From Deltaproteobacteria bacterium (lineage in GTDB: Bacteria; UBA10199; JADFYH01), in contig JADFYH010000018.1 of the NCBI GenBank assembly GCA_015233135.1, positions 1 to 55,613 on the forward strand: DNA of 55,613 nucleotides. Direction: 5' to 3'. The position numbers and the translations under genes were made by a program. Positions 1 to 55,613 of the stretch are shown piece by piece. Position 1 is the stretch's first letter. Each line of letters starts with the position of its first letter. The notes beneath the pieces are model-generated. The model was given only the letters and a program-made list of their open reading frames with translations, did not search any database and was not told the origin of the DNA.

Positions 1-24
1 GCCCAGAAAAAAACAAATTGCATC

Positions 25-89
25 GATAGGGACCCACCTATAAAAAGAAAAAATAAGATCCGTCGCTACGCTCCGAGTGGGTCCCTATC
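25..89. repeat. 13-bp perfect inverted repeat at the 3' end of the TIR gene
   Basis: The arm at 25-37 (GATAGGGACCCAC) is exactly complementary to 77-89, with 39 bases between. A shorter copy of the core (TGGGTCCCT) recurs at 102-110 inside the TIR gene. The TIR stop codon (85-87, minus strand) lies within the right arm, so the last residues of that protein are encoded by repeat sequence. The long spacer makes a simple terminator unlikely; the end of an inserted element is possible. Confidence 0.55.
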
Positions 90-1074
90 CTTGCGGATCA
101 CTGGGTCCCTGTCTTGCGATTTCGCAAAAATGAGGTTCTAACAACTTTAGTAGGCTTTCTGAATAAGCAAAGGTCCCAGCCTTCTCAAGGCGTTTAATAA
201 GATGAGGAATAATTGGAATCGGGTGTTTATCAATAAGAGGCTTAAAAAATTCTTCTGATAAAGAGCTCGGTTGTATTTTTTGGCTTTGAATATGGGAAAT
301 GAAGCCGAAGGAAACTGTGCCATCTAAAGAAAGAGGAATGAAAATAACATCAGATCGTTGAGAAACTAAACCAATTTCTTGAGAGCACCAATCTGAGCTT
401 TTGAATTCTGCACTAAGAATGGGAATAAAAAAATCACATATTTGTAGCTCTTGAATTATTCTTTTTTTCCATTCCTCAGAAACTATCAAATCCTCATGTG
501 CTAAAAAGCAATCTATTCCTAATTCTTTTAATTTAGCTTTAACTTTGCGCCCTTCTAATTTATTTTTAGTAGAATAACTAAGGAATGCTTTGAGATTTGC
601 TTTTGAATTTAATCTGTTGGAAAAATGATCTTTTAGCTCAAGCCAAAGTAATTCTAAATCACTGTTTAATGGATTATGTTCAAGAATAAGTTGATTCTTG
701 AGTTGTTGGCTTTGAGTATCTAGAGATTCTTTTAAAATGTGAACATTATATAAACTTCTTAGGGCAATTTCAGGATCAAATATTGTTTCTAAATCAATTT
801 GTAAAATTTTCTTAATATCATCACTTGGGAAAAAATTTTTCTGAATTATTAAGTTTTTAAAAGCTTGAATTAAGTCACTTTTTCTTTCTCTTAAATTTTT
901 AAAGAAATTTTCTATTACTTCGGAAATGGCCATTCCACTATTTAGCATTCCTCTGGTATTCATTTTTTGAAGAATGCTTATTCGTTCTTTGGAAATTCTT
1001 TCGAGAGAAGATGATAAAATCTTTGATTTAATTAGCTGCCAATGGTCCTTGAATTCTTCTAAATGATTTTTCAT
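85..1074 (-). CDS. TIR-domain protein with helical N-terminal region
   Basis: From the ATG at 1074 the protein has 329 residues. Roughly residues 1-150 are charged and probably helical, with no family I recognise. Residues about 162-285 form a TIR domain: AFLSYSTKN at strand A, then FLAHED, then SSDWCSQE. The Glu of the WCxxE motif (about residue 233) is where TIR NADases carry their catalytic Glu. Bacterial TIR proteins commonly hydrolyse or cyclise NAD+ in anti-phage defence; that role is inferred here. A GTG at 1092 would add six residues. The ATG lies two bases after the stop of a tyrosine-recombinase remnant, which suggests translational coupling to a mobile element. No Thoeris partner (ThsA) is visible. 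Confidence 0.75.
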   Translation of the reverse strand: MKNHLEEFKDHWQLIKSKILSSSLERISKERISILQKMNTRGMLNSGMAISEVIENFFKNLRERKSDLIQAFKNLIIQKNFFPSDDIKKILQIDLETIFDPEIALRSLYNVHILKESLDTQSQQLKNQLILEHNPLNSDLELLWLELKDHFSNRLNSKANLKAFLSYSTKNKLEGRKVKAKLKELGIDCFLAHEDLIVSEEWKKRIIQELQICDFFIPILSAEFKSSDWCSQEIGLVSQRSDVIFIPLSLDGTVSFGFISHIQSQKIQPSSLSEEFFKPLIDKHPIPIIPHLIKRLEKAGTFAYSESLLKLLEPHFCEIARQGPSDPQG

Positions 1075-1076
1075 AA

Positions 1077-1178
1077 TTAAGCTGCTAAGCACTCCATTGC
1101 TTCTATTAAGTCTTCTTTACTAGGCTCTAGGTAAATTCCAGTAGCCTGTAAACTAGAATGTTTTTCTGCACGGCATGT
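1077..1178 (-). pseudogene. C-terminal remnant of a tyrosine recombinase/integrase
   Basis: This minus-strand frame is closed by stops at both ends. It begins TCRAEKHSSLQATGIYLEP and ends at a TAA at 1077-1079. The pattern HSSLQxTxIYL matches the last conserved box of phage-type integrases (His/Trp box followed by the nucleophilic Tyr) and the usual C-terminal helix. Only about 33 residues survive; the catalytic Arg and first His boxes are absent. It directly precedes the TIR gene, pointing to a decayed integrative element. The length limits certainty. Confidence 0.5.
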
Positions 1179-1399
1179 TTACTGATCCAACGCTTCTCAT
1201 AATCCAGATAAATCTGCTTCATTAAGTCTGACGCAGCAAGTCGTGACGCCTCTAAAATATTTTTCTCAATCTCTTGATATTTACCGAAATCTTCCGCTAG
1301 TTCTATCCGAACGATCAGTTCGTAGCTGATCATAGGCGAGGCTCCTTTCTTGTCCTTTTCAAACCAAGAAATCCTCGCCTTCTTTTTATCTCTAAGCAA
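1127..1399 (-). pseudogene. Short ORF, possible N-terminal fragment of a transposase
   Basis: The 90-codon frame overlaps the integrase remnant out of frame, so its last 17 or so residues (after WISKHAV) are probably not original coding sequence. The middle (from MISYELIVRIEL to YLDYEKRW) is a regular amphipathic stretch, reminiscent of the leader of ISKra4-type transposases. I recognise no catalytic motif. I read it as a truncated gene fused to the recombinase debris; a small intact gene is less likely. Confidence 0.25.
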
Positions 1400-1541
1400 A
1401 ATTAAACTTTCCTTACTTTTTGCTCTTTTTTACCCCCAGTAATTAAATGCATCCCAACACGACGCGTTAGCAACTTTTTTTGATTGGAGTCGATAAGTGA
1501 AACAAGAGCAGCAATTATTATTTTAACTTAGGAGGTATTTT

Positions 1542-3119
1542 ATGTCTTCACAAGGTGGTACAAAAAGAATTCCGACCGCAAGTTTTATTCCTGTCCATGC
1601 GCCTGTATCGCACGATCCCAGTGAGCCTGTGGTTTTCGCAAGATTAACACCTCTGCCTCCAACGACAAATCCTTCTGCCTATGCTTCTCAAAATGCTGCA
1701 AACCACTATGCTCAAGCCCCCCAAGCACCTTCAAGAAATTTTTGGACCCGGGGTTGGGAGAATTTTTCCATTTTTGATTTGATCCCTGGCGTAGGCTGTT
1801 CAGCCAGTTTAGGTGTGAATGAATCCAATGCAGATGCTGGTGCTACAGACAGGCCCGATGGTTTTGTTTCTGTCTGCAATACCTATGCTCCATTTACACC
1901 TCTGGCCTCTATTCGACCCAACACACCTTTAAACGCTATTGTTTTAGGGGGCCCCAACGGAGAGTTTGTTTGTTATCAGGAATGGAATTATGTTCCCCCA
2001 AGAGACCCGCTTCCTCCTTCAACATATACTCCTTATGTGGACGGTTATGCCATTTTGAATCGAGGTACAGGCGGTATTACTCGTTTGCCTATAGTACACA
2101 ATCAAGAGTTCTCTTCTAGAACGTGTTCTCTTTCAGACGATGGACGTTATGCGGTAGTGATAGAAAGCCCTCATGCAGCAGGCCCTGAGCAAATTTTGCT
2201 GGTTGATTTGCAAAATCCCAACTCACCGCGCCGCCTCACAGCGGGAGATGCTTCTAGTGTTGCAGGAGTGATCAGTGCAGATGGAAGCACCGTTTACTTT
2301 ATCTCTCGCGCCAGCAATCTCACAAGTGATTTTAATGGCAATGGGGGTATTTTCGCCTATGATGTGGCACGTAGAACGATGAGCCGATTGCCTCTTCCTT
2401 CTGACATCCATTTTCCCGTATCTCCGCTCGATGGAACCCTGACTCAGGAGTTGGCATTAAGTGCCGATGGAAATCGTTTGGTCTTTACAGCAAACTCAAA
2501 TTCTTCAGACGATGTACTGTATGCCCAAGTTTATCTATTTGATCGAAGAACAAACAACACCATTCGTCTCTCTTCCTCTATCTCAGGACAGGAGGGTAGC
2601 CATTATTCTTTGGAACCGTATATTTCAGGAGATGGGCGAAGGGTCTTATTTACCTCAGCATCAGATAATTTAATCCCAGGAACAACAGGCTTCCGTACTT
2701 ATCATGCTATTTTATGGGAAGAAGGAAGAGGTTTGCGTCTCTTGAGTACCACTCCTGATGGAAGACCCTTGGGAAGTCCCAATTACTTTACACGTTCCGA
2801 CACCTATGGAATTAGTCGTGATGGAAGCCGCGCGTTTATAACAAGTAGTGATCCTCAAATCCTGCCAGACATGTGGAATACCCTTCCACCCGGCTACATG
2901 GCCGCCGGCGCTCAAGAACTGCTTGCACTCGATCTTAATACAGGACGGCGTTCTCTCATTTATCAAAGCTTATGCTTAGGACTCCGTTTTGGCATAGGCG
3001 CTATCTCTCCTGATGGTCGTTACGGTGTAGGCTCTTTTATGGGCATCGACCCAGAGACTAATAATCCCTATGCTTACCCCTTATTAGGATTTGGTGTGGA
3101 TTATTTTTTGGATCCTTAA
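1542..3119 (+). CDS. TolB/PD40-type beta-propeller protein
   Basis: The protein has 525 residues. A strong ribosome-binding site (TTAGGAGGT) sits about 8 bases before the ATG. After a Pro/Ala/Ser-rich N-terminal region (1-100) come repeated blades of the PD40/WD40-like type, recognisable by SDDGRYAVV, SADGSTVYF, SADGNRLVF, SGDGRRVLF, SRDGSRAFI and SPDGRYGVG, most followed by an FTSASDNL-like turn. TolB-type propellers bind proteins or peptides; no enzymatic motif is visible. No signal peptide is apparent at this start, so localisation is unclear. The gene stands alone, with its stop overlapping the stop of a convergent KdpC-like fragment. Function unknown. Confidence 0.75.
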   Translation: MSSQGGTKRIPTASFIPVHAPVSHDPSEPVVFARLTPLPPTTNPSAYASQNAANHYAQAPQAPSRNFWTRGWENFSIFDLIPGVGCSASLGVNESNADAGATDRPDGFVSVCNTYAPFTPLASIRPNTPLNAIVLGGPNGEFVCYQEWNYVPPRDPLPPSTYTPYVDGYAILNRGTGGITRLPIVHNQEFSSRTCSLSDDGRYAVVIESPHAAGPEQILLVDLQNPNSPRRLTAGDASSVAGVISADGSTVYFISRASNLTSDFNGNGGIFAYDVARRTMSRLPLPSDIHFPVSPLDGTLTQELALSADGNRLVFTANSNSSDDVLYAQVYLFDRRTNNTIRLSSSISGQEGSHYSLEPYISGDGRRVLFTSASDNLIPGTTGFRTYHAILWEEGRGLRLLSTTPDGRPLGSPNYFTRSDTYGISRDGSRAFITSSDPQILPDMWNTLPPGYMAAGAQELLALDLNTGRRSLIYQSLCLGLRFGIGAISPDGRYGVGSFMGIDPETNNPYAYPLLGFGVDYFLDP

Positions 3120-3241
3120 AAAGCTTGAACCAAATCCAGCGCCAAATTCAGCCTCAAAACATTCACACTCGCCTCGCCAAAGAGCCCCTGTTGAATGCAG
3201 TATTGCTCTAAGTACTCAGAGTGATAATAACGACTTGTCAT
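3116..3241 (-). pseudogene. Fragment of KdpC (K+-transporting ATPase subunit C) C-terminus
   Basis: A 41-codon minus-strand frame starts at an ATG (3241) and ends at TAA 3116-3118. Its end reads LFGEASVNVLRLNLALD, which matches the hallmark C-terminus of KdpC (GEPRVNVLxLNLALD). The remaining ~150 residues of KdpC, and kdpA/kdpB, are absent. The fragment stops beside a copy of the 35-bp direct repeat (3246-3280), so it is probably debris at a rearrangement junction. Confidence 0.5.
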
Positions 3242-3245
3242 CGCG

Positions 3246-3280
3246 AATGTTTATCGAATGGTTTTAGATTTGGATTCATC
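3246..3280 (+). repeat. 35-bp direct repeat, copy 1
   Basis: This block (AATGTTTATCGAATGG...) is identical to 6703-6737, where it is the 3' coding end of the GNAT acetyltransferase gene. Here it lies outside any gene, next to the KdpC fragment. It looks like a displaced tail of the acetyltransferase locus, left by duplication or recombination. Confidence 0.9.
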
Positions 3281-3316
3281 ACGGACCCGGGGACCTGCAT
3301 GAATAATCATGCCAAA

Positions 3317-4078
3317 TTAGTGAGCTTTTTGGCTTGCTCGATGGGGAAAAATCACGATGCAGCCTAATATAAATAGGAACAACACTGCGGATGCAGTATA
3401 GCGACTCAATGCCAGGCCGCCGGAGCCGATGGGCTTATCTAAAAAATCACCCACCACCGCACCTAAGGGTCGGGTTAAAATAAATGCCGCCCAAAAGAGG
3501 AATGTGCGAGAAATACGTGTCCAGAAATAAAGAACCGCCACGATAACCAGTAAAAGGCTGAATAGGATAGCCCCTCCGCGATAGCCAAGACTTGCCGTGT
3601 CGGCAGTCCAGTCGCCCAAGGCAGTTCCCAAAGTTTGTGAAAACATAATGGTGACCCAGTAAAACATCTCCGTTTTCGGATTGCGGACTGTGTCCACAGA
3701 AACAGAACCCAAAGTCCAATACCAAGTGGCTAGAGAACTCATCAATAAAACAAAAAGTAATAAACTCCCCCCCGCGTAACCCACGCCTAGAGAACGGTCG
3801 GCAAAATCAGCTAAGGTCGTACCCACAGTGGTGGTAGCGATAATCGTAGACCAGTAAATAATAGGGTGGAACCGAGTGGCCTTAATCTGGACAATCACCG
3901 CAATTAAAAAGATTGTGGCGAAGATCAGCGTACTCACCAGATAGCCTAAATTCATCGACATCGAGACGGCATCCCCTGCGGTTTCTCCCAAGGTGGTTGC
4001 TGTAATTTTGATCATCCAGAAAATGAGGGTGAGTTCAGGCACTTTGCTCAGATTTTTTTCAATAGTAGTGTTTCCCAT
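3317..4078 (-). CDS. DUF347-type repeat membrane protein
   Basis: This is a 253-residue integral membrane protein with about seven or eight hydrophobic segments. Four internal repeats of the form (T)LGxxxGD are visible: TTLGETAGDAVS, TTVGTTLADFAD, QTLGTALGDWTAD and RPLGAVVGDFLDK. This is the signature of DUF347/COG4705 membrane proteins, whose substrate is not established as far as I know. The evenly spaced acidic residues inside membrane segments would suit cation binding (inference). It lies 16 bases downstream of the secreted YVTN propeller gene on the same strand, so the two are likely cotranscribed. Confidence 0.75.
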   Translation of the reverse strand: MGNTTIEKNLSKVPELTLIFWMIKITATTLGETAGDAVSMSMNLGYLVSTLIFATIFLIAVIVQIKATRFHPIIYWSTIIATTTVGTTLADFADRSLGVGYAGGSLLLFVLLMSSLATWYWTLGSVSVDTVRNPKTEMFYWVTIMFSQTLGTALGDWTADTASLGYRGGAILFSLLLVIVAVLYFWTRISRTFLFWAAFILTRPLGAVVGDFLDKPIGSGGLALSRYTASAVLFLFILGCIVIFPHRASQKAH

Positions 4079-4094
4079 TTGATCTCTGCTTGAA

Positions 4095-5111
4095 TTAGTT
4101 TTTCATCACGAGGATTTCCACAGTCCCCGGAAGGATAGAAGGTCGGGGATGAGGTTGTGTGGCAGTGGGTGGCAAAGGATCACTAAATTTTGCCGTAATC
4201 AGATACACAGAATGAGTTTTGGAATTAAGGGCCATCGTCCGTGCGCCCTTTTGTGTAGCGACATTGGCAATGACTTCAAATTGATCCGGAGTTTTTTCCT
4301 GCACCACGCTCAGAGTGCCTTCTCCATTGGGAGAAAATGCAAGTTGGGTTACAGGCTCAAAGGCTGCAGCATCGGGTTTTTTACCGATGCTCACGCTCGT
4401 AATAAATGCACCTGTGTCCGAATTTAAAATAATCATCTTCTCATTTTCACACACTGAAAAAAGTCGATGATTTTTTTGATCGATTGCTAAACCTGACGGG
4501 GATTCGCAGGGTGTCAGAGGCCATTCCGCGATCAGCTTCATTTGCTTGGCATCCATCACCGCTAGAGAATTTTTATCTTCCAGATTTACAAAAATATTTC
4601 CTTTTTCATCTGAAACCGCAAACTCAGGTTTAGCATTCAAGGGAATCGTTTGAAGCACTGAATCTTTTTTAACATCGATCACCGTAGAATCATGACTCTC
4701 CCCATTAAAGGCAAAAATTCTCTTGCTGAACGAGTCGTAAAGGATGGCATCCGGTTTTTTCCCCACCGGGATTTCGCTCAGAGTTTTGTAAGATTTCAAA
4801 TCGAAAGAAGTAACGGTATTAGTTTTACCATTGCTGACAAAACCCTTGTGCAAGGTGGAAACAAGGGCGACGCCATGAACTCCCGAAAGATTTTTAATGG
4901 TTCCAATGATTTTTTCTGTAGCAAGGTCCATCACATCCACTTCTGTCCCGCGTGTGATGTAGAGTCGATTTGCATTTTCATCGAGAATCAGCCAATCCCA
5001 GCCTTGATTTCCTTCTAAGGCAATACGATGATCAATATGATATTTTGCTTCTGCGATAAAAGGTAAAAAACAGAAAAGCACTACGATGAATGTTAGAAAC
5101 AATTTTTTCAT
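4095..5111 (-). CDS. Exported YncE/YVTN-family beta-propeller
   Basis: I place the start at the ATG at 5111, preceded by AGAGG; this gives 338 residues beginning with a clear signal peptide (MKKLFLTFIVVLFCFLPF, cleavage probably after AEA). A longer frame upstream lacks a ribosome-binding site. Repeated blades such as NRLYITRG, KRIFAFNGES, GNIFVNLED and HRLFSVCENE identify a seven-bladed YVTN-type propeller, probably periplasmic. It forms a two-gene operon with the DUF347 membrane protein. Propellers of this type often bind partner proteins or metals; nothing here defines the ligand. Confidence 0.75.
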   Translation of the reverse strand: MKKLFLTFIVVLFCFLPFIAEAKYHIDHRIALEGNQGWDWLILDENANRLYITRGTEVDVMDLATEKIIGTIKNLSGVHGVALVSTLHKGFVSNGKTNTVTSFDLKSYKTLSEIPVGKKPDAILYDSFSKRIFAFNGESHDSTVIDVKKDSVLQTIPLNAKPEFAVSDEKGNIFVNLEDKNSLAVMDAKQMKLIAEWPLTPCESPSGLAIDQKNHRLFSVCENEKMIILNSDTGAFITSVSIGKKPDAAAFEPVTQLAFSPNGEGTLSVVQEKTPDQFEVIANVATQKGARTMALNSKTHSVYLITAKFSDPLPPTATQPHPRPSILPGTVEILVMKN

Positions 5112-5159
5112 AAATACCTCTAAAATAATTAAGCCACCCATCTCTCCGCAATTTCCCAA

Positions 5160-5402
5160 AGTCTTTTCCCTTCCCCACTCATTAAAAAATTTCTATAGCT
5201 ATTCAGTTCTTCGAGTACAGTTGTGATACGCAAAGCACTTGCCGTAGTGATAATCCATGGCTATTCCAGGAATCCATCCAATTGCGGGCAAATGTTTCGG
5301 TTTGGGTTTGGGGAATCATTTTTATCTTCTTTGTAAAAATGGGAAAGAGAGAATGTTTTTTTGAGTATTCATCATTAATTTATTATTAAAAAAGCTAAGA
5401 AA
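5160..5402. other. Intergenic stretch without a supported gene
   Basis: No complete gene is visible. A plus-strand frame ending near 5395 encodes a short hydrophobic stretch (VSVWVWGIIFIFFVKMG) with no start codon or ribosome-binding site. It may be the remnant of a membrane protein, but I cannot name the family. Confidence 0.3.
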
Positions 5403-5702
5403 CTATTTTGAGAATTTTTTTACTCTTCGTATCGAAATAACATCGATTGTGACCCCAAGGTACTTGAAACAAAAAGCCAACAGCTTGTTGGCTTTTTTCA
5501 GCTTCTTCTTTATAGAACAAAAACCATCGCCCCATTGTGTATGTTTTTGTTTTTCAACGATGTCTTTACCCAAATCCCAATAGAACTGAAGTAGTTCAAT
5601 ATTTACTTTTACAGCCGCCTTGAGTTGGACGCTGCGAACTTTATTTTTAAGCTCTTTCAGCCAAGTGGAATAGTCCGCATCTTTTTTTGGCGTAAGATTC
5701 AT
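5403..5702 (-). pseudogene. DUF1016 N-terminal fragment (YhcG/PDDEXK nuclease family)
   Basis: Residues 10-65 match the N-terminal DUF1016 helical domain: YSTWLKELKNKVRSVQLKA, VNIELLQFYWDLG and KQKHTQWGDGF. Full-length members are about 330-350 residues and end in a PD-(D/E)XK nuclease domain. Here the frame breaks after about residue 65 and continues as unrelated Lys-rich sequence, and no nuclease domain follows. The gene is truncated and presumably inactive. Confidence 0.7.
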
Positions 5703-5807
5703 ATTCGTAATTTTCTGGGGAAGGCGTTTATAGAGCTAGAAAAAGTTTAGATTTTTTGCAAAGGGTTTTGTCAAACACTTTGCATTTTAACTTAAATTTC
5801 GCATTCT

Positions 5808-6016
5808 CTACAAACTCCCCATATCAATCACAAACCGACACCTCACATCACTCTTCACCACGCGCTCATAAGCCTCATTCACTTTCTGAATCGCAATCTC
5901 TTCAATGTCGCAAACGATGTTATGCTTGCCACAGAAATCGAGCATTTCTTGAGTTTCCGCAAAGGTTTTAAAGGTTCTTTGGCTTGATGGGCGGCATAGG
6001 CTTTGGCTTGAGTCAT
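5808..6016 (-). pseudogene. Zinc-type alcohol dehydrogenase with large internal deletion
   Basis: The ATG at 6016 has a ribosome-binding site (AAAGGA) and begins [18 protein letters not shown], the usual N-terminus of YahK/AdhA-like NADP-dependent alcohol dehydrogenases. After about 18 residues the sequence jumps, with a frame change, to the enzyme's C-terminus ([19 protein letters not shown], then INxAYER- and RFVIDM-type motifs) ending at 5808. About 280 central residues, including the catalytic zinc ligands and Rossmann fold, are missing. Near the junction AAGGTT occurs twice within a few bases (AAGGTTTTAAAGGTT), so a microhomology deletion is plausible. Confidence 0.75.
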
Positions 6017-6111
6017 AAATTTTCCTTTCGGTTGAAATCGTGGCTGATTTTTTGCGCTTACAATAATCTGGCAGGGATGACATCCCTTTTTAGAAGGGGT
6101 AGCCTTTTCGA

Positions 6112-6747
6112 ATGAGAGACTCTTTCCACATTCGCAATGCAGCAGTAGAAGATTTTCACAAAGCGTGCTCGCTGATTTACCAATCGTCTCCGCGAGATTT
6201 TGATTTTCTCTTTTCTAGCTCGCAACACTCTCCTCTCGATTTTCTGCACTATGCCTTTCAAAAGAAAAAAGATTTTCTTTCGCATGAAGTGCACCGTGTT
6301 TTAGAGAAGTCAGGAGAAGTAATGGGAGTCGGTGCTTTCTATAGTCGTAAGAATTATGCTGTTTTGGAAAAGGGTCACGAAGCACATGTGGAAGAATTTT
6401 ATCGGCAAGATGCAGCTGTTATTTTTAAACGAGAAGAGGGCTTGGACGATTACTTGCCTTTGCCTCCGTCACACACGCTCTACATCGCGAATCTCGCGAT
6501 TGATCCACCTTTTCAACATCAGGGGGCGATGAGCTTTTTCTTGTCCCAGCAATTTGCCAAAGCAAAAGCGGAGGGATTTCAGTTTTGCGCTCTGGATGTG
6601 GATACGGATAATTTTGTGGCACAAAATCTTTATAAAAAATTAGGTTTTGAAAATCATGGCGAGAAGTCTTTCTTTTTTAAAGGTAAGCGGGGCCTTTTGC
6701 AAAATGTTTATCGAATGGTTTTAGATTTGGATTCATCTAAGAATTAA
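6112..6747 (+). CDS. GNAT-family N-acetyltransferase
   Basis: The protein has 211 residues. A GNAT core occupies about 90-205: the beta4 strand LYIANLAIDPPFQHQGAM carries a loose acetyl-CoA-binding (Q/R)xxGx(G/A) loop, and NFVAQNLYKKLGFE is the canonical C-terminal GNAT motif. The pyrophosphate loop reads QHQGAM, a weak version of the consensus. The substrate cannot be told. The last 35 coding bases are duplicated at 3246-3280. The gene overlaps by 4 bases the stop of the convergent flagellin-like gene. Confidence 0.75.
   Translation: MRDSFHIRNAAVEDFHKACSLIYQSSPRDFDFLFSSSQHSPLDFLHYAFQKKKDFLSHEVHRVLEKSGEVMGVGAFYSRKNYAVLEKGHEAHVEEFYRQDAAVIFKREEGLDDYLPLPPSHTLYIANLAIDPPFQHQGAMSFFLSQQFAKAKAEGFQFCALDVDTDNFVAQNLYKKLGFENHGEKSFFFKGKRGLLQNVYRMVLDLDSSKN
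6703..6737 (+). repeat. 35-bp direct repeat, copy 2 (inside GNAT gene)
   Basis: Identical to 3246-3280. This copy encodes NVYRMVLDLDS, close to the C-terminus of the acetyltransferase, so it is probably the original and 3246-3280 the displaced copy. Confidence 0.9.
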
Positions 6748-7619
6748 AGCAGCGAAGGGGCAATATTAGCGAGTGAGCTTGTGTTTTGGGTTTGGCTTAG
6801 ATCGCTTGGTTGCATGCTTTGAGCCAAAGCGCTGGCTGAACTCGAAGTGATAGATTGAAACTGGAGGATGCTTTGCAAAGCCTTTTGTAGAGAATCCGAA
6901 GCTGTGCTGAGCTGGGAGGAAACATTTTGTAATTGAAGAGAAGCAGAGTTGGAAGTGAAAAAGGCTTTATTCAAAATATTCAGAGACTGTAGCACCTTTT
7001 GAGGAGAAGAGGCATCCAGCTGATCTAGCCCAAGAGCTTGAGCGGACAGATTGGGAAGATGAATTTGTGCTTTATTTTCTGAATCGGTGTCGCTGGTGTT
7101 TACAAAAATTGTTTTTTCATTAGAGAAAAGCTGTTGCCCCGAATATTGGGTTGAGTCGATCAATTGGGTATAGTTTTCTAAAGTACTTTTGATATTCTGA
7201 TCGATTGTGGTTCTTTCTTGGGAAGAAAGGGTGGAGCTTTCAGCCTGGGTCAAAAGATTTTTTAAGGAATTTAACAAATTATTCACCTGGCTCAAGCCCC
7301 CCTGGGCGGTTTGAACCAGACTCGCATTGTCGGTTACTTCCGTAAGTGTTTTGGAGATGGAATTTTGTCTTTTGGATAAAATTTGGGCAGTATTTGAAAT
7401 ACTGAGTAGGGGAGTGAATAAAAGTGAATTGTCAGTAGCATTGGGATCGGTGGAGCCCAAAAGGGAAGAAGATAATGCCGAATTGGGATCAGTACTCGTT
7501 CCGGCATTAGGATCGATCACCCAGCTAGAGGCCGCATTCTGCTGTTGCGAAGAACTCGAAGGATTTAAGATCGAGTTTGCTAGAAGATTCAAATTCAAAT
7601 TCGAAATGTTAAGTGTCAT
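6744..7619 (-). CDS. Flagellin-like helical protein, orphan
   Basis: I place the start at the ATG at 7619 (upstream GGGAG), giving 291 residues; a longer frame adds 19 without support. It is very rich in Ser, Gln, Asn and Leu. Residues about 95-170 resemble the flagellin D0/D1 N-terminal helices: TAQGGLSQVNNLLNSLKNL, LTQAESSTLSSQERTTID and STQYSGQQLFS parallel the flagellin pattern (A-LxEVxxxLxRxRELAVQA...TLS...FNGxxLL). The C-terminal 60 residues form another Gln/Ser-rich helix (LQLQNVSSQLSTASDSLQK). No flagellar gene is near. It could be a minor filament subunit, a hook-associated-like protein or an unrelated secreted coiled coil. Confidence 0.5.
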   Translation of the reverse strand: MTLNISNLNLNLLANSILNPSSSSQQQNAASSWVIDPNAGTSTDPNSALSSSLLGSTDPNATDNSLLFTPLLSISNTAQILSKRQNSISKTLTEVTDNASLVQTAQGGLSQVNNLLNSLKNLLTQAESSTLSSQERTTIDQNIKSTLENYTQLIDSTQYSGQQLFSNEKTIFVNTSDTDSENKAQIHLPNLSAQALGLDQLDASSPQKVLQSLNILNKAFFTSNSASLQLQNVSSQLSTASDSLQKALQSILQFQSITSSSASALAQSMQPSDLSQTQNTSSLANIAPSLL

Positions 7620-7889
7620 AAAAATGCTCCCATTAATTTTGTTTTGTCCCCAGGGTGTTAAACTAGCAAACCACATGCCAAACCCTTATTGCCTCATTCA
7701 GAAGAAGAAAATTAATGGGTTAATGGTGAATAAGGTAAATGTAAAAAGAAATTAAGGATTGTGGACGGAAAAAACTTCCCAAGATTATCTCGATCCAGCT
7801 ATCCTTTCACTTCCTCATAATTGGGATTAGAAAATTAGCTTGAACCTTTTTTGTTTAATGTCGTCTTTAAAAAAAAGGGAGGGTTTTCA

Positions 7890-9089
7890 TTGATTTTTTG
7901 GCAAAGAAGATTGTGGCTGAAACAGCCTCTGTGGCGTTGGATGGGACTTGGGTTATTTCTGTTTCTGGCGATTTGGGCATTTCATACCCGCTCTAAACCA
8001 GATAAAAAAACAGGCCTCGCAGTGAGCGTAGCCACTGCGGAGTTGGGGGATATCCCTTTTTATCTGGATGGGTTGGGATCGGTTACTGCTTATTACTCGG
8101 TTACCGTGCGGAGCCGAGTGGATGGGCAATTAATCTCAGCCCCCTTTACGGAAGGACATTTTGTACAAAAGGGAGAGGTGTTGGCTGAGATTGACCCCCG
8201 TCCTTTTCAAGCACAACTGGCCCAAGCAGAAGGACAGCTCGCAAAAGACGAGGCCTTGCTCACGAATGCCCGTTTGGATCTGCAACGTTACAAAGGTTTA
8301 TTTGCCCAGAATGCAGTTTCAAAACAGCAATTGGATACCCAAGTGGCCCTTGTCGCTCAAGATGAGGGAGTGGTAAAAAGCGATCGGGGGGCTGTGGCGG
8401 CTGCTAAACTTCAATTGAATTATTGCCACATCGCCTCTCCCATTGGTGGTCGTATTGGTCTGCGTCTGGTGGATCCCGGTAACATGGTTCATGCGTCTGA
8501 CGCGAATGGCTTGTTGCTGATCACCCAACTCCAACCTATCACTATTGTTTTTACACTTCCTGAAGATAACATCCCAAAGATAATGGAAATGGTTAATAAA
8601 ACTTTCCAACTCACGGTAGAGGCCTATAACCGTGATAAATCCCAAAAGCTGGCCTCAGGGAAATTACTCACTCTGGATAATCAAATTGATCCGAATACAG
8701 GAACCTTGAAACTCAAGGCCGTTTTTGACAACAAAGACAATTTGTTATTTCCCAATCAATTTGTGAATGTTCGGCTTTTGCTCGAGACCAAGCAAGATCA
8801 GGTTTTGATTCCTCCGGTGGCCGTTCAGCGCGGCTCTCAAGGGACTTTTGTTTATGTGGTGGCAGCAGATAATAAGGTCGAGATGCGGCCGGTGAAGCTG
8901 GGTCTTGTCGAAGGAAATAATGCCTTAATCGAAAGTGGTCTGCAGCCCGGAGAAACTGTGGTGATTGATGGAGCCGATAAACTTCAACCGGGAAGTTCTG
9001 TCAAGGTTCAAGCGCCCAATAACAATTCCAATGCTTCAGACGCTGCCTCTACCGAATCCAAACCGGGGACGAGGAAGTCTAAAAAATGA
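7890..9089 (+). CDS. mdtA: RND efflux periplasmic adaptor (MdtA/AcrA type)
   Basis: The best start is the TTG at 7890, six bases after GGGAGGG (7877-7883), giving 399 residues; a TTG at 7851 would add 13. An N-terminal membrane anchor (LGLFLFLAIWAF) is followed by the lipoyl/barrel-sandwich half-motifs (VRSRVDGQLISAPFTEGHF; HIASPIGGRIGLRLV), an alpha-hairpin (about 100-165) and the beta-barrel and membrane-proximal domains. This is the HlyD-like adaptor that joins an inner-membrane RND pump to an outer-membrane channel. It overlaps the first RND gene by 4 bases (ATGA). Confidence 0.9.
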   Translation: MIFWQRRLWLKQPLWRWMGLGLFLFLAIWAFHTRSKPDKKTGLAVSVATAELGDIPFYLDGLGSVTAYYSVTVRSRVDGQLISAPFTEGHFVQKGEVLAEIDPRPFQAQLAQAEGQLAKDEALLTNARLDLQRYKGLFAQNAVSKQQLDTQVALVAQDEGVVKSDRGAVAAAKLQLNYCHIASPIGGRIGLRLVDPGNMVHASDANGLLLITQLQPITIVFTLPEDNIPKIMEMVNKTFQLTVEAYNRDKSQKLASGKLLTLDNQIDPNTGTLKLKAVFDNKDNLLFPNQFVNVRLLLETKQDQVLIPPVAVQRGSQGTFVYVVAADNKVEMRPVKLGLVEGNNALIESGLQPGETVVIDGADKLQPGSSVKVQAPNNNSNASDAASTESKPGTRKSKK

Positions 9090-12000
9090 GTCCTTCCCGT
9101 ATTTTTATTTTACGTCCAGTGGCCACTTCGCTCTTGATGCTTGGACTTTTTTTGGTGGGTCTCTTTGCCTTTCGCGAATTGCCTATTTCTGCTCTTCCCC
9201 AAGTGGATTATCCGACCATTCAGGTGCAGACTTTTTATCCAGGCGCCAATCCAGAAGTCATGACCTCTTCGGTGACCAGTCCTCTCGAGCGGCAATTTGG
9301 CCAGTTACCGGGGCTGACACAAATGACTTCAACGAGTTCTTTTGGAAGTTCTCTCATCATTTTACAATTTTCTCTTAACCTGAATATCGATGTGGCCGAA
9401 CAAGAAGTCCAGGCGGCAATTAATGCCGCTTCGAGTTATCTTCCCCGGGATCTTCCTAATCCTCCCATTTACAGTAAAAACAATCCGGCGGATGCTCCTA
9501 TTCTCACTTTAGCTCTTACTTCGGACATCTTGCCGCTTCCCCAGGTGGAAGAGTTGGCGGATACCCGACTTGCTCAAAAAATTTCTCAGCTGCCTGGCAT
9601 AGGTCTCGTGAGCATTAGCGGAGGACAGCGTCCCGCCGTGCGTGTTCAAGTCAATCCTACGGCGATTGCTTCCTATAGCATGAGTTTGGAAGATATTCGA
9701 ACGGCCTTGGGACAGGCGAATGTGGACCAGGCCAAAGGGGTCTTTGATGGTCCGAGGCAATCCTGGACCATTGGCGCCAATGATCAGCTTCTTTCCAGCA
9801 AAGAATATGCCCCTCTCATTGTTGCTTATCGTAAGGGCGCACCTATCCGCTTATCGGATGTGGCGACCGTGGTCGATAGTGCAGAAAATATCCGACAAGC
9901 GGCCTGGGTGAATACCAGGCCCACCGTGTTGCTCAATATTCAGCGCCAACCGGGGACCAATATTATTGGCTTGGTCGACAACATTCAGAAAGTGCTTCCT
10001 CAACTCAAGGCCTCACTTCCTTCTACCGTTCAGGTTTCCATTATTTCCAATCGGACCACGACCATTCGTGCTTCGGTGGAGGATGTAGAGCTTGAACTGG
10101 TTTTGACTATCTTTTTGGTGGTGGCAGTTATTTTTGTTTTCTTGAGAAGTTTTTCCGCCACTCTCATTCCGGGCATCGCGGTTCCTTTGTCGCTCATTGG
10201 CACTTTTGGCGTCATGTATCTATTGGGCTACAGTCTGGACAATTTGTCGCTCATGGCCCTCACCATCTCCACCGGTTTCGTCGTCGATGATGCGATTGTG
10301 ATGGTTGAGAATATCATGCGCTATATTGAAGGGGGAGAGCCTCCGCTGGAAGCCGCCTTGAAGGGAGCCCGTGAGATTGGATTTACCATCGTTTCACTCA
10401 CGGTCTCTTTAATTGCAGTGCTGATTCCCTTGCTTTTCATGGGTGATATTGTGGGTCGTCTCTTTCGGGAATTTGCAGTGACCTTGGCGGTGACCATCAT
10501 GATGTCCGCTATTATCTCTCTCACGCTCACACCCATGATGGCTTCCAAAATTTTAAAACACAAAGAAGAGGGACAGCAAGGGCGCTTCAGTCGGCTTTTT
10601 GAAAAATATTTTAACCTCACCCTCGAATCTTATGGGAAGTGGTTAAAGTTTGTCTTGAGACATCAAAAAGAAACGATAGCCATTGCTTTAGGAACTTTAT
10701 TCCTCACCTTTCTGATGTTTTATTTTGTGTCTAAGGGATTTTTCCCTGTGCAAGATACGGGCGTGATTCTTGGGATTTCTGATGCCTCACAAAGTATTTC
10801 TTTTGCCCAAATGGCGCAGCATCAGCAAGAGTTGGTGAAGGCCATTCTTCAAGATCCTGCGGTAGAAAATCTTTCTTCTTTTATCGGAGTCGATGGGGCA
10901 AACAGCACTCCCAACAGCGGGCGTATTCAAATCATCTTAAAACCTCGGGAAGATCGGGATGCAAACGCCTCCGAAGTTATTCTTCGTCTTCAAAAACGTT
11001 TGGCCGATATTCCGGGCATCACCCTGTATATGCAGCCTATACAAGATCTGACGGTAGAAAACAGGATCAGCCGTACCCAATATCAATATACGATTGAAAG
11101 CCCCAGTTCAAAAGAATTGGCCCTGTGGGCCCCTCAGCTTTTGGAGAAATTAAAATCCCTCAAAGATTTAAAAGATGTGGCGAGTGATCAACAAAATAAT
11201 GGACTGGGGCTTTTTCTCAACCTGGATCGGGATACGATGTCACGTTTTGGAATTACACCGCAGATGATTGACAATACCCTCTACGATGCCTTTGGCCAGC
11301 GGCAAGTTTCCACGATTTTTACCCAATCCAACCAGTATCATGTGGTGTTAGAGGCCAAGCCGGAGTGGCAGAAAGATTTGGAGGGCTTGGGGGGGATTTA
11401 CATTGCGACTCCCAGCGGGGCCCAAGTTCCCCTGATGTCTCTCGTACGCTCCGAAACCATTTCGACACCGCTTTCTATCAATCATCAGGGCCAATTTCCC
11501 TCGGTCACTCTCTCTTTTAACCTGGCCTCGTCTGTTTCACTGGGTTCGGCGGTGGAGGCCATTCACAAAGCGACAACTGAATTGAAGATGCCGGCGAGTA
11601 TTCAGACCAATTTTCAGGGCACGGCCCAGGCCTTTGAGGCCTCACTTCAAAATCAGCTGGTACTGATTTTGGCCGCGATTATCACGGTCTATATCGTCCT
11701 TGGAATTTTGTACGAAAGTTATATCCATCCGGTGACCATTCTTTCCACTTTACCCTCTGCAGGCGTAGGGGCCATCCTGGCGCTGATTCTCTTTCGCCAG
11801 GATTTGGGAATTATAGCCCTTATTGGAATTATTTTACTCATCGGTATTGTGAAGAAAAACGCCATCATGATGATCGATTTTGCCCTGGAGGCCGAACGTA
11901 AAGAGAAAAAGTCTCCTGCAGAAGCCATCTACCAAGCCTCCCTTTTGCGCTTTCGACCCATTATGATGACTACCCTGGCAGCCTTGCTAGGGGCTGTGCC

Positions 12001-12208
12001 CCTTGCCTTTGGGAGTGGTACCGGTTCGGAATTGCGCCGCCCCTTGGGAATTACCATCATCGGGGGCTTGCTTTTCAGTCAGCTGCTTACCCTGTTTACG
12101 ACCCCTGTCATTTATTTGCAATTTGATCGTCTCAAGACCTGGTTTGCCGAATGGCGAAAAAAGGCAAGACACGAAAACAAGGAACCCATTCCCCTGGAGG
12201 GCCTGTGA
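9086..12208 (+). CDS. mdtB: RND multidrug efflux permease (MdtB-like)
   Basis: The protein has 1040 residues, the normal RND length, with twelve predicted membrane helices and two large periplasmic loops. It starts with the family N-terminus RIFILRPVATSLLMLGL; the paired Asp of helix 4 appear in STGFVVDDAIVMVENI, and the second half carries GIVKKNAIMMIDFALE. It uses the proton gradient to export hydrophobic or amphipathic compounds through the adaptor and outer-membrane factor. It is translationally coupled to mdtA and followed three bases later by a second, similar permease, the tandem layout of MdtBC heteromeric pumps. Confidence 0.9.
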   Translation: MSPSRIFILRPVATSLLMLGLFLVGLFAFRELPISALPQVDYPTIQVQTFYPGANPEVMTSSVTSPLERQFGQLPGLTQMTSTSSFGSSLIILQFSLNLNIDVAEQEVQAAINAASSYLPRDLPNPPIYSKNNPADAPILTLALTSDILPLPQVEELADTRLAQKISQLPGIGLVSISGGQRPAVRVQVNPTAIASYSMSLEDIRTALGQANVDQAKGVFDGPRQSWTIGANDQLLSSKEYAPLIVAYRKGAPIRLSDVATVVDSAENIRQAAWVNTRPTVLLNIQRQPGTNIIGLVDNIQKVLPQLKASLPSTVQVSIISNRTTTIRASVEDVELELVLTIFLVVAVIFVFLRSFSATLIPGIAVPLSLIGTFGVMYLLGYSLDNLSLMALTISTGFVVDDAIVMVENIMRYIEGGEPPLEAALKGAREIGFTIVSLTVSLIAVLIPLLFMGDIVGRLFREFAVTLAVTIMMSAIISLTLTPMMASKILKHKEEGQQGRFSRLFEKYFNLTLESYGKWLKFVLRHQKETIAIALGTLFLTFLMFYFVSKGFFPVQDTGVILGISDASQSISFAQMAQHQQELVKAILQDPAVENLSSFIGVDGANSTPNSGRIQIILKPREDRDANASEVILRLQKRLADIPGITLYMQPIQDLTVENRISRTQYQYTIESPSSKELALWAPQLLEKLKSLKDLKDVASDQQNNGLGLFLNLDRDTMSRFGITPQMIDNTLYDAFGQRQVSTIFTQSNQYHVVLEAKPEWQKDLEGLGGIYIATPSGAQVPLMSLVRSETISTPLSINHQGQFPSVTLSFNLASSVSLGSAVEAIHKATTELKMPASIQTNFQGTAQAFEASLQNQLVLILAAIITVYIVLGILYESYIHPVTILSTLPSAGVGAILALILFRQDLGIIALIGIILLIGIVKKNAIMMIDFALEAERKEKKSPAEAIYQASLLRFRPIMMTTLAALLGAVPLAFGSGTGSELRRPLGITIIGGLLFSQLLTLFTTPVIYLQFDRLKTWFAEWRKKARHENKEPIPLEGL

Positions 12209-12211
12209 GAA

Positions 12212-15200
12212 ATGAATATCTCTGAACCCTTCATTCGCCGTCCCGTTGCCACCTCTCTTCTCACCTTGGCTCTAGCCCTGGCGGGGATTATTGGATTTCG
12301 TCTCTTGCCCGTTTCTCCTTTGCCCCAGGTGGATTTCCCCACCATTCAAGTTTCTGCCGGACTTCCGGGCGCCAATCCGGACACCATGGCTTCTTCTGTA
12401 GCCACACCGCTGGAGCGCCAACTTGGGCATATTGCGGGTGTGACCGAAATGACCTCTACCAGTTATACGGGCTCTAGCACTGTCGTCCTTCAATTTGATT
12501 TGAGTCGTAATGTCGATGCCGCCGCGCGAGATGTCCAGGCCGCGATCAACGCGGCACGCAGCAATCTTCCCGCGAATTTGCCGAGCAATCCCACTTACAG
12601 AAAAGTGAATCCAGCCGATGCACCGGTTTTAATTCTTTCTCTGAGCTCAGATATTTATGATACCGCGCGTCTCTACGACGCGGCTTCTTCCATCCTGCAA
12701 CAGAAGATTGCCCAGGTGAGCGGGGTGGGGCAGGTTTCGGTGGGAGGAAGCTCGCTTCCTTCCGTACGGGTAGAATTGAATCCCTTTATAGTGAACAAAT
12801 ACGGCATCGCCCTGGATTCTCTGCGCGCCACTTTGTCTGCTGCGAATAGTAATATTCCCAAAGGCGAATTGGCCGAGGGAAATAGCGTGATGTCGATTTA
12901 TGCCAGCGACCAATTGCTTAAGGCCGATCAATATAAATCGCTCATTGTGGCCTATCGCAATGGTGCCGCGATACGACTTTCCGATATAGGAGAGGTTCGA
13001 GATTCGGTGGAGGATCTTCGGAATGCAGGACTGGCCAACGGTAAGCCGGCTGTCCTTCTAATTATTTTTCGCCAGCCGGGGGCCAATATTATTGAAACAG
13101 TGGATCGAGTGTATGCGCTCTTGCCCCAGCTGGAGGCCTCCATTCCTTCAGCCATGAAACTGCAAGCGATGGTGGATCGCACGACGACCATTCGTGCTTC
13201 TATTCGAGATGTGGAGGTCACGCTTTTAATCTCTATTGCCTTGGTTGTTTTAGTCGTCTTTGTTTTTCTTCGAAACGTCTTGGCCACCTTAATTCCGAGT
13301 ATCGTCGTTCCTCTTTCTCTGGTTGGGACTTTTGCAGTCATGTACCTGCTGGGTTACAGCCTAGATAATCTCTCGCTCATGGCCCTCACGGTATCGACCG
13401 GTTTTGTAGTGGATGATGCCATTGTGGTCATCGAAAATATTGCCCGACATCTGGAAAAAGGGATGGATCCTTTCGCCGCCGCGTTGAAGGGGGCAAAGGA
13501 AATTGGTTTCACCGTACTTTCAATGAGCCTCTCACTGATCGCGGTATTTATTCCAATTTTATTGATGGGTGGAATTGTGGGACGCCTTTTTCGCGAGTTT
13601 GCGGTGACTCTTTCGGTAGCCATCGTCGTTTCTCTGCTGATTTCTCTCATTGTTACCCCCATGATGTCTGCCCGATTTTTAAAACATGAAAGTGTGGAGC
13701 AGCAGGGGAAACTTTATCAATGGAGCGAGAGATTATTTCAGCGTATTCATGAGGCCTATGCGTCGGCCTTGCGAAAGGTGTTGCATCATCAGGCACTGAC
13801 ACTCGTTGTTCTGGGAATTACAATTTTCATTAATGTTTTACTTTTTATTGAAGTGCCCAAGGGGTTTTTCCCTCAGCAGGATACAGGGCGCTTAACCGGA
13901 TCGATTCAAGCCGAACAAAGTATTTCCTTTCAGTGGATGAAACAGAAGCTGGCGCAATTTGTAAAGATAATCATGGAGGATCCTGCGATTGCAAATATTG
14001 TTGCCTTTACAGGAGGGTCCGGAGGAAGCAATACAGGCCGGATGTTCATTGCGTTGAAAGATCTTGGAGAACGTAAAATTTCAGCGGAAGCGGTGATCGC
14101 CCGTATTCGCCAAAAGACTGCAAATGTGCCGGGGGCAACGCTATTCATGCAGATGGTTCAAGATATTCGTGTGGGAGGTCGATCCAGCAATGCCCAATAT
14201 CAATTTACCCTGCAGAGTCAGGATTCGGATCTCCTCAACACCTGGTCCCCTCTTGTTTTGAAAAAGTTGCGCACCCTGACACAAATGGTCGATTTGAATT
14301 CCGACCAGCAAAATAATGGTCAGCAAATGATGCTTTCGATTGATCGCGACACGGCGTCTCGCTTGGGTTTGACGCTGCAAAATATTGACGATGCCCTGTA
14401 TAGCGCCTTTGGTCAAAGGCAGGCTTCCACGATGTACACGCCTCTCAATCAGTATCATGTGGTGCTCGAAGTTGCACCTGTCTATTGGCAAAATCCGGAG
14501 ATATTAAAAACACTCTTTGTGCACACTCCTACGGGTAACGATGTGCCTATGGCCGCCTTTGCGCGTTTCGAACCGGCCAAAACTCCGTTGGTGGTTAATC
14601 ATCAGGGGCAACTTCCTTCCACGACCTTTTCTTTTAATTTACCGGAAGGCATTTCTCTGGGGGAAGCAGTAGAAGCCATTCACAGGGCGACCGATGAAAT
14701 TCGAATGCCGGCGGTGATTTCCGGAAAATTTTCAGGAACGGCTCAGGCCTTTCAGGATTCTTTAGCCAATCAATCGCTGTTGATTTTGAGTGCCCTGCTT
14801 GCCGTGTATATTGTGTTGGGGGTTCTCTACGAGAGTTACATTCATCCTGTTACCATTCTTTCCACGCTTCCCTCCGCAGGGGTAGGGGCCTTGTTGGCAC
14901 TACTGATTTGCCGGATGGAATTGAGTGTAATCGCCTTGATTGGAATTATTTTGTTGATTGGGATCGTCAAGAAAAACGCCATCCTGATGATCGATTTTGC
15001 CTTGGAGGCCGAGAGGCAAGAAAAGAAAAGTTCCCAAGAAGCCATCTACGAAGCCTGTTTGCTGCGTTTCAGACCTATCATGATGACGACTCTGGCTGCC
15101 TTACTCGGGGCCTTACCGCTGGCCTTGGGGACAGGAACCGGTTCGGAATTGAGACGCCCCCTGGGCATTGCCATCGTGGGGGGATTAATTGTCAGTCAAA

Positions 15201-15307
15201 TGCTTACCCTCTTTACGACGCCGGTGGTTTACCTTTATATGGAACGGTTACGAATTAGGGTTGAACAACTTCGAGTTCGAATTCAGAGGCGTTTTAAGAG
15301 GGTGTAA
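12212..15307 (+). CDS. mdtC: RND multidrug efflux permease (MdtC-like)
   Basis: The protein has 1031 residues and is clearly related to the upstream permease along its whole length: FIRRPVATSLLTLALALAG at the start, TVSTGFVVDDAIVVIENIA at helix 4 and IVKKNAILMIDFALEAE in the second half. Both copies keep the proton-relay Asp pair. In E. coli MdtABC, two unequal permeases form one trimeric pump (B2C); the same organisation is inferred here from gene order. The start follows GGCCTGTGAG at short spacing and sits three bases after the mdtB-like stop. Confidence 0.9.
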   Translation: MNISEPFIRRPVATSLLTLALALAGIIGFRLLPVSPLPQVDFPTIQVSAGLPGANPDTMASSVATPLERQLGHIAGVTEMTSTSYTGSSTVVLQFDLSRNVDAAARDVQAAINAARSNLPANLPSNPTYRKVNPADAPVLILSLSSDIYDTARLYDAASSILQQKIAQVSGVGQVSVGGSSLPSVRVELNPFIVNKYGIALDSLRATLSAANSNIPKGELAEGNSVMSIYASDQLLKADQYKSLIVAYRNGAAIRLSDIGEVRDSVEDLRNAGLANGKPAVLLIIFRQPGANIIETVDRVYALLPQLEASIPSAMKLQAMVDRTTTIRASIRDVEVTLLISIALVVLVVFVFLRNVLATLIPSIVVPLSLVGTFAVMYLLGYSLDNLSLMALTVSTGFVVDDAIVVIENIARHLEKGMDPFAAALKGAKEIGFTVLSMSLSLIAVFIPILLMGGIVGRLFREFAVTLSVAIVVSLLISLIVTPMMSARFLKHESVEQQGKLYQWSERLFQRIHEAYASALRKVLHHQALTLVVLGITIFINVLLFIEVPKGFFPQQDTGRLTGSIQAEQSISFQWMKQKLAQFVKIIMEDPAIANIVAFTGGSGGSNTGRMFIALKDLGERKISAEAVIARIRQKTANVPGATLFMQMVQDIRVGGRSSNAQYQFTLQSQDSDLLNTWSPLVLKKLRTLTQMVDLNSDQQNNGQQMMLSIDRDTASRLGLTLQNIDDALYSAFGQRQASTMYTPLNQYHVVLEVAPVYWQNPEILKTLFVHTPTGNDVPMAAFARFEPAKTPLVVNHQGQLPSTTFSFNLPEGISLGEAVEAIHRATDEIRMPAVISGKFSGTAQAFQDSLANQSLLILSALLAVYIVLGVLYESYIHPVTILSTLPSAGVGALLALLICRMELSVIALIGIILLIGIVKKNAILMIDFALEAERQEKKSSQEAIYEACLLRFRPIMMTTLAALLGALPLALGTGTGSELRRPLGIAIVGGLIVSQMLTLFTTPVVYLYMERLRIRVEQLRVRIQRRFKRV

Positions 15308-15331
15308 AAAATAAATAGGAAGAAGAATATC

Positions 15332-16738
15332 ATGCAGAATTTCATCCCCACCCAAAAAATAATTTTAAAATTATTTGTGCTGGCCTTGGCGGCAAACCTA
15401 GGCGCCTGCTTAGCTCCTCGTTATATCCGCCCTACAGTCGAAACGGCTCCTGCCTTTAAAGAACAGGCTACTCCCGAGGAAGCGAAGCAATGGAAAATGG
15501 CGATTCCCAGCGATCTTTTGGCCTGCGGACCCTGGTGGGAACTTTTTGGGGATGCTCAATTGAATGAGCTGGAACAGAAAATTGCCAGTGGCAATCAGAA
15601 TGTGAAACAAGCGGAGGCGCGGTATCGTCAGGCCCGTGCCTTGGTGAGTGGTGCCCGAGCGGTATTTTTACCGACGGTCACGATACAACCTGCACTCAAT
15701 CGAAAAAATACGGGAGGCGATATGAGTCATAGCTTTGACTTATCGGGAACTGCCTCCTGGGAGTCGAATGTGTGGGAAACGGCTTCGGCTTTTAAGGGCG
15801 CCAAGGCTAGGGCCCAATCGAGTGCAGCTCAATTAGAAGGCATGAAGCTCAGCATGCAGGCAGAACTTGCGACCGATTTTTTTTCCTTGCAAGAATTGGA
15901 TATGGAAATCGGCCTTCTGAATTCTTCCGTGACTTATTATCAGGAGGCCTTGAAGCTCAATCAGATACGATTGCAGGGCGGAATTTCTTCGGAGCTGGAG
16001 GTCGCCCAGGCTCAAACGCAATTAGAGAGCACGCGGGCGCAGGCGACAGATCTTGGGATAGCACGGGCTCAATTTGAACACGCCCTCGCGGTTCTGATTG
16101 GCGAGTCGCCTTCTACTTTTTCTCTTCCGCTTAGCCAAATTCAACGCGAGCCTCCTTCTATTCCAGCAGGACTTCCTTCTCAATTATTGGAGAGACGACC
16201 CGATATTGCTTCGGCCGAAAGACTCGTCATGGCGGCCAATGCTCAAATTGGACAAGCACGGGCCGCTTATTTCCCTGCCCTCTCTTTAACCTCTTCGAGG
16301 GGATATACAGGGCTATTGAGTTCTCCTCTTAGCTTTTGGAGTATAGGCGCGTCTGCTGTTGAAACCTTGCTGGATTTCGGTCGCCGCCGAGCAGGAGTTA
16401 GACAGGCGCATGCCACCTATGAGGAATCGGTGGCCTTCTATCGTCAAACCGTGCTGAATGCCTTCAAAGAAGTGGAAGACAATCTCGCGGCACTGCGTTT
16501 ACTTTCGCAGGAGATTGCTCAACAAAATTCCGCCGTGAAAGCCGCCGAAAAATCTCTACAAATCGAAAGTGCTCGCCTGAAAGCGGGAACTGTTTCCAAT
16601 CTTGATGTAATTGTGGAAGAAAATATTTTGCTCACAAATAAACGCAATGCTGTTCAATTGATCGGTCGTCGCATGAACTTGACAGTTGCGCTTATCCGCG
16701 CGCTGGGAGGGGGATGGGAGAGTTTCCGGCTTCCCTGA
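15332..16738 (+). CDS. Outer-membrane efflux lipoprotein (NodT/OprM family)
   Basis: The protein has 468 residues. A signal peptide ends in a lipobox (NLGAC, Cys about residue 26), so the mature protein is probably lipidated. Two OEP repeats follow (about 75-270 and 280-465): helical hairpins with motifs WWELFGDAQLNEL, LLERRPDIASAERLV and DFGRRRAGVRQA are typical of NodT/OprM channels. It is the outer-membrane exit of the tripartite pump encoded just upstream. AGGAAGAAG precedes the ATG. It is the last gene of the four-gene efflux operon. Confidence 0.9.
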   Translation: MQNFIPTQKIILKLFVLALAANLGACLAPRYIRPTVETAPAFKEQATPEEAKQWKMAIPSDLLACGPWWELFGDAQLNELEQKIASGNQNVKQAEARYRQARALVSGARAVFLPTVTIQPALNRKNTGGDMSHSFDLSGTASWESNVWETASAFKGAKARAQSSAAQLEGMKLSMQAELATDFFSLQELDMEIGLLNSSVTYYQEALKLNQIRLQGGISSELEVAQAQTQLESTRAQATDLGIARAQFEHALAVLIGESPSTFSLPLSQIQREPPSIPAGLPSQLLERRPDIASAERLVMAANAQIGQARAAYFPALSLTSSRGYTGLLSSPLSFWSIGASAVETLLDFGRRRAGVRQAHATYEESVAFYRQTVLNAFKEVEDNLAALRLLSQEIAQQNSAVKAAEKSLQIESARLKAGTVSNLDVIVEENILLTNKRNAVQLIGRRMNLTVALIRALGGGWESFRLP

Positions 16739-16768
16739 AAAGCCTGTATTAGCGATTGAGTTCTCGCC

Positions 16769-16797
16769 TTGACATCTCGATTGGCTGTGCTTACTTC
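16769..16797 (+). promoter_or_regulatory. Possible sigma-70-type promoter for recA
   Basis: TTGACA at 16769-16774 is separated by 17 bases from TACTTC at 16792-16797, in the 114-base gap before recA. The -35 box is perfect; the -10 is only fair. I could not identify an SOS operator nearby. Confidence 0.4.
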
Positions 16798-16852
16798 GCC
16801 AGAGCTGCTTTTAGTAAAAATTTAATCCGACATTTCTTTAGGGGGGGTCATT

Positions 16853-17935
16853 ATGGAAAATATCAGCGAACGCGAAAAAGCCATCGCACTTGCACTGCAA
16901 TCCATCGAAAAACAATTTGGCAAAGGTTCTATCTTGCGCATGGGCGATAAAGATTATGTGCAGGAGGCCCTGGAGGTCATTCCCTCGGGTTCTATTTCCC
17001 TCGATTTAGCCTTGGGCGTAGGGGGCTTTCCCAAGGGGCGCATTGTGGAAGTTTATGGGCCGGAATCCAGCGGTAAAACCACACTCACCCTGCATGCCAT
17101 TGCTGAGGCCCAAAAGAAGGGGGGCATTGTGGCTTTTATCGACGCGGAACATGCCTTTGATATTCAATATGCAAAAAAACTGGGGGTGAAGGTAGAAGAT
17201 CTGCTGCTGTCCCAACCCGATTCCGGTGAGCAGGCCCTGGAGATCGCAGAATCCCTCGTGCGGTCGAATGCCATTGATGTCATTGTGGTCGACTCCGTGG
17301 CAGCGTTGGTTCCCAAGGCAGAACTCGAAGGCGATATGGGTGACGCACAGATGGGAGCTCAAGCCCGCTTGATGAGTCAGGCCCTACGTAAGCTGACAGG
17401 GCTTGTTTCCAAAAGTAAAACCCTGCTTTTCTTCATCAATCAAATTCGCATGAAAATTGGGGTCATGTTCGGAAATCCGGAAACGACTACCGGTGGAAAC
17501 GCGCTGAAATTTTATGCCTCCATCCGTTTGGATATACGCCGCATCGGGCCTATCAAACAAGGGGATCAAATGGTGGGAAATCGAACCCGCGTGAAAGTTG
17601 TCAAAAATAAGGTGGCTCCTCCTTTTAAAGAAGTGGAATTTGATATCATCTACGGAGAAGGAATTTCCAAGGATGGCGATCTACTCGATTTGGCGGCCAA
17701 CAGTGAGATTATCGAAAAAAGTGGTTCCTGGTTTACCTACCAGGGAGAACGTTTGGGACAAGGACGCGAAAATGCGAAGCAGTTTTTAAAAGATAATCCG
17801 AGCATCGCGGCTAAAATTGAAAAACAGGTTTTTGAAAATTATGGCATTGTCAGAAGCGAAGCCCCTGTGGCGGGAAAAGAAGAATCTAAAATAGAAGCCA
17901 AGGAAAAGAAGAGAGAGAAAGAGAAGTTGAATTAG
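16853..17935 (+). CDS. recA: Recombinase RecA
   Basis: The protein has 360 residues, normal for RecA. Walker A is GPESSGKT (about 69-76), Walker B is [10 protein letters not shown], and the L2/strand-exchange region ([33 protein letters not shown]) is intact. The C-terminus is very Lys/Glu-rich, which is common. A strong AGGGGGG precedes the ATG. RecA forms filaments on single-stranded DNA for strand exchange and SOS induction. It is followed nine bases later by a small protease-like gene and then alaS, all on the same strand; recA and alaS are neighbours in many bacteria. Confidence 0.98.
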
Positions 17936-17944
17936 GAGGCATTT

Positions 17945-18370
17945 ATGGGATTAGTTTATGCCGACATAGAACTCACTTCCGGAGACGATTTGGTTCTTTT
18001 TCGAAAGAAGAAAATTCAGGAAAAAGAGATCAGAACGCTTCCAGTCAAAATACTCGTCGACAGTGGGGCTTATACTTTATCCATTAATGAACATATCAAG
18101 GAACAGCTAGGCTTGGAAAAAATTGAGGAAAGGGTAGTGGAATTGGCGGATGGTTCCGAAATGCGTCTGGAGGTTGTCGCTGCAGTAGAGATTCGTTTTG
18201 AGAATAGACGGGCGATGGTGGAACCTGTTGTGTTACCTGGTAATGCAGAACCCCTTTTGGGAGTGGTTCCCATGGAAATTATGGATGTGCGGATCGAACC
18301 GCTTCAAGAAAAGTTGATTGTAAATCCGGAGACACCGTTTATTCCGAAGAGTAAATTGAAAAAAATATGA
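17945..18370 (+). CDS. Retropepsin-like aspartyl protease-family protein
   Basis: A 141-residue single-domain protein preceded by AGGAGGC. VDSGAYTLSINE (about residues 39-50) is the DSG(A/T) active-site motif of clan AA proteases, and GNAEPLLGVVPMEIMDV matches the second conserved block (LLGxxxLExxxxxx) of small bacterial retropepsin-like proteins. Such proteins are expected to dimerise to form the active site; the substrate is unknown. It sits between recA and alaS and overlaps alaS by 4 bases (ATGA), so it is translationally coupled to it. Confidence 0.8.
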   Translation: MGLVYADIELTSGDDLVLFRKKKIQEKEIRTLPVKILVDSGAYTLSINEHIKEQLGLEKIEERVVELADGSEMRLEVVAAVEIRFENRRAMVEPVVLPGNAEPLLGVVPMEIMDVRIEPLQEKLIVNPETPFIPKSKLKKI

Positions 18371-21000
18371 ATTCCAAACAAATCCGAGAAAAATTTCTTC
18401 AATATTTTGAATCTAAAAATCATCAACGTGTGCGAAGTTCTTCGCTGATTCCCAGCAATGATCCGACCTTGTTTTTTACCAATGCCGGCATGGTGCAGTT
18501 TAAGAATCTTTTTTTGGGATTAGAAAAAGCGAGTTACAAGCGGGCAACTACCTCCCAAAAATGCATGCGTGTTTCGGGAAAGCACAATGATTTGGAAAAC
18601 GTGGGTCGTACTCATCGGCATCATACCTTTTTTGAGATGCTCGGAAATTTTTCTTTTGGGGATTATTTCAAAAAAGACGCCATCCATTATGCCTGGGAAT
18701 TTTTAACTAAAGTGATGAATTTGCCCAAAGATCGTTTGTGGGTCACGGTTTTCCGCGAAGATGATGAAGCGGCAGCTTTGTGGGAAAAAGAGATAGGGAT
18801 AGATCCTAAAAGGATCATTCGTCTGGGTGAAAAAGACAACTTTTGGAGTATGGGCGAAGAAGGCCCTTGTGGACCTTGTACCGAAATTCATTATGATTTT
18901 CGGGTAAAATTTGAAGAGACTGAAGAGAGCTTTTTGAAGGCCGCCGATTCGGGTGAAGTGGTAGAAATCTGGAATCTGGTTTTCATGCAGTATAACCGCA
19001 GTGCGGATGGCACTATGGAAGATCTGCCCAAACCCAGTGTGGATACGGGAATGGGCCTGGAGCGTCTGGCTTGTGTGGTGCAAGGAAAACTTTCCAATTA
19101 TGAATGTGATTTGTTCACGCCGCTCATTTCCAGAATAGAAGAGTTGGTCGGAAAAAAATGTGGAGTGAATGAAGCCACGACGGTTTCCATTCGAGTATTG
19201 GCCGATCATATCCGCGCCACCGCTTTTTTAATTGGTGACGGTGTGCAACCTGCCAACGAAGGCCGAGGTTATGTGCTGCGACGTATTATGCGCCGTGCCA
19301 TTCGCCATGGACGCATGCTGGGGCAGAATCAGCCTTTCTTTTATAAATTGCTCGATACCTTGGTGGCTGAAATGGGCGAGGCCTATCCCGAATTAATTAA
19401 ACACAAAACCTTTATCGAATCGGTAATCAAAGCTGAAGAAGAACGCTTTCTCACCACCCTTGAAAAAGGTCTGGAGATGATTGAGGCCGAAAAACAAAAG
19501 CTGAAGCAGAGTGGGGAAAAGTGTTTTGCGGGAGACATCGTCTTTAAACTTTACGACACCTTTGGTTTTCCCGTCGATCTCATCCAGAATATCGCCGATG
19601 AAGAAGGCTATATCGTGGACATGGAAGGCTTTGAAGAAGCCATGCTGACCCAGAAACAATCCGCCCGCCGTGCCTGGAGAGGTTCAGGTCAGGAAAAAGT
19701 GGCCCAAGTTTATCAAGAGTTGGCCAAGCATTTTCCTCCCACAAAATTTTTGGGATATGAAAGTTTGGAGGCCGATTCTAAAATGTTGGCCATGGTTCGC
19801 AATGGTGAAAAAATCAACGAAGCAAAAGTGGGCGATCAAATTTATCTCCTCGCAGAACAAACTCCTTTTTATGGCGAGTCGGGGGGACAAGTGGGTGATG
19901 TGGGAACACTCAGTGGAAGAAATTTTAAGATTCAAATCGAAGATACCCAAAAACCCGTGCCCGATTACGTGGTGCATATTGGAAAAGTTACGCAAGGTTT
20001 CGTGAAAACGGGGGACCTTATCCATCTGAGCGTGGATGCCAAATTTCGTACACCGACTCAACTCAATCACACGGCGACACATCTATTGCATGCTGCGCTC
20101 CGCCAGGTCTTGGGAGATCATGTTCGTCAGGCGGGGTCACAAGTGGCGCCTCATCGCTTGAGATTTGATTTCAGTCATTTCGAGCCGCTGACGGACGAGC
20201 AAGTGGAGAAGATTGAATCCATCGTGAATCAAAAAATCCGCGAAAGTATTCCTGTCGCAAAAAAAGAAATGGCTTATGACGAGGCTATTTCCACCGGCGC
20301 GATGGCCTTGTTTGGAGAAAAATATGGAGACAAAGTTCGCGTGTTGAGCGTGGGTGATTTTTCAACTGAACTTTGTGGGGGAACTCATATCGATCATACC
20401 GGCGAAATTGGCTTCTTTAAAATTGTGGAAGAAACTTCAGTCGCCGCCGGTGTGCGTCGTATTGAGGCTGTGACGGGACAAGACGCCCTCCAGTATTGCC
20501 GCAAGTTGGAGCGTCAATTGAAGCAGCTTGCGCAGCAACTGAAGGTAGGGGTGAGTGACTTGCCTGAAAAATTAAATAAACTGAGCGAGCAGACCAAAAA
20601 AATGGAGAAAGAAATTGCAGCTCTTCGCAAGAAGCTGCTTTCAGGAGACTCTGCAGCGGATACTGCTCAAGACATCCGTGAAAAAAATGGTGCGAAATTT
20701 TTGGCCACAAAAGTGGAGGCCGAAGATATTAATTCTTTACGCGCCTATTCGGATCAGCTTCTGGCAAAGCTGGGAAATGGTGTGCTGCTCTTGTCCGCAG
20801 CTATGGAAGGCAAAGTGACCCTCATTGTTCGTGTGTCCAAAGAACTCTGTTCCCAATACAAGGCCGGTGAGATCATTAAACCGTTGGCAGAAATTATCGG
20901 TGGCTCCGGCGGAGGTAGACCTGATATGGCCCAGGCGGGAGGGACTCATGTGGAGAAGATAGAAGAGGCCTTGAAGAAGTTTTATGAAATCATGAAATGA
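18367..21000 (+). CDS. alaS: Alanyl-tRNA synthetase
   Basis: The protein has 877 residues, full length for AlaS. The class II catalytic core (1-250) begins with FLQYFESKNHQRVRSSSLI and includes FTNAGMVQFK. The editing domain carries the zinc site HTATHLLHAALR and CGGTHIDHTGEIG (His and Cys/His ligands about 563-567 and 666-670). The C-Ala domain ends in a DHHA1-type GGSGGGRPDMAQAGG. It charges tRNA-Ala and hydrolyses misacylated Ser/Gly. It is coupled to the upstream protease-like gene. Confidence 0.98.
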   Translation: MNSKQIREKFLQYFESKNHQRVRSSSLIPSNDPTLFFTNAGMVQFKNLFLGLEKASYKRATTSQKCMRVSGKHNDLENVGRTHRHHTFFEMLGNFSFGDYFKKDAIHYAWEFLTKVMNLPKDRLWVTVFREDDEAAALWEKEIGIDPKRIIRLGEKDNFWSMGEEGPCGPCTEIHYDFRVKFEETEESFLKAADSGEVVEIWNLVFMQYNRSADGTMEDLPKPSVDTGMGLERLACVVQGKLSNYECDLFTPLISRIEELVGKKCGVNEATTVSIRVLADHIRATAFLIGDGVQPANEGRGYVLRRIMRRAIRHGRMLGQNQPFFYKLLDTLVAEMGEAYPELIKHKTFIESVIKAEEERFLTTLEKGLEMIEAEKQKLKQSGEKCFAGDIVFKLYDTFGFPVDLIQNIADEEGYIVDMEGFEEAMLTQKQSARRAWRGSGQEKVAQVYQELAKHFPPTKFLGYESLEADSKMLAMVRNGEKINEAKVGDQIYLLAEQTPFYGESGGQVGDVGTLSGRNFKIQIEDTQKPVPDYVVHIGKVTQGFVKTGDLIHLSVDAKFRTPTQLNHTATHLLHAALRQVLGDHVRQAGSQVAPHRLRFDFSHFEPLTDEQVEKIESIVNQKIRESIPVAKKEMAYDEAISTGAMALFGEKYGDKVRVLSVGDFSTELCGGTHIDHTGEIGFFKIVEETSVAAGVRRIEAVTGQDALQYCRKLERQLKQLAQQLKVGVSDLPEKLNKLSEQTKKMEKEIAALRKKLLSGDSAADTAQDIREKNGAKFLATKVEAEDINSLRAYSDQLLAKLGNGVLLLSAAMEGKVTLIVRVSKELCSQYKAGEIIKPLAEIIGGSGGGRPDMAQAGGTHVEKIEEALKKFYEIMK

Positions 21001-21058
21001 GAACTCTAACAGCAAGTCTGGAGAGCGATTGCTTGGATAATAGTGTGCTGGTTTCCCC

Positions 21059-21730
21059 CTATCCCAATGTAGTTTTTATTTTAGCCCGACGCGCCAGGAG
21101 GGCTTTTTTGATCAGCGTGAGCAGCATCGGTAAAATGGAGATAAAAACGACCGACAAAATGATGCTATGAATTTTTTCTCCCAGGGCGCTTTTACCCAAA
21201 AAATGCCCAACGCTAGTTAAGGAAATAATCCAAAGGCTAGCTCCCAAGATACTGAATAAAATAAATTTTTTATAGGGCATCTCGGCAACGCCGGCGATGA
21301 AGGGAACAAAGGTTCTGAAGATGGGAACAAAGCGGGCCATCACCACCGCCTTGCCACCATGTCTTTCATAAAAGGCATGGGCATCCTCGGCATATTTCTT
21401 TTTAAAAAATCGTCCGTCCGCTTTGGCAAAAATTCTATGTCCGGTCTTGTTCCCTAAAAAGTAGCCCAGTTGGTCCCCAATAAATGCTGCGCCAATTAAT
21501 CCAAGGTTAAGTAAATAAAAATCTAAAATGGGTTGGTGGTATCCAAAACTTTTTGTGGTGAGATAGCCGGCGGTCACCAGCAAAGAATCGCCCGGTAAAA
21601 AGAAACCGGCCAGCAAGCCTGTTTCTGAAAAAATGATAAACATGATTAACCACGGCCCACCTGTTCGAATAAGCTGTTCAAGTCCGCCACTGGAGTGAAG
21701 TTCTGTTAAGAATTGATAAAAAGAATTCAT
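21059..21730 (-). CDS. DedA-family membrane protein
   Basis: A 223-residue protein with five or six hydrophobic segments. The SNARE-associated (VTT) core shows FSETGLLAGFFLPGDSLL, AAFIGDQLGYFLGN (the conserved GxxxGY motif) and FIRTFVPFIAGVAEM-type sequence (here ARFVPIFRTFVPFIAG). Recent work on DedA proteins links members to flipping undecaprenyl phosphate or phospholipids; which applies here is not determinable. The gene is transcribed away from the patatin gene. Confidence 0.9.
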   Translation of the reverse strand: MNSFYQFLTELHSSGGLEQLIRTGGPWLIMFIIFSETGLLAGFFLPGDSLLVTAGYLTTKSFGYHQPILDFYLLNLGLIGAAFIGDQLGYFLGNKTGHRIFAKADGRFFKKKYAEDAHAFYERHGGKAVVMARFVPIFRTFVPFIAGVAEMPYKKFILFSILGASLWIISLTSVGHFLGKSALGEKIHSIILSVVFISILPMLLTLIKKALLARRAKIKTTLG

Positions 21731-21810
21731 GAGTTCCCTTAAAAGCTATTAATAGTAATTGATTAAAGCCTTCTACTTCTTTTAAAATATTTGAATAGGA
21801 AAAAATAATT

Positions 21811-23070
21811 ATGGGGAAAATTGCTTTGGTTCTATCAGGGGGCGGTGCTCGGGGGGCCTATGAAGCCGGTGTGATTAATTATATTCGTACAGGCCTGCCT
21901 AAAACAGTCAGTTCCAGGGCCTTTGAGATCATCTCGGGTTCTTCAGCAGGAGCCATCAATGCCGCCGCCGTAGCCGCTTTTGCTCACGATCCTGAGCTTC
22001 AAGGCAAAATTATTCGGGAATTCTGGTCAAACTTAAAGCCGGAAGATGTCTACAATCGAAGTTTTTCGGCAGCCGCACAGTTTATTTCCTCTTCTGTGGG
22101 GGGCTTGTTTCGAAATCTCATTGCCCTGAATCCTCTCCGCTCCAAAAAAAGCTCATCCCATCATTTTAATTACATTTTAGATACTAATCCCCTGCGTGAA
22201 TATCTCAAAAAAAATATCCCCTGGGCCCAGCTCAATAAGAATGTTTTAAAAGGCACAGTGGATGCCCTTACCGTGACGGCAACCAACACCAAAAGTGGAC
22301 GCTGTGAACTTTTTATCAAAAAGAAACCCGAAATCAACTACACCGGAGAATATCGGGTTCATGAGGTGAATTTTCAGGCCGAACATGTCATTGCCTCGGC
22401 CGCTATTCCTGTCATCTTTCCCACTATTAAAATTGGAAAAACCTATTACACCGATGGCGGCTTGCGTCTTTTTGCGCCCATGTCTCCCGCGATTCAATTG
22501 AATGCCTCGGGCATCATCATGGTGGGGCTGAGACACAAGGCCACCGAACAAGAGATTCGTGCCTACGATGATGTTGAAATGAAAACGCCTCCCACGATTG
22601 CCCAACTTGCAGGACGAGTGATGAACATGATTTTTCTGGATCGTGTCCAATACGACCTGGAGCAGATGGATCGCATTAATAAAGTGATAGAATGGAGTGA
22701 AAAAGTTTACGGAAAAGATTATCTGACAAAAATCAACAGAATGCTTTCCAAAGAAAGAAGGACCGTCGACATTGCCAAGCGCGGGCTTAAAAAAATTAAT
22801 GTCGTTGAAATTTTACCTTCCACTTTTATCAGCAATATTTTCGAGCAATGGTACACCAAGCTTTCAAAAGGGGTTTACAAGCTTTCGGCGATGGAACAAT
22901 TGCTCTTGAGAGTACTTGACGTCAATGCCACAGATTCTCTAGAGCTGCTCAGCTATCTGACTTTTTCCAAAGAGTATATACAAGATCTGGTTGAGCTCGG
23001 TTATCAAGATGCCAAAAAACAGAAAGACCGTTTGATCGATCTTTTATCAACCCCTCATGAAACTGATTAG
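21811..23070 (+). CDS. Patatin-like phospholipase
   Basis: The protein has 419 residues. The N-terminal patatin domain (about 5-240) shows the glycine-rich oxyanion loop GGGARGAYEAG, the nucleophile elbow GSSAG (Ser about 45) and the catalytic Asp in DGG (about 217), so the Ser-Asp dyad is complete. The ~180-residue C-terminal helical extension is of unknown role. These enzymes hydrolyse acyl esters of phospholipids or other lipids. The exonuclease III start lies within its last 14 bases. Confidence 0.88.
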   Translation: MGKIALVLSGGGARGAYEAGVINYIRTGLPKTVSSRAFEIISGSSAGAINAAAVAAFAHDPELQGKIIREFWSNLKPEDVYNRSFSAAAQFISSSVGGLFRNLIALNPLRSKKSSSHHFNYILDTNPLREYLKKNIPWAQLNKNVLKGTVDALTVTATNTKSGRCELFIKKKPEINYTGEYRVHEVNFQAEHVIASAAIPVIFPTIKIGKTYYTDGGLRLFAPMSPAIQLNASGIIMVGLRHKATEQEIRAYDDVEMKTPPTIAQLAGRVMNMIFLDRVQYDLEQMDRINKVIEWSEKVYGKDYLTKINRMLSKERRTVDIAKRGLKKINVVEILPSTFISNIFEQWYTKLSKGVYKLSAMEQLLLRVLDVNATDSLELLSYLTFSKEYIQDLVELGYQDAKKQKDRLIDLLSTPHETD

Positions 23071-23815
23071 CTGGAATGTAAATGGACTCCGCGCTGTAGC
23101 CACCAAGGGCTTTCACGATTGGCTTGCTCAAACAGATCCTGATATCCTGGGACTTCAGGAAATTAAATGTAAAACAGAACAACTCACCCCGCTCCTCAAG
23201 GAATTCCCGGGTTATCATTCCTATTGGAATCCCGCCCAGCGCCCTGGCTATAGCGGGGTGGCTCTCTTTACCAAGCAAAAACCCATTGAGGTGCAGCTCA
23301 GCCTGGGGATTCCTCATTTTGACGACGAGGGAAGAACTATTATTGCCGAGTATGAAAATTTTTTTCTCATCAATAGTTACTATCCGAATGGTCGAGATGA
23401 TCTTTCCCGCGTGTCCTTTAAATTGGAGTACAGCGATGCCGTCCTCGCTCTAGCAAATAAACTCAAGGCTTCCAAACCCGTTCTGCTTTGTGGAGATTTC
23501 AACACCGCTCACCAGGAGATTGATTTGGCACGTCCCAAGGAAAATCAGGAGAACACAGGGTTTCTTCCGCAGGAAAGAGCGTGGATCGATAAGCTGCTGC
23601 TTGATGGTTATGTGGATATTTTCAGAAAGCTTAATCCAAACCCCGGACATTATTCCTGGTGGTCTTATCGGGCCGCTGCACGAAAAAAAAATGTGGGTTG
23701 GAGGATTGATTATTTTTTTGTAAGTGAAAACTTTGTTTCGCAGGTGAAAAAATCTTATTATCAACACGAGGTTTTAGGGTCGGATCATTGTCCGGTGGTT
23801 TTGGAAACTGCATAA
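23057..23815 (+). CDS. xth: Exodeoxyribonuclease III (AP endonuclease, Xth family)
   Basis: The protein has 252 residues. It starts MKLISWNVNGLRA, with the catalytic Glu in LGLQEIK (about 34), Tyr in NSYYPNG, the Asn/Asp pair in CGDFNTAH and a GSDHCPV C-terminal His block. All exonuclease/endonuclease/phosphatase family active-site elements are present. The enzyme incises abasic sites and trims 3' ends in base-excision repair. It overlaps the patatin gene by 14 bases, suggesting cotranscription. Confidence 0.95.
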   Translation: MKLISWNVNGLRAVATKGFHDWLAQTDPDILGLQEIKCKTEQLTPLLKEFPGYHSYWNPAQRPGYSGVALFTKQKPIEVQLSLGIPHFDDEGRTIIAEYENFFLINSYYPNGRDDLSRVSFKLEYSDAVLALANKLKASKPVLLCGDFNTAHQEIDLARPKENQENTGFLPQERAWIDKLLLDGYVDIFRKLNPNPGHYSWWSYRAAARKKNVGWRIDYFFVSENFVSQVKKSYYQHEVLGSDHCPVVLETA

Positions 23816-23816
23816 A

Positions 23817-23920
23817 GTCCCTCCCCTTAAGCTAAGGGGAGGTTAGGAGGGGTTATGGTCCACTTGCATAAAATTGCCATAACGCCCCCTGACCCCCTCT
23901 TAGCTTAAGAGGGGGAAATC
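23817..23920. repeat. Palindromic two-arm repeat element (copy A)
   Basis: The left arm (23819-23858) and right arm (23877-23920) are near-complementary around an 18-base centre; each arm itself holds a small hairpin built on TTAAGCTAAG. A single arm of almost identical sequence occurs at 27414-27455, and related palindromes at 25463-25575 and 42452-42870. It resembles the REP/MITE-like palindromes common in intergenic DNA. It ends directly before the rhodanese-NifU gene. Confidence 0.8.
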
Positions 23921-23922
23921 TC

Positions 23923-24687
23923 ATGTTCAGCTCAAAAAAACAAATTGAACAATTAGAAACACAAATTGCTTCACTCCAAAAAAAAATTAAAAACATCCAA
24001 GAAAGTTACGAGCAAAATTTAAGATCTCTGCGTCAACAAGTTGCGGCCATGGTCAGTGGTTATCCGGTGAGTCCGGAGGCCATCCTTTCGGGATTGGGCT
24101 ATTCTGAAATCCCCAAAGAAAATGTGCTTGAGTTTATAGAACAGCATCCCGAGTTGTTGGTGCTGGATGTTCGCTCCGATACAGGCTGGAATGCAGGTCA
24201 TATCCCCAATGCCAAGCATATCCCTGCCGAGCAAGTGCTGTTGCGACTGCATGAATTTCCCAGTAAAAAACAGCCCATCCTCACGATTTGCACCAATGGC
24301 AACACCGGGGTGAGCGTGGCTCAACAACTGGCCCGCGAAGGTTTTCAACTGGTGTTTAATGCCTTGGGTGGAATGGCTGGATATAGCGGAAAACTGGAAG
24401 CGCCGAAGGCAGAGATCACAAACGAAGAAGAAATCGAAGGTGAAAATAGAGAGCTCATCGCAAAAGTGGTAGAAATTATCGACAGAGATATTCGTCCAGG
24501 GCTTAAAAAAGATGGGGGAGATTTAAAAATTCTTTCAGTCCACGAAGGTGTTGTAAATATTAAAATGATTGGTGCCTGTGCAGGTTGCGGGGCACTGCAT
24601 TCTACAGTGAATGAGGGAATTAAAAAACATGTGATGAAATTGATTTCAGAAATAAAAGATGTGAGAGATTTGAGTAAGGGAATTTAG
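23923..24687 (+). CDS. Rhodanese-NifU C-terminal domain fusion with N-terminal coiled coil
   Basis: The protein has 254 residues. Residues 1-45 are a coiled coil (QIEQLETQIASLQKKIKNI). A rhodanese domain at about 65-155 has LDVRSDTGWNAGHIPNAKH and the catalytic-loop Cys in TICTNGNTG. The NifU-like Fe-S scaffold domain at about 175-245 has LKKDGGDLKIL and the CxxC motif ACAGCG. The fusion suggests a protein that combines sulfane-sulfur transfer with Fe-S cluster scaffolding or transfer (inference). It is immediately followed by a TrmN6-like methyltransferase without a gap. The ATG is 23923. Confidence 0.85.
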   Translation: MFSSKKQIEQLETQIASLQKKIKNIQESYEQNLRSLRQQVAAMVSGYPVSPEAILSGLGYSEIPKENVLEFIEQHPELLVLDVRSDTGWNAGHIPNAKHIPAEQVLLRLHEFPSKKQPILTICTNGNTGVSVAQQLAREGFQLVFNALGGMAGYSGKLEAPKAEITNEEEIEGENRELIAKVVEIIDRDIRPGLKKDGGDLKILSVHEGVVNIKMIGACAGCGALHSTVNEGIKKHVMKLISEIKDVRDLSKGI

Positions 24688-25410
24688 ATGTTTCAAGTCA
24701 CCCTCCATCAACCAACAAAAGGTTACCGCTACAATATCGATTCATTACTTCTCTCCAAATTTGCAAAATTCAAAAAAAATGAAAGGGTCTGTGACCTCGG
24801 TTGTGGAGTGGGAATTCTCGGTATCCTGGCCTTAATTTGGGGAAAAGCTAGTGAAGTAGTGGGAGTCGAAGTACAGGAAGAGCTTGCACGATTTGCACAG
24901 CAAAATATTGAAGAGCTTCAGCTGCAAAATTCTTTTCGCCTGATTTGCGACAATTGGAAAAGAGTGGCAAAGCAGCTGAAGTCAGAGCGTTTTGATTTAA
25001 TTTTGTCCAATCCTCCTTACCGAAAATCAGGGAGCGGAAGACTTTCCAGTCATACTCAAAAAATTATTGCCAAGCACGAGGTGAAAGGAAGTTTGAAAGA
25101 TCTGCTTATTACTGGAAAACAATTGATGGCCCGCAAAGGCCGATTTTGTTTGATTTATCCGACGCTGCGACTTGAAGAATTCATTCAAGAAACCGGGAAG
25201 CAGGGGCTAAAAATTTCCAGACTCCAAATGGTACATCCCTTTGTCCATCAAAAAGCTAATCATTTTATGGTGGAATTAAAATTGAGTGTGCAAGGGGAAA
25301 TTGAGATACAACCTGCTTTAGTGGTTTATAAAGAAGCAGGTGTTTACACAGAAGAAGTCGAAGGGTGGGTGGGAAAGCAGTTTGATCCATCGGAGTTGGA
25401 TAGGGAATAA
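24688..25410 (+). CDS. TrmN6/YfiC-like N6-adenine methyltransferase
   Basis: The protein has 240 residues. The N-terminus YRYNIDSLLLSKFA matches the (F)xxDxxLLAxF pattern of COG4123 enzymes. The SAM site is VCDLGCGVGILGIL (motif I), and NPPY in LILSNPPYRKSG is the catalytic motif of amino-methyltransferases. E. coli YfiC/TrmN6 methylates A37 of tRNA1-Val; that target is inferred from family. It starts at the base after the NifU-fusion stop. Confidence 0.8.
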   Translation: MFQVTLHQPTKGYRYNIDSLLLSKFAKFKKNERVCDLGCGVGILGILALIWGKASEVVGVEVQEELARFAQQNIEELQLQNSFRLICDNWKRVAKQLKSERFDLILSNPPYRKSGSGRLSSHTQKIIAKHEVKGSLKDLLITGKQLMARKGRFCLIYPTLRLEEFIQETGKQGLKISRLQMVHPFVHQKANHFMVELKLSVQGEIEIQPALVVYKEAGVYTEEVEGWVGKQFDPSELDRE

Positions 25411-25462
25411 GGCCTCAATTTGGGAAGGTGACTTCGCTCACTTTCAGGCGATCACTTCAGTG

Positions 25463-25575
25463 TTTCCCCTCTCCCTTCGAGGGGAGAGGGCAGGGTGAGG
25501 GTGATATTGATGGAATCAAATTGAATCAAATGTCACCCCCTCCCTAACCCTCCCCCCTCAAGGTGGAGGGGATTT
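25463..25575. repeat. Palindromic two-arm repeat element (copy B)
   Basis: The left arm 25463-25504 and right arm 25533-25575 are near-complementary (TTCCCCTCTCCC... against ...GTGGAGGGGATTT). It belongs to the same family as the elements at 23.8, 27.4 and 42.5 kb. It lies between convergent genes and could also act as a two-way terminator, though no clear U-tract follows. Confidence 0.75.
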
Positions 25576-25620
25576 CTAATCCAAGTGGCGTCTGTTGACT
25601 TCTAGTCGACAGTGGTTGAA

Positions 25621-26409
25621 TCAATTTCCCTTAAACCCCGGCCTCCGTTTTTCTTGAATCGCTCTTACACCTTCTTTCAAATCTTCCGTGGGGAAACACT
25701 GGGCTTGTCCACTAGACTCGTAATCAAACACTTCCTCTAAAGTCCAATTTACCGCCTTTTGAAGGCCTTTCTTCATAATCTTGAGAGGAAGAGGTGCGTT
25801 GGTGGCGATTAGATTTGCAAAAGCCAGAGTTTCTTTTTCCAGATTTTCAGGGCTGCAGATTCTGTTCAATAAGCCCATCTGAAAAGCTTCAGAAGCTTCT
25901 AATGTCCGTCCGCTAAAGAAGAGATCGGCGGCCTTGGCGGGGCCTAGTAATTTGGTGACGAAATAAAGCCCACCCATTCCCGAAGATAAACCTAACTTTG
26001 CAAAATTAACTCCCATTTTGGCTTGGTCCGAGGAATAACGAATGTCGCAAGCGAGGGCCAGACAAAAGCCAGCGCCAATGCTGGGGCCATTGATCATGGC
26101 AATGCTGGGGACTTCCAAATTTCTCACCGATAAAAATTTGGAATAAAATTCGATCATGTCTTGTTTATTTTGCTCCGGGGTTCTCTTCGTACGATCCAAA
26201 ATAAATTGCAGATTTCCACCGGCAGAAAAAGCTTTGCCAGTGCCTGTCACAAGCACGACGCGGAGTTCTTTCTTCTGATTCAGCTGAGGGATAAGCGCTT
26301 TGAGTTCGTCTCCCATTTCTGGCGTGATCGCATTGAGTTGTTCGGGATTGTTTAAGGTGATTTTTCCTATAGGCCCATCTTGATTAAAAAGAATCAGTGG
26401 CATATTCAT
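25621..26409 (-). CDS. Enoyl-CoA hydratase/isomerase-family protein
   Basis: A 262-residue crotonase fold. Both oxyanion-hole segments are present: AFSAGGNLQFI and GPSIGAGFCLALACDIR. At the positions of the rat hydratase catalytic Glu residues, however, I read Phe (VNFAKLGLSSGMGG, for Glu144) and Asp (GPAKAADLFFSG, for Glu164). It may therefore be an isomerase or another crotonase-superfamily activity and not a standard hydratase. The gene stands alone, convergent with the TrmN6-like gene and divergent from the HDAC-family gene. Confidence 0.8.
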   Translation of the reverse strand: MNMPLILFNQDGPIGKITLNNPEQLNAITPEMGDELKALIPQLNQKKELRVVLVTGTGKAFSAGGNLQFILDRTKRTPEQNKQDMIEFYSKFLSVRNLEVPSIAMINGPSIGAGFCLALACDIRYSSDQAKMGVNFAKLGLSSGMGGLYFVTKLLGPAKAADLFFSGRTLEASEAFQMGLLNRICSPENLEKETLAFANLIATNAPLPLKIMKKGLQKAVNWTLEEVFDYESSGQAQCFPTEDLKEGVRAIQEKRRPGFKGN

Positions 26410-26466
26410 CCTCTATTATAAGTTTTAATGTGAGAATCTCGGAAATCATAAAAAGGTTTTTCTGTC

Positions 26467-27408
26467 ATGAATAAAATTGCCCTTGTTCAAGACCCTCTTT
26501 ACTTAGAACACCTCACCGGTGCCTTGCATCCCGAGTCTCCTCAGCGCTTAAAAGCCATTTCTGCAATGCTGAAAAATAGTGGCTTAGAAAGCAAAACCAA
26601 AAAACTCGAGCCCCGAAGAGCTACCCCAGAAGAAATCCAACTCATTCATACTCCGCAACTTTTTAAACAAATCGAGGCCACTCAATACCGCGAATCTACT
26701 TATCTGGATGCCGATACCCATGCCTCAGAAAAATCTTTTTTAGCGGCGGAGTCTGCGGTGGGGGGATTGTTAACGGCCTTGGATGAATTGCTCGAAGGAA
26801 ACATTGAACAGGCCTTTTGTTTTCCGCGTCCCCCCGGACACCACGCAGAAGCGCATCGGGCGATGGGTTTCTGTTTATTTAATAATGTGGCGATTGCGGC
26901 GGAATATGCGTTGAAGAAAAAAAATCTTAAAAAAGTTTTCATCTACGATTTTGATGTGCATCACGGCAATGGCACTCAGCATGTTTTTGAAGATCGTGCA
27001 GATGTGTTTTATCTCTCACTCCATCAATATCCGTTTTATCCTGGCACGGGTGCTGCTTCTGAAAAGGGCCAAGGAGCAGGCGAGGGTTATACGCTCAACC
27101 TTCCACTGCCTGCGGGTTGTGGGGATAAGGAATACCTGCAAAATATTCAAAATCAAGTTGAGCCAGCCCTCCTGAATTACAAACCAGATCTCTTGATTGT
27201 CTCAGCAGGTTTTGATGCCCATCAACGGGATCCTCTAGGAGGGATGGAAGTGAGTACAAAGGGCTTTCGAGCGATGGCGGAATCCATCACAAAAATGAAA
27301 ATAAAATGCGGAAACATTCCTGTGCTTTATTCCCTCGAAGGTGGATATGACTTGCAAGGTCTTTCCGAATCGGTAAAGGAAGTGGTTGAGGTGATGCTGC
27401 AAAAGTAA
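26467..27408 (+). CDS. Histone deacetylase/acetoin utilization-family deacylase
   Basis: The protein has 313 residues, the size of bacterial class II HDAC-like enzymes. The active site is complete: RPPGHHAEAHRAMGFCLFN (His pair), the zinc ligands in DFDVHHGNGTQ (Asp, His), SAGFDAHQRDPLGGM (Asp), and the Tyr loop LEGGYD. These enzymes deacetylate proteins, polyamines or small molecules; the substrate is not predictable. HPESPQRL near the N-terminus is a family signature. Confidence 0.92.
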   Translation: MNKIALVQDPLYLEHLTGALHPESPQRLKAISAMLKNSGLESKTKKLEPRRATPEEIQLIHTPQLFKQIEATQYRESTYLDADTHASEKSFLAAESAVGGLLTALDELLEGNIEQAFCFPRPPGHHAEAHRAMGFCLFNNVAIAAEYALKKKNLKKVFIYDFDVHHGNGTQHVFEDRADVFYLSLHQYPFYPGTGAASEKGQGAGEGYTLNLPLPAGCGDKEYLQNIQNQVEPALLNYKPDLLIVSAGFDAHQRDPLGGMEVSTKGFRAMAESITKMKIKCGNIPVLYSLEGGYDLQGLSESVKEVVEVMLQK

Positions 27409-27413
27409 AAACA

Positions 27414-27455
27414 TTTCCCCCTCTTAAGCTAAGAGGGGGTTAGGGGGCGTTATGG
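27414..27455 (+). repeat. Single-arm copy of the palindromic repeat (copy C)
   Basis: This differs at about one position from the reverse complement of the right arm of copy A (23877-23920). Only one arm is present. It ends about 20 bases before the cyclophilin start, so it lies in that gene's 5' leader. Confidence 0.8.
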
Positions 27456-27477
27456 CAAAAGGGGAGGCGACTTACAT

Positions 27478-28059
27478 ATGAAAAAAAACTTATTAACTCT
27501 CTTACTTATTCTTTCATTCACAGGAGCCTGTATGCCTTCTAGCAAAGAAGTAAAAGTGACCGAAAAAATCGCCGTAACCGAACCCAAAGAACTCACTATT
27601 GACGCCGCAAAACATTATGAGGCGACTCTTGCTACCAGCAAGGGAGATATCCACCTTTCTTTAAATGCCGAAAAAGCCCCTTGGTCCGTCAATAATTTTG
27701 TCTACCTGGCAAAGGCTGGTTTTTACGAGGGCTTAACCTTTCATCGCGTGGTGCCTGGCTTTGTCATTCAAGGCGGAGATCCTGCAGGCAACGGAACAGG
27801 TGGCCCTGGATATACCGTGAAGGGCGAAACTACCAATGGCCTTTTGCATGAAGAAGGCGCCTTGGCCTGGGCCCGAACGGGTGATCAAATAAATCCTGAA
27901 AGACGTTCCAGTGGTTCTCAATTTTATATCACCTTGGCGCCTACACCTGCCTTGGACAATCAGTACACGGTATTTGGAAAAACAATTTCAGGGATGGAGG
28001 TGGTGAAGAAAATTCAAGTGGGGGATGTTATCAATAAGGTGACGGTGACGGAGAAGTGA
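27478..28059 (+). CDS. Cyclophilin-type peptidyl-prolyl isomerase, lipoprotein
   Basis: The protein has 193 residues. The signal peptide ends in a lipobox (FTGAC, Cys 18), so it is probably anchored to a membrane facing the periplasm. The cyclophilin domain (about 48-190) shows FHRVVPGFVIQGGDP (active-site Arg and Gln) and SSGSQFYITL, while the usual Trp-containing segment reads LDNQYTVFGK. It should assist folding of exported proteins. Upstream is a palindromic-repeat arm; downstream by 58 bases is the sigma-54 response regulator. Confidence 0.92.
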   Translation: MKKNLLTLLLILSFTGACMPSSKEVKVTEKIAVTEPKELTIDAAKHYEATLATSKGDIHLSLNAEKAPWSVNNFVYLAKAGFYEGLTFHRVVPGFVIQGGDPAGNGTGGPGYTVKGETTNGLLHEEGALAWARTGDQINPERRSSGSQFYITLAPTPALDNQYTVFGKTISGMEVVKKIQVGDVINKVTVTEK

Positions 28060-28117
28060 TGGGATGAAGAAAAAATTAAAAATAGACTTCTTGCCTGGCA
28101 CCGAAAAGTAGAATTCC

Positions 28118-29461
28118 ATGAGAGTAAAAAAAAATCTTCTACTCATTGAAGACGATGAAGAATTGTCTTCCTATATTTCCTTGTATCTTCAATCAAAAGA
28201 TTATCCCGTCTCCATCGCTTATAACAGCAAAGAGGCACTAAAGCTTATTCAAAACCATGAATTCGATTTGGTGCTTCTGGACATTCAATTACCCGATGGA
28301 GATGGCATTGATCTTATCCGCCATATTAAGAACAAAAATCCCCTGCTGCCTATAATTGTGACCAGTTCTTTTGCCGAAGTTCAGACTGTAGTGAGGGCTC
28401 TTAAGAGGGGAGCCAGCGATTATATTCAGAAACCTGTGGATATTGAAAAGTTGGCCGAAAAAATTCAGGACTTGCTCGAGATAAAAAACAAGGATGCTGC
28501 AAAAGATGCGGGGAGCAGCTTCCAGGATATTGAAGGGCCCTTTCAAAAAAGTGAGGTGATGGGATATCTCTGGAAGCAAATCGCGGGAGTGATTCACTCG
28601 GATGTCCCCCTCATGATTTATGGCGAAACAGGGACGGGAAAAACTTTTCTTGCCAAAAAAATTCATGAATACAGTCACCGAAATAAAGCTCCCTTTGTGC
28701 ATGTGAATTGCCCTTCTATTCCCGAGCATCTCATCGAAAGCGAAATATTTGGCCATAACAAAGGGGCCTTTACCGGTGCCGACAAAGAGGTTGAAGGGAA
28801 GCTTGAGTTCGCCGAAGGAGGCAGCGTTTTTCTGGATGAAATTGGTGATATTTCGATGTCGTTTCAGGCCAAGCTGTTGAGGGTGTTAGAAAGTCGTGAA
28901 TTTGAAAAGCTGGGAAGTAACAAGACGATCAAGGCCAATATTCGCTTTTTAGCTGCCACCAATAAAAATCTTGAAGAAGCCATTCGGCTTTCGCATTTTC
29001 GAGAAGATTTGTATTACCGTTTAAATGTATATCCTCTCTACCTCCCCCCCTTGAGAGAACGTAAGGAGGAGATTCTTTCGCTCGCAGAAATATATCTTCA
29101 AAAACTTTCACATCAATTTAACAAATCCATTCTTCTTCTCAGTGCCGAAGCGCTTCGCAAAATGCAGGAGTACAATTGGCCGGGAAATATCCGAGAATTG
29201 GAGAACGTGCTCCAGCGGGCTTTTCATGCTGCAAGGGGAGTGGAGTTGAATGCAGAAGATATTGTCCTCCTCAAAAAAAATGAAACAGTTAAAAAAACAA
29301 GGGCGGCGCTCACTTCACTCAAAGAATTGGAACATCAAAAACTTTTGGATGCCATTCAGGCATCGGGGGGTAGCATTACGCGCATGGCAAATATTTTGGG
29401 GGTGGGGAGAGATACAGTTTATCGCAGGCTTGCCAAATATGGAATTGATTACAAAAAATAG
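28118..29461 (+). CDS. Sigma-54-dependent response regulator (NtrC family)
   Basis: The protein has 447 residues with three domains. The receiver (5-120) has phospho-Asp in LVLLDIQLPDGDG. The AAA+ domain (about 140-370) has Walker A GETGTGKT, the sigma-54 contact loop GAFTGA and Walker B GGSVFLDEIGD. The C-terminal Fis-type helix-turn-helix (about 400-445) ends ITRMANILGVGRDTVYRRL. It activates RpoN promoters when phosphorylated. The probable partner is the histidine kinase that begins ten bases downstream. Confidence 0.95.
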   Translation: MRVKKNLLLIEDDEELSSYISLYLQSKDYPVSIAYNSKEALKLIQNHEFDLVLLDIQLPDGDGIDLIRHIKNKNPLLPIIVTSSFAEVQTVVRALKRGASDYIQKPVDIEKLAEKIQDLLEIKNKDAAKDAGSSFQDIEGPFQKSEVMGYLWKQIAGVIHSDVPLMIYGETGTGKTFLAKKIHEYSHRNKAPFVHVNCPSIPEHLIESEIFGHNKGAFTGADKEVEGKLEFAEGGSVFLDEIGDISMSFQAKLLRVLESREFEKLGSNKTIKANIRFLAATNKNLEEAIRLSHFREDLYYRLNVYPLYLPPLRERKEEILSLAEIYLQKLSHQFNKSILLLSAEALRKMQEYNWPGNIRELENVLQRAFHAARGVELNAEDIVLLKKNETVKKTRAALTSLKELEHQKLLDAIQASGGSITRMANILGVGRDTVYRRLAKYGIDYKK

Positions 29462-29470
29462 GCTTCCACA

Positions 29471-31324
29471 ATGAAAGAAACAGACAGCAAAATACCGGCA
29501 ATTGAAGAAGAGCGATTTCAAAAGGTGGTTGAAGCCGCACCTTGTGCCATGGTGATGGTCGATAAAAACCAAAATATAGTTTTGATCAATACTCAGACAG
29601 AAAAAATATTTGGCTATGAGCGTCAGGAACTTTTGGGTCAAAAATTGGAAATCCTTATTCCCCAGTCTTTTCGATCTCGTCACCAGGGGCAAGTGGACAA
29701 TCATTTTATCACTCCTTTGACTCGTCCCATGGGAGTAGGTCGGGATCTTTTTGCCCTGCATAAAAATGGCAAAGAATTTCCGGTGGAAATTGGATTAAAT
29801 CCCCTGCAAATGAATGAAGGCTCCTTCATTTTGGCCTCCATCATCGATATTACTGAAAGAAAAAATAACGAGCTTATTCTGAAAGAAAGTGAAGAAAGGT
29901 TCCGTCTTTTAGCCGATTCGGTCCCCGTTTTAATCTGGATGGCGGGTCCCGATAAAAAACATTTTTACTTTAATAAAACCTGGCTGAATTTTACCGGGCG
30001 CAGCCTTGAACAGGAAATTGGCGATGCTTGGGCTACAGGGTTGCATCCTGAGGATTTGAAGTTTTATTTTAAAACTTATTCCGCCAGTTTTGATGAAAAA
30101 AAACCATTTTCGATAGAATATCGATTAAAAAATAAAGAGGGAGTCTATCGTTGGCTGATCGACACAGGAATCCCCCGCTTTAATCAGAAAGGGGAATTTT
30201 TAGGGTATATTGGTGGCTGTACCGATATCAGTCAGCAAAAGGCTTTGGAGCAAACGGCCAATGATGCCCAGCGAATGGCGCATCTGGGTTCCTGGCAATG
30301 GGATATCAAAAATAATACCGAAATCTGGTCGGATGAACAATTTAGAATTTTTGGCTACGAACCCAAAACCATACAAGCCCACCACGAAACTTTTATGAAT
30401 GCCATTCCTGTCGATAAAAGGCAAAAGGTGCTTTCTGCATTTCGAAGTGCTTTGGAGGACAATCTCCCCTGTCATATTGAAAGCAGCATTGTGAGGCCCA
30501 ATGGGGAGCTGCGCCATGTTCTGCTGCAAGGTGAAGTGAAAAGAAACGAAAAAAATGAAGCCGTTTTAATGAGTGGGACTGTGTTTGATATCACCGACCG
30601 TAAAAAAGTTGAACAGATGAAAAATGAGTTTATCGCCACTGTGAGTCATGAACTTCGCACGCCGCTCACTTCTATTCGGGGATCCTTGGGCCTTATTTCT
30701 GGTGGAGCAGTTGGAGATATGCCCGACAAAGCCAAGCCGCTTGTTCAAATTGCTCTCAGCAATTGTGAGCGCCTGGTGCGAATGATTAATGACATTCTCG
30801 ATATTGAAAAAATTGAATCGGGGAAAATAGATTTTCATTTGAAAATATGTGACCTCAATGAAGTGATAAAAAATTCTGTGAAGGCCAATGAAGATTATGC
30901 CTCCCAATACGCTGTGTTGCTTAAAATAAACGAGACCAGTGAATCTGCCTTTGCCTCTATCGATGTCGATCGTATGACTCAGGTGCTGACAAATCTTATC
31001 TCAAACGCGGTCAAGTTTTCATCGAAGGGCGATATCGTGTTGATTTCAGTATCCCGACACGGTTCAAATATACGGGTTTCGGTTATGGATAAAGGCAAAG
31101 GAATCCCGGAAAATTTTAAAACCAAAATTTTTGGGAAATTTGCCCAAGCCGATTCCTCTAGTACAAAACAGAAAGGTGGCACGGGATTGGGTCTGAATAT
31201 TTGCAAGAAAATTGTTGAAAAGCACGGAGGAAAAATAGGTTTTGAATCCATTCCGGGTGCAGGCGCCACATTTTATTTTGATTTGCCTGGCCTGGAATGT
31301 TCGAAGGATGACAATCAGGCCTAG
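29471..31324 (+). CDS. Cytoplasmic histidine kinase with three PAS domains
   Basis: The protein has 617 residues without clear membrane helices. PAS1 (about 10-130), PAS2 (about 140-255, with PAC-like YIGGCTDIS) and PAS3 (about 260-375) precede the HisKA helix, whose phospho-His is in ATVSHELRTPLTSI. The HATPase lid and nucleotide boxes are NLISNAVKFSS, DKGKGIPENF and GGTGLGLNICKKI. It senses a cytosolic signal and probably phosphorylates the adjacent sigma-54 activator, the downstream receivers, or both (inference). Confidence 0.93.
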   Translation: MKETDSKIPAIEEERFQKVVEAAPCAMVMVDKNQNIVLINTQTEKIFGYERQELLGQKLEILIPQSFRSRHQGQVDNHFITPLTRPMGVGRDLFALHKNGKEFPVEIGLNPLQMNEGSFILASIIDITERKNNELILKESEERFRLLADSVPVLIWMAGPDKKHFYFNKTWLNFTGRSLEQEIGDAWATGLHPEDLKFYFKTYSASFDEKKPFSIEYRLKNKEGVYRWLIDTGIPRFNQKGEFLGYIGGCTDISQQKALEQTANDAQRMAHLGSWQWDIKNNTEIWSDEQFRIFGYEPKTIQAHHETFMNAIPVDKRQKVLSAFRSALEDNLPCHIESSIVRPNGELRHVLLQGEVKRNEKNEAVLMSGTVFDITDRKKVEQMKNEFIATVSHELRTPLTSIRGSLGLISGGAVGDMPDKAKPLVQIALSNCERLVRMINDILDIEKIESGKIDFHLKICDLNEVIKNSVKANEDYASQYAVLLKINETSESAFASIDVDRMTQVLTNLISNAVKFSSKGDIVLISVSRHGSNIRVSVMDKGKGIPENFKTKIFGKFAQADSSSTKQKGGTGLGLNICKKIVEKHGGKIGFESIPGAGATFYFDLPGLECSKDDNQA

Positions 31325-31546
31325 AACAGCCTCCTACAAAATCCTACATAAAATGTATTTGTAGATTTGTGGTTCAAACCAAAAAAAGAGGGCAACGAGA
31401 CTATTGCCAGCGATTTCAGATGCTTGCCTGGCAGGGCACAGGAAAGCTAAAATGGCCGCTATTTTGCTGTCATGTATTAGTAGAGTTTCAAGATAGATCT
31501 GAGTAGACGGGTTGTTATTAAATAGCCTCCTTTCCTTACCCTCCCA

Positions 31547-31576
31547 CCCCTGGGCCGAAAGACCCAGGGGGTTTTC
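31547..31576 (+). terminator. Rho-independent terminator-like hairpin
   Basis: The stem CCCCTGGG (31547-31554) pairs with CCCAGGGG (31563-31570) around an 8-base loop, followed by G-TTTT. It lies after the kinase gene and before the single-receiver gene, so it may end or attenuate the first transcript. Confidence 0.6.
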
Positions 31577-31600
31577 CACTAATTGGAGTTCGTGTGTATT

Positions 31601-31990
31601 ATGCGTATGAATACTGTTGAGTTAGAAAAAATCCTTTACGTAGAAGACGACGATGACATCCGGATTCTGGGTGAAATGGCGCTCAGAGTTGGACCTTATG
31701 AAGTGATTAGTTGTTCAAGTGGGCCAGCGGCTCTTAAAGAGGCTGCAGAGCAAAATCCCGACCTGATTATTATGGATGTGATGATGCCTGGCATGGATGG
31801 GCCATCGGCGCTGAAGGCCTTGGGTCTTATTCCCTCTACGCAGCAAATTCCTGTAATTTTCATGACCGCAAAAGTTCAGCCTGAGGAAATAGAAGCTTAT
31901 AAAAAGATGGGAGCTGTGGGTGTGATTTCAAAACCCTTTGACCCCATGACCCTTGCGGGGGAAGTAGAAAATATATGGAAATCCATTTAG
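31601..31990 (+). CDS. Single-domain response regulator
   Basis: From the ATG at 31601 there are 129 residues, only a receiver domain: acidic pair EDDDD, phospho-Asp in LIIMDVMMPGMDG, Thr in FMTAKV and Lys in ISKPFDP. GGAG is 12 bases upstream; GTG at 31592 or ATG at 31607 are alternatives. With no output domain it probably works through protein contacts or as part of a phosphorelay. Its end overlaps by 16 bases the Hpt-GGDEF gene, which supports a shared pathway. Confidence 0.9.
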   Translation: MRMNTVELEKILYVEDDDDIRILGEMALRVGPYEVISCSSGPAALKEAAEQNPDLIIMDVMMPGMDGPSALKALGLIPSTQQIPVIFMTAKVQPEEIEAYKKMGAVGVISKPFDPMTLAGEVENIWKSI

Positions 31991-33636
31991 CCGAATACCA
32001 AAAAAAAATAAAATTGCTTCACGAAACTTATTTCTCCAAACTTCCGGAAAAACTGGAAATCCTTGATCAATGCCTGGAAAAAATCAGCCAGCACTTGTCT
32101 TCAAATCAGGACTGGGCCTTGTTTTATAATACTACCCACAAGCTTGCCGGATCAGCCACAACCTTTGGTTTGCCTAAAGTGAGTCAGATAGCCAACCGTT
32201 TACAGATTCTTATTTCAGATTTTTCTGAACACAAAGAATTGTTGGATGAAAATAAAATAAATATTTTAAGTGGCCTGGTGGATGATTTGAAGAGCCAAAC
32301 ACTGTACTCCAAAAGTGGAAGTATCGAGCTGATGTTAGAACATCAAATTTCACCAGGAAAAAGGCATCTGGAGCCACAGAAAAAAATTCTTATCGTAGAA
32401 GACGATTCTATCTATGCAGAACATCTTGCCTTGCAATTAGAGGCCGCGGGCTTTTTATGTACTGTGCTTACAGCACTTGAGCCACTGGAAGAAGTTCTCG
32501 TCAAAACAAGGCCGGATCTTATTTTGATGGATATGTCCTTTCATGGCAAACGATTCGCGGGGGCTGAGGTCCTAAAGCAAATCAGGCTCTCCCAGGAGTT
32601 TTCTTGTCCGCTCATTTTTCATTCTTCAGACAGCAGTTTCGAAAGCAGGCTGGAGGCCGTTCGGGCTGGAGCAAACTGCTTTTTATGCAAGACCACACCC
32701 CTTTGGGGAGTTATCGATGTCATCGATCAGATGCTCTATAAGGAACAAATAAAATCTTTTTGGAAAGTTCTTGTCGTGCCCGAGGATGAACTGCTTGTCC
32801 GAAAATGCAATATTCTTTTTGAGCAGGAAGCTATTAAAATATTTCAGGTGCCAGATCCCACTTGTGTCATGGATAAAATTTCTGAACACTCTCCCGATTT
32901 GATTCTTATCAATCTGTGCCTGCCCAAGATGCAAGGCGAAGAGTTGGCCGCAGTGATCAGGCAAGTGCCATCTTTCGAAAGAATTCCCATTGTTTTCCTT
33001 TCTTCTGAAAAGGACTCCCCAAAACGGATAGAGTTTCTTCGTCAGGCAGGCGAAGATATCCTGCAAAAAAATATTGATTCTACTGAGCTGCTTTTGGTGC
33101 TTAAACGCAGACTTCAAAGGTTCGCTCGATTAGGCCAATTGTTTAGCACCGATGCCCTGACGGGCCTGCTTAATTTCAAGGTCTTTCTGGAGAGAGCAGA
33201 ACAGGAAATAATAAGAGCGAGACGCCATAACATAAAACTTACACTCGCAAAAATAGACATCGATCATTTGAGCTTAATCAATGAGGCCCATGGTCATGCG
33301 GTAGGCGATGAAGTGATTACGGAGTTGGCCTATTTATTAGAAAAAAAACTTAGAAGAAGTGATATTGTGGGGCGAGTGGGAGGCGATGAATTTTGCGTCC
33401 TGCTTCCAGAAACAGAAGCAGAAAAATTGCTGAAAATATTTGAGGAAATTGCGCAAGGTTTCCAATCGATTTTATTCCGGATGAATAGAACGGAGTTTAC
33501 TGCATCTTTTAGCTGCGGACTTTCTTCTCTGCTGCCCCATCATAATGTTGAAGCCCTCATGGAGCTTGCTGATCAAGGGCTAAAAAAGGCAAAGAAACTT
33601 GGACAGAGTAAAGTGGTTATTCAGGAAGAGTTGTAA
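31975..33636 (+). CDS. Hpt-REC-REC-GGDEF diguanylate cyclase
   Basis: The protein has 553 residues. An N-terminal Hpt domain (about 1-110) has its phospho-His in THKLAGSATTFG. REC1 (about 135-255) keeps Asp in LILMDMSF. REC2 (about 262-385) has Asn in place of the phospho-Asp (LILINLCLP), so it is probably a dead receiver. The GGDEF domain (about 390-550) has an intact GGDEF and an upstream RRSD, an RxxD inhibitory site. It should make cyclic di-GMP under phosphorelay control, with product inhibition. Confidence 0.92.
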   Translation: MEIHLAEYQKKIKLLHETYFSKLPEKLEILDQCLEKISQHLSSNQDWALFYNTTHKLAGSATTFGLPKVSQIANRLQILISDFSEHKELLDENKINILSGLVDDLKSQTLYSKSGSIELMLEHQISPGKRHLEPQKKILIVEDDSIYAEHLALQLEAAGFLCTVLTALEPLEEVLVKTRPDLILMDMSFHGKRFAGAEVLKQIRLSQEFSCPLIFHSSDSSFESRLEAVRAGANCFLCKTTPLWGVIDVIDQMLYKEQIKSFWKVLVVPEDELLVRKCNILFEQEAIKIFQVPDPTCVMDKISEHSPDLILINLCLPKMQGEELAAVIRQVPSFERIPIVFLSSEKDSPKRIEFLRQAGEDILQKNIDSTELLLVLKRRLQRFARLGQLFSTDALTGLLNFKVFLERAEQEIIRARRHNIKLTLAKIDIDHLSLINEAHGHAVGDEVITELAYLLEKKLRRSDIVGRVGGDEFCVLLPETEAEKLLKIFEEIAQGFQSILFRMNRTEFTASFSCGLSSLLPHHNVEALMELADQGLKKAKKLGQSKVVIQEEL

Positions 33637-34398
33637 TTACGAAGACCTTTTAGTCCTCCAAAAAGAGAGAAGCGATAAAGCATAAATCCCAGCCGTCTCC
33701 CCCCTCAAAATATTTTTTCCCAGCGAATAACTTTTAAAGCCTTTTGAGTGAGCCATTTTTACTTCAACTTCACTGAAGCCCCCTTCTGGACCAATGAGCA
33801 GCAAGCATTCTTCGGCTTGATCCTTTGAAAAATCGGTTTCTAACTCCGATAAAGCCAAGCTGTTATAGGGGTGAAGTAGGGCTTGGAGGATTTTAGGATT
33901 ATCGGCTTCAATTTTTTTCAGATATTCCTGAAAACTCAAAACTTCATTTATTTGAGGTAAATGTAAATTTTGAGATTGCTTTAAAGCCGCTTGGGATAAG
34001 GCGATAAAACGTTCCTGTTTTTTTGTTTTGTCTTTTTCCGATTTTAATTCCACCACGCCATGCTGAGAAAGCAGGGGAGTGATTTCATCCACCCCCAACT
34101 CCGTGGCCTTTTCAATCAGCCAATCCATGCGTTGATTTTTGAGAACGGCACAGACCAGGTGTATCCTGGGTTTTGGGCTCATTGCTTGATGAACTTTCAG
34201 GATTTTCAGGATGGCCTTGGGGAACTCCAAGTCTGCCTCTTGTAGGACACAATAATATTGCTTGCATTCCCCATCCGAGATGGTGATTTCATCGCCTACT
34301 GACTTGCGTAATACACGCAAAAGATGATGCGATTCGGAGACAGACAAGTGGAGCTTGTCTTGAACAATATTTTTTGAATCCACTAAAAATTGAGGCAT
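33637..34398 (-). CDS. rsmE: 16S rRNA (uracil1498-N3)-methyltransferase RsmE
   Basis: A 253-residue SPOUT enzyme. The N-terminal PUA-like domain (HHLLRVLRKSVGDEITISDG) is followed by the family core KATELGVDEITPLLSQ, and by LLIGPEGGFSEVEV and LGKNILRGETAGIYAL, which form the knotted SAM site. It methylates U1498 of 16S rRNA. The stop abuts the stop of the convergent GGDEF gene, and the gene starts five bases from the divergent YIP1-family gene. Confidence 0.95.
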   Translation of the reverse strand: MPQFLVDSKNIVQDKLHLSVSESHHLLRVLRKSVGDEITISDGECKQYYCVLQEADLEFPKAILKILKVHQAMSPKPRIHLVCAVLKNQRMDWLIEKATELGVDEITPLLSQHGVVELKSEKDKTKKQERFIALSQAALKQSQNLHLPQINEVLSFQEYLKKIEADNPKILQALLHPYNSLALSELETDFSKDQAEECLLLIGPEGGFSEVEVKMAHSKGFKSYSLGKNILRGETAGIYALSLLSFWRTKRSS

Positions 34399-34403
34399 AA
34401 ATT

Positions 34404-35060
34404 ATGTGGGAAAATCGCCAACAAACAGGTTTCGTGAAAGCTTTTACAGAAACCGTAAAGCAAAGCATGCTGGAGCCCGCTCGTTTTTATGATTCTATAA
34501 CTCCTCAGGGTAGCTATGACCAGCCTTTATTCTACGCCCTGATCTGCATGTGTCTGGGTACTTTTTTTGCCTTGGCCTACCAGTTTATTTTTCAAAGTTT
34601 TTTTTCGATGCTAGGAAGTTTTTTTCAGCTTCCCTCTTCTGAACTGGGTTTGAGTGTAGGTTTTTATTTCTTCATGGCCTTGGCTTCGCTGGTGGCTGCT
34701 CCCCTATTTTGTTTTATCCAGCTCATTTTGAATGCAGCAATTTATCACCTCTGTTTGTGGGCCTTGGGCGCCAGCCCCAATGGCTTTGTCGCTACTTTCA
34801 GGGCCTTGTGCTATTCGCAAGGGCCTCAGGTTTTGCAGATAATCCCTTTCGTGGGCAGTTTCGTGACTCTAATTTGGCAGCTGGTGATTCTGTATAATGG
34901 GTTTAGAAAATTGCAGTCAGCCAGTTCAGGACAAGCCTTGGCGGCCATATTATTTCCAATTATCTTCATGTGTCTGTTTAGCCTCTTGTTCTTTTTTGGA
35001 ATTATCCTGCTTGTGTTTTTTATTATATTTGCAGTGAGCAAAGCCTCTCATGGAGTGTAA
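34404..35060 (+). CDS. YIP1-family membrane protein
   Basis: A 218-residue protein with about five membrane helices. The N-terminal amphipathic segment (MLEPARFYDSITPQGSYDQPL) and helices with LILNAAIYHLCLWALGA and LIWQLVILYNGFR match bacterial Yip1-domain proteins. The role is not established. It heads an apparent operon running to era: YIP1, ROK, small secreted protein, mnmA, mtaB, rnc, era. Confidence 0.75.
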   Translation: MWENRQQTGFVKAFTETVKQSMLEPARFYDSITPQGSYDQPLFYALICMCLGTFFALAYQFIFQSFFSMLGSFFQLPSSELGLSVGFYFFMALASLVAAPLFCFIQLILNAAIYHLCLWALGASPNGFVATFRALCYSQGPQVLQIIPFVGSFVTLIWQLVILYNGFRKLQSASSGQALAAILFPIIFMCLFSLLFFFGIILLVFFIIFAVSKASHGV

Positions 35061-35984
35061 ATGAAATCTGTTGCCTTAGCTTTGGATATTGGAGGGAGCT
35101 TTATAAAGGCCGCCTGTGTGGATCTCAAAGGTTGCATTCTTTTTGAACAGTCCTTTAGCTCTGGTCCGAAAGATACCAACACGAAGTTTCTCAAACATCT
35201 TTTTGAAATCATCGAGGCCTTAAGAAATTTCTGTGCTGAAAAAAAACTTCAGATTCTAGGCCTGGGCTTGGGGGTTCCTGGAATTGTGAATGCTCAAAAA
35301 GGCATCGTCTATCAATCGCCGCATTTCTCTCAATGGAAAAATTTTAAAATACGAGCTGCTCTTCAGAAAAAAATTCCTTTCCCCATTGATATGGATAACG
35401 ATGCGAACAGGGCCGCTCTGGGCGAGGCCTGGCTGGGAAAAGGAAAAGCGCTCAGGAATTTTATCTTCCTCACTTTGGGGACCGGCATTGGCGGTGGCAT
35501 TGTTCTCAATAAAAGAATCTGGCAGGGAGATTCCGGCTTTGCGGGGGAATTAGGGCATTTGGTGATTGATAGAAATGGTCGAAGCTGTCCCTGTGGCGGC
35601 CAGGGCTGTTTGGAGCGTTATGCCTCCCTCGTCGGCCTACAGGAGGCATGGAGAAGGGTTTCAAAAGCTCCTTTCCCAGGTCCTCAAGAACTTTATTTAA
35701 GGGCGATGAAAAAGGATAAGGCTGCGCTTGAAGTCTGGAAGCAATTTGGAAATTCTTTGGGGCTAGGTCTTGCCTCTTTAATGAATGTTTTGGGCATTGA
35801 AAATATTATCCTCGGAGGAGGCATCTCAGAGGCTTTTGCGGTTTTTGAAAAGGCAATGAAACAGGGAATGCAGCAACATCTTTATCAGACGAGTTTTAAA
35901 AAGATGAGGGTTTATCCATCGCAGCTTAAAAATAAAGCAGGAATTTTGGGTTGTGCTTATGCGGTGTTTTTTGTAAATCAATGA
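35061..35984 (+). CDS. ROK-family sugar kinase (glucokinase-like)
   Basis: The protein has 307 residues. Phosphate 1 is LDIGGSFIKAACVD, the catalytic Asp is in DNDANRAALGEAW, and the ATP motif is TLGTGIGGGIVL. The ROK signature with its zinc-binding Cys cluster reads CPCGGQGCLERYAS. Glucokinase or N-acetylhexosamine kinase activity is expected; sequence alone does not settle which sugar. It begins at the base after the YIP1 stop. Confidence 0.9.
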   Translation: MKSVALALDIGGSFIKAACVDLKGCILFEQSFSSGPKDTNTKFLKHLFEIIEALRNFCAEKKLQILGLGLGVPGIVNAQKGIVYQSPHFSQWKNFKIRAALQKKIPFPIDMDNDANRAALGEAWLGKGKALRNFIFLTLGTGIGGGIVLNKRIWQGDSGFAGELGHLVIDRNGRSCPCGGQGCLERYASLVGLQEAWRRVSKAPFPGPQELYLRAMKKDKAALEVWKQFGNSLGLGLASLMNVLGIENIILGGGISEAFAVFEKAMKQGMQQHLYQTSFKKMRVYPSQLKNKAGILGCAYAVFFVNQ

Positions 35985-36037
35985 GACTTTCAGCGAGGGG
36001 ACTGGGAGTGTTAACTGTTCGGGAGGATCGTTAAAAT

Positions 36038-36436
36038 ATGAAAACTATCGCGTGCTTATTGCTAGTTATTTTTTTAAATTTCTCACTTTTTAGCCTGCAA
36101 GCCAAAGAGAAAACAAAAACTCAAGAAACAATGCCTTCCCCTGCAACTACCCAATCCATTCCTTTTGCAGAGGTTGCCAAAAGCACGGCAGAAGTTTTAT
36201 GTAAGAGGACAGATGAATGTTCCAAAGAAAAACTTCCTGCAGGAGAGTGTTTGAAAGAAACTCAAGAGGCGTTTACCCAGGCCTATGATCGCTTGCCCAA
36301 AAATAAAAAAGTTGAAGTGACCCAAGATGAAAATGTGAATTGTATTAAAACTATCGAAAAAATGCACTGTCAGGAGTTGCAGAGTGCAAGCAAGCTTCCC
36401 GGTTGTGAATATATCGAAAAGTTGAATCAGCCATGA
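36038..36436 (+). CDS. Small exported Cys-rich protein of unknown function
   Basis: The protein has 132 residues with a signal peptide (MKTIACLLLVIFLNFSLFS, cleavage probably after LQA). The mature part holds six Cys (in VLCKRTDEC, GEC, NCI, MHC, PGC), consistent with disulfides in the periplasm or outside. I recognise no family. Its end overlaps mnmA by 4 bases (ATGA), so it is translationally coupled to a tRNA-thiolation gene, although it is exported. Confidence 0.75.
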   Translation: MKTIACLLLVIFLNFSLFSLQAKEKTKTQETMPSPATTQSIPFAEVAKSTAEVLCKRTDECSKEKLPAGECLKETQEAFTQAYDRLPKNKKVEVTQDENVNCIKTIEKMHCQELQSASKLPGCEYIEKLNQP

Positions 36437-37506
36437 AAGTTCTGTGTGCCATGAGTGGTGGAGTGGATTCGTCTGTGGCTGCTTTGCTCTTAAAGCAACA
36501 AGGTCATGAAGTGATTGGAGTGTCGATGAAGCTGCGGGAGATGCCGATGGATCCATCTCTCAAAGTCAGCGGTTGCTGTTCGCTGGAAGATTTTAATGAT
36601 GCCAGGCGTGTGTGTGATGCCTTGGAGATTCCCTTTTACGCCCTAAATTTTAAAGAACAATTTAATGAAAAAGTGGTGGATGTTTTTGCCTCCGAATATC
36701 TGAGAGGGCGCACTCCCAACCCCTGTGTGCTCTGCAATCGGGACATCAAATTTGATGCGCTTTTGGCAAAGGCTGAGGAAATGGGGGCGCAATCTGTAGC
36801 GACGGGTCATTATGCACGCATTCAAAAAACGGGCGAAAATTACCAGCTGCTCCGTGGGCTAGATTCCAAAAAAGATCAAAGTTATTTCCTTTTCTCTTTA
36901 GGTCAAAAAGAACTCTCAAAAATGATGTTTCCCGTAGGGCATCTGACCAAGCCTCAAGTTCGGGAAATCGCACGCGAATACAATTTGAAGACCAAAGACA
37001 AACCCGAAAGCATGGAGATCTGCTTTGTGCCCAACGATGATCCAGGGGCTTTTCTAGATTCCTATATAGCCGAGGGGCGACATCCTCCACCAGGGGATTA
37101 TATCGATCTCTCGGGTAAAGTGATTGGCAAGCATGAGGGCATCCACAAATATACGATTGGCCAACGTCGAGGAATAAATCTTTCGATGGGAAAAAGATTT
37201 TACGTCCAAAAAATTAATCCTGAAACGAACCAAATTACTTTAGCGGAAGATAGAGCCTTGTATCAGAATTCCTTGTTAGCTTCCAAAGTAGGCTGGATAG
37301 GCTCTACGCCAGCGTTGGAAGAGTGGATGAGTGCAAAAATTCGTTATCGGACTGAGCCAGCGGATTGCCAGATTCAAGCCTTGGAGAATGGGGATTACCA
37401 GATAAATTTCAAAGAAGCGCAACGTGCGATTACGCCGGGACAGGCCTTGGTGTTTTATCGGGGGGACGAAGTGTTGGGGGGGGGCTGGATAGAGAGGGGG
37501 TTATGA
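36433..37506 (+). CDS. mnmA: tRNA-specific 2-thiouridylase MnmA
   Basis: The protein has 357 residues. The PP-loop is AMSGGVDSSVAALLL (about 6-20). The two catalytic Cys are in NPCVLCNRDIKF and MEICFVPNDD, with GHYARI and the TIGQRRGI motif present. It adds the s2 group to U34 of Lys/Glu/Gln tRNAs. It overlaps the upstream small secreted protein and the downstream mtaB (both ATGA-type overlaps). Confidence 0.97.
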   Translation: MKVLCAMSGGVDSSVAALLLKQQGHEVIGVSMKLREMPMDPSLKVSGCCSLEDFNDARRVCDALEIPFYALNFKEQFNEKVVDVFASEYLRGRTPNPCVLCNRDIKFDALLAKAEEMGAQSVATGHYARIQKTGENYQLLRGLDSKKDQSYFLFSLGQKELSKMMFPVGHLTKPQVREIAREYNLKTKDKPESMEICFVPNDDPGAFLDSYIAEGRHPPPGDYIDLSGKVIGKHEGIHKYTIGQRRGINLSMGKRFYVQKINPETNQITLAEDRALYQNSLLASKVGWIGSTPALEEWMSAKIRYRTEPADCQIQALENGDYQINFKEAQRAITPGQALVFYRGDEVLGGGWIERGL

Positions 37507-38816
37507 AAACCGTCGCCATTTTCACCATGGGTTGCCGAGCCAACCAAGCCGATTCGGCTATTTTGGAAGGCATGCTGGCGCGTGAAGGCTGGCGTCTGGT
37601 GGATACGAAAGAGCCTGCGGATGCCTATATCCTCAATACCTGCACGGTCACTAACAATGCCGATCAAGAAGCGCGCTATCTCATTCGTCGGCTGCATCGA
37701 CAAAATCCGGAGGCTTGTATCTTGGTGACGGGCTGTTCTGCCCAAGTAAATCCCAAAGCCTTAGCGGGTGTGGAGGGCGTTGCTTTTGTGGTGGGCAATA
37801 CTCAAAAAAAATCGATCTTGGACTTGCTGAAACAATCAAAACCCTTAGTCCCTGAAATTATGGTTGAAGATATTTTTCAAGAAGAAGCCATTTTTAGCTC
37901 CGATTTCTCTTCCTATTCAAAAAATACAAGGGCCCTTTTAAAAATTCAGGATGGCTGCAATCAGATGTGCAGTTACTGTGTGATTCCCTTTGCGCGCGGG
38001 AAAAACCGCAGTCTCTTGCCTCAGTTGGTGATGGATGAATTGCATCGCTTGTCTGAAATTGGATACTACGAAGCGGTGCTTACCGGCATTCATATTGGTA
38101 CTTACGGCCGCGATCTGAGTCCCCAAACGGATTTGCTGGCCTTAATGAAGCGCATTGAAGACGAGGTCCCCATTCATCGCGTGCGCCTGTCCTCGATAGA
38201 TCCTGAAGAAGTCACCGAAGAAATGATTGAGTTTTTATCCGGCTCCAAAATATTTTGTGCCCATTTGCATATCCCCGTGCAAAGCGGGGAAGATCAAATC
38301 TTAAAGCTGATGCGACGGCGTTATACGGCTCAAGAGTTTTTGGACCTTGGTGTAAAATTGAAGGAAAAAATTCCTGGTGTTTGTCTGGGAACTGATATTA
38401 TGCCTGGTTTCCCCTACGAAAACGAAGAGCGTTTCGAAAAAAGTTACCGCTTAATGCAAGAGAGTCCCCTAGATTACTTGCATGTATTTCCCTATTCGGC
38501 CAAAGAGAAAACTCGTGCAGCAAATTTTCAGGATCAGGTTTCTCAGGCCCAAAAAAGGGAGCGAGTTTCAAAAATGACTGCGCTTTCAAAAGAGAAGAGG
38601 AATCAATTTTACGAAAGTCAAAAAGGCAGTATCCAGGAAATCATTTTGGAAGAAAAGGCTATGCATTTTCCCGAGCATTTTTCCGACAAAATAAGAGGGG
38701 TCTCCCGAAATTTTATTTCGGTTTATGTGGTGGCGAATGAAGATTTAAAAGGAAAACTTGTCAGTTGCAAGATCACTGGCTACGAGGGTGACTATGTTTT
38801 TGGAGAAATTATTTAG
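37503..38816 (+). CDS. mtaB: tRNA (ms2t6A37) methylthiotransferase MtaB
   Basis: I use the ATG at 37503, which overlaps the mnmA stop, giving 437 residues; the longer frame lies inside mnmA. The N-terminal MTTase domain holds three Cys (MGCRANQ, NTCTVTN, VTGCSAQ) for the auxiliary cluster. The radical-SAM CxxxCxxC is GCNQMCSYCVIPFARG. A short C-terminal TRAM-like region follows. It converts t6A37 to ms2t6A37. The gene sits between mnmA and rnc. Confidence 0.93.
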   Translation: MKTVAIFTMGCRANQADSAILEGMLAREGWRLVDTKEPADAYILNTCTVTNNADQEARYLIRRLHRQNPEACILVTGCSAQVNPKALAGVEGVAFVVGNTQKKSILDLLKQSKPLVPEIMVEDIFQEEAIFSSDFSSYSKNTRALLKIQDGCNQMCSYCVIPFARGKNRSLLPQLVMDELHRLSEIGYYEAVLTGIHIGTYGRDLSPQTDLLALMKRIEDEVPIHRVRLSSIDPEEVTEEMIEFLSGSKIFCAHLHIPVQSGEDQILKLMRRRYTAQEFLDLGVKLKEKIPGVCLGTDIMPGFPYENEERFEKSYRLMQESPLDYLHVFPYSAKEKTRAANFQDQVSQAQKRERVSKMTALSKEKRNQFYESQKGSIQEIILEEKAMHFPEHFSDKIRGVSRNFISVYVVANEDLKGKLVSCKITGYEGDYVFGEII

Positions 38817-39552
38817 CGACGAAAGACGTCGACTCAAAGAGTTGGAAAAGGCCTTGGGCGTGAAGTTCAAGAAGCGCGCTCATTTGCGCCACGCCTTAAC
38901 TCATCGTTCTTATGCTAATGAAAAAAAACTGGATGCTACCTTACACAATGAGCGCCTTGAATTTTTAGGTGATGCGGTGTTGGAACTCGTGGTTTCTGAT
39001 CTCTTGATGGAAAAATTTCCCAAGGCGGCTGAAGGAGAATTGTCTAAACAACGGGCAGCAATGGTAAACGAAAAAAGCCTGGCGGCCATGGCGAGGCATT
39101 TTGGTATTGGCGATAAGCTTTATTTAGGGAAAGGTGAAGCTTTGGGGTTGGGTCGCGAAAAAAACTCGCTTTTGGCCAATGCTTACGAGGCAGTATTGGG
39201 GGCCCTTTATTTGGATAGAGGTTTTAAAAAAACCTGCAGGGTGGTTCGCTTGCATGCCGAAAAATTGCTTAGGCGCGTGACGGATGAAGGGTTTTATAAA
39301 GATTACAAGACCCAACTTCAAGAGACAGCCCAAAATTTATTTAAGACGATTCCCCGTTATCGCCTGGTGGCTCAGACAGGGCCTGATCACGATAAAACCT
39401 TTGAAGTGAATTTGATGATCAATAATGAAATCTACGGGACGGGTTCTGGAAAAAATAAAAAAGATGCAGAGCAGTTGGCTGCACAGAGGGCCTTGTTGAA
39501 GATAGAAATGATGCCTCAGCCTGAGAATGTTGTAGCGTCGACATCGCATTAG
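38794..39552 (+). CDS. rnc: Ribonuclease III
   Basis: From the ATG at 38794 (GAGGGTG just upstream) there are 252 residues; it overlaps mtaB by 23 bases. The RNase III signature is NERLEFLGDAVLEL, and a second metal-binding Glu lies in ANAYEAVLGALYLD. A double-stranded RNA-binding domain occupies about 170-245 (DYKTQLQETAQ, TGSGKNKKDAEQLAAQRAL). It processes rRNA precursors and structured mRNAs. rnc-era adjacency is conserved widely. Confidence 0.97.
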   Translation: MFLEKLFSDERRRLKELEKALGVKFKKRAHLRHALTHRSYANEKKLDATLHNERLEFLGDAVLELVVSDLLMEKFPKAAEGELSKQRAAMVNEKSLAAMARHFGIGDKLYLGKGEALGLGREKNSLLANAYEAVLGALYLDRGFKKTCRVVRLHAEKLLRRVTDEGFYKDYKTQLQETAQNLFKTIPRYRLVAQTGPDHDKTFEVNLMINNEIYGTGSGKNKKDAEQLAAQRALLKIEMMPQPENVVASTSH

Positions 39553-39567
39553 TTAAGAGAAAAACCC

Positions 39568-40440
39568 ATGTTCAAATCTGGCTACATTGCCATCCTCGGG
39601 GCTCCAAATGTTGGGAAATCCACACTGCTCAATGCTTTGCTCGGTGCTAAACTTTCCATTGTTTGTGACAAGCCTCAAACGACTCGCCAAAAATTTTTGG
39701 GCATTGTCCATCACAAAGAAGGGCAACTTCTGTTCCTCGATACCCCCGGTTTACATCAAGCCCACAAGCGTTTGAATCAGTTGATGGTGGATGCTGCCAA
39801 ATCGGCCATTGAGGAGGCCGACCTTATTTATTACATGGTGGATCCTAAAGCCCCCACTCAGGCGGATTTTGGTTTTATCCAGGAGATAGAAGCCAAAAAT
39901 AAAAATTATTTTTTACTGATTAATAAAATTGATAAGACAGATAAGCTTGATCTACTGCCATTTGTCGACGCCTGGAGAAAAAAGTGTAAGGCCAAAGAAA
40001 TCTTTCTCATTTCTGCCCTCGGTTCTGATGGAATTCAGGAAATTCTTAATCAATCGCCACAATATCTTCCCGAAGGCCCGGCCTATTTCCCTGAAGATCA
40101 AATCACCAATCGAGACATGCGTTATTTGGCTTCTGAAATTATACGAGAAAAATTATTTCATCTTACCAGTGACGAAATTCCCTATTCCCTGGCTGTGGTC
40201 ATTGAAGAATACAAAGAAGAAACCAAAATCAACCGAATTGCTGCCACAATTTTTGTGGAAAAAGAATCGCAAAAACCCATTGTGGTGGGCAGGGGAGGTG
40301 CGGTGCTTAAAAAAGTAGGACAAGCCGCCAGAGAAGAATTGGAAAAGCTTTGCGACAAAAAAGTGTTTTTAAGTTTATTCGTAAAAGTGGTGAAGGATTG
40401 GACAAAGAAAGAAAGTGTTTTGAAGGAGTTGGGGTATTGA
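39568..40440 (+). CDS. era: GTPase Era
   Basis: The protein has 290 residues. The G domain has G1 GAPNVGKST, G3 DTPGLHQ and G4 NKID; the C-terminal KH domain is marked by VGRGGAVLKKVGQAAREELE. Era binds the 3' end of 16S rRNA and supports 30S maturation. It ends the operon; a 146-bp MITE-like element follows 16 bases later. Confidence 0.98.
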   Translation: MFKSGYIAILGAPNVGKSTLLNALLGAKLSIVCDKPQTTRQKFLGIVHHKEGQLLFLDTPGLHQAHKRLNQLMVDAAKSAIEEADLIYYMVDPKAPTQADFGFIQEIEAKNKNYFLLINKIDKTDKLDLLPFVDAWRKKCKAKEIFLISALGSDGIQEILNQSPQYLPEGPAYFPEDQITNRDMRYLASEIIREKLFHLTSDEIPYSLAVVIEEYKEETKINRIAATIFVEKESQKPIVVGRGGAVLKKVGQAAREELEKLCDKKVFLSLFVKVVKDWTKKESVLKELGY

Positions 40441-40456
40441 GGGCCCTAAGTTTTAT

Positions 40457-40602
40457 TAGACTTCTTTCCTAACCGTCACGAGCAGTTGGCCTGCAAGGCG
40501 CGGTGGGGCCCGTTTTCCGCAGCGTACGAGTTGTACGTGAGGAAAAACGGGGGAACCGCAACGCCGCAGGGCATTTGCGCAGTAGGTTAGGAAAGAAGTC
40601 TA
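40457..40602. mobile_element. MITE-like element with 18-bp terminal inverted repeats
   Basis: The 18-bp ends TAGACTTCTTTCCTAACC (40457-40474) and its exact complement (40585-40602) bound a GC-rich, nested palindrome: CCCGTTTTCC/GGAAAAACGGG near the centre and CGCGGT/ACCGCA further out. The outermost TA on each side fits a TA target duplication of IS630/mariner type (inference). No ORF fits inside. Its right end supplies the TAG stop of the RlmL-like gene. It separates two convergent genes and would fold into a large hairpin if transcribed. Confidence 0.75.
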
Positions 40603-41781
40603 TTCCGACTTTTTGTCTCGAGTTCCTGCATACAACTCATACTGCAATAAGCGGCAATCCATTTTGGCCGAATAAAACTCAAGTCGGGGATGAGGTCTTA
40701 ACCCAATTTTTTTGGCGAGGTCCAGATTGCCTGTGAAAATATAGCCCCAATAGCCTTTGCATTTTTTCTTCATAAAATCGCCCATGCGACGATAGGTGTC
40801 TTCCAGTTCACTTTCTTTTCCCAGGCGTTCTCCGTATTCGGGATTAAAAAAAATAACGCAGCGTTGCTCGGGAAGTGGATCCGGAAGAGGGGTTATTTCA
40901 AAATCGCCCACTGTAAATTGAATATATTTTTCTACCCCTGCCGCCGCAGCGTTGATTTGAGAGGTTTTGACGGCTTCTGAATGGATATCGCTAGCCTGGA
41001 TAAGAAGATCGGGCACTTCTTTGATTTGTTCTTTCAGTTTGCGTTGTTCCTGTTCATAAACTGCTTTGTCGTAACCTTTCCAATGCATGAAGCCGTAATT
41101 ATTTCGAAGCAGGCCCGGCCGGCGATGGGTCGCCAGCAGTGCCGCCTCAATGGCCACTGTCCCCGAACCACACATGGGATTAATGAAAGGGGAGACCTTA
41201 TCCCACTGGGTCGCCATCAGGGTAGCTGCGACCAGCGGCTCCTGCATGGGTGCCTTACCGGGCATCTTGCGGTACCCGTGCTTGGCCAGTGTTTCACCAC
41301 TGGTATCGATAAAGATTTCGGCAATTTCATCTTTCCAAAACAAATGAACCACGCTGTGATCCAAGAGAGGTCCAGAATCAGGCCGTTTCCCGGTTGTACC
41401 GCGCATACGATCCGCAATGGCATCTTTCACCTTGAGATTCATGAATAAACTATTGTTCACGGTCGCGTGATCGACGGCTGAAGTAATCGAAATATAGCCG
41501 TCTTTGGGAAGGATTTTCTCCCAGGGAAAAGTAAGTAAGGTGTTGTAAATTTCTTGAGGGCTGGTGGCTGGAAATTTTTTCAGCAAATAAAGCACCTGAC
41601 TGGCACAGCGCAGATTCAAATTGAGGCGAATACAGTCGTTGAGGGTCCCTTTTATTTCTACGCCGGTCGTGAAAGTGCTTTCCGGCGTGAATCCCAAATT
41701 GATCACTTCCTGTTCGAGATAAGGAGAGAGGCGTTTGTTGCAGATGATGAGGATGGGTTTGGGGGTGGTGAAGAAGCTCAT
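40600..41781 (-). CDS. THUMP-domain RlmL-like 23S rRNA methyltransferase
   Basis: The protein has 393 residues. An N-terminal THUMP region (about 45-160) is followed by a COG0116 methyltransferase domain: PINPMCGSGTVAIEAALLA (SAM motif I; here INPMCGSG), GSD-like QASDIHSEAVK, and NPEYGERLG. Most relatives have NPPYGER at that last site; Glu replaces the second Pro here. It should make m2G on 23S rRNA as the N-terminal half of RlmL does. The stop codon is provided by the MITE-like element, so the last residues may differ from relatives. Confidence 0.85.
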   Translation of the reverse strand: MSFFTTPKPILIICNKRLSPYLEQEVINLGFTPESTFTTGVEIKGTLNDCIRLNLNLRCASQVLYLLKKFPATSPQEIYNTLLTFPWEKILPKDGYISITSAVDHATVNNSLFMNLKVKDAIADRMRGTTGKRPDSGPLLDHSVVHLFWKDEIAEIFIDTSGETLAKHGYRKMPGKAPMQEPLVAATLMATQWDKVSPFINPMCGSGTVAIEAALLATHRRPGLLRNNYGFMHWKGYDKAVYEQEQRKLKEQIKEVPDLLIQASDIHSEAVKTSQINAAAAGVEKYIQFTVGDFEITPLPDPLPEQRCVIFFNPEYGERLGKESELEDTYRRMGDFMKKKCKGYWGYIFTGNLDLAKKIGLRPHPRLEFYSAKMDCRLLQYELYAGTRDKKSE

Positions 41782-42368
41782 AGAGCCGAAGGCCTATCAA
41801 TTGAAAGTTGTAAAGGTGTTCTGTTTTGAGTTTCTGGAATTTTTTTAGATTCGATTAGTGGTTCTATCTTCGAAGGGGTTGGCTTTGGTAAAAATTTGCC
41901 TATGTGACAACAAGAGTTTTGCAATTTATCAAAAAAATTTACCGAAGTATTAAAAGGGAAATTAACTTCAAAAATTATGGATATTAGGAGTAAAAATACG
42001 CCTACTACAAATATGAAAAGTAAGTAATCTGAGGAATTATCTGGTTTCTTATTTTTATTAAGAAGTTCTTTCTCTCTTTCATTCAGTTCAGCGCCGGCGG
42101 CTTTATTAATAAGTGCATGCAATTCATTAATTTGGAATTCTATAATAACTTTTGCTTTCCATACGCCAAAGAGAATAGCCATTATAAAAATAATTGCCGC
42201 CCCTAAAAATAAATAGGGGCATTTCAAATTTTCTTTCTGTAAAAAAGTATTTACAATATATCCAAAAATCACAGAAGATAACGTGACGGTTGATAAAAAC
42301 CATCCAAACCAAGTAGTTCTGGCAGAAGCCAATAGTGTTATATTTTTATTTTGTTCATCCATAGCCAT
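41778..42368 (-). CDS. Hypothetical membrane protein
   Basis: A 196-residue protein with three hydrophobic helices (TTWFGWFLSTVTLSSVIFGY, LFLGAAIIFIMAILFGVW and YLLFIFVVGVFLLLISIIF) and a charged linker ELNEREKELLNKNKK. I recognise no family. Its base composition is more AT-rich than its neighbours, suggesting recent acquisition. It overlaps the start of the RlmL-like gene by 4 bases, so it is probably translated ahead of it. Confidence 0.6.
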   Translation of the reverse strand: MAMDEQNKNITLLASARTTWFGWFLSTVTLSSVIFGYIVNTFLQKENLKCPYLFLGAAIIFIMAILFGVWKAKVIIEFQINELHALINKAAGAELNEREKELLNKNKKPDNSSDYLLFIFVVGVFLLLISIIFEVNFPFNTSVNFFDKLQNSCCHIGKFLPKPTPSKIEPLIESKKIPETQNRTPLQLSIDRPSAL

Positions 42369-42451
42369 TTAACTTTCTCTTACCTCTTAAATTTTTTTTG
42401 GTCTTCGCACCATCGAGTGGATAAAATAATATACTTTAATTCATTCATTTA

Positions 42452-42870
42452 TTCCCCTCTCCCCTTGGGGGAGAGGGCAGGGTGAGGGGTTCATTCACTT
42501 GCTTCCAATATCTTACTCAACACTCCCTCACGGTTCTCATAAAATTCATTATTCCAAAATCGTAATACTTTGTACCCCTCTGACTTTAACCATTCATCAC
42601 GCTCACTGTCTTTGTTCGCACATTCAATATGTTGACTTCCGTCTAATTCAATCACAATCCGCTTTTCCAAACATACGAAATCCACAATATAAGCGCCAAG
42701 AATATGTTGTCTTCTAAACTTCAATCCCTTTAAATGCCTGGATCTCAAATAGTACCAAAGATCATTTTCTGTATTTGTACTTTTCTTTCTGAGTAATTTT
42801 GAAACGCCAACCAGTGCACCCATTTATTTTTCCCCTCACCCTGACCCTCTCCCCCAAGGGGAGAGGGGAA
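42452..42870. mobile_element. Palindromic-repeat unit enclosing a DUF559 gene
   Basis: The 38-base left repeat (42452-42489) and 39-base right repeat (42832-42870) are inverted copies differing by a single-base indel; each also folds on itself (CCCCTCTCCCC...GGGGAGAGGGG). They tightly bracket one gene, the DUF559 nuclease (42491-42823), leaving a base or two on one side and eight on the other. The repeat belongs to the same family as the elements at 23.8, 25.5 and 27.4 kb. The compact structure looks like a self-contained mobile unit. Confidence 0.65.
42491..42823 (-). CDS. DUF559-domain endonuclease-like protein
   Basis: A 110-residue protein related to Vsr-type (PD-(D/E)XK) nucleases. The core reads KFRRQHILGAYIVDFVCLE, then RIVIELDGSQH, then RDEWLKSEGYKVLRFWN: the conserved Asp, the ELDG Glu/Asp and the Arg/Trp-Asn strand all match DUF559. 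The N-terminal region (RKKSTNTENDLWYYLRSR) is also typical. Physiological function is not established. It lies exactly between inverted copies of a palindromic repeat. Confidence 0.85.
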   Translation of the reverse strand: MGALVGVSKLLRKKSTNTENDLWYYLRSRHLKGLKFRRQHILGAYIVDFVCLEKRIVIELDGSQHIECANKDSERDEWLKSEGYKVLRFWNNEFYENREGVLSKILEASE

Positions 42871-42922
42871 TCCTTGCTGCCTATTTCTAATTTACCAACT
42901 CGTTTCTACGATGAGTCTTTTT

Positions 42923-44161
42923 TCATAAGACCCCCTTCGAAATAATCGAATACTCCCCCACCTGCGGAATATCCCCCAGCAGCCAACCCGGGAAACTGCC
43001 GCCATGCAGAGATTCCAAAGCCTCTCCTGTTTCACTCTGGATTGCTTCAATCGTAAAATTGAAATTTTTTTCAGGGCTCATCACTTCCAGTTTATCGCCT
43101 ACACTCAATTTGTTTTTGGGGCTCACAAGCAAACGCCCTGGCTTACTTTCTAAAATCATCCCACCAAATTCCTGGGTAAAAATATCCGTTACACCGCTTT
43201 CATAACGTTGAAGAGAACTGTCCTTTTTCCCCACTAAAAATCCGGGCGTGTAACCACGGTTGTGGATTTTGTGGAGTTCTTTTAAAAGGTCTGGATTAAA
43301 GGCTTTGCCGGCGAGCATGTCGTCAATGGCTTGACGGTAGGCTTTAGTGGTGACCGACAAATAATAAACTGATTTGGTTCTGCCTTCGACTTTGAAAGAA
43401 TCCAAACCTGCCTCCCACATTTCTTTCAGATGCTCGATGGCCATCAAATCGCGGGCATTCATAATATAGGTGCCATGCTCATCTTCATCAATGCGCATGA
43501 ATTCACCAGGACGTTCTTTTTCTTCGAGATAATAATCTGCGGGCGTTGCATACAGTTTATAGGGCCAACGGCAGGAGTTGGTGCAGAGACCTTGATTGGC
43601 ATCGCGGTGTCCGAAATAATTGGAAAGCAGGCAGCGGCCGGAATGGGCAATGCAAATGGCCCCGTGCACAAAGGCTTCCAGTTCCATTTCGGGGACTTTA
43701 TCTTTAATAAATTTAATATCGTCGATGGAAAGTTCGCGTGAAAGAATGATGCGGGCTACTCCCATTTTATGCCAAAATTTCACGGCAGCCCAATTCATCA
43801 CGTTAGCCTGAACCGAAAGGTGGACGGGTATTTCCGGGTGTTTTTCTTTGACGAGATGGATCAGTCCTGGATCTGCCATGATGAGCGCATCGGGTTTGGC
43901 CTGCATCATTTCGTCTACTTTTTTGGTGAAGAGATCTATCTTGCGATTGTGACCCAAGATATTCGCAGTGAGATAAAATTTCTTATTCAGTTGGTGCGCG
44001 TATTCCGCTCCCTCAAGAATGGATTCGTCCCGAAAACCGTTCTCACGTGCGCGTAGTGAAAACTGGGGGATCCCCGCATAAACTGCATCGGCCCCATAGG
44101 CGAAAGCAAATTTAAGTTTTTCAAGATTCCCCGCAGGGACAAGGAGCTCAGGGTTTTTCAT
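42923..44161 (-). CDS. trhP: U32-family tRNA hydroxylation protein TrhP
   Basis: The protein has 412 residues. The N-terminus ELLVPAGNLEKLKFAFAYG and the U32 signature EAFVHGAICIAHSGRCLLS closely follow E. coli TrhP (YegQ); Cys residues in GRCLLS and LCTNSCRWPY are probable Fe-S ligands. A C-terminal beta domain (about 335-410) is present. TrhP makes 5-hydroxyuridine at U34 of tRNAs from prephenate (family knowledge). It is transcribed divergently from the FeoB-like gene. Confidence 0.9.
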   Translation of the reverse strand: MKNPELLVPAGNLEKLKFAFAYGADAVYAGIPQFSLRARENGFRDESILEGAEYAHQLNKKFYLTANILGHNRKIDLFTKKVDEMMQAKPDALIMADPGLIHLVKEKHPEIPVHLSVQANVMNWAAVKFWHKMGVARIILSRELSIDDIKFIKDKVPEMELEAFVHGAICIAHSGRCLLSNYFGHRDANQGLCTNSCRWPYKLYATPADYYLEEKERPGEFMRIDEDEHGTYIMNARDLMAIEHLKEMWEAGLDSFKVEGRTKSVYYLSVTTKAYRQAIDDMLAGKAFNPDLLKELHKIHNRGYTPGFLVGKKDSSLQRYESGVTDIFTQEFGGMILESKPGRLLVSPKNKLSVGDKLEVMSPEKNFNFTIEAIQSETGEALESLHGGSFPGWLLGDIPQVGEYSIISKGVL

Positions 44162-44248
44162 TATCTTTCTGAGCTAGCACAGTCGATCAATTTCCGCTAG
44201 TCAACTCCATTATCCTTCGCTATAGAGTCCGGCAGCGAAAGGTTCTTC

Positions 44249-46210
44249 ATGTCCCCCAAAAACGAAAATCCGAGCCCTAAGGATGTTTACATCGTGGTCG
44301 GCAGAAGCAATACGGGCAAAACAACCCTCACGAGACGACTTGCCGGATTTAAAGGAATTACAGAAGAAAAATTCCAGGAGACCCATGTCTTTCTGGAACA
44401 TGGCAAGTTTGAAGGAACCGATGCCTCACTCATTAATACTCCCGGCAACAATTTCACCTTTACCGACAATGAAGATGAACTCATCATCCGCAAGCTTTTC
44501 CTGCAGAACAATGTGAAGGGAATCCTTTTTGTCGCCGATGCAAAATCGCTGGCGAAATCTCTCGCGTTGTTTTTTTATTACCAGGAATTTGGTGTTCCGA
44601 TCCTGTTGAATCTGAACATGACTGACGAAGCCTCCATCCGAGGACTGGTGATTGATACGTACAGGTTAGCCAAGCTCTTGGGAGTTACGGTCAATTCTAC
44701 GGTAGCGATCGAATCCTCTGGCATTTCGCCTATCAAAAATATCACGAAGAGTGAATTGCCTATCGGTAAGCCCATTCGTTACACAGAATCGATCGAGACC
44801 TATCTCAATGAGTTCGAAAAGTTGACGCTTTCCCGGCTCAAGTATCGCCGTCTGCTGGCTTTGGCAGCCCTGACCGGTGATTCGGCGGCCTCTGAGTATA
44901 TCGTACAGGAATGTGGAGAGACTGTCGGGCAAAGTGTTCATCAGCTCGTTGCTAAAACCCGTCAAATATTAGGCGCAAAAAATATCCCGAACCTCTTGAC
45001 GAATATCTACCATTCTGAGGCTGAGCAGATTGCTCGGCAGGTCGTGACGCTGTCTACCGATATCAAGATTCCCTTCATGGATCGCTTGGGAGTTTACAGT
45101 ACGAGGCTTGCTACAGGCATTCCGATTGCTCTTCTGGTTTTCACGGGGCTCTATTTTTTTGTGGGGCGGTTTGGAGCCCAGTTTTTGGTGGATCTTTTAG
45201 AAAAAAAACTTTTTGGGCAGATCATTAATCCGTATATGACTGTGGTCTTTTCGCATATTCCTTCTCCCTTTGTTCAGGAAATGTTCATGGGGAAATACGG
45301 CATCCTCAGCACCGGGATTACACTGGCGTTTGGTATTGTTTTTCCGGTCTTGCTGACATTTTATTTTGCCTTGGGGGTTCTGGAATCGTCCGGATATCTT
45401 GCCCGTCTCACCATTCTTTTTGAACGTTTTTTTAAGAAACTGGGGATGACGGGGAAGGGGATCATTCCGCTGTTGCTGGGTTTTTCCTGTATCACGATGG
45501 CCATCATCACGACGAGAATCTTAGATGGGCGTAAAGAGAAGATCATCGCCAGTGTGCTGCTGGTCCTGGGAATCCCGTGTGCTCCGCTCCTGGGTGTTGC
45601 CCTGGTGTTGTTGTCAAAAATGACAGGGCTGGCTTATGTGCTTTTTTTTGGGATTATTTTTCTGCAAGTGTGTCTGGCGGGTCTTGCGTTGAATCAATTG
45701 ATCAAAAGTCCAGCCTCTGTTTTCTTGTTTGAAGTGCCCTCCATGCGGCTTCCCCATCTAAGATCGTTGATCTCTGGGGCGACCAGAAGGACCTATGGCT
45801 TTTTGGTCGAGGCGGTTCCCATTTTTATTTTGTCCATGTTCAGCATCTTTATCATCGATAAATTGGGGGGCATTGTTCTGCTCGGCCGGATTCTAAAACC
45901 CCTTCTGGTCGGTTTTATCGGACTCCCGGTGGAAAGCGTCACCGTCTTTCTCATGTCCATGATCCGGCGGGAAAGTGGCATTGCGATGTTGTCGCAATAT
46001 GCCGATCTGCAACTCTTTACCCATGTTCAAATATTAATTAACCTGATACTGCTCAGTTTTTGTGTCCCTTGCATCAATGCCATGATCACACTCATCAAAG
46101 AGAGGGGACTCAAGTTGGCCCTGTGTGTTCTGGCCTTTACCATTCCCTATGCGGTCCTGCTGGGTGGATTTTTGAACTGGGTACTGACAAAACTGAACGT
46201 GACGCTGTGA
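44249..46210 (+). CDS. Divergent FeoB-like iron transporter
   Basis: The protein has 653 residues. The N-terminal G domain has an altered P-loop GRSNTGKTT, an altered G3 (NTPGNNF in place of DLPGTY) and a normal G4 LNMTDE. The membrane part has about ten helices with FeoB-type gate regions, but the Cys-containing motifs read GFSCITMAI and GIPCAPLLG where canonical FeoB has GCSVPAI and SCGARLP. It probably moves Fe(II) or another divalent metal, perhaps with unusual nucleotide regulation. FeoB-like proteins (Mad17/Mad30, from memory) occur in magnetosome clusters. It is followed six bases later by a DtxR-FeoA fusion. Confidence 0.8.
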   Translation: MSPKNENPSPKDVYIVVGRSNTGKTTLTRRLAGFKGITEEKFQETHVFLEHGKFEGTDASLINTPGNNFTFTDNEDELIIRKLFLQNNVKGILFVADAKSLAKSLALFFYYQEFGVPILLNLNMTDEASIRGLVIDTYRLAKLLGVTVNSTVAIESSGISPIKNITKSELPIGKPIRYTESIETYLNEFEKLTLSRLKYRRLLALAALTGDSAASEYIVQECGETVGQSVHQLVAKTRQILGAKNIPNLLTNIYHSEAEQIARQVVTLSTDIKIPFMDRLGVYSTRLATGIPIALLVFTGLYFFVGRFGAQFLVDLLEKKLFGQIINPYMTVVFSHIPSPFVQEMFMGKYGILSTGITLAFGIVFPVLLTFYFALGVLESSGYLARLTILFERFFKKLGMTGKGIIPLLLGFSCITMAIITTRILDGRKEKIIASVLLVLGIPCAPLLGVALVLLSKMTGLAYVLFFGIIFLQVCLAGLALNQLIKSPASVFLFEVPSMRLPHLRSLISGATRRTYGFLVEAVPIFILSMFSIFIIDKLGGIVLLGRILKPLLVGFIGLPVESVTVFLMSMIRRESGIAMLSQYADLQLFTHVQILINLILLSFCVPCINAMITLIKERGLKLALCVLAFTIPYAVLLGGFLNWVLTKLNVTL

Positions 46211-46216
46211 GGTCCT

Positions 46217-46864
46217 ATGAGTATTGAAACTGACGAAATTTTAGAATCGATTTACGAGGCTTCTGAAAAAAATGATAATCGGATCGATACGGTTCGAAGT
46301 TTATGCAAGGTTCCGTTGACTCCAGAACTGCTCGGAGATCTGGCCAAAAACGAACTCGTTCATGCCCGCGATGACGATTTGTCCCTGACTACAGCAGGAC
46401 GTGCAGCCGCTGAGAAAATCGTCCGAAGAAAGAGACTTGCACAGGTTCTTCTGTATCACGTATTGAAAATCAAAGACCTTCGCTTGCACGAAATCGCGTG
46501 TGAGTTTGAGCACGTGGTTTTTCCAGAAATTGAAGAAAGTATCTGCACCATGATGGGACATCCGTTGGAATGCCCCTTTGGCACCAAGATTCCTCCGGGT
46601 GATTGTTGCAAGCGCATGCAGTCCGAAGTCCGGCAGGTGGTGAAATCACTGAGTGACATGAATGCTGGAGAAATGGGGAGGATCGCCTATATTCGGACCT
46701 TCAACCAGGTGAACCAGCACAAATTCTGCTCGATGGGATTACGCCCCGGCGTCGTCCTGGAGCTGCACCAAAAATATCCCGCCATCATCGTCCGTATCGA
46801 TCACACCGAAATCGCGATGGATGAAACCGTGGGCCAGGAAATCTACGTCTGGCCGACGACCTAG
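46217..46864 (+). CDS. DtxR-like metalloregulator fused to FeoA domain (degenerate)
   Basis: The protein has 215 residues. The N-terminal winged helix (1-65) is shortened and divergent. The dimerisation/metal domain is recognisable: RLAQVLLYHVLKI, CEFEHVVFPEIEESI and GHPLECPFGTKIPPGDCC, where DtxR proteins have LGHPxxCPHG. Residues about 140-215 are a FeoA/SH3-like domain (AGEMGRIAYI, MGLRPGVVLEL). The extra Cys residues (CTMMGHPLEC, GDCC) may bind iron or an Fe-S cluster. It is cotranscribed with the FeoB-like gene. Confidence 0.75.
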   Translation: MSIETDEILESIYEASEKNDNRIDTVRSLCKVPLTPELLGDLAKNELVHARDDDLSLTTAGRAAAEKIVRRKRLAQVLLYHVLKIKDLRLHEIACEFEHVVFPEIEESICTMMGHPLECPFGTKIPPGDCCKRMQSEVRQVVKSLSDMNAGEMGRIAYIRTFNQVNQHKFCSMGLRPGVVLELHQKYPAIIVRIDHTEIAMDETVGQEIYVWPTT

Positions 46865-47496
46865 CAACACCCGCATCCGCCTGAAAACTCTGGGCTGCGT
46901 GCAGATCGAATCATGTTCATGCCCTCGCAGGCAATCAAGGCTGCAATCACAATTGCAGCGATACTGTCAGCCCACCACAGTGCAGGAAAGATCCAGAAGA
47001 GCAGGCTGCCGATCAGGAGTACCAGGGAGAGTTTAATGCAGGCCAGTGAGCATTGAGAGTCATTCAGGAGCGCGGCGCTATTGAGTAGACGAGCCAGTTT
47101 TCGCTTGGAGATCCAGAGGGCGAACATGAACGATAGGCTCAGGAGTGAAATGATCATGCCCGGTAAGGTGGTGGAGGGATGGCCCTTCTGGAAAAGTTGA
47201 AAGGACGATCCCGTAATTGTCACCAGAGCCAGCAGCAGAAAAAGTATACCCATTGTCAGGCTTATTCTTCTCTCTCTGTCCACAGACAGCCGAATGGATT
47301 GCTCGCTCTCACCGCGCAGCCTCAGGAGTACCAGGAAGGCCGAAGCGACTTCAATGAGACTGTCAATGCCAAAGCCGAAGAGTGACACGGAATCCTCACC
47401 AGCTCCGAAGGCAATCGAAACCGTTCCTTCCACAAGATTGTAAAGGATTGTAAACCACGCAAGAAAAACAGCTTGTCGGATAAGAGATTTGTACAT
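46861..47496 (-). CDS. CDF-like membrane protein lacking the cytoplasmic domain
   Basis: A 211-residue protein with five or six helices. NLVEGTVSIAFG followed by FGIDSLIEVASAF resembles helix 2 of cation diffusion facilitators (the metal-site HxxxD region is represented by GIDSLIE), and NDSQCSLACIKLS with WWADSIAAIVIAAL matches helices 5-6. The C-terminal metal-sensing domain of full CDF proteins is absent; the chain ends GGCGCC, a possible metal-binding tail. A divalent-metal exporter or sensor is likely. It is divergent from the DtxR gene across the 18-bp palindrome, and its stop overlaps the previous gene's stop. Confidence 0.7.
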   Translation of the reverse strand: MYKSLIRQAVFLAWFTILYNLVEGTVSIAFGAGEDSVSLFGFGIDSLIEVASAFLVLLRLRGESEQSIRLSVDRERRISLTMGILFLLLALVTITGSSFQLFQKGHPSTTLPGMIISLLSLSFMFALWISKRKLARLLNSAALLNDSQCSLACIKLSLVLLIGSLLFWIFPALWWADSIAAIVIAALIACEGMNMIRSARSPEFSGGCGCC

Positions 47497-47518
47497 ATTT
47501 TATAGATAAAGCATTTTT

Positions 47519-47536
47519 TGATAGACATGTCTATCA
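47519..47536. promoter_or_regulatory. Perfect 18-bp palindromic operator candidate
   Basis: TGATAGACATGTCTATCA is a perfect inverted repeat (9+9) in the 73-base gap between the divergent CDF-like gene (start 47496) and the DtxR-FeoA gene (start 47570). A TTGATA overlapping its left edge could serve as a -35 box. Size and symmetry fit DtxR/MntR-type operators, so metal-dependent autoregulation by the adjacent regulator is likely (inference). Confidence 0.7.
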
Positions 47537-47569
47537 TTACTAGTTATGACTTATTTTAGGAGAGTGAGC

Positions 47570-48280
47570 ATGAAACCGACCCCATTAACCAGTTCTCTCG
47601 AAGATTATCTCGAAACCATCTACCTTTTGATACGAGAGAAAAAGGTGGCGCGCGTCAGAGATATCTCCCTGGCGCGCGATGTCAATTCTTCATCCGTGTC
47701 GCCGGCGCTCAAGCGACTGGATGAACTGGGTCTGATCCAGCATACGCAGCGGGAATATATCGAACTCACTCCCCAAGGCGAGATCGAAGCCATCCGGATC
47801 TTTTCGCGGCATCGCTTGCTGGTGCATCTCTTCCAAAATGTTTTCAACATGCCCGAATCCACCGCCAAAACTGATGCGTGCGCCATGGAGCATTCTCTTT
47901 CAAGTGAAGGGATGGATCGCCTGGAAAGATTTATTGAATTCACCAAAAATGATCCTGAGGGCATGCGATTGATGGCGAGTTTTCAGCGCTTTGCTACAGC
48001 AAAGGAGAAGGAAACTGGCAACTCGTCTCGTGAAAAAATGAAAATGACCATCGCCGGATTGAAACAGGGTGAGCAGGCAAAGGTTGTTGAGATCCGTGGA
48101 GAAGGTGCAATCCGGCAGCGCTTGCTGGATATGGGCATTATGCCAGATACCCTCATTGGTGTCGAGCGACGGGCGCCTGTCGGAGACCCGATCTGGATCA
48201 AACTGCAGGGAGGCCAGCTTTCGCTACGGCGTAAAGAAGCTGAAGCGGTCGTTGTATTGAAAGAACGGAGTGAAGCATGA
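47570..48280 (+). CDS. DtxR/MntR-family metalloregulator with C-terminal FeoA domain
   Basis: The start is the ATG at 47570 behind TTAGGAGAG; a longer frame adds eight residues. It has 236 residues: winged helix (EDYLETIYLLIRE, then VSPALKRLDELGLIQH), a dimerisation domain with metal ligands (SRHRLLVHLFQNVF, DACAMEHSLS) and a FeoA/SH3 domain (about 160-236: GEQAKVVEIRG, LLDMGIMPDTLIGVERR). It probably represses the feo genes when iron or manganese is sufficient. It overlaps feoB by 4 bases, and a palindrome lies just upstream. Confidence 0.88.
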   Translation: MKPTPLTSSLEDYLETIYLLIREKKVARVRDISLARDVNSSSVSPALKRLDELGLIQHTQREYIELTPQGEIEAIRIFSRHRLLVHLFQNVFNMPESTAKTDACAMEHSLSSEGMDRLERFIEFTKNDPEGMRLMASFQRFATAKEKETGNSSREKMKMTIAGLKQGEQAKVVEIRGEGAIRQRLLDMGIMPDTLIGVERRAPVGDPIWIKLQGGQLSLRRKEAEAVVVLKERSEA

Positions 48281-50373
48281 AGATTGCTTTGGCAGGAAAC
48301 CCGAATTCGGGGAAGACATCCATTTTTAACGTGTTGACCGGCTCGCGCCAACACGTTGGCAACTATCCTGGGGTCACGGTTGAGAAACGTGAGGGGAAAT
48401 ACCAATGGGAAAATGTCAATTATGAGGTCCTGGATCTGCCAGGTACTTACAGCTTGAACGGTTATTCTCCCGAGGAACAAATTGCCCAAAAAGAATTGTT
48501 AAAAAGTAATCACGATCTTGTTGTCTTTGTAGTGGATTCGACGGCACTGAGGCGGAGTCTGGTGTTCTTGTGTCAACTGATGCAACTCGAAAGCAAGATT
48601 GTCCTTTGTTTGAACATGGCCGATGAGGCGGAGAAGTCTGGACAGAAAATCGATCGGGAACTGTTCGAAAAGTTGGTGGGATTTCCTGTCGTGGAAACCG
48701 TTGCCTACAAAGGGATCGGAATTGACGCATTAAAGAAAGCGGTGGCACGGACAGCAGCAACGCCACTGCAAGCAAGCCGCCTGGTCCTTGGCGAACGGCT
48801 TACGGAAGCTGTCCGCAGAATTCGAGAGAGTCTTTCCGGCAAGTTTGGCCACGAACCTGGAGGGAGTTTCTGGCAGTCGGTCCGCCTCCTGCAGGGCGAT
48901 CCGGAGACCATCGAGGCCCTGAAGAAGTACGGGACAGCCGCTTCCGAGACGCTCTCCCTCGTACAAGTCCGGCGTGCAGCCATCGAGGCTGAAACCAGTC
49001 GTGACATTTCGCTTTATATTACTGAACAGTATTATGGTTTTGTGGATGGACTTCTTCGGGAAGTGACCCTGAAAGAACCTCATGAGAATGCCCGAAAGAT
49101 CTCCGATTTTATTGATTCCATTCTGGCCAATCGCGTGTTGGGACTGCCCATATTTTTGGCGATCATGTATGCAACTTTCTGGATTACTTTCACGGTGGGG
49201 GACTATCCGGTGCAGTGGATACAAAATGGTTTTGGATGGTTGTCTATCCACCTCTCCAGCCTCTGGCCCGTCGGTTCCGATTCGGCACTTCGCTCCCTCC
49301 TGGTGGATGGCATTATCGCAGGCGTGGGTGGGGTGGTGGGTTTTGTGCCCAATATCGTGCTCCTCTTTATGTGTCTGGTAATCCTGGAGGACACCGGCTA
49401 CATGGCCCGGGCCGCGTTTTTGATGGACAAGCTCATGCATGTTTTTGGATTGCACGGACGGAGCTTCATCCCCTTGATGAGCGGGTTTGGATGCAGTGTC
49501 CCCGCGATCATGGCCACACGGACACTGGAGAACGAGCGTGACCGTCTCACGACCATGTTGGTACTGCCGCTCATGTCCTGTGGGGCCCGGCTTCCGATTT
49601 GGATGCTCCTCATTCCAGCTTTTTTTGCGCAGAACCAGCGCGCTGCCATGATGTGGGCGATCTATATGATAGGCATTCTCCTGGCCTTTCTGCTGGCCTT
49701 TCTGCTTCGAAGGACCGTCCTCAAGGGAGAGGATGCCCCTTTTGTGATGGAGCTGCCGCCTTACCGGCTGCCGACTCTTCGTGCGGTCATCAACCGGATG
49801 ATCGAGCGTGCGTGGCTGTATCTTCAAAAGGCAGGGACCATCATTCTTGCTGTCTCGATCCTCATGTGGTGTCTGACGAGCTATCCCAAGAAAGAACATT
49901 TCGAGATCGATGCAGAGCTCCAGGCGGGGCGGGTGCAAGCGCTGTCTCCGGAGGAAGTAGAACATCTTCGTGCTGCCGAGTCTCTGACTTACTCCGTAGC
50001 CGGACGTGTTGGTCATCTGATCGAACCCGTCATTCGTCCTCTGGGTTTTGACTGGAAGATCGGCGTGGGACTGATCGGCGCCTTTGTGGCCAAGGAGGTC
50101 TTTGTCGCCCAAATGGGAGTGTTGTATTCACTGGGGGATGTGAAAGAAAACACCAGTAGCCTCCAGGAAAAGCTGCGGAACGCTTATTCGACGCGGGTTG
50201 GATTCTCCCTCATGTTGTATCTGTTGATCGCTACACCCTGCATGGCCACCGTTGCCATCACCCGGCGTGAATCTGGCCGCTGGAAATGGGCCCTGCTTCA
50301 GTTTGGAGGGCTTACGGCAATTGCGTATGTCCTTTCGTTTCTATTTTTCAATATTTCGAGGTTCTTTGTATGA
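48277..50373 (+). CDS. feoB: Ferrous iron transporter FeoB
   Basis: A 698-residue canonical FeoB. G1 is GNPNSGKTS, G3 is DLPGTYSLNGYSPEE and G4 is CLNMAD. The helical GDI-like region follows (about 170-270), then the membrane domain with SGFGCSVPAIMATRTL and MSCGARLPIWMLL gates. It imports Fe(II) across the inner membrane. It is coupled to the DtxR-FeoA gene and to the downstream small Cys-rich protein; there is no free feoA, as its domain is fused to the regulator. Confidence 0.95.
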   Translation: MKIALAGNPNSGKTSIFNVLTGSRQHVGNYPGVTVEKREGKYQWENVNYEVLDLPGTYSLNGYSPEEQIAQKELLKSNHDLVVFVVDSTALRRSLVFLCQLMQLESKIVLCLNMADEAEKSGQKIDRELFEKLVGFPVVETVAYKGIGIDALKKAVARTAATPLQASRLVLGERLTEAVRRIRESLSGKFGHEPGGSFWQSVRLLQGDPETIEALKKYGTAASETLSLVQVRRAAIEAETSRDISLYITEQYYGFVDGLLREVTLKEPHENARKISDFIDSILANRVLGLPIFLAIMYATFWITFTVGDYPVQWIQNGFGWLSIHLSSLWPVGSDSALRSLLVDGIIAGVGGVVGFVPNIVLLFMCLVILEDTGYMARAAFLMDKLMHVFGLHGRSFIPLMSGFGCSVPAIMATRTLENERDRLTTMLVLPLMSCGARLPIWMLLIPAFFAQNQRAAMMWAIYMIGILLAFLLAFLLRRTVLKGEDAPFVMELPPYRLPTLRAVINRMIERAWLYLQKAGTIILAVSILMWCLTSYPKKEHFEIDAELQAGRVQALSPEEVEHLRAAESLTYSVAGRVGHLIEPVIRPLGFDWKIGVGLIGAFVAKEVFVAQMGVLYSLGDVKENTSSLQEKLRNAYSTRVGFSLMLYLLIATPCMATVAITRRESGRWKWALLQFGGLTAIAYVLSFLFFNISRFFV

Positions 50374-50525
50374 CTATAAATATAGATACCGTCGCGGTGA
50401 TTGTTATTGTGGCGCTTACTGCGGTCATTGTTGGCTTCAAGATCTATCGAGCCTTTCGAAAGACGTCTTCCAAGGAGGGAAGCAAATCGGGTTGTAGTGG
50501 CTGTTCAGGATCTTGCCACAAATAA
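50370..50525 (+). CDS. FeoB-associated Cys-rich membrane peptide
   Basis: The ATG at 50370 overlaps the feoB stop (ATGA) and gives 51 residues: one N-terminal helix (VAVIVIVALTAVIVGFKIY), then a basic stretch, then the tail GCSGCSGSCHK. This is the architecture of the FeoB-associated Cys-rich family, found directly after feoB in many bacteria. The Cys tail may bind iron or an Fe-S cluster. Confidence 0.85.
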   Translation: MTINIDTVAVIVIVALTAVIVGFKIYRAFRKTSSKEGSKSGCSGCSGSCHK

Positions 50526-50538
50526 TTGGGAGAAAAAA

Positions 50539-51315
50539 ATGAAATCCTCAAAAATAATCCGTATTGTCATTGTTATGATTATGGGGTTGGCCTCCTGGTT
50601 CTGTGTCAGCTCACCCCTTCATGCGCAGACCGACGAGATTCAGGTGTATACCGGGGAGATCAACAAACCTCGCGAGTTTAGCATTACGCTGCACAATAAT
50701 TTCATTGCGCTGGGCCGGTCGACGCCAGGTTTCCCCGACGGACTTGTCCCTCGGCATTCGCTGAATGGAGTTCCTGAATTTGGTTATGGTGTCACAGACT
50801 GGTTTGAGCTGGGTGCTTATGTCCCTGTTTATTCAATCACCGAAGAGGGTCATGTCCATGTGAATGCCTTCAAACTGCGGACCCTTTTCGTTTCACCTCA
50901 TGCCAACGAGCGAAAATTTTTCTACGGGGCTAATTTTGAGTTTAGCTACAATCGGCCCCAGTGGGATGAGCGTCGCTTTTCCGGCGAAATCCGGCCGATT
51001 ATTGGAACGCGTGTCGGAAAGTTCGATTTTATTTTCAACCCGATCTTCGATTACAACTTTTATGATATCGGTGAGACCTCTTTTGTTCCGGCTCTACGAG
51101 TCGCGTACAACTTGTCTCCAGTCTGGGCCGTGGCGTTAGAGCACTATGCAGACTTTGGTCAGTTCAAGGATTTCGGAAACCAGCAAGCTCAGTCACTATT
51201 TGGGGTGGTTGATTTTAACCCCAAGCCCTACGCTGTAGAATTCGGCATCGGTCATGGCTTCACAGCAGATTCAGATGCCCTGGTCTTGAAGTTGATTGTT
51301 TCTAGAAACTTCTGA
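50539..51315 (+). CDS. Outer-membrane beta-barrel protein
   Basis: I start at the ATG at 50539 (GGGAG upstream), giving 258 residues; a longer frame overlaps the Cys-rich peptide. The signal peptide ends SSPLHAQ. The mature part is made of alternating amphipathic strands (FSITLHNNFIAL, WFELGAYVPVYS, KFFYGANFEFSYN, FDFIFNPIFDYNFY) and ends in a terminal aromatic (SRNF), as expected for a barrel of 10 or 12 strands. It lies last in the FeoB transcription unit, so passage of iron or iron chelates across the outer membrane is possible (inference). Confidence 0.75.
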   Translation: MKSSKIIRIVIVMIMGLASWFCVSSPLHAQTDEIQVYTGEINKPREFSITLHNNFIALGRSTPGFPDGLVPRHSLNGVPEFGYGVTDWFELGAYVPVYSITEEGHVHVNAFKLRTLFVSPHANERKFFYGANFEFSYNRPQWDERRFSGEIRPIIGTRVGKFDFIFNPIFDYNFYDIGETSFVPALRVAYNLSPVWAVALEHYADFGQFKDFGNQQAQSLFGVVDFNPKPYAVEFGIGHGFTADSDALVLKLIVSRNF

Positions 51316-51333
51316 AATCATCCACATTCGTGA

Positions 51334-51558
51334 CTAACTTTCCTCAGCCTTCTCGACCTTCTTGGTCGGAAGATTCTCGCGTTGCATTTGTTTGATTCCC
51401 GCGACAAGTGCCATGATACCGAAGATGAGCAACAAAAGAGGGACGACACCCTTGAAAATATCCACAAAGATATACCACCAACTGACAAAGCCCCAGATAC
51501 TTAGAAGCAGTGCAACAATTCCGCCCAGAATACTGTACATAAACATTTTCCTCCGCAT
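51334..51558 (-). CDS. Small two-helix membrane protein, MamI-like
   Basis: A 74-residue protein with two hydrophobic helices, SILGGIVALLLSIWGFVSWW and VVPLLLLIFGIMALVAGI, a Trp pair between them (SWWYIFVDIFKG) and a short charged tail. From memory this is the pattern of magnetosome protein MamI (about 70-77 residues; WW at the turn, then RG-PLxLLxFGxxALxAG). Generic small membrane proteins share it, so the call is tentative. It is the last gene of the minus-strand actin-like cluster, 14 bases after the Lys-rich protein's stop. Confidence 0.5.
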   Translation of the reverse strand: MRRKMFMYSILGGIVALLLSIWGFVSWWYIFVDIFKGVVPLLLLIFGIMALVAGIKQMQRENLPTKKVEKAEES

Positions 51559-51571
51559 GAAATACTTATAC

Positions 51572-52009
51572 TTAAGTTAAAAAATTATATTTGGAAGGAT
51601 CGATCACCGTTAGATCCTCACTGGTCGCGTCATTTTTAATGACCTCGGCGATGTCCCGACCCAGAGTTAAATAATCTTGGTCATTCTCTAAGGGGTCGGC
51701 TTTTTCAAGAACCCGCTTGAGGGGCTTTATTTTCAAAAAATTTCCCCCTTTGAATTCGCCCAAACGAACTTTGCTGAAACCCCTCTTTAGATTAATCTTT
51801 CCCAAATCTATTTTGCGGCATCGTTGCGCTACCTTCTTAAAGGAGGCCGATACATAGGCGGAGCACTTTCCGGTATAAAAGGAAGTTTTCTTGAGGAAGG
51901 CCTTGGCCCTCTCGACATTCTCATCGATAGCTTTTTCAAGCTCTGTCGGTACAACGATTTCCGAGTTTTTTTCCAGCTCGAGATTTGCTTCTGTGGATTC
52001 TGCAGTCAT
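51572..52009 (-). CDS. Lys-rich protein of unknown function in the actin-like operon
   Basis: The start is the ATG at 52009 behind GAGGG, giving 145 residues; a frame from 52039 adds ten. The N-terminal 45 residues are acidic and helical (ELEKNSEIVVPTELEKAIDE). The middle is strongly basic (KKVAQRCRKIDLGKINLKRG, FLKIKPLKRVLEK), and the C-terminus is acidic. No family is recognised. The basic centre could contact filaments, membranes or DNA. It is 30 bases downstream of the 331-residue actin-like gene. Confidence 0.65.
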   Translation of the reverse strand: MTAESTEANLELEKNSEIVVPTELEKAIDENVERAKAFLKKTSFYTGKCSAYVSASFKKVAQRCRKIDLGKINLKRGFSKVRLGEFKGGNFLKIKPLKRVLEKADPLENDQDYLTLGRDIAEVIKNDATSEDLTVIDPSKYNFLT

Positions 52010-52039
52010 TTTGAAGCCCTCATAAAATCTTGTTCTCAA

Positions 52040-53035
52040 TCAATTGGAAATTAGGTGGTTGACCCTAGCATAGAGCGAAAACTTTTCAATATAAATATCC
52101 TCCATGTCGAGCCCTCCCTCTCTAAGGCTTTCGACAAGCAGCTCTCCCATGAAGGATGCTCCTCCCCCAGTCACCACCATCATCTCTACCCATTGGGTGA
52201 CATTGGTAAAATAAGACACCAGAAAATCAGAAATGAATCCAGTTAGGTTTTTGTTAAGATCCCATCGGGTTTGATCGGTGATTTGTGAAATGTCAACCAG
52301 GTCTCCCGATTCAAATTCCAACTGACTGAGTCCGGCCTCAATCTGCTTGATCACCCAGAAATAGTCCGGCTTTATTTTATTTTCCAGAAGTCGTCCAAAG
52401 ACAATCTTGTAGTAATTCCAAATACCAATATCCAGCAATTGGAAGGATGCAATGCCTTCAATAGAATTGGCGATATAGATCTTTGTCGTATGATAACCAA
52501 TATCCACCACCAGGGCAGATTCGAATTCACTATTGATGGTCCTCAAGAAATTCAGAAGGCTGTCCCCGGCGGTTAGAAGAGCGGTCTGGAGCTTTACGGT
52601 CTTCTGAATCCGCGCCTGATCAAACCCTCGAATCGCCGAGACGGTCAAAACGGACTGATTCAAGTGTTCAACAATTTCCCCCCAGATTTTCTGTTTGTAA
52701 GGGGTCTCAATAAGGATTCCCAGCTCAATCTCTTCATTGTTTGCCGAATAATCAAAGATGATTTTTTTCAGGATCAGCAACCCGTTCAGACAGTCACTGC
52801 CGAAGTCTCCGGCTTTGCCATGTAAAGAATCAAAGCCAGCCTCGTGGCAATCATACCCCACCGAATAGAAGCTGCCTTCCTGTTCGTAGCGGAGCGCCTG
52901 CGATTCGTTCGATTGTGTCCTGGCACTGATCGATGGGAAAAAATACTGACCATAAGACTCAGGGCCACGCCCAGTGACCTCATAGACATGAGTTTTGGTG
53001 TAGAAATCTCCTGGATCGATAAGAATTTTTTTCAC
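52040..53035 (-). CDS. Actin-like ATPase C (ParM/Alp-type)
   Basis: The protein has 331 residues starting at a GTG (53035) whose G is also the last base of the previous stop. Actin-fold motifs: phosphate 1 LIDPGDFYTKTHVYE, phosphate 2 LVVDIGYHTTKIYIA (about 185-199), and the adenosine loop MMVVTGGGASFMGELL (about 285-300). Length and motif spacing fit ParM/Alp-type bacterial actins better than MreB. It probably forms nucleotide-driven filaments. It is clearly different in sequence from the other two actin-like proteins in the operon. Confidence 0.75.
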   Translation of the reverse strand: MKKILIDPGDFYTKTHVYEVTGRGPESYGQYFFPSISARTQSNESQALRYEQEGSFYSVGYDCHEAGFDSLHGKAGDFGSDCLNGLLILKKIIFDYSANNEEIELGILIETPYKQKIWGEIVEHLNQSVLTVSAIRGFDQARIQKTVKLQTALLTAGDSLLNFLRTINSEFESALVVDIGYHTTKIYIANSIEGIASFQLLDIGIWNYYKIVFGRLLENKIKPDYFWVIKQIEAGLSQLEFESGDLVDISQITDQTRWDLNKNLTGFISDFLVSYFTNVTQWVEMMVVTGGGASFMGELLVESLREGGLDMEDIYIEKFSLYARVNHLISN

Positions 53036-53535
53036 TAGAATTGAATTTTTCTCTGCGATTTTCCCATCCTCAAACTCTTATAATTCTTTCGTTCCACGGG
53101 AGCCGCTTCTACCAGGGTGACAAGCTTGGCGGCCTCACTGGGATCCAGTTCCTGTTTTGGGGCAGAAATAGTATTGCCACCCCCAACTCCTCCCACATGA
53201 AGGTTCCGAAGGACATTCTTGATCTCTCGAATATCTTCAAAGATAGGGGTGTTTTCATAATTACCCACGGAGACGGTTTTTGCTTCCATTAGGGCATCCA
53301 GTTGAGAAATCTTATCCTGTGCTGTATCCGAACCGCTCTCCGTTATTTTTTCGACGAGATCCCGCAAGGCCAGAATGGGATCGCGGCCCTTTCGTTTACT
53401 TTTATCCAGGAGCTTCAAGTAAAGCTTCAGCACCAGCTTGAGTATTTTCTTGGAACCCTCCGGGTGGTAGCTGGCTAGTTGGCCGACCAAGTCTTTGAGT
53501 TCGGTATCCATGACTAAAAGATAGGGATTCATCAC
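53035..53535 (-). CDS. Small protein between two actin-like genes, unknown
   Basis: A 166-residue protein (GTG at 53535, or the ATG at 53532), behind AGGAGG and overlapping the upstream stop. The N-terminal half is helical and basic (KKILKLVLKLYLKLLDKSKRKG, part quoted), and the middle acidic/helical (DKISQLDALMEAKT). A Gly-rich linker (HVGGVGGGN) leads to a basic tail (KSLRMGKSQRK). No family is recognised. Position and charge suggest an adaptor or regulator of one of the flanking actin-like proteins, analogous to the small partners of ParM-type actins (inference). Confidence 0.65.
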   Translation of the reverse strand: MMNPYLLVMDTELKDLVGQLASYHPEGSKKILKLVLKLYLKLLDKSKRKGRDPILALRDLVEKITESGSDTAQDKISQLDALMEAKTVSVGNYENTPIFEDIREIKNVLRNLHVGGVGGGNTISAPKQELDPSEAAKLVTLVEAAPVERKNYKSLRMGKSQRKIQF

Positions 53536-54746
53536 GCCTCCTGGGTTTCCTGGATCACTTTGTTCACGCTGAATTTCTGGTCCACATCTCTTCCAAGCTC
53601 AACAGCAATTTGGTCACGCGCCAACAGCATGAAGCCGACACAGTTGATATAGCGGGGATCTACGCCAATTTCGGATGCCGAGATGACTTTTTTGTCTAGC
53701 ACTTCCGGAGACCAGGAAAAATATCGACCAATTTCTTTTTTGATTGAATCAAACAACAGGTGAGCCCCACCCCCGATGACGGTAAAGTAATCGATAGATT
53801 TCCCTTTTCTCGATAGGGCCGCGATGTCACTCGAGAGGCATTCCACAATATGTTTGGCCATGTCCTCGGATTCTCTTTTGAGGAGGGCCGTAAAATCAAA
53901 ATTGCCAGCACCCGGCACTTCAATCATAAACTCCTTGCGCGGCAGCCGCTCCATGATGCGTTGCTCTGGTATTTTAAACTTCTGCCCGCTGGATTCAAAG
54001 ATGACTGTACTGATATTTTTGGTGATGGTGTGGATGCCTTCGGAGATCGAATCGGCCAGGTTCACATCCGCTTCATTGTCGATGATTGGCAGTTTGATCC
54101 AGGTTCCATGCCCCACATCGATGACATAGGTATTGAAAATTTCCATGTTGAACTTCTTGAACAGGAAGGCCATGTAGGCCCCGTAGGCCTGATACTGCAT
54201 GACCGAAAAATCAAGTTCGACTTCAATCTCCATCACCTCATTCAACGCCACGTTCTTCGCCTTGATGCACAGGAACTTCTTGTCATTGCGGACGACAAGT
54301 CTATTCTGAATATAGGTCAGGAATTCCTCGATGACATTTTCGCCATGATGAACGGTGATGCCGAAACCAAACCCTATGTTGGTAATGGGTTTGCCGCGTT
54401 CCTTCATTTCCAGATTTTGTAGAAATACCCCCGCCTTGATGGCCAGAAAAGCGTCTTCGTAATTCTGGATCAGCCCCTTGTTGGTGAACCAGTTGGTCAT
54501 CTCCGAATTTCGGGTCATCGCTCCCACGTAGCGCCAGCAATTCCTGCTGTCGTCAAAGACAGCCAGATTTTTGATCCACCGCGTATCCGCAGTCCGATTC
54601 ATCAGTCTCCAGCTTTTCTCCATTCCTTCAGAAAGGGCCGAGCCAACCACCGAAGAAAAAATTACGATGGTATCTTCACAACAGAATTTGCTTGTGGAAG
54701 TCCCAAGCTCACCGCCTATTGCAACACATTTTTCCAGATCAGCCAT
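53532..54746 (-). CDS. Actin-like ATPase B
   Basis: A 404-residue actin-fold protein. Phosphate 1 is CVAIGGELGTSTSKFCCE, where the usual first Asp is replaced within AIGGELGT; phosphate 2 is YVIDVGHGTWIKLPI (about 208-222); the adenosine loop is FTVIGGGAHLLFDSI (about 322-336). A long insertion between the phosphate motifs and an extended C-terminus set it apart from the 331-residue copy. ATP binding looks possible, but the altered phosphate 1 raises doubt about hydrolysis. It is translationally coupled to the 166-residue protein downstream. Confidence 0.7.
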   Translation of the reverse strand: MADLEKCVAIGGELGTSTSKFCCEDTIVIFSSVVGSALSEGMEKSWRLMNRTADTRWIKNLAVFDDSRNCWRYVGAMTRNSEMTNWFTNKGLIQNYEDAFLAIKAGVFLQNLEMKERGKPITNIGFGFGITVHHGENVIEEFLTYIQNRLVVRNDKKFLCIKAKNVALNEVMEIEVELDFSVMQYQAYGAYMAFLFKKFNMEIFNTYVIDVGHGTWIKLPIIDNEADVNLADSISEGIHTITKNISTVIFESSGQKFKIPEQRIMERLPRKEFMIEVPGAGNFDFTALLKRESEDMAKHIVECLSSDIAALSRKGKSIDYFTVIGGGAHLLFDSIKKEIGRYFSWSPEVLDKKVISASEIGVDPRYINCVGFMLLARDQIAVELGRDVDQKFSVNKVIQETQEA

Positions 54747-54790
54747 ATGTCTCCCGTTTACGGACTATTTATTTGATACGGTATTCTTTT

Positions 54791-55087
54791 TTATTCAAGA
54801 AATTTGAAACCAATGACAATTCCATCTGTTACCCCGCCTTCTTCCACGTATCGGATGATTTCGCCGAGAAGACTTAGGCTGCTGTTGGAGGTAGGATCGA
54901 TCAGCTCGAACTCAAACGGACCTGCACTTAGCTTTTGGACCATTTCAGGGTCAAATCCAGACGGATTGGCCGCCAGCAGAGCATCTTGTGAGATATTTGA
55001 GACGTCGTAGACGCGGTCTTCAGATAAACCCACCTGGGCCTTGATAGAATTGATTCTTAGATCTTTTCTTTGGTCAACTTGTAACAT
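54791..55087 (-). CDS. Small acidic protein of unknown function
   Basis: A 98-residue protein whose ATG overlaps the stop of the upstream actin-like gene (TAATG), so translation is coupled. It is acidic (DRVYDVSNISQDALLAA; EFELIDPTSNSSLSLLGEI) without membrane segments or recognised domain. Its tight coupling makes it a candidate partner of actin-like protein A. Confidence 0.65.
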   Translation of the reverse strand: MLQVDQRKDLRINSIKAQVGLSEDRVYDVSNISQDALLAANPSGFDPEMVQKLSAGPFEFELIDPTSNSSLSLLGEIIRYVEEGGVTDGIVIGFKFLE

Positions 55088-55613
55088 TAGACACCCGCAC
55101 TGATCAGGGCCCCTCGGGCTGTTGCCCTCATTGGATCTGCGGCGATACGAACCTCCGAGATCTGGATGGGGAGAGAGACCTGTTTTAGGATTTTTTCGAA
55201 TTTGACTTTGAAGCCATTGGGCATACAGGTTCCTCCCGCCACAACGATGGGGATCGCCTGATGAAGTTTGGGCATATTCTGAGCCTGTGAAAGTACGGCG
55301 GAGAGTTGGCTTAAGACGCTCAAAATCAAATCGTCATAATAGATTTCAAAAGCGTTCTCCATCTTGTTCCGGGGAGGTCTTGAGAAATCGAGCGTTTCTT
55401 CTTTAAGCACCCTTACTCGGTTTCGTGTCTCATTCACCACTCGCGCGACGCTCAAGTCGATGTCATCGCCACCCTTGGGAACGCTGAAAACGATGATAGG
55501 TACGGACAGGAAGGAGAGACAAACATTGCACATGCCGCCGCCCATGCTGATGCCGATGCCCGTGTAGTTGTCTTGGGAGAGTTCGGAGAGAACCACCGCC
55601 ATACCTTCGGTAA
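55087..55613 (-). CDS. Actin-like ATPase A, 5' end beyond window
   Basis: The frame stays open to the right edge (reading TEGMAVVLSE at its first visible codons), so at least 174 C-terminal residues are present and the true start lies outside. It shows phosphate 2 GIGISMGGGMCNVCLSF, a downstream block PKGGDDIDLSVARVVNETR and the adenosine loop PIVVAGGTCMPNGFK. The motif EGMAVxxSE just before phosphate 2 belongs to a family of MreB/MamK/Hsp70-fold actins found in Gram-negative bacteria and archaea. It could correspond to MamK or Mad28 in magnetosome clusters (not provable here). It probably heads the minus-strand operon visible here. Confidence 0.7.
   Translation of the reverse strand, partial: TEGMAVVLSELSQDNYTGIGISMGGGMCNVCLSFLSVPIIVFSVPKGGDDIDLSVARVVNETRNRVRVLKEETLDFSRPPRNKMENAFEIYYDDLILSVLSQLSAVLSQAQNMPKLHQAIPIVVAGGTCMPNGFKVKFEKILKQVSLPIQISEVRIAADPMRATARGALISAGV

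Follow-up and report, generated by a model that had tools for sequence, protein, structure and literature searches.

The mamK gene was held to be a universal marker of magnetotaxis until a 2026 report on magnetotactic Bdellovibrionota that carry no mamK, according to which the gene is not a universal requirement (PMC13200544). Only mad28 was named there as a candidate replacement, and the alignment of magnetosomes in these bacteria was left unexplained. Mad28, defined by a Ser in the phosphate 2 motif and the lack of a Pro in connecting 1, partly rescues a mamK mutant (PMC10653835); in strain RS-1 it controls the position of the magnetosome chain, which it anchors along the cell's curved side, and elsewhere it coexists with MamK and has a distinct role (PMC12748827). 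Deep-branching magnetosome clusters, of the mamAB type with additional mad genes, share with the cluster described here mamL, I, A, Q, B, E/O and M, a divergent FeoB with DtxR/FeoA, and mad28, and gene order is conserved between our cluster, that of nXX_bin1 and those of Bdellovibrionota. Our cluster differs from them in that no mamK was detected and in an added module, Alp404-p166-Alp331-p155. We consider it probable that the locus is the edge of a magnetosome cluster whose Alp404-Alp331 pair takes the place of MamK.

The stretch analysed (the window; 55,613 nt) is one whole contig (C18) of a genome (G000) in class UBA10199, to which the published magnetotactic MAG nXX_bin1 also belongs, and it ends inside the magnetosome gene cluster. 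An earlier note on this DNA had listed FeoB proteins, DtxR-FeoA fusions, a CDF-like protein, actins and a MamI-like protein towards the right end, all of which are present there:

44249..46210, + strand: divergent FeoB (Pfam FeoB_N and Gate), in a Mad17/Mad30-like position
46217..46864, + strand: DtxR C-domain/FeoA fusion (Pfam Fe_dep_repr_C and FeoA), directly after the divergent FeoB
46861..47496, - strand: CDF-like protein, 211 aa (Pfam Cation_efflux, 58.8 bits, E 8.3e-16)
47546..50525, + strand: second feo set, comprising DtxR-FeoA, canonical FeoB and a FeoB-associated Cys-rich protein (Pfam, NCBIfam)
47546-48280, + strand: second DtxR/FeoA fusion, within that set (Pfam)
48277-50373, + strand: canonical FeoB, within that set (TIGR00437, 586 bits)
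50539..51315, + strand: signal-peptide protein of ~259 aa, read from the sequence; barrel fold plausible
51334..51558, - strand: MamI-family protein, 74 aa (NCBIfam MamI NF040963), last gene of the operon
51572..52009, - strand: p155, fast-evolving small protein, with an ATG start at 52009
52040..53035, - strand: Alp331, second predicted actin-like ATPase family, predicted fold ParM-like
53035..53532, - strand: p166, small protein encoded between Alp404 and Alp331; no family
53532..54746, - strand: Alp404, predicted actin-like ATPase family (Pfam MreB-like_C in 11/11 members)
54791..55087, - strand: 98-aa protein without a Pfam match, resembling PilZ only by eye
55087..55613, - strand: Mad28-type actin-like protein, C-terminal 174 aa, truncated by the contig end (Pfam Volactin, E 8.7e-48)

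The UBA10199 magnetosome gene cluster has one of its broken ends at the right end of the window, as the earlier note had suspected. Mam genes are not visible in the window because it is an entire contig; the search with Mam profiles beyond it, which the note had called for, located them elsewhere in this genome, on contig C23, with mamL, I, A, Q, B, E/O-type proteases and mamM, including two MamI/MamL proteins. The core genes mamA, mamB, mamM, mamQ and mamI were all found in this genome, the Mam family being the best model for each, at scores (MamA 168 bits, MamB 231, MamM 209, MamQ 67, with MamE-type and MamI matches too) that in every case stay under the curated equivalog cut-off, as one would expect of divergent members. 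The genome also encodes MamE/O/P-type PDZ and trypsin-like proteins (matches of the MamE model on genes of locus L011) and CXXCH magnetochrome-like motifs, read from the sequence. C18 and C23 are separate contigs whose joint is unassembled, and a search of this genome for the N-terminal half of mad28, as a guide to the adjoining contig, gave no further match. One MamI gene lies on C18 itself, and in relatives the orthologues of window genes adjoin mamL/I/A/Q and the FeoB/DtxR-FeoA pair.

At the edge, mad28 (truncated), the 98-aa gene, Alp404, p166, Alp331, p155 and mamI follow one another in an order that likely reflects one operon read as a single transcript. The start of the 98-aa gene overlaps the mad28 stop by one base, the p166 start is coupled to the Alp404 stop (GTGATG), and the Alp331 start overlaps the p166 stop (TAGTG). 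Orthologues of the 98-aa gene adjoin mad28 in four relative loci (L015, L017, L018 and L021), those of p166 lie between the two actins in 10/10 complete loci, and those of p155 follow Alp331 in seven, sharing the C-terminal motif (F/Y)Y..LGKD(I/L)..L.K.D..SDNLTIID.SK. The last gene encodes the genome's third MamI-family protein, a true MamI relative, in agreement with the note: it has about 70 aa with two hydrophobic stretches and matches NF040963 at 64.8 bits (E 4.6e-18), below the curated cut-off of 80, a model that matched 0/14 control genomes. Its orthologues adjoin FeoB in loci L019 and L022. Several histidine kinases and response regulators adjoin the module. The neighbours also include AAA and ParA proteins, which might correspond to Mad27/Mad29.

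The earlier note had proposed an undescribed multi-actin system, and such a system is apparently present: one of the three actins matches the known Mad28, and Alp404 and Alp331 make up a conserved pair of their own. The actin at 55087-55611 shares with Mad28 of Desulfamplus BW-1 and Solidesulfovibrio RS-1 the Ser in phosphate 2 (SMGGG; S-x-G-x-G), a connecting-1 motif with E rather than EP, and a place in a magnetosome operon, an assignment that is based on motifs and family models. It is 65-66% identical to the nXX_bin1 protein; most full-length relatives have NEG/SEG and SMGAG motifs. The Pfam Volactin model hits 8/8 of the Mad28-type proteins, a likeness to volactin/salactin of haloarchaea, from which they differ in being bacterial and lying in magnetosome operons; the Mad28 profile also matches MreB. 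The reading of this volactin-like protein as MamK was ruled out by the MamK model (E 0.073) and by the Ser phosphate-2 motif. One relative of the Mad28-type protein occurs in a genome without MamI (G008).

Mad28 on its own might have replaced MamK, with the actin pair serving another magnetosome task such as segregation at division or the positioning of a sensory two-component array. The proposal of Mad28 as the MamK replacement, its partial rescue of the mutant and its control of chain position are in keeping with this, as are the location of mad28, which belongs to the operon of the window and adjoins the module in L015, L017, L018, L021, L023 and L025, and the adjoining kinases and regulators. 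However, the phosphate-2 aspartate is mostly missing from Mad28. Mad28 also coexists with MamK elsewhere, so that carrying Mad28 is not in itself enough to dispense with MamK. We regard this alternative as possible but unlikely, and favour the actin pair as a second candidate MamK replacement beside Mad28.

By sequence and predicted structure, Alp404 and Alp331 are two distinct actin-superfamily proteins, neither MamK nor Mad28. The AlphaFold model of Alp331 (pLDDT 84.5, pTM 0.79) matched ParM R1 (4a61; Foldseek E 1.2e-15) and Ta0583 (TM 0.68), pointing to an actin fold. An actin fold is also predicted for Alp404, from a low-confidence model (pLDDT 60) whose Foldseek match was Alp7A (5ec0, E 2.6e-11) and from the actin-type Pfam C-domain in 11/11 members. 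A profile comparison shows the two to be relatives (hhalign 93.6%, E 2e-7), whereas comparison with the Mad28 profile gave no detectable similarity, and at E up to 1 the MamK model NF040964 matched neither. No actin came up when the pair was used for profile searches of the PDB, and therefore only structure and Pfam domains tie them to known actins. The phosphate-2 aspartate, mostly Ser in Mad28, is kept in all members of Alp404 (D210) and Alp331 (D178), as is the GGG adenosine motif. By fold, profiles and co-occurrence, the two evolved as a pair. We found no earlier description of either, and they are apparently undescribed actin families.

The nearest solved folds, ParM, Alp7A and Ta0583, share C-terminal Pfam domains with the pair at 10-16% sequence identity; MamK, whose job as an ATP-dependent filament ordering magnetosomes the pair is proposed to share, is farther in fold (5ljw, rank 19 for Alp404). 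This likeness, together with a small gene placed behind the first actin like parR behind parM, would suit a ParMRC-like DNA partition system, of plasmid or chromosome, that sits in the cluster by chance. Yet no relative of either actin was found in 72,556 plasmids and 50,697 phages, p166 matches no Pfam family above chance, and, unlike ParM, Alp7A and Ta0583, both proteins are co-inherited with magnetosome genes and occur strictly with MamI, which makes such a system improbable. A plasmid or phage ParM origin of the pair was rejected for the same lack of plasmid or phage matches. The note had taken grouping with ParM/Alp as evidence against a magnetosome system; by fold this grouping is indeed seen for two of the three actins, but both track magnetosome genes perfectly, and the test was therefore mis-specified.

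Of 415 genomes from UBA10199 and Bdellovibrionota, the 10 that carry Alp404 are also the 10 with clear MamI (the same 2/46 and the same 8/369, respectively), with MamI as sole marker, and Alp404 was missing from the 405 genomes without clear MamI; these genomes are phylogenetically non-independent, so that 10/10 overstates the independent support. Two further genomes carry Alp404, both with MamI and at least one in a third phylum. In L017, L018 and L021 a few kb at most separate the Alp404-p166-Alp331 module from mamL/I, in L019 and L022 the module is near FeoB/MamI, and in G069 Alp404 shares a contig with mamQ/E/I/A/B/M. A general cytoskeletal module, co-occurring through shared ancestry of few lineages or shared transfer and functionally unlinked, could account for the two marine Bdellovibrionota in which module and mam genes are on different contigs (G068, G070) and for nXX_bin1 (L006), where the 21-kb contig of the module showed no mam gene over its first 20 kb, but is very improbable given at least three phyla, the operon with mamI in the window, the close mam linkage in several relatives and the absence from those 405 genomes.

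The note had named MamK and Mad28 as the two actins of such clusters. This genome has no recognisable MamK, its best match to the MamK model being MreB (72 bits). Across the 12 Alp404 genomes, no canonical MamK was found, the model matches reaching at most 88 bits against a cut-off of 400, and those of at least 60 bits being MreB by sequence. Gaps at mamK are possible in MAGs, but not plausibly in all 12 genomes.

Under the favoured reading, in which the pair takes the place of MamK, Alp404 and Alp331 would form ATP-dependent polymers, perhaps a mixed or a two-strand filament, and most likely stand in for MamK by lining up and distributing magnetosomes. The p166 and p155 proteins may link filament to filament, or filaments to magnetosomes, Mad28 could fix the chain to the curved cell side by analogy with strain RS-1, and the divergent FeoB and DtxR-FeoA, judging by their families, would supply and control iron for the mineral. 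Whether a two-component actin, Alp404 and Alp331 with adaptors p166/p155, replaced MamK in UBA10199, Bdellovibrionota and one or more further phyla, as an independently evolved magnetoskeleton that descends from a ParM/Alp-like ancestor and might be a hetero-filament, seems to us evenly balanced. For magnetosome alignment the locus offers concrete candidates in two actin families that occur strictly together with magnetosome genes; should their function be confirmed, more than one kind of actin would have given rise to a magnetosome cytoskeleton in bacteria. Alp404 is, at 65-69% identity to its orthologues in the other 11 genomes, the most conserved of the cluster proteins compared (MamA/B/M/Q, 25-41%; the 10 orthologues of Alp331, 29-39%), and is therefore preferable to mamA, mamB, mamM and mamQ as a marker for searches of these lineages. 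Deep branches of the Alp404 tree had 41/68 support, which is compatible with transfer as well as with vertical descent.

Left of the operon, the CDF-like protein matches Cation_efflux over residues 15-199 only, the transmembrane domain alone; it is neither MamB nor MamM, which are on C23, related clusters gave no match, and a link to magnetosomes is no more than possible. The outer-membrane barrel of the note corresponds to a signal-peptide protein with a plausible barrel fold, which matched no family; that it is a barrel and that it belongs to the cluster are both no more than possible. The second DtxR-FeoA, the canonical FeoB and the barrel had no match in related magnetosome clusters, and this set may serve ordinary iron uptake. 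The right part of the window is more GC-rich than the left, as the note had said (0.485 against 0.445); the difference is real but small, and as a sign of transfer it is weak evidence, too small to prove it. The divergent FeoB (TIGR00437 233 bits, against a cut-off of 315.65) has orthologues at 38-42% in the magnetosome clusters of nXX_bin1 and Bdellovibrionota, and the orthologue of the first DtxR/FeoA follows FeoB in L018, L019, L021 and L065.

The earlier note had read the right part of the window as the candidate edge of a magnetosome-type gene cluster or an undescribed iron-linked multi-actin system, from two FeoB proteins, two DtxR-FeoA fusions, a CDF-like protein, an outer-membrane barrel, three actin-like ATPases and a MamI-like protein. 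All of these elements proved real in the window, which is one complete contig (C18) of a 2.6-Mb genome (98% complete, 64 contigs), and the protein of 74 aa is related to MamI (E 4.6e-18). Leftwards from the contig end, the following genes occur in series:

right contig end, minus strand: mad28, C-terminal 174 aa
next, minus strand: 98-aa gene
53532..54746, minus strand: actin-like protein Alp404
53035..53532, minus strand: small partner p166
52040..53035, minus strand: actin-like protein Alp331
51572..52009, minus strand: small partner p155
51334..51558, minus strand: mamI

Alp404 and Alp331 lie in one likely operon with mad28 and mamI. Neighboring genes are separated by short gaps or overlap by one base, with GTGATG at the Alp404/p166 junction, TAGTG at the p166/Alp331 junction and the p155 start at 52009 by direct sequence reading, and the series is probably transcribed as a single unit. 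When promoters and terminators were scanned for, the numbers differed from those in shuffled sequences by no more than about two standard deviations, speaking neither for nor against this. GC content is slightly higher in the cluster region (0.485 vs 0.445), as it is in the mam region of another contig, C23 (0.513 vs 0.455). Elsewhere in the window, a 211-aa CDF protein (46861-47496), tail to tail with a DtxR-FeoA gene, consists of a transmembrane domain only with a Cys-rich C-terminus (GGCGCC), and a protein at the left contig end (85-1092) has a C-terminal part that reads as TIR-domain-like.

Searching the window's genome for MamI revealed two further copies on C23, in a region that also encodes MamA (168 bits), MamQ (67), MamB (231), MamM (209), PDZ/CXXCH proteins and MamE/O-type proteases, the latter matching DegP/HtrA too. 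All these Mam proteins score below the curated equivalog cut-offs, with the Mam models still the best among specific families. Because C18 ends inside mad28 and the missing half has no match in the same assembly, the link between C18 and C23 is putative in this genome.

Scanning 84,980 species genomes for an Alp404 pattern yielded 11 loci (65-69% identity). One belongs to nXX_bin1 (G044), which has been described as magnetotactic, placed in phylum UBA10199 and credited with two types of cluster (PMC7602337); the window's genome is of the same class, and in nXX_bin1 we found two mam clusters, on contigs C189 and C171. The only other UBA10199 magnetotactic genome named there is nDJH6_bin20; as the window's genome and nXX_bin1 alone among 46 UBA10199 genomes have a clear MamI, the window's genome may be nDJH6_bin20. 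The order Alp404-p166-Alp331 occurred in 10/11 loci, the exception (L024) being a contig that ends within Alp404, and p155 followed in 7.

Alp404 and a clear MamI were found in the same 2 of 46 UBA10199 genomes (plus one 22-bit MamI match) and in the same 8 of 369 Bdellovibrionota genomes (plus one 25-bit match). The remaining two Alp404 genomes, G061 and G069, which the Bdellovibrionota search did not return, both carry MamI; G069 belongs to a larger phylum, in which it was the sole Alp404 genome among 395 sampled. Across all 12, the MamK model gave nothing above 88 bits (cut-off 400), and the 14 matches extracted (mostly at least 60 bits) start with MreB-type sequence. Conservation of Alp404 (65-69%) is, in most genomes with the module, much higher than that of the core proteins MamA (25-34%), MamQ (28-37%), MamB (33-41%) and MamM (28-35%).

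Alp404 and Alp331 are paired actin-fold families; they are inherited together with magnetosome genes, and no mamK is detectable in the genomes that carry them. The Alp331 structure is confidently predicted (pLDDT 84.5, pTM 0.79) and shows an actin fold, with ParM and archaeal Ta0583 as its nearest matches; the Alp404 model is poor (pLDDT 60), with Alp7A and ParM as its top structural matches. The Pfam MreB-like C-terminal domain was detected in all 11 Alp404 members, and an aspartate in phosphate 2 and a GGG motif are invariant in both families. Neither matched the MamK model. Profile comparison linked Alp404 with Alp331 (93.6%) and neither with Mad28, whereas Mad28 links to MreB. Searches of plasmids, phages and, by sequence, the PDB found no relatives. 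One marine Bdellovibrionota genome also has a divergent second paralogue of Alp404 (G070:C37:44894-46009, L075; 310 bits, open frame of 685 aa), ~12 kb away from the main one.

Pfam Volactin is matched by the truncated actin and by every one of its relatives. Its phosphate-2 motif has Ser, and the connecting motif of the full-length relatives has E without P, both features of Mad28 (PMC10653835); the assignment to Mad28 comes from motifs, family and context. One volactin/Mad28-like protein (38% identity; G008:C88:2617-3924, L007) is encoded by a UBA10199 genome that lacks MamI, so the Mad28-like family extends beyond magnetotactic bacteria.

Canonical mamK is absent from all 21 public Bdellovibrionota magnetosome MAGs according to a study that implies another gene takes over its job and suggests mad28 (PMC13200544). 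We propose that Alp404 and Alp331 would polymerize in an ATP-driven manner, possibly as a pair, with p166 and p155 providing coupling, and would play a MamK-like part in magnetosome ordering, with Mad28 perhaps setting where the chain lies, on the model of RS-1 (PMC12748827). The study of Bdellovibrionota MAGs also marks genes conserved only in magnetotactic Bdellovibrionota (PMC13200544), unnamed in its text, which may include the module genes; since the module is also present in UBA10199, it is not Bdellovibrionota-specific. We found no paper joining 'magnetosome' with 'ParM-like', in a search that covered few subscription papers and no preprints, so an earlier description is possible.

mamL/I occur within a few kb of the module in L017, L018 and L021, and in G069 Alp404 shares its contig with mamQ/E/I/A/B/M; in G068 and G070 the module and mam genes are on different contigs. 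An AAA ATPase gene precedes the module in all loci but L016, directly or with a response-regulator gene between. This ATPase, variable in its N-terminal part (L015 1053-3056 and orthologues), is a possible Mad27, a protein of about 508 aa in strain FSS-1. Immediately upstream of Alp404, a response-regulator and long coiled-coil protein (L015 3165-5309, L019 7986-9998, L024 7893-9878) may correspond to Mad25/Mad26, which are also coiled-coil proteins. The module is flanked by histidine kinase and response regulator genes, as many as seven in a row (L016 1066-9191, L020 10872-19119, L022 14422-21174); 'atypical two-component systems' have been reported near the cluster (PMC13200544). The nXX_bin1 p155 orthologue (L015 8138-9127; L006 12183-13148) has many KPPA/VEVKPP-type repeats in front of its conserved C-terminal motif, an expansion that resembles a linker.
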